DNA from: Aphrocallistes beatrix
Lineage: Eukaryota > Porifera > Hexactinellida > Sceptrulophora > Aphrocallistidae
Length of the DNA: 64,000 nt
Direction of reading: 5' to 3'
NCBI GenBank assembly: GCA_963281255.1
Contig: OY725488.1
Span: forward strand, 7,785,524-7,849,523
Shown: positions 1-64,000 of the stretch, piece by piece
Numbering within the stretch: the first letter of the stretch is position 1
How the letters are laid out: the number at the start of each line of letters is the position of its first letter
Translations under genes and position numbers: made by a program
The notes under the pieces: generated by a model
What the model was told of the DNA's origin: nothing
What the model saw: the letters and a program-made list of their open reading frames with translations, nothing else
Databases searched by the model: none

Positions 1-1
1 C

Positions 2-622
2 TCTGTGAGAAGCTTTAAAGAGTATTTTGAGGATAGTGGCAGGATGATGACGGTAGATTGCTCGTCAGGATTCTTTGAAGCGATTTGGCATTCAGTCCAG
101 TCAACATTTGTAGATGAATTCAAATCACGCTGCTTTTGGCCAATGGACACAGTGTTAGTATTCGCAATGGAAGGGTTTGATGTATTCAATAACAAAATCG
201 ACATGAGCACAATGAGACAAGTCAACTTGAAAGATCTCGTTACCGATCCAAAAGGCTCGGTTGAAAAACAAGTAGAAGAAATAGCCAAGTACGTGGACTC
301 ACAAGTAGAGAGATGCCATTACTTCATTGTTAATCCAGAAGGGACTACCTTCGGCAAAGGACAAGCAGATGATCTCTCGGGGTACAGTGAGGCAAAGGAC
401 CTCGTCTTCTACGAAAAAACAGAAGGACTCAACGACTTCACGGTCCACTTAAACGAGCTAGTTCGAGATAGTAATTCTTCACACAAATATTTCAAAGCGG
501 TTTGTTCTCTGGAGGATGAATCGCTGGTCTTCCCTACAAATACTAACACAGAGTTCACTCACAGAGTTTGTCTATGTCTCTCTGATAAGCAATCTCAGCT
601 CCATGAGCAATTCTTACACTGA
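2..622 (+). CDS. Adenylate/nucleoside-monophosphate kinase-like protein, C-terminal part (5' end outside window)
   Basis: The reading frame is open from the window edge to a TGA at 620-622, so the true start lies to the left; the first in-frame GTG is not a credible start. The visible 207 residues begin with a stretch (FKEYFEDSGRMMTVDCSSG) that resembles the end of an adenylate-kinase domain, where a Y/F-Y/F-E-x-x-G-x-(L/M)-x-x-(I/V)-D segment precedes the last helix. The rest matches nothing I recognise and has no membrane segment. The P-loop and lid would be upstream, so catalytic competence cannot be judged. It lies opposite to, and probably inside an intron of, the dynamin gene whose first exons are at 902-1221. 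The kinase assignment rests on one short motif and is tentative. Confidence 0.4.
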   Translation, partial: SVRSFKEYFEDSGRMMTVDCSSGFFEAIWHSVQSTFVDEFKSRCFWPMDTVLVFAMEGFDVFNNKIDMSTMRQVNLKDLVTDPKGSVEKQVEEIAKYVDSQVERCHYFIVNPEGTTFGKGQADDLSGYSEAKDLVFYEKTEGLNDFTVHLNELVRDSNSSHKYFKAVCSLEDESLVFPTNTNTEFTHRVCLCLSDKQSQLHEQFLH

Positions 623-869
623 ATACTATATGTCTAAACCTAGATCTCTGATAATGAAGCCAAGATTAGGGGATAAAGCGAACTGTATTATAATCAACAA
701 TATATTCGTTTAATTAAATGATGATACGATGAATGATGATATTAGACATAATGTGTTAGTTCTCTCGCTTTTGAAGATAGTTTTAAACATCTAACACCCT
801 TGAAGGGAGTAGGCCATAATGGATTACTATATTATATTGAATATAATTTAGAGTTTTAGACTAATTTTA

Positions 870-1221
<352 letters not shown>

Positions 1222-1315
1222 GATTGGGAGAACGTATCTCGAGAGAGATAGATATCAGAGCTACTATTTTGCAATGAAGAATTTCTGAGATCAAGATTGT
1301 ATCATAGACGAGATA

Positions 1316-1463
1316 CAGTAGATATTGGATATAGTGATAATTTTTTGGGTTTGAGGTGCCCCAGTCGATGACATTCCATACTAATTTTATTGGATATAGT
1401 GATAAGTGATAATTTGACCCCAAATTTTCTGTCCCCGACACTATCACTATCCAATATCTACTG
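1316..1463. mobile_element. Small TIR element (MITE) with TA target duplication
   Basis: A 148 bp element with inverted ends (CAGTAGATATTGGATA at the left; its complement at the right), bounded on both sides by TA. The CAGT start and TA duplication fit the Tc1/mariner-pogo superfamily. It has no coding capacity and lies between the dynamin start and the 3' end of the Crumbs-like gene. Confidence 0.65.
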
Positions 1464-1716
1464 TACTTATATTTGTATCTCATAAGTATCTTAAATCAAA
1501 GGTTTAAATACGAAATAGAGTCATCTCACAAAATGGTTATGTGAGAAGAATGAAGAATAAGAATAATAAATAGTCAGTACATATAAAATGAAAATAAGAA
1601 TCTATAAATTTTTTAACATTTAGAATTAGAAAATAATAAAGAACTGGTGAGGAGTTGGGATTAATATTTCGTTATCTAGTTGTTATAATGCGAACTTGAT
1701 TTGGTAAATAAAAATA

Positions 1717-4700
1717 TTAAATTAGCGTTTCTTCTGATTCTATGTCGATGAGACCGAGACTGCCCTTTTGCACCTCAGTTTTTGCAGGGCTGTATTTATC
1801 ATATCTGTAGTAGGATGAAGCGTATTTCCAAAGAACAACCATAGCAATAATGAGAACAATGGTGACCACTATCAATAAAACTACACCAATTAGAGAGAAG
1901 ATCAATGCGTAATCTCTCGGTTGGAATTCACACAGTGGTCCACTGAACTCATCGAAACATTCGCACAGAAATTCAGAAACGTTGAGGTTAGAGCAGTTCC
2001 CATTCTGACAGGGATTGGAGAAGCATGCGTCAACTTCTTTACAGAAGATACCAACCATTCCTGACCTGCATAAGCAGGTGTACATTCCGTTGTTCAAGTC
2101 ATTACAAGTGGAATCCGGGTGACAACGATTATTATTACAAGCATCTATGAGTTGACATGAGTTTCCCTTGAATCCATTGAAACAGTCGCATTCATATTCA
2201 CTGAATGTGATACGTCGACATGTCCCATTGTTACAGTTCGCCTCATCGCAAGGATTGATCTCAGAACCACAAGTCGTGCCTGTAAATCCTGGATCACAGC
2301 TACAAACGAAGCTATTAATAGCATCTGAACACGACCCATTATCTCCACAAGGATTGCCGGTACAGTTATCTATTTTCGTCTCACAATTCTGACCACTAAA
2401 GTCCGGAAAACATGCACAGTTGTAAAATGTTCCTCCTCCACTGCAATTACCGTTCTGACAAGGAGAACTGTCACAGAGATTCAATTCTGTCTCGCATTGG
2501 TTTCCTGTAAATCCAGGATCACAAGAGCAGTTAAATGCAGCAACCAAATCCGTACAACCTCCCCTGTTATTACAAGGGTCTGGCGTGCAATCATCGATAT
2601 CTTGGTCGCAGTCTTTGCCAGTGTATCCTAGTGTACAAGTGCACGCGTAGTCATATATTAAGTCTTGACACATGCCATTTTTACATGGGGATGGTTCACA
2701 ATCGTCAATATTCACCTGACAAAAAGTACCATCAAATCCATCTTGACAAATGCATCTAAAAGAGTTGACAAGATCCTCGCACATCCCCATGTTAGCGCAC
2801 TGTACGTTAACGCAATCGTCAATGTCAACGCTACAGTTAAATCCCGTGTAACCAGCTGTACAGCGACAATTATAACTACCAACCAAATTATCACATGGTG
2901 CGCTATTCATACAAGGATTAAACATCTGGCACTCGTCTACATCTTGTGAGCAATCGAAACCTGTGAACCCTATTGTACATTCACATGCATAACTTCCTGG
3001 CGAATTAGTACAGATTGCCCCATTCAGACAAGATGTGTTCACGTTACACTCATCGACATCTTGTGAGCAATCGAGACCCGTGAATCCTGTTGTACATTCA
3101 CATGCATAGCTTCCTGGCGAATTAGTACAGTTTGCCCCATTCAGACAAGACGTGTTCACGTTACACTCATCGACATCTTGTGAGCAATCGAAACCTGAGA
3201 ACCCTATTGTACATTCACAGGTATAACTTCCTGGCGAATTAGTACAGTTTGCTCCATTCAGACAAGATGTGTTCACGTTACACTCATCGACATCTTGTGA
3301 GCAATCGAGACCCGTGAATCCTATTGTACATTCACAGGCATAACTTCCTGGCGAATTAGTACAGTTTGCCCCATTCAGGCAAGACGTGTTCACGTTACAC
3401 TCATCGACATCTTGTGAGCAATCAAGACCTGTGTACCCTATTGTACATTCACAGGCATAACCTCCTGGTGAATTAGTACAGTTTGCCCCATTCAAACAAG
3501 ATGTGTTCACGTTACACTCGTCTACATCTTGTGAGCAATCGAAACCTGTGAACCCTATTGTACATTCACAGGCATAGCTTCCGTACGAATTAGTACAGTT
3601 TGCCCCATTCAGGCAAGATGTGTTCACGTTACATTCATCCACATCTTGTGAACAGTTCTGTCCCATGTAGTTAGATGGACAGGTACACACATAGCTACCT
3701 TCTGTGTTAGTACAGTCGGCTTGATTTGCACAAGGAACTTCAAAACATTCATTGATGTCGGTGCTACAATTCTGGTCAGTATATCCTGCAGAACAAACAC
3801 ATTGGTAACTCCCGTGCGTGTCTATACACGAACTGCTTCCATTGACAAAACAAGGCTGTGATTCAGTACATTCGTCGATATTCATGTTGCATAGAGTCCC
3901 AGTGTAACCAGCGTGACAGCTACACTCAAATTCACTGATATTCGTCTTGTAACAAGTTCCGTTGATACAGGGAGAAGATTCACATGGATCGATAAGAGTT
4001 AGACACTCGACTCCAGTAAATGGAGCTGTACATTCACATGTGAAACCGTTTATTTCATCCTGACAAGTACCGTTATTCTTACAAGGATTAGGGTTGCATT
4101 CATCGATGTTGGTTTCACAATTAACTCCTCTGAACCCAGGCTTACATACGCAAAAGCGAGTAACGGTGTCTCCTTTTATTAATCTACATGAACCGTTATT
4201 TTCGCAAGGGTTAGCTTCACAAAGTGTCAGAGAACAAGTGGTACCAGTGAAACCTGATTCGCATGTACAGCTAAACCCGTCTAGAGTATCCATACATGAA
4301 CCATTCATACAAGGATTGAGAGCGCATGTCTCAATTTCACACCTATTCCCCTTGAAGCCAGTAGAACAGTTACATTCTGCCCCTGTGATATTCGATAGAA
4401 CGGAGCGAGTGGGGACACAGACACCTCCATTCACACATGAACAGTTGAAACAAACCTCTAGCGAGTCTAGCCTAGCCACACTACAGTTAGTTCCATTGTA
4501 TATGCAGGGGCAGTCACAGGAATACGAGTTTATCCCGTTGACACATGAACCTCCATTTTGACAAGGTTCTGGAATGCAATTATCAGTAACAACATCACAC
4601 CTTTCTCCTTCAAAACCTGGCATGCAGTCACATCTGAATCGAGGACTGAGATTGACACAGGTTCCATTTCCGCTACAAGGGTTGAGCGCACATTCATCTA

Positions 4701-7700
4701 CATCTGATTCACAAAATTCTCCGGTGTAACCAGGGAAACACGAGCAATATGCGGATGAACCGTTTGTGACACAAGTGCCATTGTTACCACACGGATCTCG
4801 AATACATGGATCTATCAAGAACTCACAGAATGTTCCTGTTAATCCCGGTTCGCATGGGAGAGGGCGACCATCATCTTCTGTTACATTGACAGCTATAATG
4901 CTCAGTATAGAGGTATTACTTGCTAAAAGAGGAATGAGATTTTCTTGCAATGTTAGTCCACTTATCCCTCCAACATAGCTGCCTAAGAGGTTAGCAGTAT
5001 AATTATACAGTAGAGAAATAATATGTCATATCAGCATAATAAGATTACCTAAAGAGTTCACGTTCCCAATATCGACTCGTACCACTGTGCTTTGATCAGG
5101 AGAGGAGGGTAGTTGAAGGGAAGCAGAACGAGTGGTGAGGTTACCATCAATACTGAATACAATAGTCTTGTTAAAAAGTAGCCAGCTAATGCGATGCTGT
5201 ATTCCATCCGTCACGTAGAGAGTTGTGCGTAATTCAGTTTCTAGACAAAAGAGTATTCAAGTTCAACAACTAAGCGATAAATTCAATTAATAGATGACCA
5301 ATTTATCTAAATTGAACAAAAAGAAGCAAAAAGAAGCACACGGATGAATACACAATAAATATCCAATTACTCCGTCATTCAAACAGGACATGGAGAATTA
5401 CGAGATAGTAGGTCGTATCGGTGAGGGAGCGCATGGAGTAGTTTTCAAAGCTAAACACATCCAGTCGGGCTACCCCGTAGCACTCAAGAAGATAGCGCTC
5501 CGCAAGCTCGAGGATGGCATTCCTAACAACATCCTGAGAGAGGTGAAGACTCTGATGGCTCTAGAAGAGCACCCAAACATTGTGCACCTGTTCGAGGTGT
5601 TCCCCCATGGGAGCGGGTTCGTGCTGGTATTCGAGTTCATGCTCTCCGACCTGTCTGAAGTGCTGAGGAACCACGGCGTGCTGCTGTCGGAGCCTCAGAT
5701 AAAGTGCTACATGCTGATGCTACTCCAGGGCGTCTCGCACTGCCACAAGCACAACATCATTCACAGGGACCTCAAGCCCGCCAACCTGCTCCTCAGCAGC
5801 TCCGGACACCTCAAGATAGCGGACTTCGGACTTGCGCGTGTGCACTGTCTGTCTGAAGAACGGCCGCACTACAGCCACCAGGTGGCCACGCGATGGTACA
5901 GAGCTCCAGAGCTGCTGTACGGGGCGAGGGTGTATGACGAAGGGGTCGACTTGTGGGCTGTGGGGTGCATATTCGGAGAACTCATCAACAACTCTCCACT
6001 CTTCCCGGGAGAGAATGATATCGACCAGCTCTGCTGTGTCACGAGAATCCTGGGAACGCCGAACGAGAGGGTGTGGCCAGGACTATCAGAACTGCCGGAC
6101 TACAAGAAAATCACATTTCCTGAGCTCCCACCTATCCCGCTGCACGAGATCGTCCCTGATGCTGCCCCCCTCGCTCTGGACCTGCTCGAGAGCTTCCTGG
6201 TGTACGTGTCCAAGAGGAGACTCGCGGCCTATCGGGCCCTCATCCATCCTTACTTATTCTCAGACCCTCTCCCTGTGCACCACTCACAGCTCCCTTCCCC
6301 GAAATCCCAGCCGAAGAGAGACCTCTTCCAGATCTTCAGCAGTACCGAGTTCGACCCTTCCCCGCTGCTCCGCCCCTCCAAGGTGCCCTCCCACACTGTC
6401 GCTCTAGCAACTCCCACTCAGACGAGGAGGGAGCTCCACATCGAACGAGAGAGAGAAGGAGACAGAAAGAAGGCGAAAGATACCGCACAAAAAATGCGAC
6501 AGGAAAGTAAAAAGTAACCTTTACAAATGACATCACTTACTATTACTATTTGTCTCAAGCTTCATATTTAGCTGTCCATCTTCAATAACAAAATAAACTC
6601 GAATGAGATGATTAGAAATAAAATAGTTGGAAGAGAGGAGTACAACATTTGTAAATCGAGTTCGAAACTCGAAACTCCCGCTGAGCACTCCAGTCGATGC
6701 ATTTTCTTGTCGTAACGATAGCTTCACAAAAGAAGTCCGTGAGAACAAGACTGGGATATCTAAACAGGGATAATTCACCAGGTAATGGCATATAACATTA
6801 TGATTAAATAATATGTGTTGAAGTAACCTTGATCACAGCGGGCGCCTGTATAGCCAGCTGAGCAAGCACAGCTGAACTGAGTGTTGTTGATCCTAGTGCA
6901 GATCCCGTTACCATTACACGAGTTTCCCTCGCAGGGATCTATCAAGCTCTCGCACTCTGCCCCCGTAAACTCGGCACTGCAGATACAATCGTATCTCTGT
7001 CCATTAGGTACGCACGTGCCGTTATTCAGACAAGGGGTTGGAGAGCAGGGCAGTATGGTAGGAGGGTTGGTTGTAGGAGTGATCAAAGTCCGACAGAGGG
7101 AGCCTGTGAAATTGGAATTACATCGACACGAAAATGACCCCTGATTGTTGATACATTGGCCACCAGGAGAACAAGGAGAGGATTGGCACTCGTCTAAATC
7201 TTCTTCACACCCAGGACCTGTGAACCCTACAGCACACGAACACGAGTAGGAGCCGAAGCTATTTAAACAGGTCGCGTCGTTGAGACAAGGAGATGGAACT
7301 GCATCGCACTCATTCACGTCTGATTGACACCGGATCCCTGGAGATCAGAATAAGGGAATAATATCTGAATAAGGTTTTAAGTTAGCACACTTACCAGTGA
7401 ACCCATCTCTACATTCACAAGTGAAATTTCCAGTATTGTCCTGTTGACAGGAGGCTCCGTTTTCACAAGGAGAGAGGGTGCAGGGGTTTAGAAACACATC
7501 GCAGAGTCTACCCGTGAAGTTAGTAGCACACTGACACACAAACCCATTCACAACATCCAAACAAGTGGATGCGTTCAAACATGGATTACTCGCACATTCG
7601 TAGATATCAAGTTGGCAATTGATTCCAGTATAGCCGGGATGACACACACAAGTGTAGCTGTTTCTTTCATTCACACATCTCCCATTGATACAGGGAGTTG

Positions 7701-10700
7701 AGGCGCACTCATTCACATCCCTCCCACACGTTAAACCAGTGTAGCCGGAAGGACAAAAGCACTCCAAGCCAGGTTTCCTGTCAACACAACGCCCTCCATT
7801 TTTACAGGTTGATGGAGTACACACGGCAACTTCAGTGCAGTTGATTCCTAAACAATGCAGAGTATTAATATACAATTGAGATTCAACCAACGTTAAATAA
7901 GTACGATTATAACCATGAAGACTATGCAGTATTTATCAAACAGATTAAATGCACTGCTGCTGAACCTAACACAAATGTTCTAAATATGAACAGTTGTGTG
8001 TAAATAGGCAATTGAATAACACAGTTATCTTTGGTAGCGGAATCAGTGAGAATTATCAGTAATGGAGGAACAGGGCACATTTGTTACTTCGAGTCCGTGT
8101 CTTGATCTTTCTGAGCGTCGGTTGCTTCCTGGACAGACGAGAGAGGATTCTGTTTACTCAGAAGGGACTGCAGCTCGGTGTGTAAGGGATCGGACTCTGA
8201 GAGACGGTTATTCCTCAGACACACTCTCAAGAGGCCAGGTTTAAACGGATTTCTAGGCTCCACGGACAACTGCCAGTTAACCGCAGTGATGAGAGAGGAG
8301 ACGCCCTCAAGAGAGATTAGGTTATAGGACAGATTGATACTGAGTAGAGTCATATTGCCGGGAATGAATATCTGCTTCTCTCTCATGGAAACCTTCTCAG
8401 TGAGAGGATTAGCATACTCGACAGCGCCCGACTTGTCAGCTTCCGCCGCTTCTGGCGCCCGCTTAGCCATCTTACTGCCACCTCCTCGCTTCTTCGCGCT
8501 GTCCACTGGCTTCATTCTGCCCTTGTCAATGTTCTTAGCTGACTTCTCATCTCTTTGGATGTTCTTGGAAGAAGCCGCTGCTTTATGGGCTGAGGGTCGT
8601 CCCAGTTTGACGGAGCTCGGTTTGTCTTGGATGGGTGAGGGAGTGGCGCCTTGACTCACGCCAAGCTTGGTCGGACTATCTATCAATTCTCTATTCTGAA
8701 TAGAGTCTAAGGAGGCGAACACCAGCTTTCTGCGCTCCACTATTTCCTCGTGAGTGAGAGCGAACTCACTGAGCAGACACTTAGACATGAAGTGGAGGGT
8801 GCTGTCTGTGACAGAGTTACCCACCAGAGACAAGCAGTGCAGTGTTCTGTTGATTCTCAGTCCACTCACCACGGCGATGGCCTTGCTATCGTCCAGGCTG
8901 TTATTGGACAGGTTGAGAGAGGTCAGCGTCTTGTTGGTGCGCAGAGCAGTGCCTATAGCCGAGCACTGTTCAAGAGTTAGAGCGCAGCCACGCAGTGAGA
9001 TTGTCTCCACCCCAGATCTCTCCTGCAACAGAAGACAGCTGAAGTCCCCTCCAGTGACAGGGTTACCGTTAAGAAGCAATTGCTTGAGCGGGGGAATGCT
9101 AGCAGTGAGCTTAGCAAGTTCCGAAAGAGTAGACTCGGTGAGACCGACATTCCAGAGCGAGAGGGATTGGATAAGCTGACAGAAGGGGAGGCAGGTGGAG
9201 AGGTGGGAGAGAAGTTGAGGTGTGAGTAAGTAACCTTTGAAAGAGAGAGACTTCAGCGTTGACAGATCTTGATCGTCCTCATAGGTTACTTCCAGGCGCG
9301 GAGAGATGTATTTTGTGTTCGGAACTAGCTTGAAAGTGTTATAGCTAGAGCTAGCTATTGGTGCTGACTCCTTTTCGTCGGCACCGCTGTTTGTTTGCGA
9401 AATCTCATCCAGGAACTGAGGTCGTAATGCTACGGGAATTTCGTAAATTCCTTCTTTTCGGCACAGTCGCATAAAATCCTCAGTGAAAACTCCCTTGGGT
9501 ATGGAGGCAGATTCGTCATCATGCTCGTCTGGAATCGGAATCGGGGTTTTGATTGATTTTTCGCCTTTTTTTCGCATATTAATAATATCTTAATTATACG
9601 GAAATAGTAGTAGACAGTGGAGTTTTAAATTAATTTGTGCTGCTTTGGGATACAAACAAAAGAAAGTTAGCATACTACTAATCAAGAGTAAACAAATTTA
9701 TAAATAATTAGCCCCATTCAATGTTTACAGGGCATTTAAGTAGACAATAATTATTAATCATTGATGGATAGGCTCTCAAGCAATTCGTACAAAGTCAGTA
9801 CAACATATTTTTACATCATTTCTAATAAACTACTTCTCGTAAGGAGGAGTTTCGTTGTCAGGATGCTCAGGATCACTCTCTGTGTCAGAACCGTTGTCCA
9901 GATGCGGTTTATGGTATATGCAACAGCATTTGGACTTTTTCTTCCCCATGTGCTCATTATCAATCACCTCTTCAGACCACTTAATCTCCTTTTTAGGCTT
10001 CTTTTTAAGCACAATAACCTGTTTAGGATTTGAAGAAGTGTTGGGAGCCTCAGCTGTCGAGGTCGTAGTAGTGGTGCTCTTCGAGGTTGATGTTTTTGTG
10101 CGGCAAGCCATGTATAACAACAAACTACTATATCAGATTGTAACTCAGCGAAAGTCAATGCTATTCGAGTAAAATACTATAACCCAGGCTTATATATAGA
10201 TACGTATATACCATTGTAGGGCTAGCTAATAGGCGTATATACTTTTGAAGATGTACAGGCCACATTAATTACGCACCTTGATTATTCAGGTGGGGAAGAA
10301 ATACAATATTAATTAATATAACTGTGTGAATAATGTGAATCCTGTACCAATGCTTCCTCCCTTTCTTGCGACCTTGTACCAAACACTTGGATAGCGTGGT
10401 TGGCATATCAAGGTACAGAGCAGTAGTTCATGTATCGTTTAACATTGCAAGTACATGTGAGATTGAGAGTAGATGTACATAAGTCAAAGTACGAGAATAA
10501 CGTAGGTAAGAGCTGTAATAATGTATCATCCAAAAATTATGCTACAATCAAGTCTACAAGTAGTATTTTAAATTGAGCACATCTCCAAACCATCACCATC
10601 TACGTGGACGCAATTCGCAATTCGCCACAATTTATGCACAAACTTAGGCATGATGAGGTTTAGAATTTAAAGTCTTATAGATAAGGTAATTGCGTCATAC

Positions 10701-13700
10701 CATAATGTACCATCGGTAGTGGGCAGTGCTAAAGAGCACAGCCGCTGTTCTGATGGATTTTATAACATCATCACTCTGTTATGATGTCATCATTACGCTC
10801 CATGTACCTGCTGTATTTTTATTCGGTATAAAACTTTTATTTAATAATATATTTCATTGTAGGATAGGCAATCTACGGCTGATTTAGTTTTAAATTATGG
10901 AGAAATGTTTAAAAGTGGCCAATGTAGACTGCAAAATACAACACATCTCGATATTAGGCTGCTGTTAGCTGGAAACATGTTTCAGCTCCACCGCCAACAT
11001 CCATATTTCGCCACCACACACATCGTCATTATTTCAATTTAGTATCACATTATATTTAGGTATTGGGCATTTGCTACTATTGATTTGATTATGCTGTTGG
11101 TATAGCCAGCATTTGTATTTGGCCGAGAATATAAACTTCAATGCATATATTAAGTTTAAATATGGTAAGTTTGATAGTGTTACCAAATAGTAGGAAAATA
11201 ATAATGAAATATCGCCCCATTGATTGTCCTTTTGGACTGAAACAGTTTTTAAAACCAGGAATAATAGCATCACACCGTGACCAATTATGTCCACCCGCGC
11301 CCACCCAGAATTGCCCATACAAAAAGGCCCTAGTTGCGAGAATGGAGTTGAGTACCATAAAAAGTATTAAATTTAGGAATAAAATAGCATATGCAATAAC
11401 CTGTATATCCTAGACCACACGTACAGTTGTAGCTACTAGCTGCAGGGGTACATAATCCGTTGTTCTGACATGGCTGAGGGATACACGGATTGGACACAGA
11501 TTCACAACGAGCACCAGTGAATCCGGCTGCACACTCGCAAGAGAGAGATGAGTTCACGAGGCTGCAATAGCCTCCGTTCTCACAAGAGTCCGCCTGGCAT
11601 GAAACGCATCCCAATTCTAAAAATAGAATCCGAAATAGATTGTGTTCAAGAGCTTACACAGCAAGATGACAGTCAGCACATACCTGTTTGAATTGAGTCT
11701 AGAGGACAGGTGCAGGTGAAGTTACAGACGGAGTTAATGAGTGAGCTGTTACAAGGCGGGTCGCATACAGATTCAGACTGACAGCGAGAACTCGAAATGA
11801 TGCTATTAGTAGAGATAAATCATTCAGATAGACACAATATAAATGTTTTCGAAAACTTGAACTGTGTAATCACACCTTTGATTGGAAGTGATAGAGATGG
11901 TATTTGTGAGAAGGGTCTGATCTAGGTAGAGGAGATTGCTGACGCAACCCCTGCAGGCGGGAAGGGACTCATTTGTGCGATGTCCGAATGTTACTTCATT
12001 TCCAAGAGAGAAAATGGACTCAAGAGAAGACCCTATAAATAGATTTCTGAGAATAATGTGTTGAGAATTTGAGAGAGTGCGACCGTATCAGAGTGGGCGA
12101 GACTAAACCTTTGTATTCTGCAACCTGCTCCCCATCCAGTAGCAGAGATAGGAAGTCACCAGAGCGAATGAGCAGGAGTGTGTGAGAGGTGCCAGTGAAG
12201 TCAGTAACAGCAACAACTGCCCTGTCGATCTGAAGGATCAGTTGCTTCTCTCCCAGGTGGAGCTGGAGGTGAGAGGATGAGACAGGCCCCACCCGGAGTA
12301 GGAGGCAGTTATTCACACTAGAAGATTGTGGCATAATAAGAATTTCTCGATGACCCACAACTTAGTTCAATCAAATTAAAATGGTACGGACACATTAATT
12401 TCAATAATAACTAAACAAACATCGCTCGACAAGTAATAGTGAGATGTTGCGCTATCTACTCTAAGCATTGGCTAGCTCTCGCTTCTGCTTGACCAGCTCC
12501 AGACTCCGCTCCAGTCTGGCACAGACTCGCTCTCTCCCCAGCACGGAGACCAGTTGGTCCATGGTCGGGCCTTTGTAGGCTCCAGACAGAGATAAACGCA
12601 GGAGAGTGAGCAGCTGCTGACAGCTGACACCCAGATCTGGCGCCCATTGGGAGAACTTGATCTCGGCCAGACCTTCGGGCGAGTAGTCGAGCTCTCTGAA
12701 TCGAGTGCACACCCTCTCCACCAGCTCCGTGACGTCAGCGGTGCTGCTGAGGGAGTCGGAGAGGAGCCGGAAAGGCTCCGGACTGGGACTGGTCCAGAAG
12801 TAGCCGTGCTCTCGCGGGATCTCGGCCAGCAGCACGATGCGAGTGGAGAGAGCGTGCAGCACTGACTCAATATACTCTCTGGAACGCAGCTCATCTGGTG
12901 CTGAGTTGTAGTAGGAAGTCTGAGAGAGCAGCTGCTCCAGCTCAGAGGCAAGGACAGGCCGTCTGTTCTCATCTGCGATTATCCGCTCAAGATGAGTCTT
13001 ATTGTACCAGCCGATCTTCCTGAGAGACACCCCGGCGTTACTCGTGTGAATCCTCTTCAAGTCAAACTGCTCTATGAGCTCTTCCCGCGTCTGGAACTCT
13101 TCCTTGTTCTCTGGTTTGTAAGAAATGAGAGATACCGCATTAATCAAAGCATCGGGATGGTAGCCCTCGTCTCTAAAAAATTTAACACTGATGTCTGCAT
13201 TGCGCTTAGAGAGCTTAGTTCTTGAGCTCTCGTCTACCAAGAGAGGGAGGTGTGCGAAGGTGGGAGGCTTCCATCCAAAGAAGGAGTACATCAAGGTGTG
13301 AATAGGAAGAGAAGAAACCCACTCTGCCCCCCTCATCACATGGGAGATCTCCATTAGATGGTCGTCTACCACATTAGCCAGGTGGTATGAAGGAAATCCG
13401 TTTGATTTCATGATGATGACGTCATCTAGGTTTTCGTACTTGAAGCTCATGTTACTGAATACTTGGTCCTGGACCACTTCGTATCCAGTAGTAGGCATCT
13501 TTAGACGCACGACGTGAGGTGATTCTTCAGCGCGCTTCTTAGCACCAGAAGAGTCTAAACTGCGACACGTACATCGATTTATTCTGAGGTAGGTGGACAT
13601 GAAAATATCCTTTTTAGGCGGGCAGAAGCAAGGGTATGCGTGGTCCTCTTGTAGCAGCTGTTCTACGTGTTCCTTATAAATGCCAAGTCGTTGAGACTGG

Positions 13701-16700
13701 AAATAAGGCCCGTGAGGGCCTGGGGTAGACAGATGAGGACCCTCGTCAAAATCTATTCCCAACCAATCCGTGGTAGAAATTAAGTTTTCAAAAGCTCCTT
13801 CTTGGGTGCGAGAGAGGTCGGTGTCTTCTATTCGTAAAATTAATTGTCCTTGATTCTTCTTGGCGTAGAAATAATTGTAGAGAAGAGTGCGTAGCCCACC
13901 GACATGCAACAGTCCAGTGGGACTGGGAGCAAACCGAAGGCGGTGCATGAAAACTAATTATGAACGAGAAAATATACAGTCAATCTAGTGGACTAAAAGT
14001 AAATTCAAATGAGAAAGAATTATAATTTGATAATTTATACCATTTATATAACTACCGTAAATTGGGTGGAAAAACGGAGAGTAAGTTCTTCGCAACTAGC
14101 ACATTTGGAAGTGTAAAATTTGTGGGGCTGCCGCTGGTGGCGGAAACAACAGTGGGTATGCACAGGTGCAGCGCCACTGGTAGGCACACATTTCTAAAAA
14201 TTGCTGTTTTGGAAGAGTCTTTTCACGGTGGATATTTGCAACACAAAAGGCGATAGTTGTCACATTTTTGGACGATTTGTCAATACAATTGAGTTAGTTA
14301 ATAGCAACATTGCTCTATTATCAACCAATTTTCAATTTTCAAGTTTCAAGTGTAGATTTTGAATTAAGTCTGTTCCCTAATTAGCAACTTCGCGCGGTTT
14401 GCTGCAAAGTTTGTGTGTACAAAACCTGAGTTTCTAATAAATGCGAAATCCACTGTACGTTTACTATCATACTGTGTGGAATTTGAGTATACACCACCCT
14501 TGTTGATTGCCACTTGGCATGTTATGTTTATAATCCATTGTTTAGTTTGAAACACACTTTGCAAGAAATGTTAGGATGCAAAAAGGAATGCCGCCTGTGA
14601 GGCTCGAACTCACGACCTTCAGATTATGAGACTGACGCGCTAACCAACTGCGCCAAGGCGGCAGACACAATGAAAAGATTGATTTCTATCAAATTTGAAT
14701 AAGTACATTACAACAACTAACCGTGTCTGTACTTGTCCAGACCAGAGTGAGAAATCAGACACTGGAGAAGAATGTGAATCTTCAAAGGATAGATATGAAT
14801 CATTTTTTTCCAATGTGTATATTTGAGATAAATAGGGCAGTTCAGGACAAGAGCTTTGGGTCATAGAACTCTGTCCTGCAGTCAAAGGTATAGGGATCCG
14901 CTGAAAGAGTAGATCATTGATGCAAAACAAAGCAGAGAACCTTCCATAGGGTACCTGAAATGAAAGATGTACAATTAAATATTAAATAAACAAAATAAAC
15001 AAAATAAACAAATTTTGTATCATAGTTTAGAAAATGCAATACGTATTCGAAATCAACGCCATTGAAAACCCTAGGTTAATTAAGATACTTGTGGCATGTG
15101 CCCTCCTCAGACATTTTCACTCTTTTTATCTTATAATAAATAATCGAAAGCGCTTGTGCGTTAGGTTGAGACTCGAGAGCGCATGTTCTCTGTCCATCAT
15201 TATATAATTTAAATATTTGGGACTGGTAGAAAATGAGCGTAAATTATCTAGCTATAATATTATTAATTATTGTTGTAGCATATAACAAATCTTCACAGGC
15301 TCCATTTTCACAAATGGAGTAATGAAATTGTATCTAGTTAACTACTGTGTCATAACTGCATGTCTTGGACAGGTTGCCATAGAACAGTATTGGCCTTATA
15401 ATAAAAAGTCGAGAGAGCATGCTCGTTAAGTCGAGAGAGCATGCTCGTTAGGTCGAGAGAGCATGCTCGTTATATACTCCATTGGGGTAAGCAGAACTTT
15501 CGTCCCTGGAATTTTTGTCTCATTAGAGACCAAAATAAACGGGCACTAATATGTAAGGAACGGAAATTGAGGCTTTTGGAGTGGAGTATGTTTGAAAAAA
15601 GGGTGAAAATGCATATATTAAAAAGTACAGTGCGCATGTCCATTAGGTACAGTGCGCATGTCCATTAGGTACAGTGCGCATGTCCATTAAGTACAGTGCG
15701 CATGTCCGTTACGTTTCGTATATATGTACATCATTAGGCCCCCTCGGTTGAATTCTCTCCGTCCCGCTTTCTGAACGTACGCAGTGTCACCCTATTTCTG
15801 GGCATATCTAATTTACGGAACGGTTCCGTAATTTCTAAATACTTCAATTTAATTTCTAAATAGTACTTCAGTTTCGGAACGGAATGGACTGAAGGTAACA
15901 TAATTTAAGCAGTACACCCCAACGTTAGTTAATGGAATAATTGCTAAGTAAATCACATGAATATACGTACATAAATATAGAGTATCAGTCTCAAACTGAG
16001 AACATCTATTACAACTCCAATTAAGGTTTTATCCTTCATTTGTGATTCTGTAACTGAAACGCATGCCCCAATATAAAGCCAGTCACGACAAGTGGGCACA
16101 TTGAACCATTGGTTTTCAGGCATCTTACAGTTACAGAATACCTGGATATTTCTTTGAATGTTGATTATTTCACCCCTTCTCCTCTCTTTAATTATAGGGA
16201 ACATGGTAACATTTTCATGTTCTAAACAAACTTGCAAATGTTTCCGATTTAACTTTTGGTTGAAGAGATATTTACTGGGGCTTTTTCCCAAACATAGGGC
16301 CGTTTCATATGCTACTGCAAACGCTCTGCAATCATTTCCTCCTTTGTACATAGTAGACTTGAATTTGCATTTTTACATCTGCAAACGTTGAGTACAAGTT
16401 GTGATACATGAGCACTTCAAGATGCTTTGTTCAGATTGTAGAAATTGTCAACCAATGGTTATATCCACTATGAAGAACTTGGACGAATTCTCCAGTTTCA
16501 ATTGTGTAATTCCTGCACAACCCAATATCTGGATCTTGAAAGCCTGAACCAACAAACTTCTGCTCAAATTGCTCAGCTAGAATCTTCTGACTCGCATCAA
16601 TCAACCTACTATCGAACCACTGTTAGATCTGGAAGTCTGGATCGCCCAAACGAATTTTGGTAAATCATAAGCTATCTCGTGTACAGGGTGGGGCATAAGT

Positions 16701-19700
16701 TCTGTCCCCAGCATAATTGGGTATATTTTTCCTCGACTCANNNNNNNNNNNNNNNNNNNNNNNNNNNNNNNNNNNNNNNNNNNNNNNNNNNNNNNNNNNN
16801 NNNNNNNNNNNNNNNNNNNNNNNNNNNNNNNNNNNNNNNNNNNNNNNNNNNNNNNNNNNNNNNNNNNNNNNNNNNNNNNNNNNNNNNNNNNNNNNNNNNN
16901 NNNNNNNNNNNNNNNNNNNNNNNNNNNNNNNNNNNNNNNNCTTGGGAAAGCAGTGGGCCCATATTCTCGATTTTAGCTGCGTCCCGCGACACATTTTTTC
17001 TTGGTACCCTTTGTCTTGCAAATTGTAGTTCAAGGTTCTACTTGTAGATTGGATAAGCTCTCACTAAATCGTTCAGAATATTATATCTACAATATCTATC
17101 CATTATAATAACTGAGATTATGTGAGTCGAGGAAAAATATACCCAATTATGCTGGGGACAGAACTTATGCCCCACCCTGTACACGAGATAGCTTATGATT
17201 TACCAAAATTCGTTTGGGCGATCCAGACTTCCAGATCTAACAGTGGTTCGATAGTAGGTTGATTGATGCGAGTCAGAAGATTCTAGCTGAGCAATTTGAG
17301 CAGAAGTTTGTTGGTTCAGGCTTTCAAGATCCAGATATTGGGTTGTGCAGGAATTACACAATTGAAACTGGAGAATTCGTCCAAGTTCTTCATAGTGGAT
17401 ATAACCATTGGTTGACAATTTCTACAATCTGAACAAAGCATCTTGAAGTGCTCATGTATCACAACTTGTACTCAACGTTTGCAGATGTAAAAATGCAAAT
17501 TCAAGTCTACTATGTACAAAGGAGGAAATGATTGCAGAGCGTTTGCAGTAGCATATGAAACGGCCCTATGTTTGGGAAAAAGCCCCAGTAAATATCTCTT
17601 CAACCAAAAGTTAAATCGGAAACATTTGCAAGTTTGTTTAGAACATGAAAATGTTACCATGTTCCCTATAATTAAAGAGAGGAGAAGGGGTGAAATAATC
17701 AACATTCAAAGAAATATCCAGGTATTCTGTAACTGTAAGATGCCTGAAAACCAATGGTTCAATGTGCCCACTTGTCGTGACTGGCTTTATATTGGGGCAT
17801 GCGTTTCAGTTACAGAATCACAAATGAAGGATAAAACCTTAATTGGAGTTGTAATAGATGTTCTCAGTTTGAGACTGATACTCTATATTTATGTACGTAT
17901 ATTCATGTGATTTACTTAGCAATTATTCCATTAACTAACGTTGGGGTGTACTGCTTAAATTATGTTACCTTCAGTCCATTCCGTTCCGAAACTGAAGTAC
18001 TATTTAGAAATTAAATTGAAGTATTTAGAAATTACGGAACCGTTCCGTAAATTAGATATGCCCAGAAATAGGGTGACACTGCGTACGTTCAGAAAGCGGG
18101 ACGGAGAGAATTCAACCGAGGGGGCCTAATGATGTACATATATACGAAACGTAACGGACATGCGCACTGTACTTAATGGACATGCGCACTGTACCTAATG
18201 GACATGCGCACTGTACTTTTTAATGGACATGCGCACTGTACCTAACGGACATGCGCACTGTACCTAATGGACATGCGCACTGTACTTTTTAATACCTCGA
18301 AAATGAGGCATTTTGATTGAGAAATCATTAGGTGCGAAAAGGGCATTTCAGGGGACGAAAGTTCCGCCATTCCTCCATTGGTTACCAGCATCATACCTAC
18401 TTATAATAGTAGGAAGTTATTACATAATATATGAAACTTCTCGAACTAATTTAAACCAATTTTACATCAGGATTTCTGGACTTAACGAGCATGCTCTCTC
18501 GACTTTTCAATACCTAGTATTGGCAGTTCATTGTGTTATGACATGTATTGTGATCTGGAATTAATACTAGATATGTATGCATAAATCAATAAATCACTAA
18601 ATCACTATAAATCACTAATAATCTCGGGAATCATGTCCACAAAACGCAAGCGATTTAGGGCTGTATGCTTTCATAAAATACTTATATACAAATAAGCAAC
18701 ATTGGCTGAAATTAGTAAAAGTATACCCAGTCTGCCGCCACCTCTCAATGCGGTCACCATCATGACATGCCACAAATGACCTCGATACCCACACCTACCA
18801 ACCGTCCACGGATTTACTCATTTGTCCAGGACTTTTTTAGTCGGACTATTGTACAGCTTCATTATAAATAATTTATTGGTCACATATTAAGTATATAATT
18901 CTACAGTTTGGCCTGTGAGATTATAGGATTTGTTTATTCTTGTGCCAATGGAATATGGACAAAGAGTGGACGAAAAGTGGACAAAAATTCTGATAAGGAA
19001 TTTAATGGTTTCTAATGCGTTCTATTCCCAGTTTAGTCATTAAGCTATAATATTGACAGACCATCGCAATTACTTATTTTTCCCTCATGGTCAACGAACT
19101 CAATGGCATTTCATAAATTTTGTCTCATACATATATTTTCACTAAATGTTGGACTTCTATGGGGGTAGATCTAGAAAAATATGGAGATTTGGTCAGTTTT
19201 GCTTCGCATACATATTGCACACTGATTTAGAATAAGTTAAAACGAATGAAAGTGAAAGCAAAATCTAAATTAATCAGAATACCTGAATGTCAGTGTTCGT
19301 TATGTCTCCTATCGTCAATGTCCCCATTCCGATCTGTAGAGTGGCTTCCCCATCTTGTTGAACCGTGATTACATTCCCATCTAAGCTCACTGAAAGAATT
19401 CCAGTCCTCAGGCCATTCACTTCGATACGAGAGGACTGAGCAGGAGTGAGTGAAGGAGATATCGCATGTAGGGTATGAGTTGTGTTGCGCAATCGTAGTA
19501 CCAGTCTGCTGTTATTCAATCCCAAGGAGACGAGAGAGTGAGAGGAATTATAGGTTAAAATACTGCCTTGGGGATTGTAGAACAGGAGAGTGAATGAGAG
19601 CGAGTCATTTAGTTCTAACTTGTCCAATTTAAGAGATGCGCCATCTGGTACAAACAAAGCCTTTGAAAAATGTAACAACAGCAGTGAGGTAGCTGGAGAT

Positions 19701-19803
19701 ATAATTTTTTTAAATTAAATAAGCAACCATTTCACAATCTATTCAGGTATAAACTGGAAGCTAACAACTTACCGAACACCCAAAATCCAATATGTTTAGA
19801 CAT
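1717..19803 (-). CDS. Crumbs-like transmembrane polarity protein (12 exons, 2,000 aa)
   Basis: Exons read on the minus strand: 19803-19773, 19692-19283, 14954-14722, 12317-12109, 12032-11876, 11790-11684, 11616-11401, 7847-7395, 7337-6828, 6759-6541, 5240-5049, 4982-1717. Every junction has GT/AG and compatible phase, and the total is 6,003 nt including the stop. Order: signal peptide split over exons 1-2 (hydrophobic core LLLLHF); a laminin-G-like domain (exons 2-3); a second LamG (exons 3-5, ending [11 protein letters not shown]); about 11 EGF repeats; a third LamG (exons 10-12, [10 protein letters not shown]); about 25 EGF repeats, many calcium-binding (DVDEC); a transmembrane helix; a 36-residue tail. 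The tail has Y-S-P-x-x-x-E, spaced as in the Crumbs FERM-binding motif, and ends ETLI, close to the Crumbs ERLI PDZ ligand that binds Pals1/Par6. The family role is apical identity and Hippo input. LamG domains lead and the longest EGF array abuts the membrane, unlike fly Crumbs. Several introns hold other genes. Confidence 0.85.
2940..3660 (-). repeat. Six near-identical 117 bp units encoding cbEGF repeats in the Crumbs-like gene
   Basis: Six consecutive 39-residue calcium-binding EGF modules, each starting [15 protein letters not shown], differ at only a few residues while the neighbouring EGF modules are strongly diverged. The DNA is also nearly identical with a 117 bp period. This indicates recent in-frame unit duplication or gene conversion inside the last exon. 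Confidence 0.9.
5390..6517 (+). CDS. CDK20: Cyclin-dependent kinase 20 (cell-cycle-related kinase)
   Basis: A complete single-exon kinase of 375 residues, very close to vertebrate CDK20/CCRK throughout the catalytic domain. Visible are the glycine loop GEGAHGVV (11-18), Lys33, HRDLKPAN (125-132), DFG (145-147), and an activation segment [12 protein letters not shown] with the T-loop Thr at 167. [12 protein letters not shown] and [20 protein letters not shown] are CDK20-like. CDK20 phosphorylates ICK/MAK-type kinases, controls ciliary length and Hedgehog output, and has been described as a CDK-activating kinase. Beyond about residue 300 the protein carries a longer, basic, charged tail not seen in the roughly 346-residue human protein. 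The gene lies on the opposite strand inside the Crumbs-like intron between 5240 and 6541. Its stop is only 24 bp from the neighbouring exon, and about 150 bp upstream of its start would hold the promoter. Confidence 0.93.
   Translation: MENYEIVGRIGEGAHGVVFKAKHIQSGYPVALKKIALRKLEDGIPNNILREVKTLMALEEHPNIVHLFEVFPHGSGFVLVFEFMLSDLSEVLRNHGVLLSEPQIKCYMLMLLQGVSHCHKHNIIHRDLKPANLLLSSSGHLKIADFGLARVHCLSEERPHYSHQVATRWYRAPELLYGARVYDEGVDLWAVGCIFGELINNSPLFPGENDIDQLCCVTRILGTPNERVWPGLSELPDYKKITFPELPPIPLHEIVPDAAPLALDLLESFLVYVSKRRLAAYRALIHPYLFSDPLPVHHSQLPSPKSQPKRDLFQIFSSTEFDPSPLLRPSKVPSHTVALATPTQTRRELHIEREREGDRKKAKDTAQKMRQESKK
8084..9577 (-). CDS. Leucine-rich repeat protein, LRRC71-like
   Basis: A 497-residue single-exon ORF. 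Residues about 105-285 form ribonuclease-inhibitor-type leucine-rich repeats ([49 protein letters not shown]). A Lys/Ser/Pro-rich linker (about 300-390) follows, then a further LRR block starting [20 protein letters not shown]. This order, LRRs then a basic linker then a second LRR block introduced by a PGN motif, is how I remember LRRC71, a protein of ciliated and sperm cells; I assign it by architecture. There is no signal peptide or membrane segment. The gene sits in the 3.6 kb Crumbs-like intron (11400-7848), on the same strand as the host and about 250 bp downstream of the PPP1R11 gene. Another axonemal RNI-type LRR protein is the main alternative. Confidence 0.6.
   Translation of the reverse strand: MRKKGEKSIKTPIPIPDEHDDESASIPKGVFTEDFMRLCRKEGIYEIPVALRPQFLDEISQTNSGADEKESAPIASSSYNTFKLVPNTKYISPRLEVTYEDDQDLSTLKSLSFKGYLLTPQLLSHLSTCLPFCQLIQSLSLWNVGLTESTLSELAKLTASIPPLKQLLLNGNPVTGGDFSCLLLQERSGVETISLRGCALTLEQCSAIGTALRTNKTLTSLNLSNNSLDDSKAIAVVSGLRINRTLHCLSLVGNSVTDSTLHFMSKCLLSEFALTHEEIVERRKLVFASLDSIQNRELIDSPTKLGVSQGATPSPIQDKPSSVKLGRPSAHKAAASSKNIQRDEKSAKNIDKGRMKPVDSAKKRGGGSKMAKRAPEAAEADKSGAVEYANPLTEKVSMREKQIFIPGNMTLLSINLSYNLISLEGVSSLITAVNWQLSVEPRNPFKPGLLRVCLRNNRLSESDPLHTELQSLLSKQNPLSSVQEATDAQKDQDTDSK
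9830..10111 (-). CDS. PPP1R11: Protein phosphatase 1 inhibitor 3 (PPP1R11 family)
   Basis: A 93-residue protein starting at the ATG at 10111. The core [21 protein letters not shown] is nearly the same as the conserved heart of vertebrate inhibitor-3 ([20 protein letters not shown]). It is preceded by KEIKW, which fits an RVxF-type PP1-docking motif (KVEW in human). The N-terminus is Ser/Thr-rich and the C-terminus acidic, so the protein is probably largely disordered. The family binds and inhibits PP1 catalytic subunit and is mainly nuclear/nucleolar. At 93 residues it is shorter than the 126-residue human protein because the Pro-rich C-terminus is missing. It is a complete single-exon gene nested in a Crumbs-like intron upstream of the LRR gene, same strand. 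Confidence 0.9.
10112..11400. other. Remainder of the 3.6 kb Crumbs-like intron: nothing recognised
   Basis: AT-rich intronic DNA upstream of the PPP1R11 start. It must contain that gene's promoter, but I see no coding similarity, RNA gene or clear repeat. Only short unrelated ORFs are present. Confidence 0.5.
12461..13948 (-). CDS. EARS2: Glutamyl-tRNA synthetase, mitochondrial type
   Basis: A 495-residue class I glutamyl-tRNA synthetase of the bacterial/mitochondrial type. It starts [18 protein letters not shown] with the HIGH-type motif (HVGG, residues 15-18), contains the Rossmann-fold segment ILRIEDTD, and has the KMSKS-type loop TKLSKRN. It charges tRNA-Glu (and in many organelles also tRNA-Gln) with glutamate. 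The C-terminal anticodon-binding region is complete and ends in a charged helix. The ATG lies directly on the catalytic domain, so no mitochondrial presequence is visible, and an in-frame stop lies a few codons upstream. A pyrimidine-rich tract ending in TTAG just before the ATG could be a splice acceptor for an unseen leader exon. The gene lies in the Crumbs-like intron between exons at 14722 and 12317, on the host strand. Confidence 0.93.
   Translation of the reverse strand: MHRLRFAPSPTGLLHVGGLRTLLYNYFYAKKNQGQLILRIEDTDLSRTQEGAFENLISTTDWLGIDFDEGPHLSTPGPHGPYFQSQRLGIYKEHVEQLLQEDHAYPCFCPPKKDIFMSTYLRINRCTCRSLDSSGAKKRAEESPHVVRLKMPTTGYEVVQDQVFSNMSFKYENLDDVIIMKSNGFPSYHLANVVDDHLMEISHVMRGAEWVSSLPIHTLMYSFFGWKPPTFAHLPLLVDESSRTKLSKRNADISVKFFRDEGYHPDALINAVSLISYKPENKEEFQTREELIEQFDLKRIHTSNAGVSLRKIGWYNKTHLERIIADENRRPVLASELEQLLSQTSYYNSAPDELRSREYIESVLHALSTRIVLLAEIPREHGYFWTSPSPEPFRLLSDSLSSTADVTELVERVCTRFRELDYSPEGLAEIKFSQWAPDLGVSCQQLLTLLRLSLSGAYKGPTMDQLVSVLGRERVCARLERSLELVKQKRELANA
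13949..14588. other. Spacer between EARS2 and tRNA-Met: no gene recognised
   Basis: Intronic DNA upstream of EARS2. It should hold the EARS2 promoter and possibly a leader exon with the missing targeting peptide. I could not identify one by eye. Confidence 0.4.
14580..14584 (-). terminator. Pol III terminator of tRNA-Met
   Basis: Five T residues on the minus strand, five bases after the tRNA 3' end, as expected for RNA polymerase III termination. Confidence 0.7.
14589..14662 (-). tRNA. tRNA-Met (anticodon CAT), elongator
   Basis: A 74-nt cloverleaf on the minus strand. The acceptor arm is GCCGCCT/AGGCGGC plus discriminator A. The D arm is GCGCAGTTGGTTAGCGC (A box). The anticodon loop holds CAT between GTCAGTCT and AATCTGAAG, and the T arm is CGTGAGTTCGAGCCTCACA (B box GTTCGAGCC). 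The sequence closely matches eukaryotic elongator tRNA-Met. It has no intron and no encoded CCA. It lies in a Crumbs-like intron, 60 bp downstream (in host transcription order) of the exon ending at 14722. Confidence 0.95.
16060..16655 (-). pseudogene. Ulp1-like (C48) peptidase fragment, left arm copy
   Basis: Mirror image of the right-arm copy at 17208-17803, with the same predicted residues. See that entry for motifs. The two copies read outward from the centre of the foldback element. The paired translations are identical, so the arms duplicated recently, are kept alike by conversion, or reflect assembly. Confidence 0.55.
16741..16940. other. Assembly gap (200 N)
   Basis: Exactly 200 N, a usual placeholder length, in the loop of the inverted repeat where assembly is difficult. 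Its true size is unknown. Confidence 1.
17208..17803 (+). pseudogene. Ulp1-like (C48) peptidase fragment with PHD-like tail, right arm copy
   Basis: One frame reads [34 protein letters not shown]; the next frame (17512 on) reads [34 protein letters not shown] and [17 protein letters not shown]. Together they resemble the transposon-borne Ulp1 proteases seen in many invertebrates, with a catalytic His in the H-W pair, a Cys in G-x-D-C-G-x-F (here the following Gly is Arg), and a C-terminal PHD-like Cys cluster. In-frame stops and a shift between the His and Cys blocks make it a decayed gene. Ulp1-type peptidases cleave SUMO; carriage by DNA transposons such as plant Kaonashi MULEs is established. 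No transposase is visible here. Confidence 0.55.
18573..19282. other. Crumbs-like intron 2, proximal part: nothing but short AAATCACTA repeats
   Basis: About 700 bp of AT-rich intron. A short run of four or five AAATCAcTa-like units lies near 18585-18625. No coding or RNA feature was recognised. Confidence 0.5.
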
Positions 19804-20071
19804 TCAGTGGAAACCTTTAATTTGCATCAACCTCACAAGCTATAAGAATAATTTCTAGTAAGCGAAACGAAAGCATGATACAGTAGTATAAATATAATAT
19901 TTTAAAAGTTTTGACAGGCAAAGGAGCATTGAATATTTGTTTGTAGTTGTGTAGTAACTTATGCATACTTCACATGAACGTAAGTCTGCCCCATCCTCAC
20001 TCTGGATTAGTCCAAAGCGGGATTTTTCTCGCAGTGGATGGTTCCTCATTTTGGAAAGTAATTACCATATA

Positions 20072-20254
20072 CAGTGGAGTCTCCAAATAACGGACACATT
20101 GGGGACACGGATTTTGCGTTGTAGAGAGATATCCGCTTCTCTGAGTGCTAAACTAGTGCATACGTATATGGTAATTTTACTCCGTTCCACAAGGTTTGTC
20201 CGTTATAGAGGGATTGTCCGCCTTTCGGAGTGTCCGTTTTGGGAGACTCCACTG
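20072..20254. mobile_element. Pogo-like MITE, 183 bp, TA target duplication
   Basis: Inverted ends CAGTGGAGTCTCC... and ...GGAGACTCCACTG, flanked by TA on both sides. The interior repeats ACGGACAC and TTTCGGAGTGTCCG. No coding capacity. It lies just upstream of the Crumbs-like start. Confidence 0.8.
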
Positions 20255-20272
20255 TAATCACATATGAATGTA

Positions 20273-20802
20273 CAGGGCCGGCGCCACCTCATTTGAAGTG
20301 GTCCGGTTGAACTTAACTACGAAGTTCAGTTCCTAGCAACGGCCAGGAATGTTAAAAAATTCCAGGCCGTTGCTATGCACGGACATCCAAAAGATTCTCC
20401 AAATATGGTCAATATATATATCAAATTGCTGGAAATTTAGTGCTGAGCACGAATTTAGCATTAATTGATTATCTGACATGGTTCAAAGAAGCTATTGATC
20501 TGGAATTCAGGCGTATACTATCGAATGTGGGTTTTTTCGGTGGCCAGTCATCAAAGCGCAACAGTAAGTAAGTGGAAAAATTGGTTCTATACTAATAGTA
20601 AACAGTTGTCATCACATTGCTACCTTAGTTCAACATCTCTTTCTTACTAGATGTAGACATTATCCAATCCTATTGAATGAATTGTATGATCTAGCGTATT
20701 GTATTAAAAGCGCAACAACCGGACCAAACCGGACCACTTTAGCTTTTTCTTAAAAGTGGTCCGGTGAAAACCGGACCAACCGGACCGGTGCCGCCGGCGC
20801 TG
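20273..20802. mobile_element. Non-autonomous TIR element, 530 bp, GGCC-rich ends
   Basis: Ends are CAGGGCCGGCGCCACC and the complement of CAGCGCCGGCGGCACC, flanked by ATGTA on both sides. The subterminal region repeats GGTCCGGTT/AACCGGACC. CAGGGCCGGC-type ends are common in hAT elements, but only five bases of duplication are visible instead of eight, so the superfamily is uncertain. Confidence 0.6.
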
Positions 20803-20944
20803 ATGTACATGGGAGAGGATAAGATATGCTAATATTAATCGAATGGTATGACCACGGTGCTCTTCTTAATTTCTATCCTCAATAATTTGGATATTATTAT
20901 ACATAATATTTCAAAAAACGAATTTTGGGAAATTATTTGGTCAT

Positions 20945-20990
20945 TAAAACAGGCGCGCTTCGCGCACTTGCGTAGCACGGAGTCGCCCTC
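20945..20990 (-). repeat. GC-rich hairpin terminus of the Helitron-like repeat family (isolated copy)
   Basis: On the minus strand this reads ...TGCGCGAAGCGCGCCTGT, the same 3' hairpin end found near 30919 and 32040. The body of this copy is not recognisable. Confidence 0.4.
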
Positions 20991-21091
20991 CTGCGGGTGG
21001 GTATCTGGTAATAGCAACAAATTCAGAAGTCCCTACGAGTGCCAAATATTGATTACTTCCACTAATCAATTCAAAAATTTCTTACTTTTAT

Positions 21092-21340
21092 ATGATTCTA
21101 TTGTAAACAAAAAAATTAGCGGTATAAAATCGAAAATACGATATTTGGAATGTACACCCCTAAAACTCCAGGTTAACTGTTGAAAGCTAGTCTCTAGCTA
21201 GCCTATTTTTAGAATTTGTGTTATGTATCTATTGTAAACAAAAACATAATGTTTACCATAACAGCTTCGAAAATAAGATAATCGGATCTACAACTCTAAA
21301 ACCCCAGGTCAACAGTTGAAAGCTAGTCTCTAGCATATTT
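21092..21340. repeat. Imperfect tandem duplication, about 131-137 bp period
   Basis: Two adjacent units both begin TCTATTGTAAACAAAAA and both end CAG-TTGAAAGCTAGTCTCTAGC, with diverged interiors. Non-coding. Confidence 0.75.
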
Positions 21341-21512
21341 TCATTCGTCTTAAATTCGTCTAAAGATATGTCCTCAGCAAAATTGATAGAAATTAGATAT
21401 TGTTTTGGCTATATTTATGCCGAGATTGGATTACTTTGTACCTTATAGCCATTTGTATAACCATTGCAAATTTTCCATGGAATTTTGGTCCAATTATAAG
21501 CATAAAACTAAT

Positions 21513-21722
21513 TTTCAATGAAAAAATAGTCTCCCGGACCAATATTCCATGAAAAAAATAGTCTCCCGGACCAATTTTTCCTGAAAAAAATGGTTCCGCG
21601 GACCAATTTTCCCTGAAAAAATAGTCTCCCGGACCAATATTCCATGGAAAATTGGTCCATTGCAGGACCAAAACTTTCAGCATAGGACCAATTTTCCATG
21701 AAAAAATTGGTCCCCCATAACA
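21513..21722. repeat. Tandem repeat, about 32 bp period (GGACCAATnTTCC..GAAAAAA)
   Basis: GGACCAAT recurs at 21536, 21568, 21600 and 21631, each followed by TTCC(A/C)TGAAAAAA and TAGTCTCCC. The last units appear partly inverted (TTGGTCC). Non-coding. Confidence 0.8.
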
Positions 21723-21912
21723 ATTTCTTCGCGTACCAAAATTTTCGTGACAGGACAAATAAAGCTATGGCCAATAAAAATTTTTTATACCATATATATT
21801 GATCCACTCTCTAAACTTGGAAAACGATACCTTAGTTGATTACTATTAAATGCTAAAAACTTGCATTATGAGTGAGAATGATTTTGTGTAAGTGAGAATG
21901 ATTCTATACTAA

Positions 21913-22218
21913 CTTGCGGTGGACAACAATCGTACGGTGGATAGTAATCGTACGATGGATAGTAATCGTACGGTGGATAGTAATCGTACGGTGGATAGTA
22001 ATCGTACGATGGATAGTAATCGTACGATGGATAGTAATCGTACGATGGATAGTAATCGTACGATGGATAGTAATCGTACGATGGATAGTAATCGTACGAT
22101 GGATAGTAATCGTACGATGGATAGTAATCGTACGGTGGATAGTAATCGTACGGTGGATAGTAATCGTACGATGGATAGTAATCGTACGGTGGATAGTAAT
22201 CGTACGGTGGATAGTAAT
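21913..22218. repeat. 18 bp minisatellite, 16 good units plus one degenerate
   Basis: Unit CGTACGRTGGATAGTAAT repeats from 21931 to 22218 without indels; the R position alternates between G and A. An older unit lies at 21913-21930. Because 18 is a multiple of three, several frames stay open (DSNRTM on plus, YDYYPS on minus). It ends 95 bp before the ATG of the gene at 22313, so it lies in that gene's promoter or 5' UTR. Confidence 0.95.
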
Positions 22219-22312
22219 AGTATGAAACAGGACTGCTATAAATACTCGCTAGCAAAGTCATGCTCATATAACAACCTCTGCACAAATCGTACAATTCAAA
22301 TAAATTCCGGAG

Positions 22313-24034
22313 ATGAGCAGTCTTGGCAAAGATATAGCCCGAATGAAGGCTGAAATTGAAAACATACGCATACAGAAGAGGGAAAGGCTAAGAAATCTTG
22401 ACTTCTTCATCTTGGACAATTCTATCCGTGAGAGCACAGTGGGACAGATACGTAGTCACACGATCGAAGACAAAAAAGCCATTTTCAGACAAGTGAAACG
22501 CTGTGGAATAACTGACATGCTCGTAGCAACATTCGCGCACTTGACACGTGTAGACGATGATTTTTGCCAATGGTTAAAGGACGAAGGAGAAGACTTCAAC
22601 CTGTTTTACTCGTTTTCTGAGGTCGCAGAAGGGCTGAATGATGGCGCATATGACACGAAGACAGTGCCCATTTCATTGAAAAAGAATAAAAAGTATGGCC
22701 TATACAACACGGTGTTTGAGGTGGATCTGATGAACCCTGACTGTGCTTGGGGCACCAAGTTCACAGTAAATGACATGTGTGAACTGATTAGGAAATGGAT
22801 GATGTGGGTGTTCACGAATATTCATAAGAAGGCTAAAATGTTTCTCAACATACGGGATCTTCCTCTTGCGATGCTACAAGAACCCGAGAGGTTGCTATCC
22901 ATTGTGAAATACCTTGCCAAGATGCCAGAAAATATTCGAATGCTTGGAGTCACTTTTGAGGACCCGGCTGGTGAGTACTTGCCCGAAGAGTTGGAAGCTT
23001 GGACAGCATGCGTTCGTCGAGTAATGGATTCCAACGGCTGGAAGTCTGGGAAAATATTGGTGCACATTCACCAGAGATGGGACCTCCAAACGGCCTGTCA
23101 GTTAGACTGTCTGAGTGCTGGGGCTGACGGCGTGTGGGCAAGTCTCTGTGATGAAGGAGCAGCTTTGGGACATGCTTGCAGTACTGTTACCTTAACCAAT
23201 CTCATACGACTTGGTAACACAAAGGTGCTAGAAAAGTACAACTGTACTGAAGTTAGAAAAGCTGCAATCGCGGTGACAAAACAAACCACCGGTAATGACC
23301 CTCATCCCAAGCAAGTGGTGTATGGAAAGAGATCTGTAGACTTAGTTTTTGGTGCAATGGGTCGAGGCAAGTTCAATCTTCCGGATTTTTTCGGAGTGCC
23401 ATGCATCAATCGTATTTCAACCCTAGCACCCAACGAGATGATCAGAGATCGCCTCGTTGATCTGTTTGGAGAGAATGAGCAGTTTACTGTTGAAATGGCG
23501 TTTAAGATGAAAGAAAAAATGTATGAAGACCTCCGCAGTGGAAAAAAGGAAGAGTACATGAGTAGACCCGGTATTGCTCTGCTCTTTGAACGCTCGGAAG
23601 GAAAACTGACACCAGAGATGATAAATTCAATTGCGGAAGTGGAAGATAAGAATATCCATCACCAGACACTCATTAAGGAAATCCGTGATTTGTGGGAGCA
23701 CTTTAACATCGATGAGGAAAGGCTATATGCTGATAAAGGAGATTCCTTGCATTTTGATTCGTTCTATCATGGTTTCATGGCTCCTTATTTCGGGTGTTAC
23801 AGGTGCATTGACACGAAACTAGCTTTAAAGGCAATCGACGTAGATAAGGATGGTCGGATCGAATGGAAAGAGTTCTTGGTCTACATCAAATGGGCATTGA
23901 ATGAATACCCTCAAGTGGAAACTGCTGATGAAGTGATGGCAATCGCATTCGAAGAAGGTTTGATGCCATGTATACGAGAGGAGAAAATCAATAACCCTGA
24001 TTCCCACAGTGGTTTCAGGTTCATTTCAAAATGA
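22313..24034 (+). CDS. DRE-TIM (HMG-CoA lyase-like) barrel protein with C-terminal EF-hand
   Basis: An intact single-exon ORF of 573 residues starting MSSLGKDIARMKAEIE. Residues about 28-330 look like a DRE-TIM metallolyase barrel. LDFFILDNSIREST matches the first strand, where the superfamily has D-x-(S/T)-(L/I)-R-(E/D), and LVHIHQRWDLQTA matches the H-x-H metal-ligand strand, followed by AGADGVWASLCDEGAALGHA. Known members are HMG-CoA lyase, isopropylmalate and homocitrate synthases and the pyruvate-carboxylase transferase domain. Near the C-terminus DVDKDGRIEWKE (about 509-520) is a canonical EF-hand loop with D/D/D at 1, 3, 5 and E at 12; a degenerate partner may precede it. No targeting peptide is evident. 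Substrate and reaction are unknown; calcium control is inference. I do not recognise a named protein with this architecture. Confidence 0.8.
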   Translation: MSSLGKDIARMKAEIENIRIQKRERLRNLDFFILDNSIRESTVGQIRSHTIEDKKAIFRQVKRCGITDMLVATFAHLTRVDDDFCQWLKDEGEDFNLFYSFSEVAEGLNDGAYDTKTVPISLKKNKKYGLYNTVFEVDLMNPDCAWGTKFTVNDMCELIRKWMMWVFTNIHKKAKMFLNIRDLPLAMLQEPERLLSIVKYLAKMPENIRMLGVTFEDPAGEYLPEELEAWTACVRRVMDSNGWKSGKILVHIHQRWDLQTACQLDCLSAGADGVWASLCDEGAALGHACSTVTLTNLIRLGNTKVLEKYNCTEVRKAAIAVTKQTTGNDPHPKQVVYGKRSVDLVFGAMGRGKFNLPDFFGVPCINRISTLAPNEMIRDRLVDLFGENEQFTVEMAFKMKEKMYEDLRSGKKEEYMSRPGIALLFERSEGKLTPEMINSIAEVEDKNIHHQTLIKEIRDLWEHFNIDEERLYADKGDSLHFDSFYHGFMAPYFGCYRCIDTKLALKAIDVDKDGRIEWKEFLVYIKWALNEYPQVETADEVMAIAFEEGLMPCIREEKINNPDSHSGFRFISK

Positions 24035-24404
24035 CTCTCTCCAGCAGATTTAGTCTTCAAACCTTTAGCGGTGAAGTGTGCTTAATAAGTAGGATTGTTT
24101 TCTAGTTTCTTCCTTAGTTTTTTCCTGTACGTATTTATATTTGTGTACGTACACTAATGAAAATATATTACTCTACGTCTGAGTTAAATCATGGTTTTTA
24201 GATTTTTCTACCGTAACGGATTTTTGGACGAATTTTCGTCTTAAGACCTCGCATTATCGCATTATTCCATCGAATAATCCCACGTACATATTATTTAGTA
24301 ATTACGCCCAATTGCCATAATAATATATTGCCATAATATTCAACCTAATTTTTGGTTCGCTCGTGATGTTTAAAAATAACAATGCATGCACAAATTGTTG
24401 AATA
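24035..24404. other. 3' flank of the DRE-TIM/EF-hand gene: nothing further recognised
   Basis: AT-rich DNA with likely 3' UTR. No coding similarity or repeat beyond the element that starts at 24405. Confidence 0.4.
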
Positions 24405-24993
24405 GGGGACGTGCCAATTCATGGACTTTTAGGGTCTGCGAATCATCAACTTTTTTTAAGATATGCTCCTTTTGAGGTATACAATTAATCGACTTCCCAT
24501 ATCATACTATATATTATGCCATTCCAATTCTTTCTCAAGTTTTAGCATTTTCTTACTGTTAGCAATTGATCAAACTTTTGAATGATTAGATACGGGGTTT
24601 GGAATGTCTACTGAGGTATTTTCAGTCTCATGTGAGCTTCATGACATTTTAGGTAGACATATAGAATAGAAGCCCCATACACTTCTGGCGTTTTAGGCTG
24701 GAATTGAAAGAATAATATTCCGAGAATTCAAGCGTTTTAAAGCGAGATTGAAAATGAATCCTGTGTGAGGCATTTAAGGCGGAGATACAGATCGTAGGGT
24801 GTCCACTGGAGCATTTTCATATCGATCACTGACTCTATGGAATTTTATGTAGAGATAATTTAGTGGAGATGTTCTAATTTACAAATTTTAAAAAAGTTGA
24901 CGAATTGCAAACCTTAGAAAAGTCGATGTATTGCAGACCTTTAAGAGTCGATAATCTGCAAACCTTCCAAAGTCGATGATTTGCATGTGTCCC
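24405..24993. mobile_element. Non-autonomous hAT-like element, 589 bp, 8 bp target duplication GTTGAATA
   Basis: GTTGAATA occurs at 24397-24404 and 24994-25001. The ends are imperfectly inverted: GGGGACGTGCCAATTCATGG at the left and, read from the right, GGGACACATGCAAATCATCG. Subterminal units AAGTCGATGATTTGCAAACC recur about four times at the right and once, inverted, at the left. The 8 bp duplication fits hAT. No coding capacity. Confidence 0.65.
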
Positions 24994-25001
24994 GTTGAAT
25001 A

Positions 25002-25748
25002 ATTAACCTATCAAGAGTTCTATTTAAAAATCTGGAAGCAAAAGTTTAATCCTTACTATTAAAAACCCGATTAATGTTTGTGTATATATGTATATATAGA
25101 TTTTTCGATCCGACACTCCACGACAAAACACGACACCTTTGAACTGCTAGACAGGGTGTCAACTCAGAATCCTTCAATGCAGCCCTATCATTTTTTGACA
25201 CATAAGGTACATAGACAATTTAAACACCTTCTGCAGTTGCATATTTTTTTAATATACAGCTGAATGATATTACACTTTAATTATTAAGAAAGATTGATAT
25301 GAATATTCATATGTATACTATAAGGATAAAACTATGCAGATGTTAACTTAACTTTATAGTGAAAAGTGATAGAAGAAAACTTTCTACGAATAAATAGTTA
25401 TTATATGTGGCACCTTCTTATGGATATATATGTTGTAAGGGAAAATCAAAAATATTGAATTTGCGTAATTATGCTAAACGATGTTGCCCAAATACATTGC
25501 CTCAAAATTTCAGAATTGTTCACACCTCGAGTAGGTGTGTAAGCATCACAACACATTTCAATGCGCCATAAGACCAAAAGGGTATCCGTCTGGATGGTAA
25601 ATCCCTGGATGTTAAAATATTTTTAATTTTATATATGAGATGTAATGTCATCTAATTCATTAAATAATCACTTGATCAAAATTCTAGAACAACTTTCGAA
25701 GTTCGTGATCCAGGAAATTTTCCTGGATTCCTGAAGACTTGCTAAATA
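25002..25748. other. Intergenic; one Helitron-like 5' terminus near 25053
   Basis: TCCTTACTATTAAAAACCCG starts near 25053 and matches the 5' ends of the repeats at 30160, 32545 and 33092, but I could not follow this copy to a 3' end. Nothing else was recognised. Confidence 0.4.
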
Positions 25749-25750
25749 GG

Positions 25751-25932
25751 GGCATGCCTAATTTACGGGACGGGACGGAACAGTCCCGGAAAATCTAGAT
25801 GGCTAATTTACGGGACGGGACGGGACCATCCCGGAAAATCTAGGTACCTAATTTACGGGACGGGACGAGCCAAGATGCCTAATTTACGGGACGGGATGCC
25901 GTCCCGTAAATTAGGCATGCCCGATAATGCCC
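25751..25932. mobile_element. MITE, 182 bp, 9 bp target duplication CTAAATAGG, built of CTAATTTACGGGACGG repeats
   Basis: CTAAATAGG flanks both sides (25742-25750 and 25933-25941). Inside, CTAATTTACGGGACGGGA occurs four times directly and once inverted near the right end, giving strong hairpins. A 9 bp duplication is typical of Mutator-like elements. A variant (CTAATTTACGGAACGG) occurs in both arms of the foldback element. Confidence 0.7.
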
Positions 25933-25933
25933 C

Positions 25934-26344
25934 TAAATAGGAACATAAAATTACTCAATAAATTCTATAACTATATTACAATAATGGAAATGCTTATAGG
26001 CTAGTTAAAAGTTCAAAATCCTTGGATTTTTCATTAAATCCCTGGATCCATGGAGGGTTTGCGTTTTAGTATTTAAGATATTAGAGAACTATTCGCAAAA
26101 AGTATTATTAGTGATAGACACAGTAAGCAAAGTTAGTGAGAAAAAAGTTGAATTATTAGTAAAGAGACCTAAAGTCAGTAGAATCAATAAAGACAAATAA
26201 ACTAGCTCTACTTGTAAATTGTTCTGAGTCGCGAACTCTCTAAAGAGTAAGGCTTAGGAATAAATTACAGACTGATCCGTGAAGCTATTCAACGTGATGT
26301 AGTAGCTATTTTAAGGTAAGGGACCGGGTTGTGGGTGGCTAGGG
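25934..26344. other. 3' flank of the PCM1 gene: nothing recognised
   Basis: Intergenic AT-rich DNA between the MITE and the PCM1 stop. It probably contains the PCM1 3' UTR. Confidence 0.4.
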
Positions 26345-29300
26345 CTATGGAGTGGAAGGAGGGAGGATTTCTAACATCTCTCCAGTAAGTTCTAATCTCT
26401 CTGACGCCGGGGGCATAACTTCCGAAATGAAATCGTTGTTCTCCAAATCTAACACCTGCGTCTCTTTAGCGCGATTAAGAAAGGTGAAAGATCCCTGAGC
26501 TAGTGCGACGTTAGCGAAGGGAGGGAGTTCTACTGAATCTCCTTTGTCAGAGGGAGTGGACTGGTCCGAATGCTTGGGGGAATTGGCACCCGCGGAATTG
26601 TTTACTTGTTTGTGAGGCCTGTGTGGGTTGATCTCAGAGAGGTCAGAAGCTGTGCAGGAGGCGGTCTCTGAGATGGTGTCCACTGTCTTGCTCTGAGAGT
26701 AGTCCTCACTCTTCTCAGAGGTAGCGTCATCATCCATAGGCTTGCACTCGCTCAGCGTGAGGTTGATTATGTTAGGAGGGGAGAGAGTAGGGGACAAGTG
26801 GGCTGTTGTCTCGCTGCACTGGTGCCCTTGTATGGCAAGAGTATCCTTAGTGCTGTCAGAGAGACAGATGGTTTCATCTGCCCTCTCATCAGTGGCAGCA
26901 GCGAGAGCGTCGTCTCTGGCTTGATCTCGGCCCTCTCGCTCTGAGTTCTCCTCGTCTGAATCATTGGAGAGCTCAATCGAGTTGCGGAAAACCAGATTGT
27001 CCATCTGAGCGAAGAAGAGCTCGCTCACGTCTATCAACAGCTCTTCCCCGCAGTCCTTCAGCAGGTTCGATCTGTACTTGGACAGGATCTCCTTCAGCTC
27101 TGTGTCCAGCTCCCGCCCCACACGCTGCACCACCTCCGGAGAAAAGAGTTCGGAGAATAGCATCAGGATGTACTGGTGAATCAGCGCCAGGAGCTTAGGG
27201 TCACACTCCTGGTCTAGGTTGTCTTTCAGGACGGGAATTAGGCGCGTAACCAGCTCCCGTACTTGCTGATCCCACGGAGACGCGCGCGGGGAACTGAGCT
27301 CAGAGTCCGTGAGCTCTGACATCTCGCTCTGTGCCTCCTCGAGCCTCTTCTGCAGCCCCTGTGCCCACTGAAAGCTCCTCGAGGGACAGCGGTCCCCCAC
27401 GTTCTCACTCGATCCAGAAAGGTCCGTGTTGAGGTAGTGGCGAGCTAGAGGGAAGTTCTGAGTGGGAGAATGCACCGGGTTCTCCACGGAAGGAATTGCA
27501 GAGAAGGCCTGTGCGTCTATCTGTTCCTGGTTCAGGAAGTTGTTGATGATGCGCTTGAGGGACCTCACTCCCGCCTCCCGCAGGTCGTCCTTGTTGAGGA
27601 GCTGCGCAGTCCGCAGGAACTCCAGCAGGAAGACGGGCCGAGACTCGTTCCCTGAGAGGAGCGACGCCACCTCCGAGTAGATCTGCTCCCGCACTTGTTC
27701 GAAGAGAGGGATCTCCTGCGGTGTCGCACTCGTGTACGGGGGGTTGTCAGGGAAGGGGGCAGAGGTATGTGGGAGGGAGGCGGCATTGTCCTCTCTCCTG
27801 GTAGGAATCTTAGGGAGTTCCCGTCTGGCCTCAGAGAGGACTGGCATAACTTCACAATCCGACGGTAGATGTTGCGAAGAGAGGGGGTTCTCTTGGAAGG
27901 TGAGATCTGTCTGGGTACAGCTAGCGGTGAGAGGAACGAGCGCGTCCTGAGAAGATAGGTGGGGAGGAGCAGGTGTGAAACTAGCTGTGGGATGTACCAT
28001 CTGAGGGGGAGCAGGGGGGTAGTGGAGGGTCTGAGTCCACTGGTTAGGGAGATGGAGAGGAGCAGGGTTGGCTAAACTGGGGTACAAGTAAGGAGCAGAA
28101 GACTGCGAGTACGGGGGCGGCACAAAGTAGTTCTGGGCAAGTGGATAGTTGGAAAAGGGAGAGGGAGTGACAGGAGGGTAGGAGGATACGTAAGGAGAAG
28201 GAGGTACAGGCGGAGGATAGGAAGATAGGTAGGGGGAAGGAGTTAGGGGGGGAGGGTAAGACAGGTAGGATGGAAGGGATCCGCAGTGAGAATAGAACTG
28301 GTGGGGATTAGTAGAATATAACTGTGTAGGCAGCTCTACGCTCGGAGTATTGGGAGGGTAGCTGGTGAACTGCTGCAGCTGGTTGGGAACTGGCGTCGTA
28401 GCAGGAGGCACAGGGGGCTGTGAGGAGGTATAAATAGGATGAGAAGGCTGAGGAGTCAGCATCGGTTGCTGGAGTGTCTGGTCTTTCTGCTGCAGCAGCA
28501 GAGACAGTTTGTCGGAGATGTCGTGGAGAACTGAGCCCGGCTGTTCAGGGCGATGCGAGACAGAGGCCAACTCAGGATCCTGCTCCCACTCCCTCCCTGC
28601 ATGGAGAAACACCTCTCTTGCAGACCCGGAGAGCACGGCGGAGAGGGAGTGTGAGGGGTTGATGCGGGGACGAAAGGACCCAAGTGCGGAATGCATGGAG
28701 TACTCAGGCCCCTGTGCTATGTCTGTATGAAAATACGGCAGGTGTTCTGTCCCATTCTCAGTCGTGCAAGTCATCTCCATGTCTGAATTCTGCCGAAACT
28801 TCGCATAATCAGGAATCGGCGGCGGTCCTGGAGAGGCCATACGCTGAGACATCCGGGTCTGAGTCTCTTCGAGGACGCGTCGCTCCTCCAAGAGAGAGGC
28901 ATACTTCTCTCTCTCTCGTCTCACCTCACCCATGAGGCTCTCCTCTCTAGCTGCGTCGATCTCTTCGCACTGCCGCACCATCTCATCCCTCTCTGCCTCC
29001 AGACTGCAGAGCTCTCGCTTCTTGGCCACGATCTCAGCTCTGCGGTCGCTCAACGAGTCTATATTTATACCATTGAACAGCTCCTGTCTTGCTCTGGGCG
29101 GGGAAGTTCTGGCAGAGCCCATTTTCAGGTACTCCTCCAGGATCTCTTCTCTCTCGGGGGTAGGCTGTACGAATGAGATGCTATCATGCATGGGAGTCCT
29201 CTCTGTGCCAGGAAATCTTTCCTGAGGGTCGCTCGCTCCTCTGTTCTGATCAGCGCTTGTGCCTATCAGTCGATTCACCCCATCGTACTGCCGGCTGTAC

Positions 29301-29638
29301 TGCTCCAGTAACAGTTGTCGTTCATTCAGTGCACTCTGCATAGTTGTGCGGTGCTTCTCTTCCAGATCTTCAGCCCCCGCTCCAGGGTCCGGAGACTCCC
29401 CCCTGCGCAGCTCAGAGGCCTTGGAGCACAAGTATGTCAGCATCTCGGCTGTGTGTTTGTGCTTCTTATGAAGCTTTTTACGTTTCTGTCTCACACGCGC
29501 TATTTCGCGTTGTTTTTCTGAAATTTCCTTCATTATACGCTCCCTTAGGTTTGAATCTCCCGCTGGATTACCTGGGTCATCTGGGCCCACATTCTCATTC
29601 TGGATTTCTCTTGAACCAGAGATAACTTCCTGTGACAT
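26345..29638 (-). CDS. PCM1: Pericentriolar material 1 protein, compact form
   Basis: A single ORF; I start it at the ATG at 29638 (MSQEVISG, 1,097 residues) because the 32 upstream in-frame codons from 29734 are hydrophobic and AT-rich like the 5' flank. Charged coiled coils lie at about 29-80 and 200-270, followed by a Pro/Tyr/Ser-rich disordered stretch (about 410-600). The C-terminal third carries the PCM1 signature: EQIYSEVASLLSGNESRP with a following leucine-rich helix, then LIPVLKDNLDQECDPKLLAL and LKDCGEELLIDVSELFF. Human PCM1 (about 2,000 residues) has recognisably the same blocks. PCM1 scaffolds centriolar satellites, delivering proteins to centrosome and basal body. This version is about half the vertebrate length, having lost much of the N-terminal coiled-coil half. 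The acidic tail after about residue 900 is not conserved that I can see. Confidence 0.85.
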   Translation of the reverse strand: MSQEVISGSREIQNENVGPDDPGNPAGDSNLRERIMKEISEKQREIARVRQKRKKLHKKHKHTAEMLTYLCSKASELRRGESPDPGAGAEDLEEKHRTTMQSALNERQLLLEQYSRQYDGVNRLIGTSADQNRGASDPQERFPGTERTPMHDSISFVQPTPEREEILEEYLKMGSARTSPPRARQELFNGINIDSLSDRRAEIVAKKRELCSLEAERDEMVRQCEEIDAAREESLMGEVRREREKYASLLEERRVLEETQTRMSQRMASPGPPPIPDYAKFRQNSDMEMTCTTENGTEHLPYFHTDIAQGPEYSMHSALGSFRPRINPSHSLSAVLSGSAREVFLHAGREWEQDPELASVSHRPEQPGSVLHDISDKLSLLLQQKDQTLQQPMLTPQPSHPIYTSSQPPVPPATTPVPNQLQQFTSYPPNTPSVELPTQLYSTNPHQFYSHCGSLPSYLSYPPPLTPSPYLSSYPPPVPPSPYVSSYPPVTPSPFSNYPLAQNYFVPPPYSQSSAPYLYPSLANPAPLHLPNQWTQTLHYPPAPPQMVHPTASFTPAPPHLSSQDALVPLTASCTQTDLTFQENPLSSQHLPSDCEVMPVLSEARRELPKIPTRREDNAASLPHTSAPFPDNPPYTSATPQEIPLFEQVREQIYSEVASLLSGNESRPVFLLEFLRTAQLLNKDDLREAGVRSLKRIINNFLNQEQIDAQAFSAIPSVENPVHSPTQNFPLARHYLNTDLSGSSENVGDRCPSRSFQWAQGLQKRLEEAQSEMSELTDSELSSPRASPWDQQVRELVTRLIPVLKDNLDQECDPKLLALIHQYILMLFSELFSPEVVQRVGRELDTELKEILSKYRSNLLKDCGEELLIDVSELFFAQMDNLVFRNSIELSNDSDEENSEREGRDQARDDALAAATDERADETICLSDSTKDTLAIQGHQCSETTAHLSPTLSPPNIINLTLSECKPMDDDATSEKSEDYSQSKTVDTISETASCTASDLSEINPHRPHKQVNNSAGANSPKHSDQSTPSDKGDSVELPPFANVALAQGSFTFLNRAKETQVLDLENNDFISEVMPPASERLELTGEMLEILPPSTP

Positions 29639-30180
29639 AGTCTTGAAGAAGGATTTATAAATGCTAATAATAAATAAATTGATACAAGTATAAATATCCA
29701 AAAATGATGTTTTTACAAAGTGCCTGGAGGTCAATCAATTAATACACCAGAGTTAATGAAATCTTAAATCAATTTCGAAATTTAGTTTCAAATCAATCAA
29801 TTTAGAAGTTCCTGGTGTAGATCAATCCTTTCCAAAGCATAATTGAAAGCATTTGTGTCAACTTGTTATGACCATTATATATATTTGGAACAAGTGGAAC
29901 AAAGAGGCACAAGCGATATTAATTACCTTTCAGGCATAGTTGATATATAGAAAACTTCTAAACTGAGTAATTCGAGTGTGTAGATTTCGAATTTGATGTG
30001 TGTAGATTTCGAATTTGATTTTCATTTAGCTATCGTGTTCATAATAAATTGGCTTCAATGGAGAGACCCATTTAAGCATTATTTATGATACAGAGCAATA
30101 TGGTGTTCTAATAATTTTGGCCAGGCAATGCATGCATTAATCGAGTTTAATAGTAAGGATTATTTGTTTACAATAAATTC
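29639..30180. other. 5' flank of PCM1; short direct repeat
   Basis: TGTGTAGATTTCGAATTTGAT occurs twice in tandem (about 29979-30020). A Helitron-like 5' terminus in minus orientation lies near 30160. No gene was recognised. Confidence 0.45.
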
Positions 30181-30185
30181 ATAAA

Positions 30186-30912
30186 TTATGCTCAAACTAT
30201 GCTCAAAATATGCTCAAATTATGCTCAAACTATGCTCAAAATATGCTCAAATTATGCTCAAACTATGCTCAAAATATGCTCAAAATATGCTTAAATAATG
30301 CTCAAGTTTTTTATGACGGTAAATTAACATTATGCTCGAACTTTTTATGACGGCAAATTAACATTGCTCAAATTTTTTATGACGGGAAAATATGCTCAAA
30401 TAATGCTCAAATATGCTCAAAATATGCTCAAATAATGCTCAAACTATGCTCAAATTATGCTCAAAATATGCTCAAAATATGCTCAAATAATGCTCAAACT
30501 ATGCTCAAAATATGCTCAAATAATGCTCAAAATATGCTCAAAATATGCTCAAACTATGCTCAAATTATGTTCAAATAATGCTCAAGTTTTTTATGACGGG
30601 AAATTAACATTATGCTCGAACTTTTTATGACGGGAAATTAAAATTATACTCAAATTATTTATGACGGTAAATTAACATTATGCTCGAACTTTTTATGACG
30701 GCAAATTAACATTATGCTCAAATTTTTTATGACGGGAAATTAACATTATGCTCAAATTTTTTATGACGGGAAATAACATTATGCTCAAATTTTTTATGAC
30801 GGGAAATTAAAATTATACTCAAATTATTTATGACGGTAAATTAACATTATGCTCGAACTTTTTATGACGGCAAATTAACATTATGCTCAAATTTTTTATG
30901 ACTGGAAATTAA
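30186..30912. repeat. Compound minisatellite: ATGCTCAAA(NN) and ATGACGGGAAATTAACATT units
   Basis: Two interleaved unit types. One is an 11 bp ATGCTCAAANT unit, mostly 30186-30300 and 30385-30580. The other is about 34 bp and combines TTTTTTATGACGG(G/T/C)AAATTAACA with one TTATGCTCAAA. Blocks of the long unit follow blocks of the short one twice, so compound segments were themselves duplicated. Non-coding. Confidence 0.9.
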
Positions 30913-30914
30913 CA

Positions 30915-30965
30915 TTACAAACGCGCTTCGCGGCTTGCGGACACTGCATGTCCGCAGAGTTACCC
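30915..30965 (-). repeat. Helitron-like 3' hairpin terminus (isolated copy)
   Basis: On the minus strand: GCGGACATGCAGTGTCCGC hairpin, then GCCGCGAAGCGCGTTTGT. It is the same two-hairpin arrangement as the copy at 32035-32092. Confidence 0.45.
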
Positions 30966-31130
30966 AGTGAGCGCTTGGGGATATTAGAGAAACAATACGT
31001 CGCTTTCTTGTTCTCTCTAAGTATGCTGAATTGCCATTTGTATGCAGGAACATTAATGAAATCAGAACTGTAGCAGAAAATTTAGGTTCGTGATAAATAG
31101 AATTTACTTCGTATTAATTAAGTAAACTAA

Positions 31131-31312
31131 TCGAGTCATTTATCGGACTCATCGAGTCATGACTCGCGAGTCACCGAGTCATCGAGTCATGACTCGTTGA
31201 CTCGAGTCATCAGATTTCATTAATGAGTCAATGACTCGATGAATCGAGTCATTACATTTCATTAACGAGTCAGATGACTCGATGACTCGAGTCATTAGAG
31301 TTGATGACTTAT
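31131..31312. repeat. Cluster of GACTCGAGTCAT palindromes
   Basis: About 180 bp made almost only of ATGACTCG and its complement CGAGTCAT in both orientations, separated by two ATTTCATTAA spacers. It gives many TGACTCG/CGAGTCA half-sites and several perfect GACTCGAGTC palindromes. Confidence 0.85.
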
Positions 31313-31401
31313 GCCCTGATTAATTACATAGATCCCAACTTATGGAGCGTTCAAATGCTGGTCCTGTTCTGCCACCCAGTGTCAATAATTATACATATAT
31401 A

Positions 31402-32009
31402 CAGTGGAACCCCGCTTAACGGCCACCCCGGAATAGCGGCCACCCCGATATAACGGCCACTTTTCGAAGTCCCGGACAACTTACAATAGACATTAACATT
31501 AATTTGCTTCAGAATTCCGGCCACCCCGCTATTCCGAATTACGGCCATCCTTTTTGGAACGAAACCTTATTTTAACCTCAGAATTACGGCCAATCTTAAC
31601 AATAGGGAATCATTATTGCAGGTTTGAAAACGAAAACAATTTCTTGACAATTCAATAACAACACACTCAATTGTATAACGTATACATATAAATGCAAATC
31701 ATATTAATCAGTAAGAAATTCATACGTTTATTAATCTCAAGGCATTCTTGAAAGACAAGTCAATGACAGATGACCTAACCATGATATCTTCTATTGAAGA
31801 TAGAGTTATCGAAAAGGCCATTTCCGCACGTTTTTCAGATTGCAAACAATCAACACTAGATGCATTTTTGAACTAAAATTTATGTATTAACTTGTTATAA
31901 TTAGCATAGTATGGTTAATATTAATGGAATATGGTTTCTTACAAAAAGTTTCAGAATTACGGCCATTTTTCTCGGTCCCAAGGGTGGCCGTAATTCCGGG
32001 GTTCCACTG
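31402..32009. mobile_element. Pogo/Tigger-like element, 608 bp, internally deleted
   Basis: Ends are CAGTGGAACCCCG and its inverted copy, flanked by TA on both sides, with subterminal ACGGCCACC repeats. The interior keeps the last coding segment of a transposase (31715-31876). It is non-autonomous. It is inserted about 20 bp beyond the 3' hairpin of the Helitron-like copy that ends near 32035. Confidence 0.8.
31715..31876 (+). pseudogene. C-terminal fragment of a pogo-like transposase with PIP-box-like end
   Basis: A short frame ends with IEDRVIEKAISARFSDCKQ, then STLDAFLN and TAA. QSTLDAFL fits the PCNA-interacting motif Q-x-x-(L/I)-x-x-(F/Y)-(F/Y/L). PCNA binding has been reported for Drosophila Pogo transposase. 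The rest of the transposase is deleted. Confidence 0.55.
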
Positions 32010-32034
32010 TATATGCTTGCACTTTGATTGCTAC

Positions 32035-32546
32035 AAGCGCGCTTTGCGCTTGCTTGCGCTGCTGGCGGACACTTCGTGTCCGCTGGAGTCACATTGGTTA
32101 ATTATAAGGGAGATAACATCTCTAAATATGTCTGTTCTACTGTGCTAATCGATATCACTCGAAAAATCACCAAATTTGTCAATTTTAAAATTTTTGATGC
32201 GTAATGATGACGTCATAACAAAGTGATGAGTCATCATTTTTTGATGAAAGTCGCATCATATGTGAGGTATGCTAGTATACAGATTCTATTAAAATTTCAG
32301 CCTTCTATCTCCTATAATGGCTGAGTTATGCCCGAATAACTGTGTTGCTTAACTTTTAAAAATGTGACAATGACGTCATAATTCCATGATGAGTCGACAT
32401 TTTGCTCTGAACTCAGAACTTACTGGAGCCATAGCCAAAAGACTCCCACATGCCAAAAATCATCCTTCTGCGCCCGGCAGTTTCTTCAATCAATTCGTTA
32501 CAGATATATATACAATCATCGAGTTTTAATAGTAAGGATAAAGTAT
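32035..32546 (-). mobile_element. Helitron-like non-autonomous repeat, copy A
   Basis: Read on the minus strand it starts TCCTTACTATTAAAACTCGAT after an A, and continues with a body shared, in opposite orientation, with 33092-34824 (TCTGTAACGAATTGATTG, GACGTCAT, AGTTAAGCAACACAG). It ends with two GC-rich hairpins: GCGGACACGAAGTGTCCGC and CAAGCGCAAAGCGCGCTTG, followed by T. A TC 5' end, A/T target and 3' hairpin suggest a Helitron, but the last bases read CTTG, not CTRR. Confidence 0.5.
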
Positions 32547-33090
32547 AGTAAACACAGTAACAAATCTATCATACCCTATTTTAGACGATCAACAAACCTA
32601 AAAAATATTTTTCTAATATTTTGGTTAGTACAATCATGGTAAATCTCTAAATGCACGGTTGGAGGGAGCAGATACAGCATCTAGAAATTTTTCATAGAAT
32701 GTGTATTACAGGTATTGCAAAACCACAATTTTCCTTACCACTTTTTCAAACATGATTTTTGCCAGAAAAACCTTAGTTTGCTCATGCCGACCCTGAGCTG
32801 AGAGGAAAATGACTCAAATTATTTTGTGTATATGGTGTTAGCAACCGATTTGATAAATACATTTTATTAGATCAATGTTCTCGCAATGATAATATATGCT
32901 TAATTAACAGAGATAGCCCACTAGTCATGATGAGACAAAACACTAGTCTGAATGAAATGCTGGTTTTTCGTCACTTTGCTGGTCAGCTGGTTTTGTACCG
33001 CAAATGCTGGTCACTTGGGGTGTATGCATGTAGTAGTTGGCAGTTTTTAAAAAAAATGTATTCTGACATTGAGTGATATTTTATCTATCC
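32547..33090. other. Spacer between inverted Helitron-like copies: nothing recognised
   Basis: About 540 bp of AT-rich DNA with no recognisable coding, RNA or repeat feature. Confidence 0.4.
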
Positions 33091-33213
33091 TTACTATTAA
33101 AACTCGATTATTGTTTGTTTGTATATATATATATACTTGGTGTGACACAAAAGTAATGAGACTCTATTTCTGTTTAATTATATAGGAGAATTTATTAAGT
33201 TATAAAATTGAAT

Positions 33214-33504
33214 TTAAGTAACGTAATCCCCCCTACATTCAATCACAGACTTACAATGCTTATGAAATCTTTGAATTTCCAGGGGGAAACGTTCTGGTGG
33301 TAGCTGTCTCATGAATTGCAGCGTTTTCTCTTGGATCTCTTCGGCACTAGAATATCCATATTGCCGTAGATGCTTTTTTAGGTCCTTGAAAACCCACCTA
33401 TCGCACTGATTCAAGTCTGGACTGTAGGGTGATTGTTTTATTATCACTAAATCCCTCCTTTTTAGATATTCCATTGTTACCCTAGCAGTATGGGGTCTAG
33501 CTAC
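33214..33504 (-). pseudogene. Mariner transposase, C-terminal fragment
   Basis: The frame reads VARPHTARVTMEYLKRRDL, then YSPDLNQCDRWVFKDLKKHL, ending ECRGDYVT. These are the mariner (D)NARPHTA block and the PYSPDLNPCD block with the third catalytic Asp. The N-terminal DNA-binding region and first Asp are missing, so it is not functional. Confidence 0.85.
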
Positions 33505-33684
33505 CGAAACTCTATAATATGTAAGCCCCGAAATGTTCTTTGTCCAAATTCATCAACGCTGCAGGTGTAAATAGACTATGAGTGAATATAGTGGCTTAAC
33601 AAAATGTATTTGTTAAAGAATTATGTATAAACTGAATTAGATACAATAGATTGCGTAATATTAACAAGTATGGGCCAATAATAT

Positions 33685-34307
33685 GTATATGTTGCAGTGT
33701 AAATGCGAAACTGGTGTATTCGCGAATACACCGGTGGATTCGCGAATACACTGAATATAGTTGGTGGATTCGCGAATACACCGGTGCAAATGCGAAACCT
33801 TTTTATCTTAAATCTTATGGTTGATTTATATTTCTCATAGGAACAACTAGATTACAACAAAACTTTTAATCAAGATCAATGAATGTAAAACCTTATTCTA
33901 AATCGTTTTCATGTAATCTTCAAGCATGATAAATTATTCTTACATTACATACATCACTCCTCATGCTATGCTATATTATTTGCTTTTTGGTATGTTTTAA
34001 GTTTAGAAACTTTAATTTCTCACGCCAAAAATGTAGTTGTATAGTAGCTTTCAAAACCTGTTGCTTACATCATCTTACTGTCAAATTTTTAGTTATGAAA
34101 CAGCTGAGTATTACTAATAATAGTGTAAATACTACGTATTTCCTTTGAGTTATATAATTAACCAACCATAAGATTTAAGATAAAAAGGTTTCGCATTTGC
34201 ACCGGTGTTTTCGCGAATCCACCAACTATTCAGTGTTTTCGCGAATCCACTAACTATTCAGTGTATTCGCGAATCCACCAGTTTCGCATTTACACTGCAA
34301 CATATAC
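33685..34307. mobile_element. Long-TIR MITE inserted in the mariner, about 620 bp
   Basis: Inverted ends start GTATATGTTGCAGTG and run for more than 120 bp: TAAATGCGAAAC, repeats of GGTGGATTCGCGAATACAC, then TTTTTATCTTAAATCTTATGG. The TTCGCGAA palindromes occur three times per end with small differences between ends. No coding similarity in the middle. Confidence 0.75.
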
Positions 34308-34824
34308 ACTATACTTATGCTGAAGTTACACATCAAGTCTCATTACTTTTGTGTCACACCAAGTATATATATATCTGTAACGAATTGATTGAAGAAACTG
34401 CCCGGTACAGAAAGCTGATTTTTGGCATGTGTGAGTCTTTTGGCTATGGCTCCAGTAAGTTCTGAGCTCAGACGAAAATGTCGACTCATCATGGAATTAT
34501 GACGTCATTGTCACATTTTTTAAAAGTTAAGCAACACAGTTATTCGGCATAACTCAGCCATTATAGGAGATAGAAGGCTGAAATTTTAATAGAATCTGTA
34601 TACTAACACGTCTCACATATGGGTGTCTTTTGGCTATAGCTCCACTAAGTTCTGACCTCAAGCGGAAATATCAACTCATCATGGAACTATAACGTCATTG
34701 TCACCTTTTTTATAATTAGAAATTTCAGTTTTTGACTATAACTCAGTCATTTAGGTGATAGCTATTAGCTAATAGAAGGCTTAAAATTTGAATATAATGT
34801 GTATATCAATATTCTTCACATATG

Positions 34825-35919
34825 AGCGCGCTTGTACGTGTATAAAGGGTAAATTCAGGTATAGTGCTCAAAATTGGTAAATTGCAAGAAACAACGTATG
34901 GCCGAGAATGAGGTTGAAGTTTCCAGGTTACCACCAGAAACCCCAATTTTTTTATATAAATTGCCAGTTTAGCACAACAACGTTGATTTCAAATTTTGAT
35001 TCGATCACATATGTCACTATGAATGTTGCATTATACCTTTAATTTATTTATCTAGATTCTAGAATAATCCTTAATGTAAATTGGGCTCATTCCAAAGTCG
35101 TTTAATTATTAACACCACTTAAATAAATGTATTTATTGAATAATAGAATACAATAATCTTGATACAAATATACATGTAGCTACTATAATACATTCAGACA
35201 TTCTGGGAGACAATCTAAATAATTAAAAAGATTATTCTGACGTAATAGAAGTTTGCAATTATTTCTGCAGTGTGATAATGGTAAAGCGGTTATCTGCTCA
35301 TACAGGATAATCCTGTTATTTGCGCTATTACTCATACTTCATTTCATCGCTTTTAATACATTTCATCTGTCCTCGGGCTCGTTTGTTGTATACTATCCTA
35401 TCTCTCGTGTGATATGTTCGTTCGTTATTCAATGAGCTAAAAGAAGATGATAAAATCGAATTGTTTCTAATAGTAGGAATTGTGTGTTATAGATCGCAAA
35501 GTATAATTCGATGTCTGAGAACCTGAGCAATTACAATTACTGGCAAAAGTTCCTGCTTAGTTAGTATTATAAACTTAATTTTAAAAGTTTGTAACATAAT
35601 TATTCTACAAAATAATAAAACTCACAATCAAATAAATTAGCGGAAAAATCGTCGAAAACATCTGAGCAAGACATCTTATATCCCTTCCAGTCAGCTGTAA
35701 GTAAGATATCCCATTTTTCTTCGGGTACCTGTAAGATATCCCATCTTTCCTCCAGCCATCTGTAAGTAAGAGTACGATTTTTGTTTAGGAATAAATATAG
35801 CTTTTCCTTACATGATTTCGTGATAGTTCAGTTAGAAAATTACTTTTGCTATTTGTTAGACGTAAGCTACCTAAAGTGTAACAATGATCGAAGGTTGCCG
35901 TAGAGATGATGGAAAAAGC
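34825..35919. other. Spacer before the satellite array: nothing firm
   Basis: About 1.1 kb without recognisable genes. CTGTAAGTAAGATATCCCAT-like units occur about three times at 35692-35770. Otherwise no structure was seen. Confidence 0.45.
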
Positions 35920-36689
35920 ATGTAGAATTATGTGGAGAAGTGGTAATTTGGTTAACTCTTTTCAAACCCATCACAAAGAAGGGATGCTCTATGGTATTAT
36001 GTAGAGAACAGGTATTTTGGATAACTATTTGAAATTCCAATCAAAAAGGGGATGCTCAGTGGCATTATGTGGACAACAGGCATTTTGGCTCACCCTTTTC
36101 AATTCCCAGTCCAACAGGGGGGGTATTTTCTGTCGCATTAGGTGGTGAACAGGCATTTTGGGTAAGCTTTTTCAAATCCCACCACTTAGAGTGCTACTCA
36201 ATGAGATTATGTGAAGAACAGGCATTTTTGAATACATTTTTCAATTCCCCCTAACAAGAGGGTGTACTCTGGCATTATATGAGGAACAGGCATTTTGGGA
36301 TACCTTTTTCAATTCCCCCTATCAAGAGGGTGTACTCTGGCATTCATATGAGGAACAAGCATTTTGGGATTCCTTTTTCAATTACCCCTATCAAAAGGGT
36401 GTACTGTCCGGCATTCATATGAGGAACAAAGCATTTAGGATGCCTTTTTCAATTACCCCTATCAAAAGGGTGTACTGTCCGGCATTCATATGAGGAACAA
36501 AGCATTTAGGATGCCTTTTTCAATTCCCCCTATCAAGAGGGTGTACTCTGGCATTATATGAGGAACAGGCATTTTGGGATACCTTTTTCAATTCCTTCTA
36601 TCAAGGGGGTGTACTCTCAGGCATTCATATGAGGAACAAGCATTTTGGGATAGCTTTTTCAATTCACCCTATCAAGAGGGTGGACTCTC

Positions 36690-38904
36690 TGGCATTCATA
36701 TGAGGAACAGGCATTTGGGAAGCCTTTTTCAATTCCCCCTATCAAGAGGTTGTACTCCGGCATTATATGAGGAACAGGCATTTTGGAATACCTTTTTCAA
36801 TTATCCCTATCAAGAGTGTGTACTCTTTGGCATTATTAGGGGGAACAGGCATTTTGGAATACCTTTTCAAATTACCCCTATCAAGAGGGTGTACTCTCTG
36901 GCATTCATATGAGGAACAGGCATTTTGGGATACTTTTTCAATTCCCCCTATCATTAGGGTGTACTCTGGCATTCACATGAGGAACAGGCATTTGGGAAGC
37001 CTTTTTCAATTCCCCCTATCAAGAGGTTGTACTCCGGCATTATATGAGGAACAGGCATTTTGGAATACGTTTTTCAATTCCCCCTATCAAGAGGTTGTAC
37101 TCTCTGGCAATATATTTGGGAACAGGCATTTTTGAATACCTTTTTCAATTCACCCTATCAAGAAGCTGTACTCTGGCATTATATGAGGAACAGGCTTTTG
37201 GAATACCTTTTTCAATTCACCCTATCAAGAAGCTGTACTCTGGCATTATATGAGGAACAGGCTTTTGGAATACCTTTTTCAATTACCCCTATCAAGAGGG
37301 TGTACTCTCTGGCATTCATAAGAGGAACAGTCATTTTGGGTTACCTTTTTCAATTCCCCGATCAAGCAGGTGTACTCTTTGGCATTATATGGGGAATAGG
37401 GATTTTGGAATACCTTTTCAAATTAACCCTATCATGAGGGTGTACTCTCTGGCATTCATATGAGGAACAGGCATTTTGGGATACTTTTTCAATTCCCCCT
37501 ATCAATACGGTGTACTCTGGCATTCATATGAGGAACAGGCATTTAGGATGCCTTTTTCAATTCCCCCTATCAAGAGGGTGTACTCTGGCATTCATATGAG
37601 GAACATGCATTTTGGGATTCCTTTTTCAATTACCCCTATCAAAAGGGTGTACTGTCCGGCATTCATATGAGGAACAAAGCATTTAGGCTGCCTTTTTCAA
37701 TTCCCCCTATCAAGAGGTTGTACTCCGGCATTATATGAGGAACAGGCATTTTGGAATACCTTTTTCAATTACCCCTATCAAGAGTGTGTACTCTTTGGCA
37801 TTCATATGAGGAACAGGCATTTGGGAAGCCTTTTTCAATTCCCCCTATCAAGAGGTTGTACTCCGGCATTATATGAGGAACAGGCATTTTGGAATACCTT
37901 TTTCAATTATCCCTATCAAGAGTGTGTACTCTTTGGCATTATTAGGGGGAACAGGCATTTTGGAATACCTTTTCAAATTACCCCTATCAAGAGGGTGTAC
38001 TCTCTGGCATTCATATGAGGAACAGGCATTTTGGGATACTTTTTCAATTCCCCCTATCATTAGGGTGTACTCTGGCATTCACATGAGGAACAGGCATTTG
38101 GGAAGCCTTTTTCAATTCCCCCTATCAAGAGGTTGTACTCCGGCATTATATGAGGAACAGGCATTTTGGAATACGTTTTTCAATTCCCCCTATCAAGAGG
38201 TTGTACTCTCTGGCAATATATTTGGGAACAGGCATTTTTGAATACCTTTTTCAATTCACCCTATCAAGAAGCTGTACTCTGGCATTATATGAGGAACAGG
38301 CTTTTGGAATACCTTTTTCAATTCACCCTATCAAGAAGCTGTACTCTGGCATTATATGAGGAACAGGCTTTTGGAATACCTTTTTCAATTACCCCTATCA
38401 AGAGGGTGTACTCTCTGGCATTCATAAGAGGAACAGTCATTTTGGGTTACCTTTTTCAATTCCCCGATCAAGCAGGTGTACTCTTTGGCATTATATGGGG
38501 AATAGGGATTTTGGAATACCTTTTCAAATTAACCCTATCATGAGGGTGTACTCTCTGGCATTCATATGAGGAACAGGCATTTTGGGATACTTTTTCAATT
38601 CCCCCTATCAATACGGTGTACTCTGGCATTCATATGAGGAACAGGCATTTAGGATGCCTTTTTCAATTCCCCCTATCAAGAGGGTGTACTCTGGCATTCA
38701 TATGAGGAACATGCATTTTGGGATTCCTTTTTCAATTACCCCTATCAAAAGGGTGTACTGTCCGGCATTCATATGAGGAACAAAGCATTTAGGCTGCCTT
38801 TTTCAATTCCCCCTATCAAGAGGTTGTACTCCGGCATTATATGAGGAACAGGCATTTTGGAATACCTTTTTCAATTACCCCTATCAAGAGTGTGTACTCT
38901 TTGG
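36690..38904. repeat. Higher-order repeat: two copies of 1,106 bp
   Basis: The monomer series at about 36690-37798 recurs at 37799-38904 with an exact 1,106 bp offset and almost no differences. After 38904 the order of variants changes. Confidence 0.85.
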
Positions 38905-40489
38905 CATTATTAGGGGGAACAGGCATTTTGGAATACCTTTTCAAATTATCCCTATCAAGAGGGTGTACTCTCTGGCATTCATATGAGGAACAGGCATTTT
39001 GGGATACTTTTTCAATTCCCCCTTTCAATACGGTGTACTCTGGCATTCATATGAGTAACAGGCATTTGGGAAGCCTTTTTCAATTCCCCCTATCAAGAGG
39101 TTGTACTCCGGCATTATATGAGGAACAGGCATTTTGGAAAACGTTTTTCAATTCCCCCTATCAAGAGGTTGTACTCTCTGGCAATATAATTGGGAACAGG
39201 CATTTTGGAATACCTTTTTCAATTACCCCTATCAAGAGTGTGTACTCTTTGGCATTATTAGGGGGAACAGGCATTTTGGAATACCTTTTCAAATTACCGC
39301 TATCTAGAGGGTGTACTCTCTGGCATTCATATGAGGAACAGGCATTTTGGGATACTTTTTCAATTCCCCCTATCAATACGGTGTACTCTGGCATTCATAT
39401 GAGGAACAAGCATTTTGGGATACCTTTTTCAATTCCCTCTATCAAGAGGGTTTACTCTCTGGCATTTTTATGAGGAACAAGCATTTTGGGATACCTTTTT
39501 CAATTCCCCTTATCAAGAGGGTGTACTGTATGGCATTCAGATGAGGAACAGGCATTTAGGATGCCTTTTCAATTCCTCCTATCAAGAGGGTGTACTCTGG
39601 CATTATATGAGGAACAGGCATTTGGGATACCTTTTTCAATTCCCCGATCAAGCAGCTGTACTCTTAGGCATTATATGGGGAACAGGCATTTTGGAATAGC
39701 TTTTTCAATTACCCCTATCAAGAGTGTGTACTCTTTGGCATTATTAGGGGGAACAGGCATTTTGGAATACGTTTTCAAATTACCCCTATCAAGAGGGTGG
39801 ACCCTCTGGCATTCATATGAGGAACAGGCATTTTGGGATACTTTTTCAATTCCCCCTATAATTACGGTGTACTCTGGCATTCATATGAGGAACAGGCATT
39901 TGTGAAGCCTTTTTCAATTCCCCCTATCAAGAGGTTGTACTCTCTGGCAATATATTTGGGAACAGACATTTTTGAATACCTTTTTAAATTCACCCTATCA
40001 AGAAGGTGTACTCTGGAATTATATGAGGAACAGGCATTTTGGGATACCTTTTTCAATTACCCCTATCAAGAGTATGTACTCTTTGGCATTATATGGGGAA
40101 TAGGGATTTTGGAATACCTTTTCAAATTAACCCTATCAAGAGGGTGTACTCTCTGGCTTTCATATGAGGAACAGGCATTTTGGGATACTTTTTCAATTTC
40201 CCCTATCAATACGGTGTACTCTGGCATTCATATGAGGGACAAGCATTTTGGGATCCCTTTTTCAATTCCCTCTATCAAGAGGGTTTACTCTCTGGCATTT
40301 TTATGAGGAACAAGCATTTTGGGATACCTTTTTCAATTCCCCTTATCAAGAGGGTGTACTGTATGGCATTCATATGAGGAACAGGCATTTAGGATGCCTT
40401 TTCAATTCCTCCTATCAAGAGGGTGTACTCTGGCATTATATGAGGAACAGGCATTTTGGGATACCTTTTTCAATTCCCCGATCAAGCAG

Positions 40490-43400
40490 CTGTACTCTTA
40501 GGCATTATATGGGGAACAGGCATTTTGGAATGGCTTTTTCAATTACCCCTATCAAGAGTGTGTACTCTTTGGCATTATTAGGGGGAACAGGCATTTTGGA
40601 ATACGTTTTCAAATTACCCCTATCAAGAGGGTGGACCCTCTGGCATTCATATGAGGAACAGGCATTTTGGGATACTTTTTCAATTCCCCCTATAATTACG
40701 GTGTACTCTGGCATTCATATGAGGAACAGGCATTTGTGAAGCCTTTTTCAATTCCCCCTATCAAGAGGTTGTACTCTCTGGCAATATATTTGGGAACAGA
40801 CATTTTTGAATACCTTTTTAAATTCACCCTATCAAGAAGGTGTACTCTGGAATTATATGAGGAACAGGCATTTTGGGATACCTTTTTCAATTACCCCTAT
40901 CAAGAGGTTGTACTCTCTGGCAATATATTTGGGAACAGGCATTTTTGAATACCTTTTTCAATTAACCCTATCAAGAAGCTGTACTCTGGCATTATATGAG
41001 GAACAGGCTTTTGGAATACCTTTTTCAATTCACCCTATCAAGAAGCTGTACTCTGGCATTATATGAGGAACAGGCTTTTGGAATACCTTTTTCAATTACC
41101 CCTATCAAGAGGGTGTACTCTCTGGCATTCATAAGAGGAACAGTCATTTTGGGTTACCTTTTTCAATTCCCCGATCAAGCAGGTGTACTCTTTGGCATTA
41201 TATGGGGAATAGGGATTTTGGAATACCTTTTCAAATTAACCCTATCATGAGGGTGTACTCTCTGGCATTATATGGGGAATAGGGATTTTGGAATACCTTT
41301 TCAAATTAACCCTATCAAGAGGGTGTACTCTCTGGCTTTCATATGAGGAACAGGCATTTTGGGATACTTTTTCAATTTCCCCTATCAATACGGTGTACTC
41401 TGGCATTCATATGAGGGACAAGCATTTTGGGATCCCTTTTTCAATTCCCTCTATCAAGAGGGTTTACTCTCTGGCATTTTTATGAGGAACAAGCATTTTG
41501 GGATACCTTTTTCAATTCCCCTTATCAAGAGGGTGTACTGTATGGCATTCATATGAGGAACAGGCATTTAGGATGCCTTTTCAATTCCTCCTATCAAGAG
41601 GGTGTACTCTGGCATTATATGAGGAACAGGCATTTTGGGATACCTTTTTCAATTCCCCGATCAAGCAGCAGTACTCTTAGGCATTATATGGGGAACAGGC
41701 ATTTTGGAATGGCTTTTTCAATTACCCCTATCAAGAGTGTGTACTCTTTGGCATTATTAGGGGGAACAGGCATTTTGGAATACGTTTTCAAATTACCCCT
41801 ATCAAGAGGGTGGACCCTCTGGCATTCATATGAGGAACAGGCATTTTGGGATACTTTTTCAATTCCCCCTATAATTACGGTGTACTCTGGCATTCATATG
41901 AGGAACAGGCATTTGTGAAGCCTTTTTCAATTCCCCCTATCAAGAGGTTGTACTCTCTGGCAATATATTTGGGAACAGACATTTTTGAATACCTTTTTAA
42001 ATTCACCCTATCAAGAAGGTGTACTCTGGAATTATATGAGGAACAGGCATTTTGGGATACCTTTTTCAATTACCCCTATCAAGAGGTTGTACTCTCTGGC
42101 AATATATTTGGGAACAGGCATTTTTGAATACCTTTTTCAATTAACCCTATCAAGAAGCTGTACTCTGGCATTATATGAGGAACAGGCTTTTGGAATACCT
42201 TTTTCAATTCACCCTATCAAGAAGCTGTACTCTGGCATTATATGAGGAACAGGCTTTTGGAATACCTTTTTCAATTACCCCTATCAAGAGGGTGTACTCT
42301 CTGGCATTCATAAGAGGAACAGTCATTTTGGGTTACCTTTTTCAATTCCCCGATCAAGCAGATGTACTCTTTGGCATTATATGGGGAATAGGGATTTTGG
42401 AATACCTTTTCAAATTAACCCTATCATGAGGGTGTACTCTCTGGCATTCATATGAGGAACAGGCATTTTGGGATACTTTTTCAATTCCCCCTATCAATAC
42501 GGTGTACTCTGGCATTCATATGAGGAACAGGCATTTAGGATGCCTTTTTCAATTCCCCCTATCAAGAGGGTGTACTCTGGCATTCATATGAGGAACATGC
42601 ATTTTGGGATTCCTTTTTCAATTACCCCTATCAAAAGGGTGTACTGTCCGGCATTCATATGAGGAACAAAGCATTTAGGCTGCCTTTTTCAATTCCCCCT
42701 ATCAAGAGGTTGTACTCCGGCATTATATGAGGAACAGGCATTTTGGATTACCTTTTTCAATTACCCCTATCAAGAGTGTGTACTCTTTGGCATTATTAGG
42801 GGGAACAGGCATTTTGGAATACCTTTTCAAATTATCCTTATCAAGAGGGTGTACTCTCTGGCATTCATATGAGGAACAGGCATTTTGGGATACTTTTTCA
42901 ATTCCCCCTTTCAATACGGTGTACTCTGGCATTCATATGAGTAACAGGCATTTGGGAAGCCTTTTTCAATTCCCCCTATCAAGAGGTTGTACTCCGGCAT
43001 TATATGAGGAACAGGCATTTTGGAAAACGTTTTTCAATTCCCCCTATCAAGAGGTTGTACTCTCTGGCAATATAATTGGGAACAGGCATTTTGGAATACC
43101 TTTTTCAATTACCCCTATCAAGAGTGTGTACTCTTTGGCATTATTAGGGGGAACAGGCATTTTGGAATACCTTTTCAAATTACCGCTATCTAGAGGGTGT
43201 ACTCTCTGGCATTCATATGAGGAACAGGCATTTTGGGATACTTTTTCAATTCCCCCTATCAATACGGTGTACTCTGGCATTCATATGAGGAACAAGCATT
43301 TTGGGATACCTTTTTCAATTCCCTCTATCAAGAGGGTTTACTCTCTGGCATTTTTATGAGGAACAAGCATTTTGGGATACCTTTTTCAATTCCCCTTATC

Positions 43401-46400
43401 AAGAGGGTGTACTGTATGGCATTCAGATGAGGAACAGGCATTTAGGATGCCTTTTCAATTCCTCCTATCAAGAGGGTGTACTCTGGCATTATATGAGGAA
43501 CAGGCATTTTGGGATACCTTTTTCAATTCCCCGATCAAGCAGCTGTACTCTTAGGCATTATATGGGGAACAGGCATTTTGGAATAGCTTTTTCAATTACC
43601 CCTATCAAGAGTGTGTACTCTTTGGCATTATTAGGGGGAACAGGCATTTTGGAATACGTTTTCAAATTACCCCTATCAAGAGGGTGGACCCTCTGGCATT
43701 CATATGAGGAACAGGCATTTTGGGATACTTTTTCAATTCCCCCTATAATTACGGTGTACTCTGGCATTCATATGAGGAACAGGCATTTGTGAAGCCTTTT
43801 TCAATTCCCCCTATCAAGAGGTTGTACTCTCTGGCAATATATTTGGGAACAGACATTTTTGAATACCTTTTTAAATTCACCCTATCAAGAAGGTGTACTC
43901 TGGAATTATATGAGGAACAGGCATTTTGGGATACCTTTTTCAATTACCCCTATCAAGAGTATGTACTCTTTGGCATTATATGGGGAATAGGGATTTTGGA
44001 ATACCTTTTCAAATTAACCCTATCAAGAGGGTGTACTCTCTGGCTTTCATATGAGGAACAGGCATTTTGGGATACTTTTTCAATTTCCCCTATCAATACG
44101 GTGTACTCTGGCATTCATATGAGGGACAAGCATTTTGGGATCCCTTTTTCAATTCCCTCTATCAAGAGGGTTTACTCTCTGGCATTTTTATGAGGAACAA
44201 GCATTTTGGGATACCTTTTTCAATTCCCCTTATCAAGAGGGTGTACTGTATGGCATTCATATGAGGAACAGGCATTTAGGATGCCTTTTCAATTCCTCCT
44301 ATCAAGAGGGTGTACTCTGGCATTATATGAGGAACAGGCATTTTGGGATACCTTTTTCAATTCCCCGATCAAGCAGCTGTACTCTTAGGCATTATATGGG
44401 GAACAGGCATTTTGGAATGGCTTTTTCAATTACCCCTATCAAGAGTGTGTACTCTTTGGCATTATTAGGGGGAACAGGCATTTTGGAATACGTTTTCAAA
44501 TTACCCCTATCAAGAGGGTGGACCCTCTGGCATTCATATGAGGAACAGGCATTTTGGGATACTTTTTCAATTCCCCCTATAATTACGGTGTACTCTGGCA
44601 TTCATATGAGGAACAGGCATTTGTGAAGCCTTTTTCAATTCCCCCTATCAAGAGGTTGTACTCTCTGGCAATATATTTGGGAACAGACATTTTTGAATAC
44701 CTTTTTAAATTCACCCTATCAAGAAGGTGTACTCTGGAATTATATGAGGAACAGGCATTTTGGGATACCTTTTTCAATTACCCCTATCAAGAGTATGTAC
44801 TCTTTGGCATTATATGGGGAATAGGGATTTTGGAATACCTTTTCAAATTAACCCTATCAAGAGGGTGTACTCTCTGGCTTTCATATGAGGAACAGGCATT
44901 TTGGGATACTTTTTCAATTTCCCCTATCAATACGGTGTACTCTGGCATTCATATGAGGGACAAGCATTTGGGATCCCTTTTTCAATTCCCTCTATCAAGA
45001 GTGTGTGCTCTATGGCATTCATATGAGGAACAGGCATTTTAGGACGCCTTTTTCAATTCCCCCTATCAAGAGGGTGTACTCTCTGGCATTTATATGAGGA
45101 ACAGGCATTTTGGGATGCCTTTTTCAATTCCCCCTATCAAGAGGGTGTACTCTCTGGCAATATATTTGGGAACAGGCATTTTTGAATAACTTTTTCAATT
45201 CCCCCTATCAAGCCGGTGTATTCGGGAATGATATGAGGAACAGGCATTTTGGATTACCTTTTTCAATTATCTCTATCAAGCGAGTGTACTCTCTGGCATT
45301 CATATGAGAACAGGCATTTTGGGATACATTTTTCAATTACCTCTATCAAGAGTGTGTACTCTTAGGCATTATATGGGGAACAGGCATTTTGGAATGGCTT
45401 TTTCAATTACCCCTATCAAGAGTGTGTACTCTTTGGCATTATTAGGGGGAACAGGCATTTTGGAATACGTTTTCAAATTACCCCTATCAAGAGGGTGGAC
45501 CCTCTGGCATTCATATGAGGAACAGGCATTTTGGGATACTTTTTCAATTCCCCCTATAATTACGGTGTACTCTGGCATTCATATGAGGAACAGGCATTTG
45601 TGAAGCCTTTTTCAATTCCCCCTATCAAGAGGTTGTACTCTCTGGCAATATATTTGGGAACAGACATTTTTGAATACCTTTTTAAATTCACCCTATCAAG
45701 AAGGTGTACTCTGGAATTATATGAGGAACAGGCATTTTGGGATACCTTTTTCAATTACCCCTATCAAGAGGTTGTACTCTCTGGCAATATATTTGGGAAC
45801 AGGCATTTTTGAATACCTTTTTCAATTAACCCTATCAAGAAGCTGTACTCTGGCATTATATGAGGAACAGGCTTTTGGAATACCTTTTTCAATTCACCCT
45901 ATCAAGAAGCTGTACTCTGGCATTATATGAGGAACAGGCTTTTGGAATACCTTTTTCAATTACCCCTATCAAGAGGGTGTACTCTCTGGCATTCATAAGA
46001 GGAACAGTCATTTTGGGTTACCTTTTTCAATTCCCCGATCAAGCAGGTGTACTCTTTGGCATTATATGGGGAATAGGGATTTTGGAATACCTTTTCAAAT
46101 TAACCCTATCATGAGGGTGTACTCTCTGGCATTATATGGGGAATAGGGATTTTGGAATACCTTTTCAAATTAACCCTATCAAGAGGGTGTACTCTCTGGC
46201 TTTCATATGAGGAACAGGCATTTTGGGATACTTTTTCAATTTCCCCTATCAATACGGTGTACTCTGGCATTCATATGAGGGACAAGCATTTTGGGATCCC
46301 TTTTTCAATTCCCTCTATCAAGAGGGTTTACTCTCTGGCATTTTTATGAGGAACAAGCATTTTGGGATACCTTTTTCAATTCCCCTTATCAAGAGGGTGT

Positions 46401-49400
46401 ACTGTATGGCATTCATATGAGGAACAGGCATTTAGGATGCCTTTTCAATTCCTCCTATCAAGAGGGTGTACTCTGGCATTATATGAGGAACAGGCATTTT
46501 GGGATACCTTTTTCAATTCCCCGATCAAGCAGCAGTACTCTTAGGCATTATATGGGGAACAGGCATTTTGGAATGGCTTTTTCAATTACCCCTATCAAGA
46601 GTGTGTACTCTTTGGCATTATTAGGGGGAACAGGCATTTTGGAATACGTTTTCAAATTACCCCTATCAAGAGGGTGGACCCTCTGGCATTCATATGAGGA
46701 ACAGGCATTTTGGGATACTTTTTCAATTCCCCCTATAATTACGGTGTACTCTGGCATTCATATGAGGAACAGGCATTTGTGAAGCCTTTTTCAATTCCCC
46801 CTATCAAGAGGTTGTACTCTCTGGCAATATATTTGGGAACAGACATTTTTGAATACCTTTTTAAATTCACCCTATCAAGAAGGTGTACTCTGGAATTATA
46901 TGAGGAACAGGCATTTTGGGATACCTTTTTCAATTACCCCTATCAAGAGGTTGTACTCTCTGGCAATATATTTGGGAACAGGCATTTTTGAATACCTTTT
47001 TCAATTAACCCTATCAAGAAGCTGTACTCTGGCATTATATGAGGAACAGGCTTTTGGAATACCTTTTTCAATTCAACCTATCAAGAAGCTGTACTCTGGC
47101 ATTATATGAGGAACAGGCTTTTGGAATACCTTTTTCAATTACCCCTATCAAGAGGGTGTACTCTCTGGCATTCATAAGAGGAACAGTCATTTTGGGTTAC
47201 CTTTTTCAATTCCCCGATCAAGCAGGTGTACTCTTTGGCATTATATGGGGAATAGGGATTTTGGAATACCTTTTCAAATTAACCCTATCATGAGGGTGTA
47301 CTCTCTGGCATTCATATGAGGAACAGGCATTTTGGGATACTTTTTCAATTCCCCCTATCAATACGGTGTACTCTGGCATTCATATGAGGAACAGGCATTT
47401 AGGATGCCTTTTTCAATTCCCCCTATCAAGAGGGTGTACTCTGGCATTCATATGAGGAACATGCATTTTGGGATTCCTTTTTCAATTACCCCTATCAAAA
47501 GGGTGTACTGTCCGGCATTCATATGAGGAACAAAGCATTTAGGCTGCCTTTTTCAATTCCCCCTATCAAGAGGTTGTACTCCGGCATTATATGAGGAACA
47601 GGCATTTTGGATTACCTTTTTCAATTACCCCTATCAAGAGTGTGTACTCTTTGGCATTATTAGGGGGAACAGGCATTTTGGAATACCTTTTCAAATTATC
47701 CCTATCAAGAGGGTGTACTCTCTGGCATTCATATGAGGAACAGGCATTTTGGGATACTTTTTCAATTCCCCCTTTCAATACGGTGTACTCTGGCATTCAT
47801 ATGAGTAACAGGCATTTGGGAAGCCTTTTTCAATTCCCCCTATCAAGAGGTTGTACTCCGGCATTATATGAGGAACAGGCATTTTGGAAAACGTTTTTCA
47901 ATTCCCCCTATCAAGAGGTTGTACTCTCTGGCAATATAATTGGGAACAGGCATTTTGGAATACCTTTTTCAATTACCCCTATCAAGAGTGTGTACTCTTT
48001 GGCATTATTAGGGGGAACAGGCATTTTGGAATACCTTTTCAAATTACCGCTATCTAGAGGGTGTACTCTCTGGCATTCATATGAGGAACAGGCATTTTGG
48101 GATACTTTTTCAATTCCCCCTATCAATACGGTGTACTCTGGCATTCATATGAGGAACAAGCATTTTGGGATACCTTTTTCAATTCCCTCTATCAAGAGGG
48201 TTTACTCTCTGGCATTTTTATGAGGAACAAGCATTTTGGGATACCTTTTTCAATTCCCCTTATCAAGAGGGTGTACTGTATGGCATTCAGATGAGGAACA
48301 GGCATTTAGGATGCCTTTTCAATTCCTCCTATCAAGAGGGTGTACTCTGGCATTATATGAGGAACAGGCATTTTGGGATACCTTTTTCAATTCCCCGATC
48401 AAGCAGCTGTACTCTTAGGCATTATATGGGGAACAGGCATTTTGGAATAGCTTTTTCAATTACCCCTATCAAGAGTGTGTACTCTTTGGCATTATTAGGG
48501 GGAACAGGCATTTTGGAATACGTTTTCAAATTACCCCTATCAAGAGGGTGGACCCTCTGGCATTCATATGAGGAACAGGCATTTTGGGATACTTTTTCAA
48601 TTCCCCCTATAATTACGGTGTACTCTGGCATTCATATGAGGAACAGGCATTTGTGAAGCCTTTTTCAATTCCCCCTATCAAGAGGTTGTACTCTCTGGCA
48701 ATATATTTGGGAACAGACATTTTTGAATACCTTTTTAAATTCACCCTATCAAGAAGGTGTACTCTGGAATTATATGAGGAACAGGCATTTTGGGATACCT
48801 TTTTCAATTACCCCTATCAAGAGTATGTACTCTTTGGCATTATATGGGGAATAGGGATTTTGGAATACCTTTTCAAATTAACCCTATCAAGAGGGTGTAC
48901 TCTCTGGCTTTCATATGAGGAACAGGCATTTTGGGATACTTTTTCAATTTCCCCTATCAATACGGTGTACTCTGGCATTCATATGAGGGACAAGCATTTT
49001 GGGATCCCTTTTTCAATTCCCTCTATCAAGAGGGTTTACTCTCTGGCATTTTTATGAGGAACAAGCATTTTGGGATACCTTTTTCAATTCCCCTTATCAA
49101 GAGGGTGTACTGTATGGCATTCATATGAGGAACAGGCATTTAGGATGCCTTTTCAATTCCTCCTATCAAGAGGGTGTACTCTGGCATTATATGAGGAACA
49201 GGCATTTTGGGATACCTTTTTCAATTCCCCGATCAAGCAGCTGTACTCTTAGGCATTATATGGGGAACAGGCATTTTGGAATGGCTTTTTCAATTACCCC
49301 TATCAAGAGTGTGTACTCTTTGGCATTATTAGGGGGAACAGGCATTTTGGAATACGTTTTCAAATTACCCCTATCAAGAGGGTGGACCCTCTGGCATTCA

Positions 49401-50217
49401 TATGAGGAACAGGCATTTTGGGATACTTTTTCAATTCCCCCTATAATTACGGTGTACTCTGGCATTCATATGAGGAACAGGCATTTGTGAAGCCTTTTTC
49501 AATTCCCCCTATCAAGAGGTTGTACTCTCTGGCAATATATTTGGGAACAGACATTTTTGAATACCTTTTTAAATTCACCCTATCAAGAAGGTGTACTCTG
49601 GAATTATATGAGGAACAGGCATTTTGGGATACCTTTTTCAATTACCCCTATCAAGAGTATGTACTCTTTGGCATTATATGGGGAATAGGGATTTTGGAAT
49701 ACCTTTTCAAATTAACCCTATCAAGAGGGTGTACTCTCTGGCTTTCATATGAGGAACAGGCATTTTGGGATACTTTTTCAATTTCCCCTATCAATACGGT
49801 GTACTCTGGCATTCATATGAGGGACAAGCATTTGGGATCCCTTTTTCAATTCCCTCTATCAAGAGTGTGTGCTCTATGGCATTCATATGAGGAACAGGCA
49901 TTTTAGGACGCCTTTTTCAATTCCCCCTATCAAGAGGGTGTACTCTCTGGCATTTATATGAGGAACAGGCATTTTGGGATGCCTTTTTCAATTCCCCCTA
50001 TCAAGAGGGTGTACTCTCTGGCAATATATTTGGGAACAGGCATTTTTGAATAACTTTTTCAATTCCCCCTATCAAGCCGGTGTATTCGGGAATGATATGA
50101 GGAACAGGCATTTTGGATTACCTTTTTCAATTATCTCTATCAAGCGAGTGTACTCTCTGGCATTCATATGAGAACAGGCATTTTGGGATACATTTTTCAA
50201 TTACCTCTATCAAGAGT
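40490..50217. repeat. Higher-order repeat: two copies of 4,864 bp
   Basis: Blocks 40490-45353 and 45354-50217 are tandem copies with a constant 4,864 bp offset and only scattered single-base differences. Inside each, shorter offsets of 834 and 1,179 bp show older nested duplications. Parts of the block also occur 3,886-3,887 bp upstream (38582 onwards). Confidence 0.85.
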
Positions 50218-53200
50218 GTGTACTCTTTGGCATTATATGGGGAACAGGCATTTTGGAATACCTTTTAAAATTACCCCTATCAAGCGGGTGCACTCTCTTG
50301 CATTCATATGAGCAACATGCATTTTGGGGTACCTTTATCAATTACCCTTATCAAGACTGTGTACTCTTTGGCATTCAAATGAGCAACAAGCATTTTGGGA
50401 TACCTTTTTCAATTCCCCCTATCAAGAGGGTGTACTCTCTGGCATTTATATGAGGAACATTCATTTTGGGATACTTTTTCAATTCCCTCTATCAAGAGGG
50501 TGTACTCTCTGGCATTCATATAAGGAACTGGCATTTTGGGATGCCTTTTTTAATTGTCCCTATCAAGAGATTGTACTCTGGCATTATATGAGGAACAGGC
50601 ATTTTGTAATACGTTTTTCATTTCCCCCTATCAAGAGGTTGTACTCTCTGGCAATATATTTGGGAACAGGCATTTTTGAATAACTTTTTCAATTCCCCCT
50701 ATCATGCAGGTGTACTCTGGCATTATATGAGGAACAGGCATTTTGGAATACCTTTTTAAATTACCCCTATCAAGCGGGTGTACTCTCTGGCATTCATATG
50801 AGAACAGGCATTTTGTGATAGCTTTTTCAATTACCCGTATCAAGATGGTGTACTCTTTGGCATTATATGGGGAACAGGCTTTTTGGAATACCTTTTCAAA
50901 TGACCCCTATCAAGAGGATGTACTCTCTGGCATTCATATGAGTAACAGGCATTTTAGGATGCCTTATTCAATTCCCCCTATCAAGAGGGTGTACTCTGGC
51001 ATTATATGAGGAACAGGCATTTTGGGATAGCTTTTTCAATTACCCCTATCAAGAGTATGTACTCTTTGGCATTATATGGGGAATAGGGATTTTGGAATAC
51101 CTTTTTAAATTACCCCTATCAAGCGGGTGTACTCTCTGGCATTCATATGAGGAACAGGCATTTTGGGATACTTTTTCAATTTCCCCTATCAATACGGTGT
51201 ACTCTGGCATTCATATGAGGGACAAGCATTTTGGGATCCCTTTTTCAATTCCCTCTATCAAGAGTGTGTGCTCTATGGCATTCATATGAGGAACAGGCAT
51301 TTTAGGACGCCTTTTTCAATTCCCCCTATCAAGAGGGTGTACTCTCTGGCATTTATATGAGGAACAGGCATTTTGGGATGCCTTTTTCAATTCCCCCTAT
51401 CAAGAGGGTGTACTCTCTGGCAATATATTTGGGAACAGGCATTTTTGAATAACTTTTTCAATTCCCCCTATCAAGCCGGTGTATTCTGGAATGATATGAG
51501 GAACAGGCATTTTGGAATACCTTTTTCAATTACCCCTATCAAGCGAGTGTACTCTCTGGCATTCATATGAGAACAGGCATTCTGGGATACATTTTTCAAT
51601 TCCCCCTATCAAGAGTGTGTACTCTTTGGCATTATATGGAGAACAGGCATTTTGGAATACCTTTTAAAATTACCCCTATCAAGCGGGTGCACTCTCTTGC
51701 ATTCATATGAGGAACATGCATTTTGGGGTACCTTTATCAATTACCCTTATCAAGAGTGTGTACTCTTTGGCATTCAAATGAGCAACAAGCATTTTGGGAT
51801 ACCTTTTTCAATTCCCCCTATCAAGAGGGTGTACTGTCTGGCATTCATAAGAGGAACAGGCATTTTAGGATGCCTTTTTCAATTCCCCCTATCAAGAGGG
51901 TGTACTCTGGCATTATATGAGGAACAGGCATTTTGGGATACCTTTTTCAATTCCCCGATCAAGCAGCTGTACTCTTAGGCATTATATGGGGAACAGGCAT
52001 TTTGGAATGGCTTTTTCAATTACCCCTATCAAGAGTGTGTACTCTTTGGCATTATTAGGGGGAACAGGCATTTTGGAATACGTTTTCAAATTACCCCTAT
52101 CAAGAGGGTGGACCCTCTGGCATTCATATGAGGAACAGGCATTTTGGGATACTTTTTCAATTCCCCCTATAATTACGGTGTACTCTGGCATTCATATGAG
52201 GAACAGGCATTTGTGAAGCCTTTTTCAATTCCCCCTATCAAGAGGTTGTACTCTCTGGCAATATATTTGGGAACAGACATTTTTGAATACCTTTTTAAAT
52301 TCACCCTATCAAGAAGGTGTACTCTGGAATTATATGAGGAACAGGCATTTTGGGATACCTTTTTCAATTACCCCTATCAAGAGTATGTACTCTTTGGCAT
52401 TATATGGGGAATAGGGATTTTGGAATACCTTTTCAAATTAACCCTATCAAGAGGGTGTACTCTCTGGCTTTCATATGAGGAACAGGCATTTTGGGATACT
52501 TTTTCAATTTCCCCTATCAATACGGTGTACTCTGGCATTCATATGAGGGACAAGCATTTGGGATCCCTTTTTCAATTCCCTCTATCAAGAGTGTGTGCTC
52601 TATGGCATTCATATGAGGAACAGGCATTTTAGGACGCCTTTTTCAATTCCCCCTATCAAGAGGGTGTACTCTCTGGCATTTATATGAGGAACAGGCATTT
52701 TGGGATGCCTTTTTCAATTCCCCCTATCAAGAGGGTGTACTCTCTGGCAATATATTTGGGAACAGGCATTTTTGAATAACTTTTTCAATTCCCCCTATCA
52801 AGCCGGTGTATTCGGGAATGATATGAGGAACAGGCATTTTGGATTACCTTTTTCAATTATCTCTATCAAGCGAGTGTACTCTCTGGCATTCATATGAGAA
52901 CAGGCATTTTGGGATACATTTTTCAATTACCTCTATCAAGAGTGTGTACTCTTTGGCATTATATGGGGAACAGGCATTTTGGAATACCTTTTAAAATTAC
53001 CCCTATCAAGCGGGTGCACTCTCTTGCATTCATATGAGCAACATGCATTTTGGGGTACCTTTATCAATTACCCTTATCAAGACTGTGTACTCTTTGGCAT
53101 TCAAATGAGCAACAAGCATTTTGGGATACCTTTTTCAATTCCCCCTATCAAGAGGGTGTACTCTCTGGCATTTATATGAGGAACATTCATTTTGGGATAC

Positions 53201-54621
53201 TTTTTCAATTCCCTCTATCAAGAGGGTGTACTCTCTGGCATTCATATAAGGAACTGGCATTTTGGGATGCCTTTTTTAATTGTCCCTATCAAGAGATTGT
53301 ACTCTGGCATTATATGAGGAACAGGCATTTTGTAATACGTTTTTCATTTCCCCCTATCAAGAGGTTGTACTCTCTGGCAATATATTTGGGAACAGGCATT
53401 TTTGAATAACTTTTTCAATTCCCCCTATCATGCAGGTGTACTCTGGCATTATATGAGGAACAGGCATTTTGGAATACCTTTTTAAATTACCCCTATCAAG
53501 CGGGTGTACTCTCTGGCATTCATATGAGAACAGGCATTTTGTGATAGCTTTTTCAATTACCCGTATCAAGATGGTGTACTCTTTGGCATTATATGGGGAA
53601 CAGGCTTTTTGGAATACCTTTTCAAATGACCCCTATCAAGAGGATGTACTCTCTGGCATTCATATGAGTAACAGGCATTTTAGGATGCCTTATTCAATTC
53701 CCCCTATCAAGAGGGTGTACTCTGGCATTATATGAGGAACAGGCATTTTGGGATAGCTTTTTCAATTACCCCTATCAAGAGTATGTACTCTTTGGCATTA
53801 TATGGGGAATAGGGATTTTGGAATACCTTTTTAAATTACCCCTATCAAGCGGGTGTACTCTCTGGCATTCATATGAGGAACAGGCATTTTGGGATACTTT
53901 TTCAATTTCCCCTATCAATACGGTGTACTCTGGCATTCATATGAGGGACAAGCATTTTGGGATCCCTTTTTCAATTCCCTCTATCAAGAGTGTGTGCTCT
54001 ATGGCATTCATATGAGGAACAGGCATTTTAGGACGCCTTTTTCAATTCCCCCTATCAAGAGGGTGTACTCTCTGGCATTTATATGAGGAACAGGCATTTT
54101 GGGATGCCTTTTTCAATTCCCCCTATCAAGAGGGTGTACTCTCTGGCAATATATTTGGGAACAGGCATTTTTGAATAACTTTTTCAATTCCCCCTATCAA
54201 GCCGGTGTATTCTGGAATGATATGAGGAACAGGCATTTTGGAATACCTTTTTCAATTACCCCTATCAAGCGAGTGTACTCTCTGGCATTCATATGAGAAC
54301 AGGCATTCTGGGATACATTTTTCAATTCCCCCTATCAAGAGTGTGTACTCTTTGGCATTATATGGAGAACAGGCATTTTGGAATACCTTTTAAAATTACC
54401 CCTATCAAGCGGGTGCACTCTCTTGCATTCATATGAGGAACATGCATTTTGGGGTACCTTTATCAATTACCCTTATCAAGAGTGTGTACTCTTTGGCATT
54501 CAAATGAGCAACAAGCATTTTGGGATACCTTTTTCAATTCCCCCTATCAAGAGGGTGTACTGTCTGGCATTCATAAGAGGAACAGGCATTTTAGGATGCC
54601 TTTTTCAATTCCCCCTATCAA
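49170..54621. repeat. Higher-order repeat: two copies of 2,726 bp
   Basis: The series 49170-51895 recurs at 51896-54621 with a constant 2,726 bp offset. It overlaps the end of the 4,864 bp pair, so the duplications happened in succession. Confidence 0.85.
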
Positions 54622-56219
54622 GAGGGTGTACTCTGGAATTATATGAGGAACAGGCATTTTGTAATACGTTTTTCAATTCCCCCTATCAAGAGTTTGTACT
54701 CTCTGGCAATATTTTTGGGAACAGGCATTTTTGAATAACTTTTTCAATTCCCCCTATCAAGCTGGTGTATTCTGGAATGATATGAGGAACAGGCATTTTG
54801 GAATACCTTTTGCAATTAGCCCTATCAAGCGAGTGTACTCTCTGGCATTCATATGAGAACAGGCATTTTGGGATAAATTTGTCAATTAACCCTATCAAGA
54901 GTGTGTACTCTCTGGCAATCATATGAGAACAGGCATTTTGGGATACATTTTTCAATTACCCCTATCAAGAGTGTGTACTCTTTGGCATTATATGGGGAAC
55001 AGGCATTTTGGAATACCTTTTAAAATTACCCCTATCAAGAGGGTGTACTCTCTGGCATTCATATGAGGAACAGTCATTTTGGGATACTTTTTCAATTCCC
55101 CCTATCAATACGTTGTACTCTGGCATTCATATGAGGAACAAGCATTTTCGGGTACCTTTTTCAATTCCCTCTATCAAGAGGGATTACTCTCTGGCATTCA
55201 TATGAGGAACAGGCATTTTGGGATGCCTTTTTCAATTCTCCAAATCAAGAGGTTGTACTTCGGCATTATATGAGGAACAGGCATTTTGTAATACGTTTTT
55301 GAATTACCCCTATCAAGAGGGTGTACTCTCTGGCATTCACATGGGAACCTGAATTATGGGATACCTTTTTCAATTCCCCATATCAATAGGTTTGTACTTT
55401 AGAATTCATATGAGGAACAAGCAGTTTGGGGTGCCTTTTTCAATTACCCCTATCAAAAGGGTGTACTGTCTGGCATTCATTTGAGGAACAGGCATTTTAG
55501 GATGCCTTTTTAAATTCCTCTTATCAAGAGGTTGTACTCTGGCATTATATGAGGAACAGGCATTTTGTAATACGTTTTTCATTTCCCCATATCAAGAGGT
55601 TGTACTCTCTGGCAATATATTTGGGAACAGGCATTTTTGAATAACTTTTTCAATTCCCCCTATCAAGCCGGTGTATTCTGGAATGATATGAGGAACAGGC
55701 ATTTTGGAATACCTTTTTAAATTACCCCTATCAAGCGGGTGTACTCTCTGGCATTCATATGAGAACAGGCATTTGGGATAGCTTTTTCAATTACCCGTAT
55801 CAAGATGGTGTACTCTTTGGCATTATATGGGGAACAGGCTTTTTGGAATACCTTTTCAAATGACCCCTATCAAGAGGATGTACTCTCTGACATTCATATG
55901 AGGAACAGGCATTTTAGGATGCCTTTTGCAATTCTCCCAATCAAGAGGGTGTATTCTCTGGCTTTCTAATGAGGAACAGGCATTTTGGGACGCCTTTTTC
56001 AATTCCCCCTATCAATAGGTTGTACTCCGGCATTATATGAGGAACATGCATTTTGGAATTCGTTTTTAATTCCCCCTATCTAGTGGTTGTACTCTCTGGC
56101 AATATATTTGGGAACAGGCATTTTTGAATAGCATTTTCAATTCCCCCTTTCAAGCAGGTGTACTCTGGCATTATATGAGGAACAGGTATTTTGGAATAAG
56201 TTTTTCAATTCCCCCTATC

Positions 56220-59200
56220 TAGTGGTTGTACTCTCTGGCAATATATTGGGAACAGGCATTTTTGAATACCATTTTCAATTCTCCCTTTCAAGCAGGTGTA
56301 CTCTGGCATTATATGAGGAACAGGCATTTTGGGATACCTTTTCGAATTACCCCTATCAAGAGGGTGTACTTACTGGCATTCATATGAGGAACAGGCATTT
56401 TGGGATGCCTTTTTCAATTCCCCCTATCAAGCACGTTTACTCTGGTATTATATTAGGAACAGGCATTTGGGATACCTTTTTCAATTCCCCCTATCAAGAG
56501 GGTGTACTCTGGCATTATATGAGGAACATGCATTTTGGGATACCTTTTTCAATTTCCTCTATCAAGAGGGTGTACTCTCTTCCATTCATATGAGGAACAG
56601 GCTTTTGTGATACCTCTTTCAATTCCCCCTATCAAAAGGGTGTACTGTCTGGCATTCATATGAGGAACAGGCATTTTAGGATGCCTTTTTCAATTCCCCC
56701 TATCAATAGGGTGTACTCTGGCATTATATGAGGAACAGGCATTTTGGGATACCTTTTTCAATTACCCCTATCAAGAGGGTGTACTCTCTGGCATTCATAT
56801 GAGCTGCAGGCTTTTTGGTATAGCTTTTTCAATTCTCCCTATCAATAGGGTGTATTCTAGCATTATATGAGGAACAAGCATTTTGGAATAGGTTTTTCAA
56901 TTCCCCCTATCAAGGGGTTGTACTCTCTGGCAATATATTTTGGAACAGGCAATTTTGAATACCATTTTAATTCCCCCTATCAAGCAGGTGTACTCTGGCA
57001 TTATATGAGGAACAGGTATTTTGGAATAAGTTTTTCAATTCCCCCTATCTAGTGGTTGTACTCTCTGGCAATATATTGGGTACAGGCATTTTTGAATACC
57101 ATTTTCAATTCTCCCTTTCAAGCAGGTGTACTCTGGCATTTTATGAGGAACAGGCATTTGGGATACCTTTTCGAATTACCCCTATCAAGAGGGTGTACTT
57201 ACTGGCATTCATATGAGGAACAGGCATTTTGGGATGCCTTTTTCAATTCCCCCTATCAAGCACGTTTACTCTGGTATTATATTAAGAACAGGCATTTGGG
57301 ATACCTTTTTCAATTCCCCCTATCAAGAGGGTGTACTCTGGCATTATATGAGGAACATGCATTTTGGGATACCTTTTTCAATTTCCTCTATCAAGAGGGT
57401 GTACTCTCTTGCATTCATATGAGGAACAGGCTTTTGTGATACCTCTTTCAATTCCCCCTATCAAGCAGGTGTACTCTGGCATTATATGAGGAACAGGCAT
57501 TTTGGAAGACCTTTTTCAATTACCCCTATCAAGAGGGTGTACTCTCTGGCATTCATATGAGCTGCAGGCTTTTTGGTATAGCTTTTTCAATTCTCCCTAT
57601 CAATAGGGTGTACTCTAGCATTATATGAGGAACAAGCATTTTGGAATAGGTTTTTCAATTCCCCCTATCAAGGGGTTGTACTCTCTGGCAATATATTTTG
57701 GAACAGGCAATTTTGAATACCATTTTAATTCCCCCTATCAAGCAGGTGTACTCTGGCATTATGTGAAGAACAGGCATTTTGGAATACCATTTTCAATTCC
57801 CCCTATCAAGAGGTTGTACTCTCTGGCATTCATATGAGGAACAGGCATTTTGGGATGCCTTTTTCAATTCCCCCTATCAAGCACGTTTACTCTGGTATTA
57901 TATTAAGAACAGGCATTTGGGATACCTTTTTCAATTCCCCCTATCAAGAGGGTGTACTCTGGCATTATATGAGGAACATGCATTTTGGGATACCTTTTTC
58001 AATTTCCTCTATCAAGAGGGTGTACTCTCTTGCATTCATATGAGGAACAGGCTTTTGTGATACCTCTTTCAATTCCCCCTATCAAGCAGGTGTACTCTGG
58101 CATTATATGAGGAACAGGCATTTTGGAAGACCTTTTTCAATTACCCCTATCAAGAGTTTGTACTCTTTGGCATTATATGGGTACAGGCATTTTGGAATAC
58201 CTTTTCAAATTACCCCTATCAGGATGGTGTATTCTCTGGCATTCATATGTGGAACTGGTATTTTGGGATACCTTTTTCAATTCTCCCTATCAATAGGTTG
58301 TACTCTGGCATTCATATGAGGAACAAGCCTTTTGGGATACCTTTTTCAATTACCCCTATCAAGAGGGTGTACTCTCTGGCATTCATATGAGCTGCAGGCT
58401 TTTTGGTATAGCTTTTTCAATTCTCCCTATCAATAGGGTGTACTCTAGCATTATATGAGGAACAAGCATTTTGGAATAGGTTTTTCAATTCCCCCTATCA
58501 AGGGGTTGTACTCTCTGGCAATATATTTTGGAACAGGCAATTTTGAATACCATTTTAATTCCCCCTATCAAGCAGGTGTACTCTGGCATTATGTGAAGAA
58601 CAGGCATTTTGGAATACCATTTTCAATTCCCCCTATCAAGAGGTTGTACTCTCTGGCATTCATATGAGGAACAGACATTTTGGGACGCCTTTTTCTATTC
58701 CCCCTATCAAGCAGGTGTACTCTGGCATTATATGAGGAACAGGCATTTGGGATACCTTTTCGAATTACCCCTATCAAGAGGGTGTACTTACTGGCATTCA
58801 TATGAGGAACAGGCATTTTGGGATGCCTTTTTCAATTCCCCCTATCAAGCACGTTTACTCTGGTATTATATTAAGAACAGGCATTTGGGATACCTTTTTC
58901 AATTCCCCCTATCAAGAGGGTGTACTCTGGCATTATATGAGGAACATGCATTTTGGGATACCTTTTTCAATTTCCTCTATCAAGAGGGTGTACTCTCTTG
59001 CATTCATATGAGGAACAGGCTTTTGTGATACCTCTTTCAATTCCCCCTATCAAGCAGGTGTACTCTGGCATTATATGAGGAACAGGCATTTTGGAAGACC
59101 TTTTTCAATTACCCCTATCAAGAGTTTGTACTCTTTGGCATTATATGGGTACAGGCATTTTGGAATACCTTTTCAAATTACCCCTATCAAGATGGTGTAT

Positions 59201-62200
59201 TCTCTGGCATTCATATGTGGAACTGGTATTTTGGGATACCTTTTTCAATTCTCCCTATCAATAGGTTGTACTCTGGCATTCATATGAGGAACAAGCCTTT
59301 TGGGATGCCTTTTTCAATTAACCCTATCAAAAGGGTGTACTGTCTGGCATTCATATGAGGAACAGGCATTTTAGGATGCCTTTTTCAATTCCCCCTATCA
59401 ATAGGGTGTACTCTGGCATTATTTGAGGAACAGGCATTTTGGGATACCTTTTTCAATTACCCCTATCAAGAGGGTGTACTCTCTGGCATTCATATGAGCT
59501 GCAGGCTTTTTGGTATAGCTTTTTCAATTCTCCCTATCAATAGGGTGTACTCTAGCATTATATGAGGAACAAGCATTTTGGAATAAGTTTTTCAATTCCC
59601 CCTATCAAGGGGTTGTACTCTCTGGCAATATATTTTGGAACAGGCAATTTTGAATACCATTTTAATTCCCCCTATCAAGCAGGTGTACTCTGGCATTATG
59701 TGAAGAACAGGCATTTTGGAATACCATTTTCAATTCCCCCTATCAAGAGGTTGTACTCTCTGGCATTCATATGAGGAACAGACATTTTGGGACGCCTTTT
59801 TCAATTCCCCCTATCAAGAGCTTGTACTCCGGCATTATATGAGGAACAGGCATTTTGGAATACATTTTTCAATTATCCCAATCAAGAGGGTGTATTCTCT
59901 GGCATTCATATGGGGAACAGGCATTTTGGGATGCCTTTTTCAATTCCCCCTATCAAGCACGTTTACTCTGGTATTATATTAAGAACAGGCATTTGGGATA
60001 CCTTTTTCAATTCCCTCTATCAAGAGGGTGTAATCTCTTGCATTCATATGAGGAACAGGATTTTGTGATACCTCTTTCAATTCCCCCTATCAAAAGGGTG
60101 TACTGTCTGGCATTATATGAGGAACATGCATTTTGGGATACCTTTTTCAATTTCCTCTATCAAGAGGGTGTACTCTCTTGCATTCATATGAGGAACAGGC
60201 TTTTGTGATACCTCTTTCAATTCCCCCTATCAAAAGGGTGTACTGTCTGGCATTCATATGAGGAACAGGCATTTTAGGATGCCTTTTTCAATTCCCCCTA
60301 TCAATAGGGTGTACTCTGGCATTATATGAGGAACAGGCATTTTGGGATACCTTTTTCAATTACCCCTATCAAGAGGGTGTACTCTCTGGCATTCATTTGA
60401 GCTGCAGGCTTTTTGGTATAGCTTTTTCAATTCTCCCTATCAATAGGGTGTATTCTAGCATTATATTAGGAACAAGCATTTTGGTATAGCTTTTTCAATT
60501 CTCCCTATCAATAGGGTGTACTCTAGCATTATATGAGGAACAAGCATTTTGGAATAAGTTTTTCAATTCCCCCTATCAAGGGGTTGTACTCTCTGGCAAT
60601 ATATTTTGGAACAGGCAATTTTGAATACCATTTTAATTCCCCCTATCAAGCAGGTGTACTCTGGCATTATGTGAAGAACAGGCATTTTGGAATACCATTT
60701 TCAATTCCCCCTATCAAGAGGTTGTACTCTCTGGCATTCATATGAGGAACAGACATTTTGGGACGCCTTTTTCAATTCCCCCTATCAAGAGCTTGTACTC
60801 CGGCATTATATGAGGAACAGGCATTTTGGAATACATTTTTCAATTATCCCAATCAAGAGGGTGTATTCTCTGGCATTCATATGGGGAACAGGCATTTTGG
60901 GATGCCTTTTTCAATTCCCCCTATCAAGCACGTTTACTCTGGTATTATATTAAGAACAGGCATTTGGGATACCTTTTTCAATTCCCTCTATCAAGAGGGT
61001 GTAATCTCTTGCATTCATATGAGGAACAGGATTTTGTGATACCTCTTTCAATTCCCCCTATCAAAAGGGTGTACTGTCTGGCATTCATATGAGGAACAGG
61101 CATTTTAGGATGCCTTTTTCAATTCCCCCTATCAATAGGGTGTACTCTGGCATTATATGAGGAACAGGCATTTTGGGATACCTTTTTCAATTACCCCTAT
61201 CAAGAGGGTGTACTCTCTGGCATTCATATGAGCTGCAGGCTTTTTGGTATAGCTTTTTCAATTCTCCCTATCAATAGGGTGTATTCTAGCATTATATGAG
61301 GAACAAGCATTTTGGAATAGGTTTTTCAATTCCCCCTATCAAGGGGTTGTACTCTCTGGCAATATATTTTGGAACAGGCAATTTTGAATACCATTTTAAT
61401 TCCCCCTATCAAGCAGGTGTACTCTGGCATTATATGAGGAACAGGTATTTTGGAATAAGTTTTTCAATTCCCCCTATCTAGTGGTTGTACTCTCTGGCAA
61501 TATATTGGGTACAGGCATTTTTGAATACCATTTTCAATTCTCCCTTTCAAGCAGGTGTACTCTGGCATTATATGAGGAACAGGCATTTGGGATACCTTTT
61601 CGAATTACCACTATCAAGAGGGTGTACTTACTGGCATTCATATGAGGAACAGGCATTTTGGGATGCCTTTTTCAATTCCCCCTATCAAGCACGTTTACTC
61701 TGGTATTATATTAAGAACAGGCATTTGGGATACCTTTTTCAATTCCCCCTATCAAGAGGGTGTACTCTGGCATTATATGAGGAACATGCATTTTGGGATA
61801 CCTTTTTCAATTTCCTCTATCAAGAGGGTGTACTCTCTTGCATTCATATGAGGAACAGGCTTTTGTGATACCTCTTTCAATTCCCCCTATCAAGCAGGTG
61901 TACTCTGGCATTATATGAGGAACAGGCATTTTGGAAGACCTTTTTCAATTACCCCTATCAAGAGTTTGTACTCTTTGGCATTATATGGGTACAGGCATTT
62001 TGGAATACCTTTTCAAATTGCCCCTATCAAGATGGTGTATTCTCTGGCATTCATATGTGGAACTGGTATTTTGGGATACCTTTTTCAATTCTCCCTATCA
62101 ATAGGTTGTACTCTGGCATTCATATGAGGAACAAGCCTTTTGGGATGCCTTTTTCAATTAACCCTATCAAAAGGGTGTACTGTCTGGCATTCATATGAGG

Positions 62201-62795
62201 AACAGGCATTTTAGGATGCCTTTTTCAATTCCCCCTATCAATAGGGTGTACTCTGGCATTATATGAGGAACAGGCATTTTGGGATACCTTTTTCAATTAC
62301 CCCTATCAAGAGGGTGTACTCTCTGGCATTCATATGAGCTGCAGGCTTTTTGGTATAGCTTTTTCAATTCTCCCTATCAATAGGGTGTACTCTAGCATTA
62401 TATGAGGAACAAGCATTTTGGAATAGGTTTTTCAATTCCCCCTATCAAGGGGTTGTACTCTCTGGCAATATATTTTGGAACAGGCAATTTTGAATACCAT
62501 TTTAATTCCCCCTATCAAGCAGGTGTACTCTGGCATTATGTGAAGAACAGGCATTTTGGAATACCATTTTCAATTCCCCCTATCAAGAGGTTGTACTCTC
62601 TGGCATTCATATGAGGAACAGACATTTTGGGACGCCTTTTTCAATTCCCCCTATCAAGAGCTTGTACTCCGGCATTATATGAGGAACAGGCATTTTGGAA
62701 TACATTTTTCAATTATCCCAATCAAGAGGGTGTATTCTCTGGCATCATATGAGGAACAGGCATTTTGGGATTCATTTTTAATTCCCCCGAACTAG
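56220..62795. repeat. Second satellite subfamily with 830, 968 and 971 bp higher-order units
   Basis: From about 56.2 kb the array uses other variants: GAGCTGCAGGCTTTTTGGTA, CAAGCACGTTTACTCTGGTA, TTTGTGATACCTC. Offsets of 830 (57625/58455), 968 (57834/58802) and 971 bp (59562/60533) recur. These variants are essentially absent from 36-55 kb. Confidence 0.8.
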
Positions 62796-64000
62796 AGGTT
62801 GTACTCCGGCATTATATGAGGAACAGGCATTTTGGAATACATTTTTCAATTATCCCAATCAAGAGGGTGTATTCTCTGGCATTCATATGGGGAACAGGCA
62901 TTTTGGGATAACTTTTTCAATTCCCCCTATCAAGAGGGTGTACTCTCTGGCATCATATGAGGAACAAGCATTTTGGGATACCTTTTTCAATTCCCCCTAT
63001 CAAGAGGGTGTACTCTCCGGCAATCATATGAGGATAAGGCATTTGGGATGCTTTTTTCAATTCCCCCTATCAAGAGGTTGTACTCTCTGGCATTCATATG
63101 AGGAACAGGCATTTTGGGACGCCTTTTTCAATTCCCCCTATCAAGAGGTTGTACTCCGGCATTATATGAGGAACAGGCATTTATGAATACATTTTTCAAT
63201 TATCCCAATCAAGGGGGTGTATTCTCTGGCATTCATATGGGGAACAGGCATTTGGGATACCTTTTTCAATTCCCCCTATCAAGAGGGGTACTCTCTGGCA
63301 TTCATATGAGGAACAAGCATTTTGGGATACCTTTTTCAATTCCCCCTATCAAGAGGGTGTACTCTCCGGCAATCATATAAGGATAAGGCATTTGGGATGC
63401 TTTTTTCAATTCCCCCTATCAAGAGGTTGTACTCTCTGGCATTCATATGAGGAACAGGCATTTGGGACGCCTTTTTCAATTCCCCCTATCAAGAGGTTGT
63501 ACTCCGGCATTATATGAGGAACAGACATTTTGGAAACGTTTTTCAATTCCCCTTATCAAGAGGTTGTACTCTCTTGCAATATATTTTGAAACAGGCATTT
63601 TTGAATACCATTTTCAATTCCCCCTATCAAGCAGGTGTACTCTGGCATTATATGAGGAACAGGCATTTTGGGATACTTTTTTCATTTCCATCTGTCAAGA
63701 CGGTGTACTCTCTGGCATTCATATGAGGAACAAGCATTTTGGGATACCTTTTTCAATTCTCCCTATCAAGCATGTGTACTCTTTGGCATTATATAGGGAA
63801 CAGGCATTTTGGAATACGTTTTTCAATTCTCCCTGTCAATAGAGTGTACTCTGGCATTATATGAGGAACAGGCATTTTGGAATACTTTTTTCATTTCCAT
63901 CTGTCAAGACGGTGTACTCTCTGGCATTCATATGAGGAACAGGCATTTTGGAATACCTTTTCAAATTACCCCTATCAAGAGGGTGTGCTCTCAAGGCAAT

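Follow-up and report, generated by a model that had tools for sequence, protein, structure and literature searches.

A glass-sponge-type Crumbs gene in Aphrocallistes beatrix, with a divergent tail that Par6 rather than Pals1 may still read

The window, that is, the whole stretch of 64,000 nucleotides of Aphrocallistes beatrix DNA analysed here, contains a Crumbs gene. The gene is real, and we conclude with good confidence that its product is a Crumbs of the glass-sponge type; the predicted tail has exactly the form published for hexactinellids (ETLI, XxxxXxYxPX). As a tentative proposal, held with less than even confidence, the tail of Crumbs may have diverged in glass sponges together with the Pals1 PDZ domain, with Par6 still reading Crumbs and Pals1 no longer doing so.

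Rebuilt from the sequence, the gene comprises 12 exons on the minus strand, from 19803 to 1717, and the phase is continuous (the signal peptide and the membrane span were assigned by eye):

19773..19803, minus strand: exon 1, with the start codon, the beginning of the signal peptide (by eye) and a GT donor
19283..19692, minus strand: exon 2, remaining signal peptide and most of LamG1
14722..14954, minus strand: exon 3, last part of LamG1 and first part of LamG2 (by eye)
12109..12317, minus strand: exon 4, LamG2
11876..12032, minus strand: exon 5, end of LamG2
11684..11802, minus strand: exon 6, linker and first EGF
11401..11616, minus strand: exon 7, EGF domains
7395..7847, minus strand: exon 8, EGF domains; the EGF begun in exon 7 is completed by the first cysteine here
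6828..7337, minus strand: exon 9, EGF domains
6541..6759, minus strand: exon 10, first half of LamG3
5049..5240, minus strand: exon 11, LamG3
1717..4982, minus strand: exon 12 (3,266 nt), end of LamG3, 25 EGF, membrane span and the tail ending in ETLI

The tail is 36 residues long (<40), carries the Y-S-P-x-x-x-E spacing and ends in ETLI, with threonine at position -2. The length, the spacing and the ETLI end had been noticed in the sequence-only reading, which called the tail canonical; the word was too strong, as ETLI stands in place of ERLI and only two of the five residues of the FERM motif are retained. ETLI departs from the canonical PDZ-binding motif E/D-R/K-L/I-I/L, and the five places of the FERM motif RxxxGxYxPS are occupied by Y, D, Y, P and A, so that only Y and P are kept. 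In the alignment, Tyr10 and Glu16 (fly numbering), both of which were mutated in fly work (PMC3564977), are in place, and the residue at the place of fly Arg7 is not arginine. The aPKC sites (TxGTYx) are absent from this tail, as is reported for Trichoplax and for all sponge species studied by Belahbib et al. (2018, PMC5968619). According to the same paper, ETLI replaces ERLI in hexactinellids and is unique to them, and their FERM motif is reduced to XxxxXxYxPX. The Crumbs-type tails published there from sponges and Trichoplax include some that are better conserved than the one described here. The earlier claim that both tail motifs predate bilaterians stands as far as their presence outside bilaterians is concerned, which was already known from sponges and Trichoplax (PMC5968619), and falls for this tail, which is divergent and not canonical. 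The gene should not be read as support for canonical motifs in the ancestor; measured against the published tails, it has the divergent form among sponges.

In human Pals1, Arg282 holds Glu(-3) of ERLI, while Asn315 and Phe318 contact Arg(-2) (Ivanova 2015, PMC4356366). Par6, with Arg199, Leu231 and Asp232, is reported to tolerate other residues at the place of Arg(-2), ESLV being among its ligands, and the signature of Arg, Asp/Asn and Leu/Val is described within the human PDZome only for Par6 and MPP1, 3 and 5 (PMC4356366). Nine PDZ loci of the A. beatrix genome, defined as those matching the PALS1 PDZ query at E <= 0.001 with one domain each and not equal to all PDZ domains of the genome, were aligned. 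The full Crumbs-reading signature was present in one of the nine, Par6, with L014 ambiguous because of a gap. Arginine occupied the Arg282 place in L010, L014, L015 and L016, but there the other residues were missing or gapped (R, gap, D in L014). Par6, located on C15, scored 157.8 bits to fly Par6, and its reading residues Arg, Leu and Asp were intact.

Two genes matched human PALS1 over PDZ, SH3 and GUK, C10 (165 bits) and C4 (124 bits), and with the SH3-GUK part alone C10 again came first of 11 matches. The guanylate-kinase part of C4 scored higher with CASK (63.2 bits) than with p55 (47.5) or PALS1 (43.9), which is one of the reasons why C10 was preferred as Pals1; being the most similar by scores rather than by a tree, it is our Pals1 candidate. 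At the places of R282, V314, N315 and F318 of Pals1, the C10 MAGUK (L011) has Gly, Thr, Glu and Met. The C4 MAGUK has Arg, Leu (or Val), Glu and Gln, its helix places being made uncertain by a gap. Four further MAGUK-like loci, on C9 (L043, within a 120-aa frame), C12 (L045), C14 (L044) and C7 (L046), were set aside, as their likeness to the PALS1 PDZ-SH3-GUK query was confined to guanylate-kinase stretches; the one on C12 looks like the enzyme guanylate kinase. A switch to class I through a histidine in the partner PDZ was also considered and rejected: the helix B1 place holds Leu in Par6, Thr in C10 and Leu or Val in C4. Histidine occupies this place in two of the nine PDZ loci, L013 (C9) and L017 (C6), and C4 has two histidines just before the alignment gap at helix B1, where their place is uncertain.

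In epithelial cells Crumbs is a marker of the top side, and an apical function would be expected of this Crumbs as well. The protein would consist of an EGF/LamG stalk outside the cell, one span and a short tail docking polarity scaffolds. The E-T-L-I terminus fits the Par6 PDZ ligand rule E-X-phi-phi, Thr stands in place of Arg(-2), which is read by Pals1 and not needed by Par6, and the link to FERM proteins would be weakened. Given that Arg(-2) is absent, that C10 is without the reading residues and that Par6 is intact, Crumbs may anchor through Par6 rather than through Pals1, which on these predicted proteins we regard as possible, short of probable.

Belahbib et al. raised the possibility of a defective complex in hexactinellids and proposed that ETLI permits binding by class I PDZ domains (PMC5968619). 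The partner split, with Par6 as the putative remaining partner, is the part that would go beyond the literature examined: by title or abstract start, no study of the Par6 or Pals1 reading residues in glass sponges was found, and searching the literature for a peptide ligand of Par6 returned no papers. If true, it would be a natural split of two roles that flies and mammals combine in one four-residue motif. The tissue of glass sponges is syncytial and lacks a basement membrane, yet polarity genes are reported to have been kept (PMC10280926); if the tail lost the part read by Pals1 and kept the part read by Par6, this would show which part of the Crumbs machinery is dispensable without ordinary epithelia.

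A rather unlikely alternative, yet the one that fares best, is that this Crumbs works in the ordinary way, ETLI being a neutral change that leaves binding by Pals1 as well as by Par6 in place. It would be in keeping with the retained C-terminal Ile and Glu and with the Arg282 equivalent of the C4 MAGUK. In human Pals1, loss of the C-terminal Ile abolished binding, while Ala at the place of the Arg only weakened it, from 9.2 to 52-55 uM (PMC4356366). On the other hand, C10 has no equivalents of Arg282, Val314, Asn315 and Phe318, and in the published glass sponges Pals1 is described without its first L27 and PatJ without its L27 (PMC5968619). The C10 frame contains one L27 (22.6 bits, cut-off 22), which agrees with the first L27 having been lost in glass sponges, as published, and is no test of that loss. 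Between these observations, the split of partners with Par6 retained is the reading that we prefer.

The gene model itself was weighed against a division into two or more genes. The coding sequence measures 6,015 nt including the stop, is free of internal stops and is preceded by an in-frame TGA immediately upstream of the ATG at 19803. The twelve exons joined in phase and the product of about 2,000 residues proposed earlier could both be rebuilt: with the exon 6 acceptor AATAG/CATC the product has 2,004 aa, and with an alternative acceptor 12 nt downstream (TTCGAG/TTCT) it has 2,000 aa. The GT-AG form is possible for all 11 introns; at the exon 5/6 boundary a one-base ambiguity leaves the coding sequence unchanged, the GT-AG form being 12032-11876 / 11802-11684. 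Introns are 57-80 nt long, save introns 2 (4,328 nt), 3 (2,404 nt), 7 (3,553 nt) and 10 (1,300 nt). Nested in introns 3, 7 and 10 are four protein genes, each in a single frame, and one tRNA:

14588..14663, minus strand: tRNA-Met (CAT), intron 3
12461..13948, minus strand: glutamyl-tRNA synthetase, bacterial/mitochondrial-type, intron 3 (TIGR00464, 383 bits, cut-off 289.95)
9830..10111, minus strand: PPI_Ypi1 protein phosphatase inhibitor family, intron 7, the sole match in the genome search
8084..9577, minus strand: leucine-rich-repeat protein, intron 7 (LRR_6, 25.8 bits, cut-off 23.4)
5390..6517, plus strand: CDK-like protein kinase, intron 10, on the opposite strand

The glutamyl-tRNA synthetase was the only one of two matches in the genome search that exceeded the cut-off. 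Together with the PPI_Ypi1 gene, the leucine-rich-repeat gene and the tRNA-Met, it shares the orientation of the host gene (8084-14663). Intron 2 contains a palindrome:

15647..18216, no strand assigned: palindrome with 1,094-nt arms (15647-16740 and 17123-18216) that are 100% complementary

Its centre consists of 200 N (16741-16940) and 182 further bases, and it represents either the palindrome of a mobile element or a fold-back that arose in the assembly at the gap. Exons 1 and 2 are joined to the remaining exons across these 200 N.

With such neighbours, the locus could be read as separate genes with housekeeping genes between them, the N-terminal one for a secreted LamG/EGF protein and another for a membrane EGF protein. 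This is very improbable, even though three of the four interposed protein genes lie on the Crumbs strand, the 200 N leave an unread stretch between exons 1-2 and the rest, and continuity across intron 3 depends on phase together with the beginning of LamG2 as placed by eye in exon 3, the Pfam LamG2 match beginning only in exon 4. Every exon joins in phase, and both intron 7 and intron 10 cut through a domain: intron 7 splits one EGF, with cysteines 1-5 in exon 7 and cysteine 6 in exon 8, and the Pfam match to LamG3, which covers residues 811-925 (exons 10-12), is interrupted by intron 10. As single folded domains need the exons on either side of these two gene-bearing introns, the split that the sequence-only reading had named as its refutation is disfavoured. 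Nested genes are also common in another glass sponge, as 2,432 of them (12.4%) and 12,409 single-exon transcripts are reported for A. vastus (PMC10282587), and those found here are not unusual for glass-sponge genomes. A single Crumbs gene with nested genes is the model used in what follows.

Outside the gene, the minus strand carries the start of a dynamin-like gene at 1057-1221 (26.7 bits, cut-off 27), some 500 bases beyond the Crumbs stop. An 18-bp minisatellite at 21928-22222 (16.4 copies, 97%) leaves several frames open on each strand. The right 28 kb, to the window end, are filled by a 71-bp satellite array (36206-63992; about 400 copies, 82% matches).

The predicted Crumbs is a type I protein with an EGF and laminin-G ectodomain and one hydrophobic span (residues 1941-1968, by eye). 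From the N-terminus it consists of a signal peptide, two LamG, 11 EGF, a third LamG, 25 EGF, the membrane span and the 36-residue tail; EGFs were counted by their cysteine pattern, 11 before LamG3 and 25 after it, 36 in all. The domain order given in the sequence-only reading was hence borne out, with LamG1 as its weak member. LamG2 (25.2 bits) and LamG3 (28.1 bits) exceeded the Pfam cut-off of 22.9, while LamG1 remained below it (15.4 bits, E 0.027). A genome-wide six-frame LamG search, run exon by exon, returned 16 matches, none of them within this window. An AlphaFold2 model of exon 2 alone (mean pLDDT 54.3) was uninformative on LamG1, as was Foldseek with this model (0 of 82 matches at E <= 0.001). 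A PDB search with the two N-terminal LamG gave seven matches at chance level (best E 0.65).

The membrane-proximal part of the ectodomain includes a tandem array:

2930..3651, minus strand: 117-bp units in exon 12, 6.2 copies with 91% matches, encoding six near-identical EGF domains

The units differ pairwise at 4-14 of 117 bases, and this six-EGF stretch reflects recent growth, or copies kept alike by conversion. The fly Crumbs ectodomain is built of EGF and LamG domains as well, with most EGFs first, whereas here two LamG come first and the 25 EGFs adjoin the membrane. Part of this difference is probably recent, because the six near-identical EGFs of the array belong to the 25 next to the membrane. 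That the ectodomain was still being shuffled when the tail motifs already existed, as had been suggested, goes further than one species can show.

Likeness to the fly tail was assessed by shuffling. An equal or better score was reached by 142 of 20,000 full shuffles, and by 2,354 of 20,000 when ETLI was held fixed, so that the FERM part alone was not significant. Y.P...E combined with a Crumbs-like C-terminus arose in 2 of 200,000 shuffles, for a motif chosen afterwards. With the span and tail as query, a PDB search gave 10 matches at chance level (best E 0.19) and did not retrieve the fly Crumbs tail. The same query found one real Crumbs tail in the genome (E 7.9e-34), the other two of three matches having E values of 0.31 and 0.40; sponges are reported to have one Crumbs copy (PMC5968619). 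Convergence of an unrelated EGF/LamG receptor on a C-terminus like that of Crumbs would agree with the FERM-binding part that alone stays within the range of shuffled tails, with PDB matches that include no Crumbs chain and with a domain order unlike that of the fly, and is nevertheless highly improbable, as the type of ectodomain, the tail length, the positions of Y and P and the ETLI match the published glass-sponge Crumbs (PMC5968619) and the genome tail search gave no better Crumbs.

The genome as a whole was also compared with those of glass sponges. It measures 100.5 Mb in 28 contigs; published glass-sponge genomes were assembled to 61 and 80 Mb, and 141 Mb were estimated for a third. 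A search of the genome for the Wnt family, run without a positive control, gave no matches, a Frizzled search gave three, two of them strong, and for Wntless there was one sub-threshold match (21 bits, cut-off 28.3). For Oopsacas, wnt, wntless, dishevelled and frizzled A are reported as missing and frizzled B as retained (PMC10280926). The three Frizzled matches and the sub-threshold Wntless match count against the likeness to O. minuta, which is reported with FzdB and without FzdA; the lack of a Wnt match together with the presence of Frizzled is compatible with a glass sponge.

Among known systems, the closest likeness is to the hexactinellid Crumbs of Oopsacas minuta (Fig. 5a of PMC5968619), which has the same ETLI, a FERM motif reduced to Y and P, an EGF/laminin-type ectodomain and one copy, the likeness leaving domain order out. 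Drosophila Crumbs, the tail of which is contained in PDB 4wsi and 4yl8, has the same single span, a tail of <40 residues, Y-S-P-x-x-x-E and a C-terminal E-x-L-I. It differs in ending with ERLI rather than the ETLI found here, and R, G and S of its FERM motif as well as its aPKC sites are absent from the A. beatrix tail. Par6 PDZ ligands are of the E-X-phi-phi type (ESLV, PDB 1rzx), a rule to which ETLI conforms, and Arg, Leu and Asp of Par6 are unchanged in A. beatrix, where Par6 may bind the Crumbs tail.
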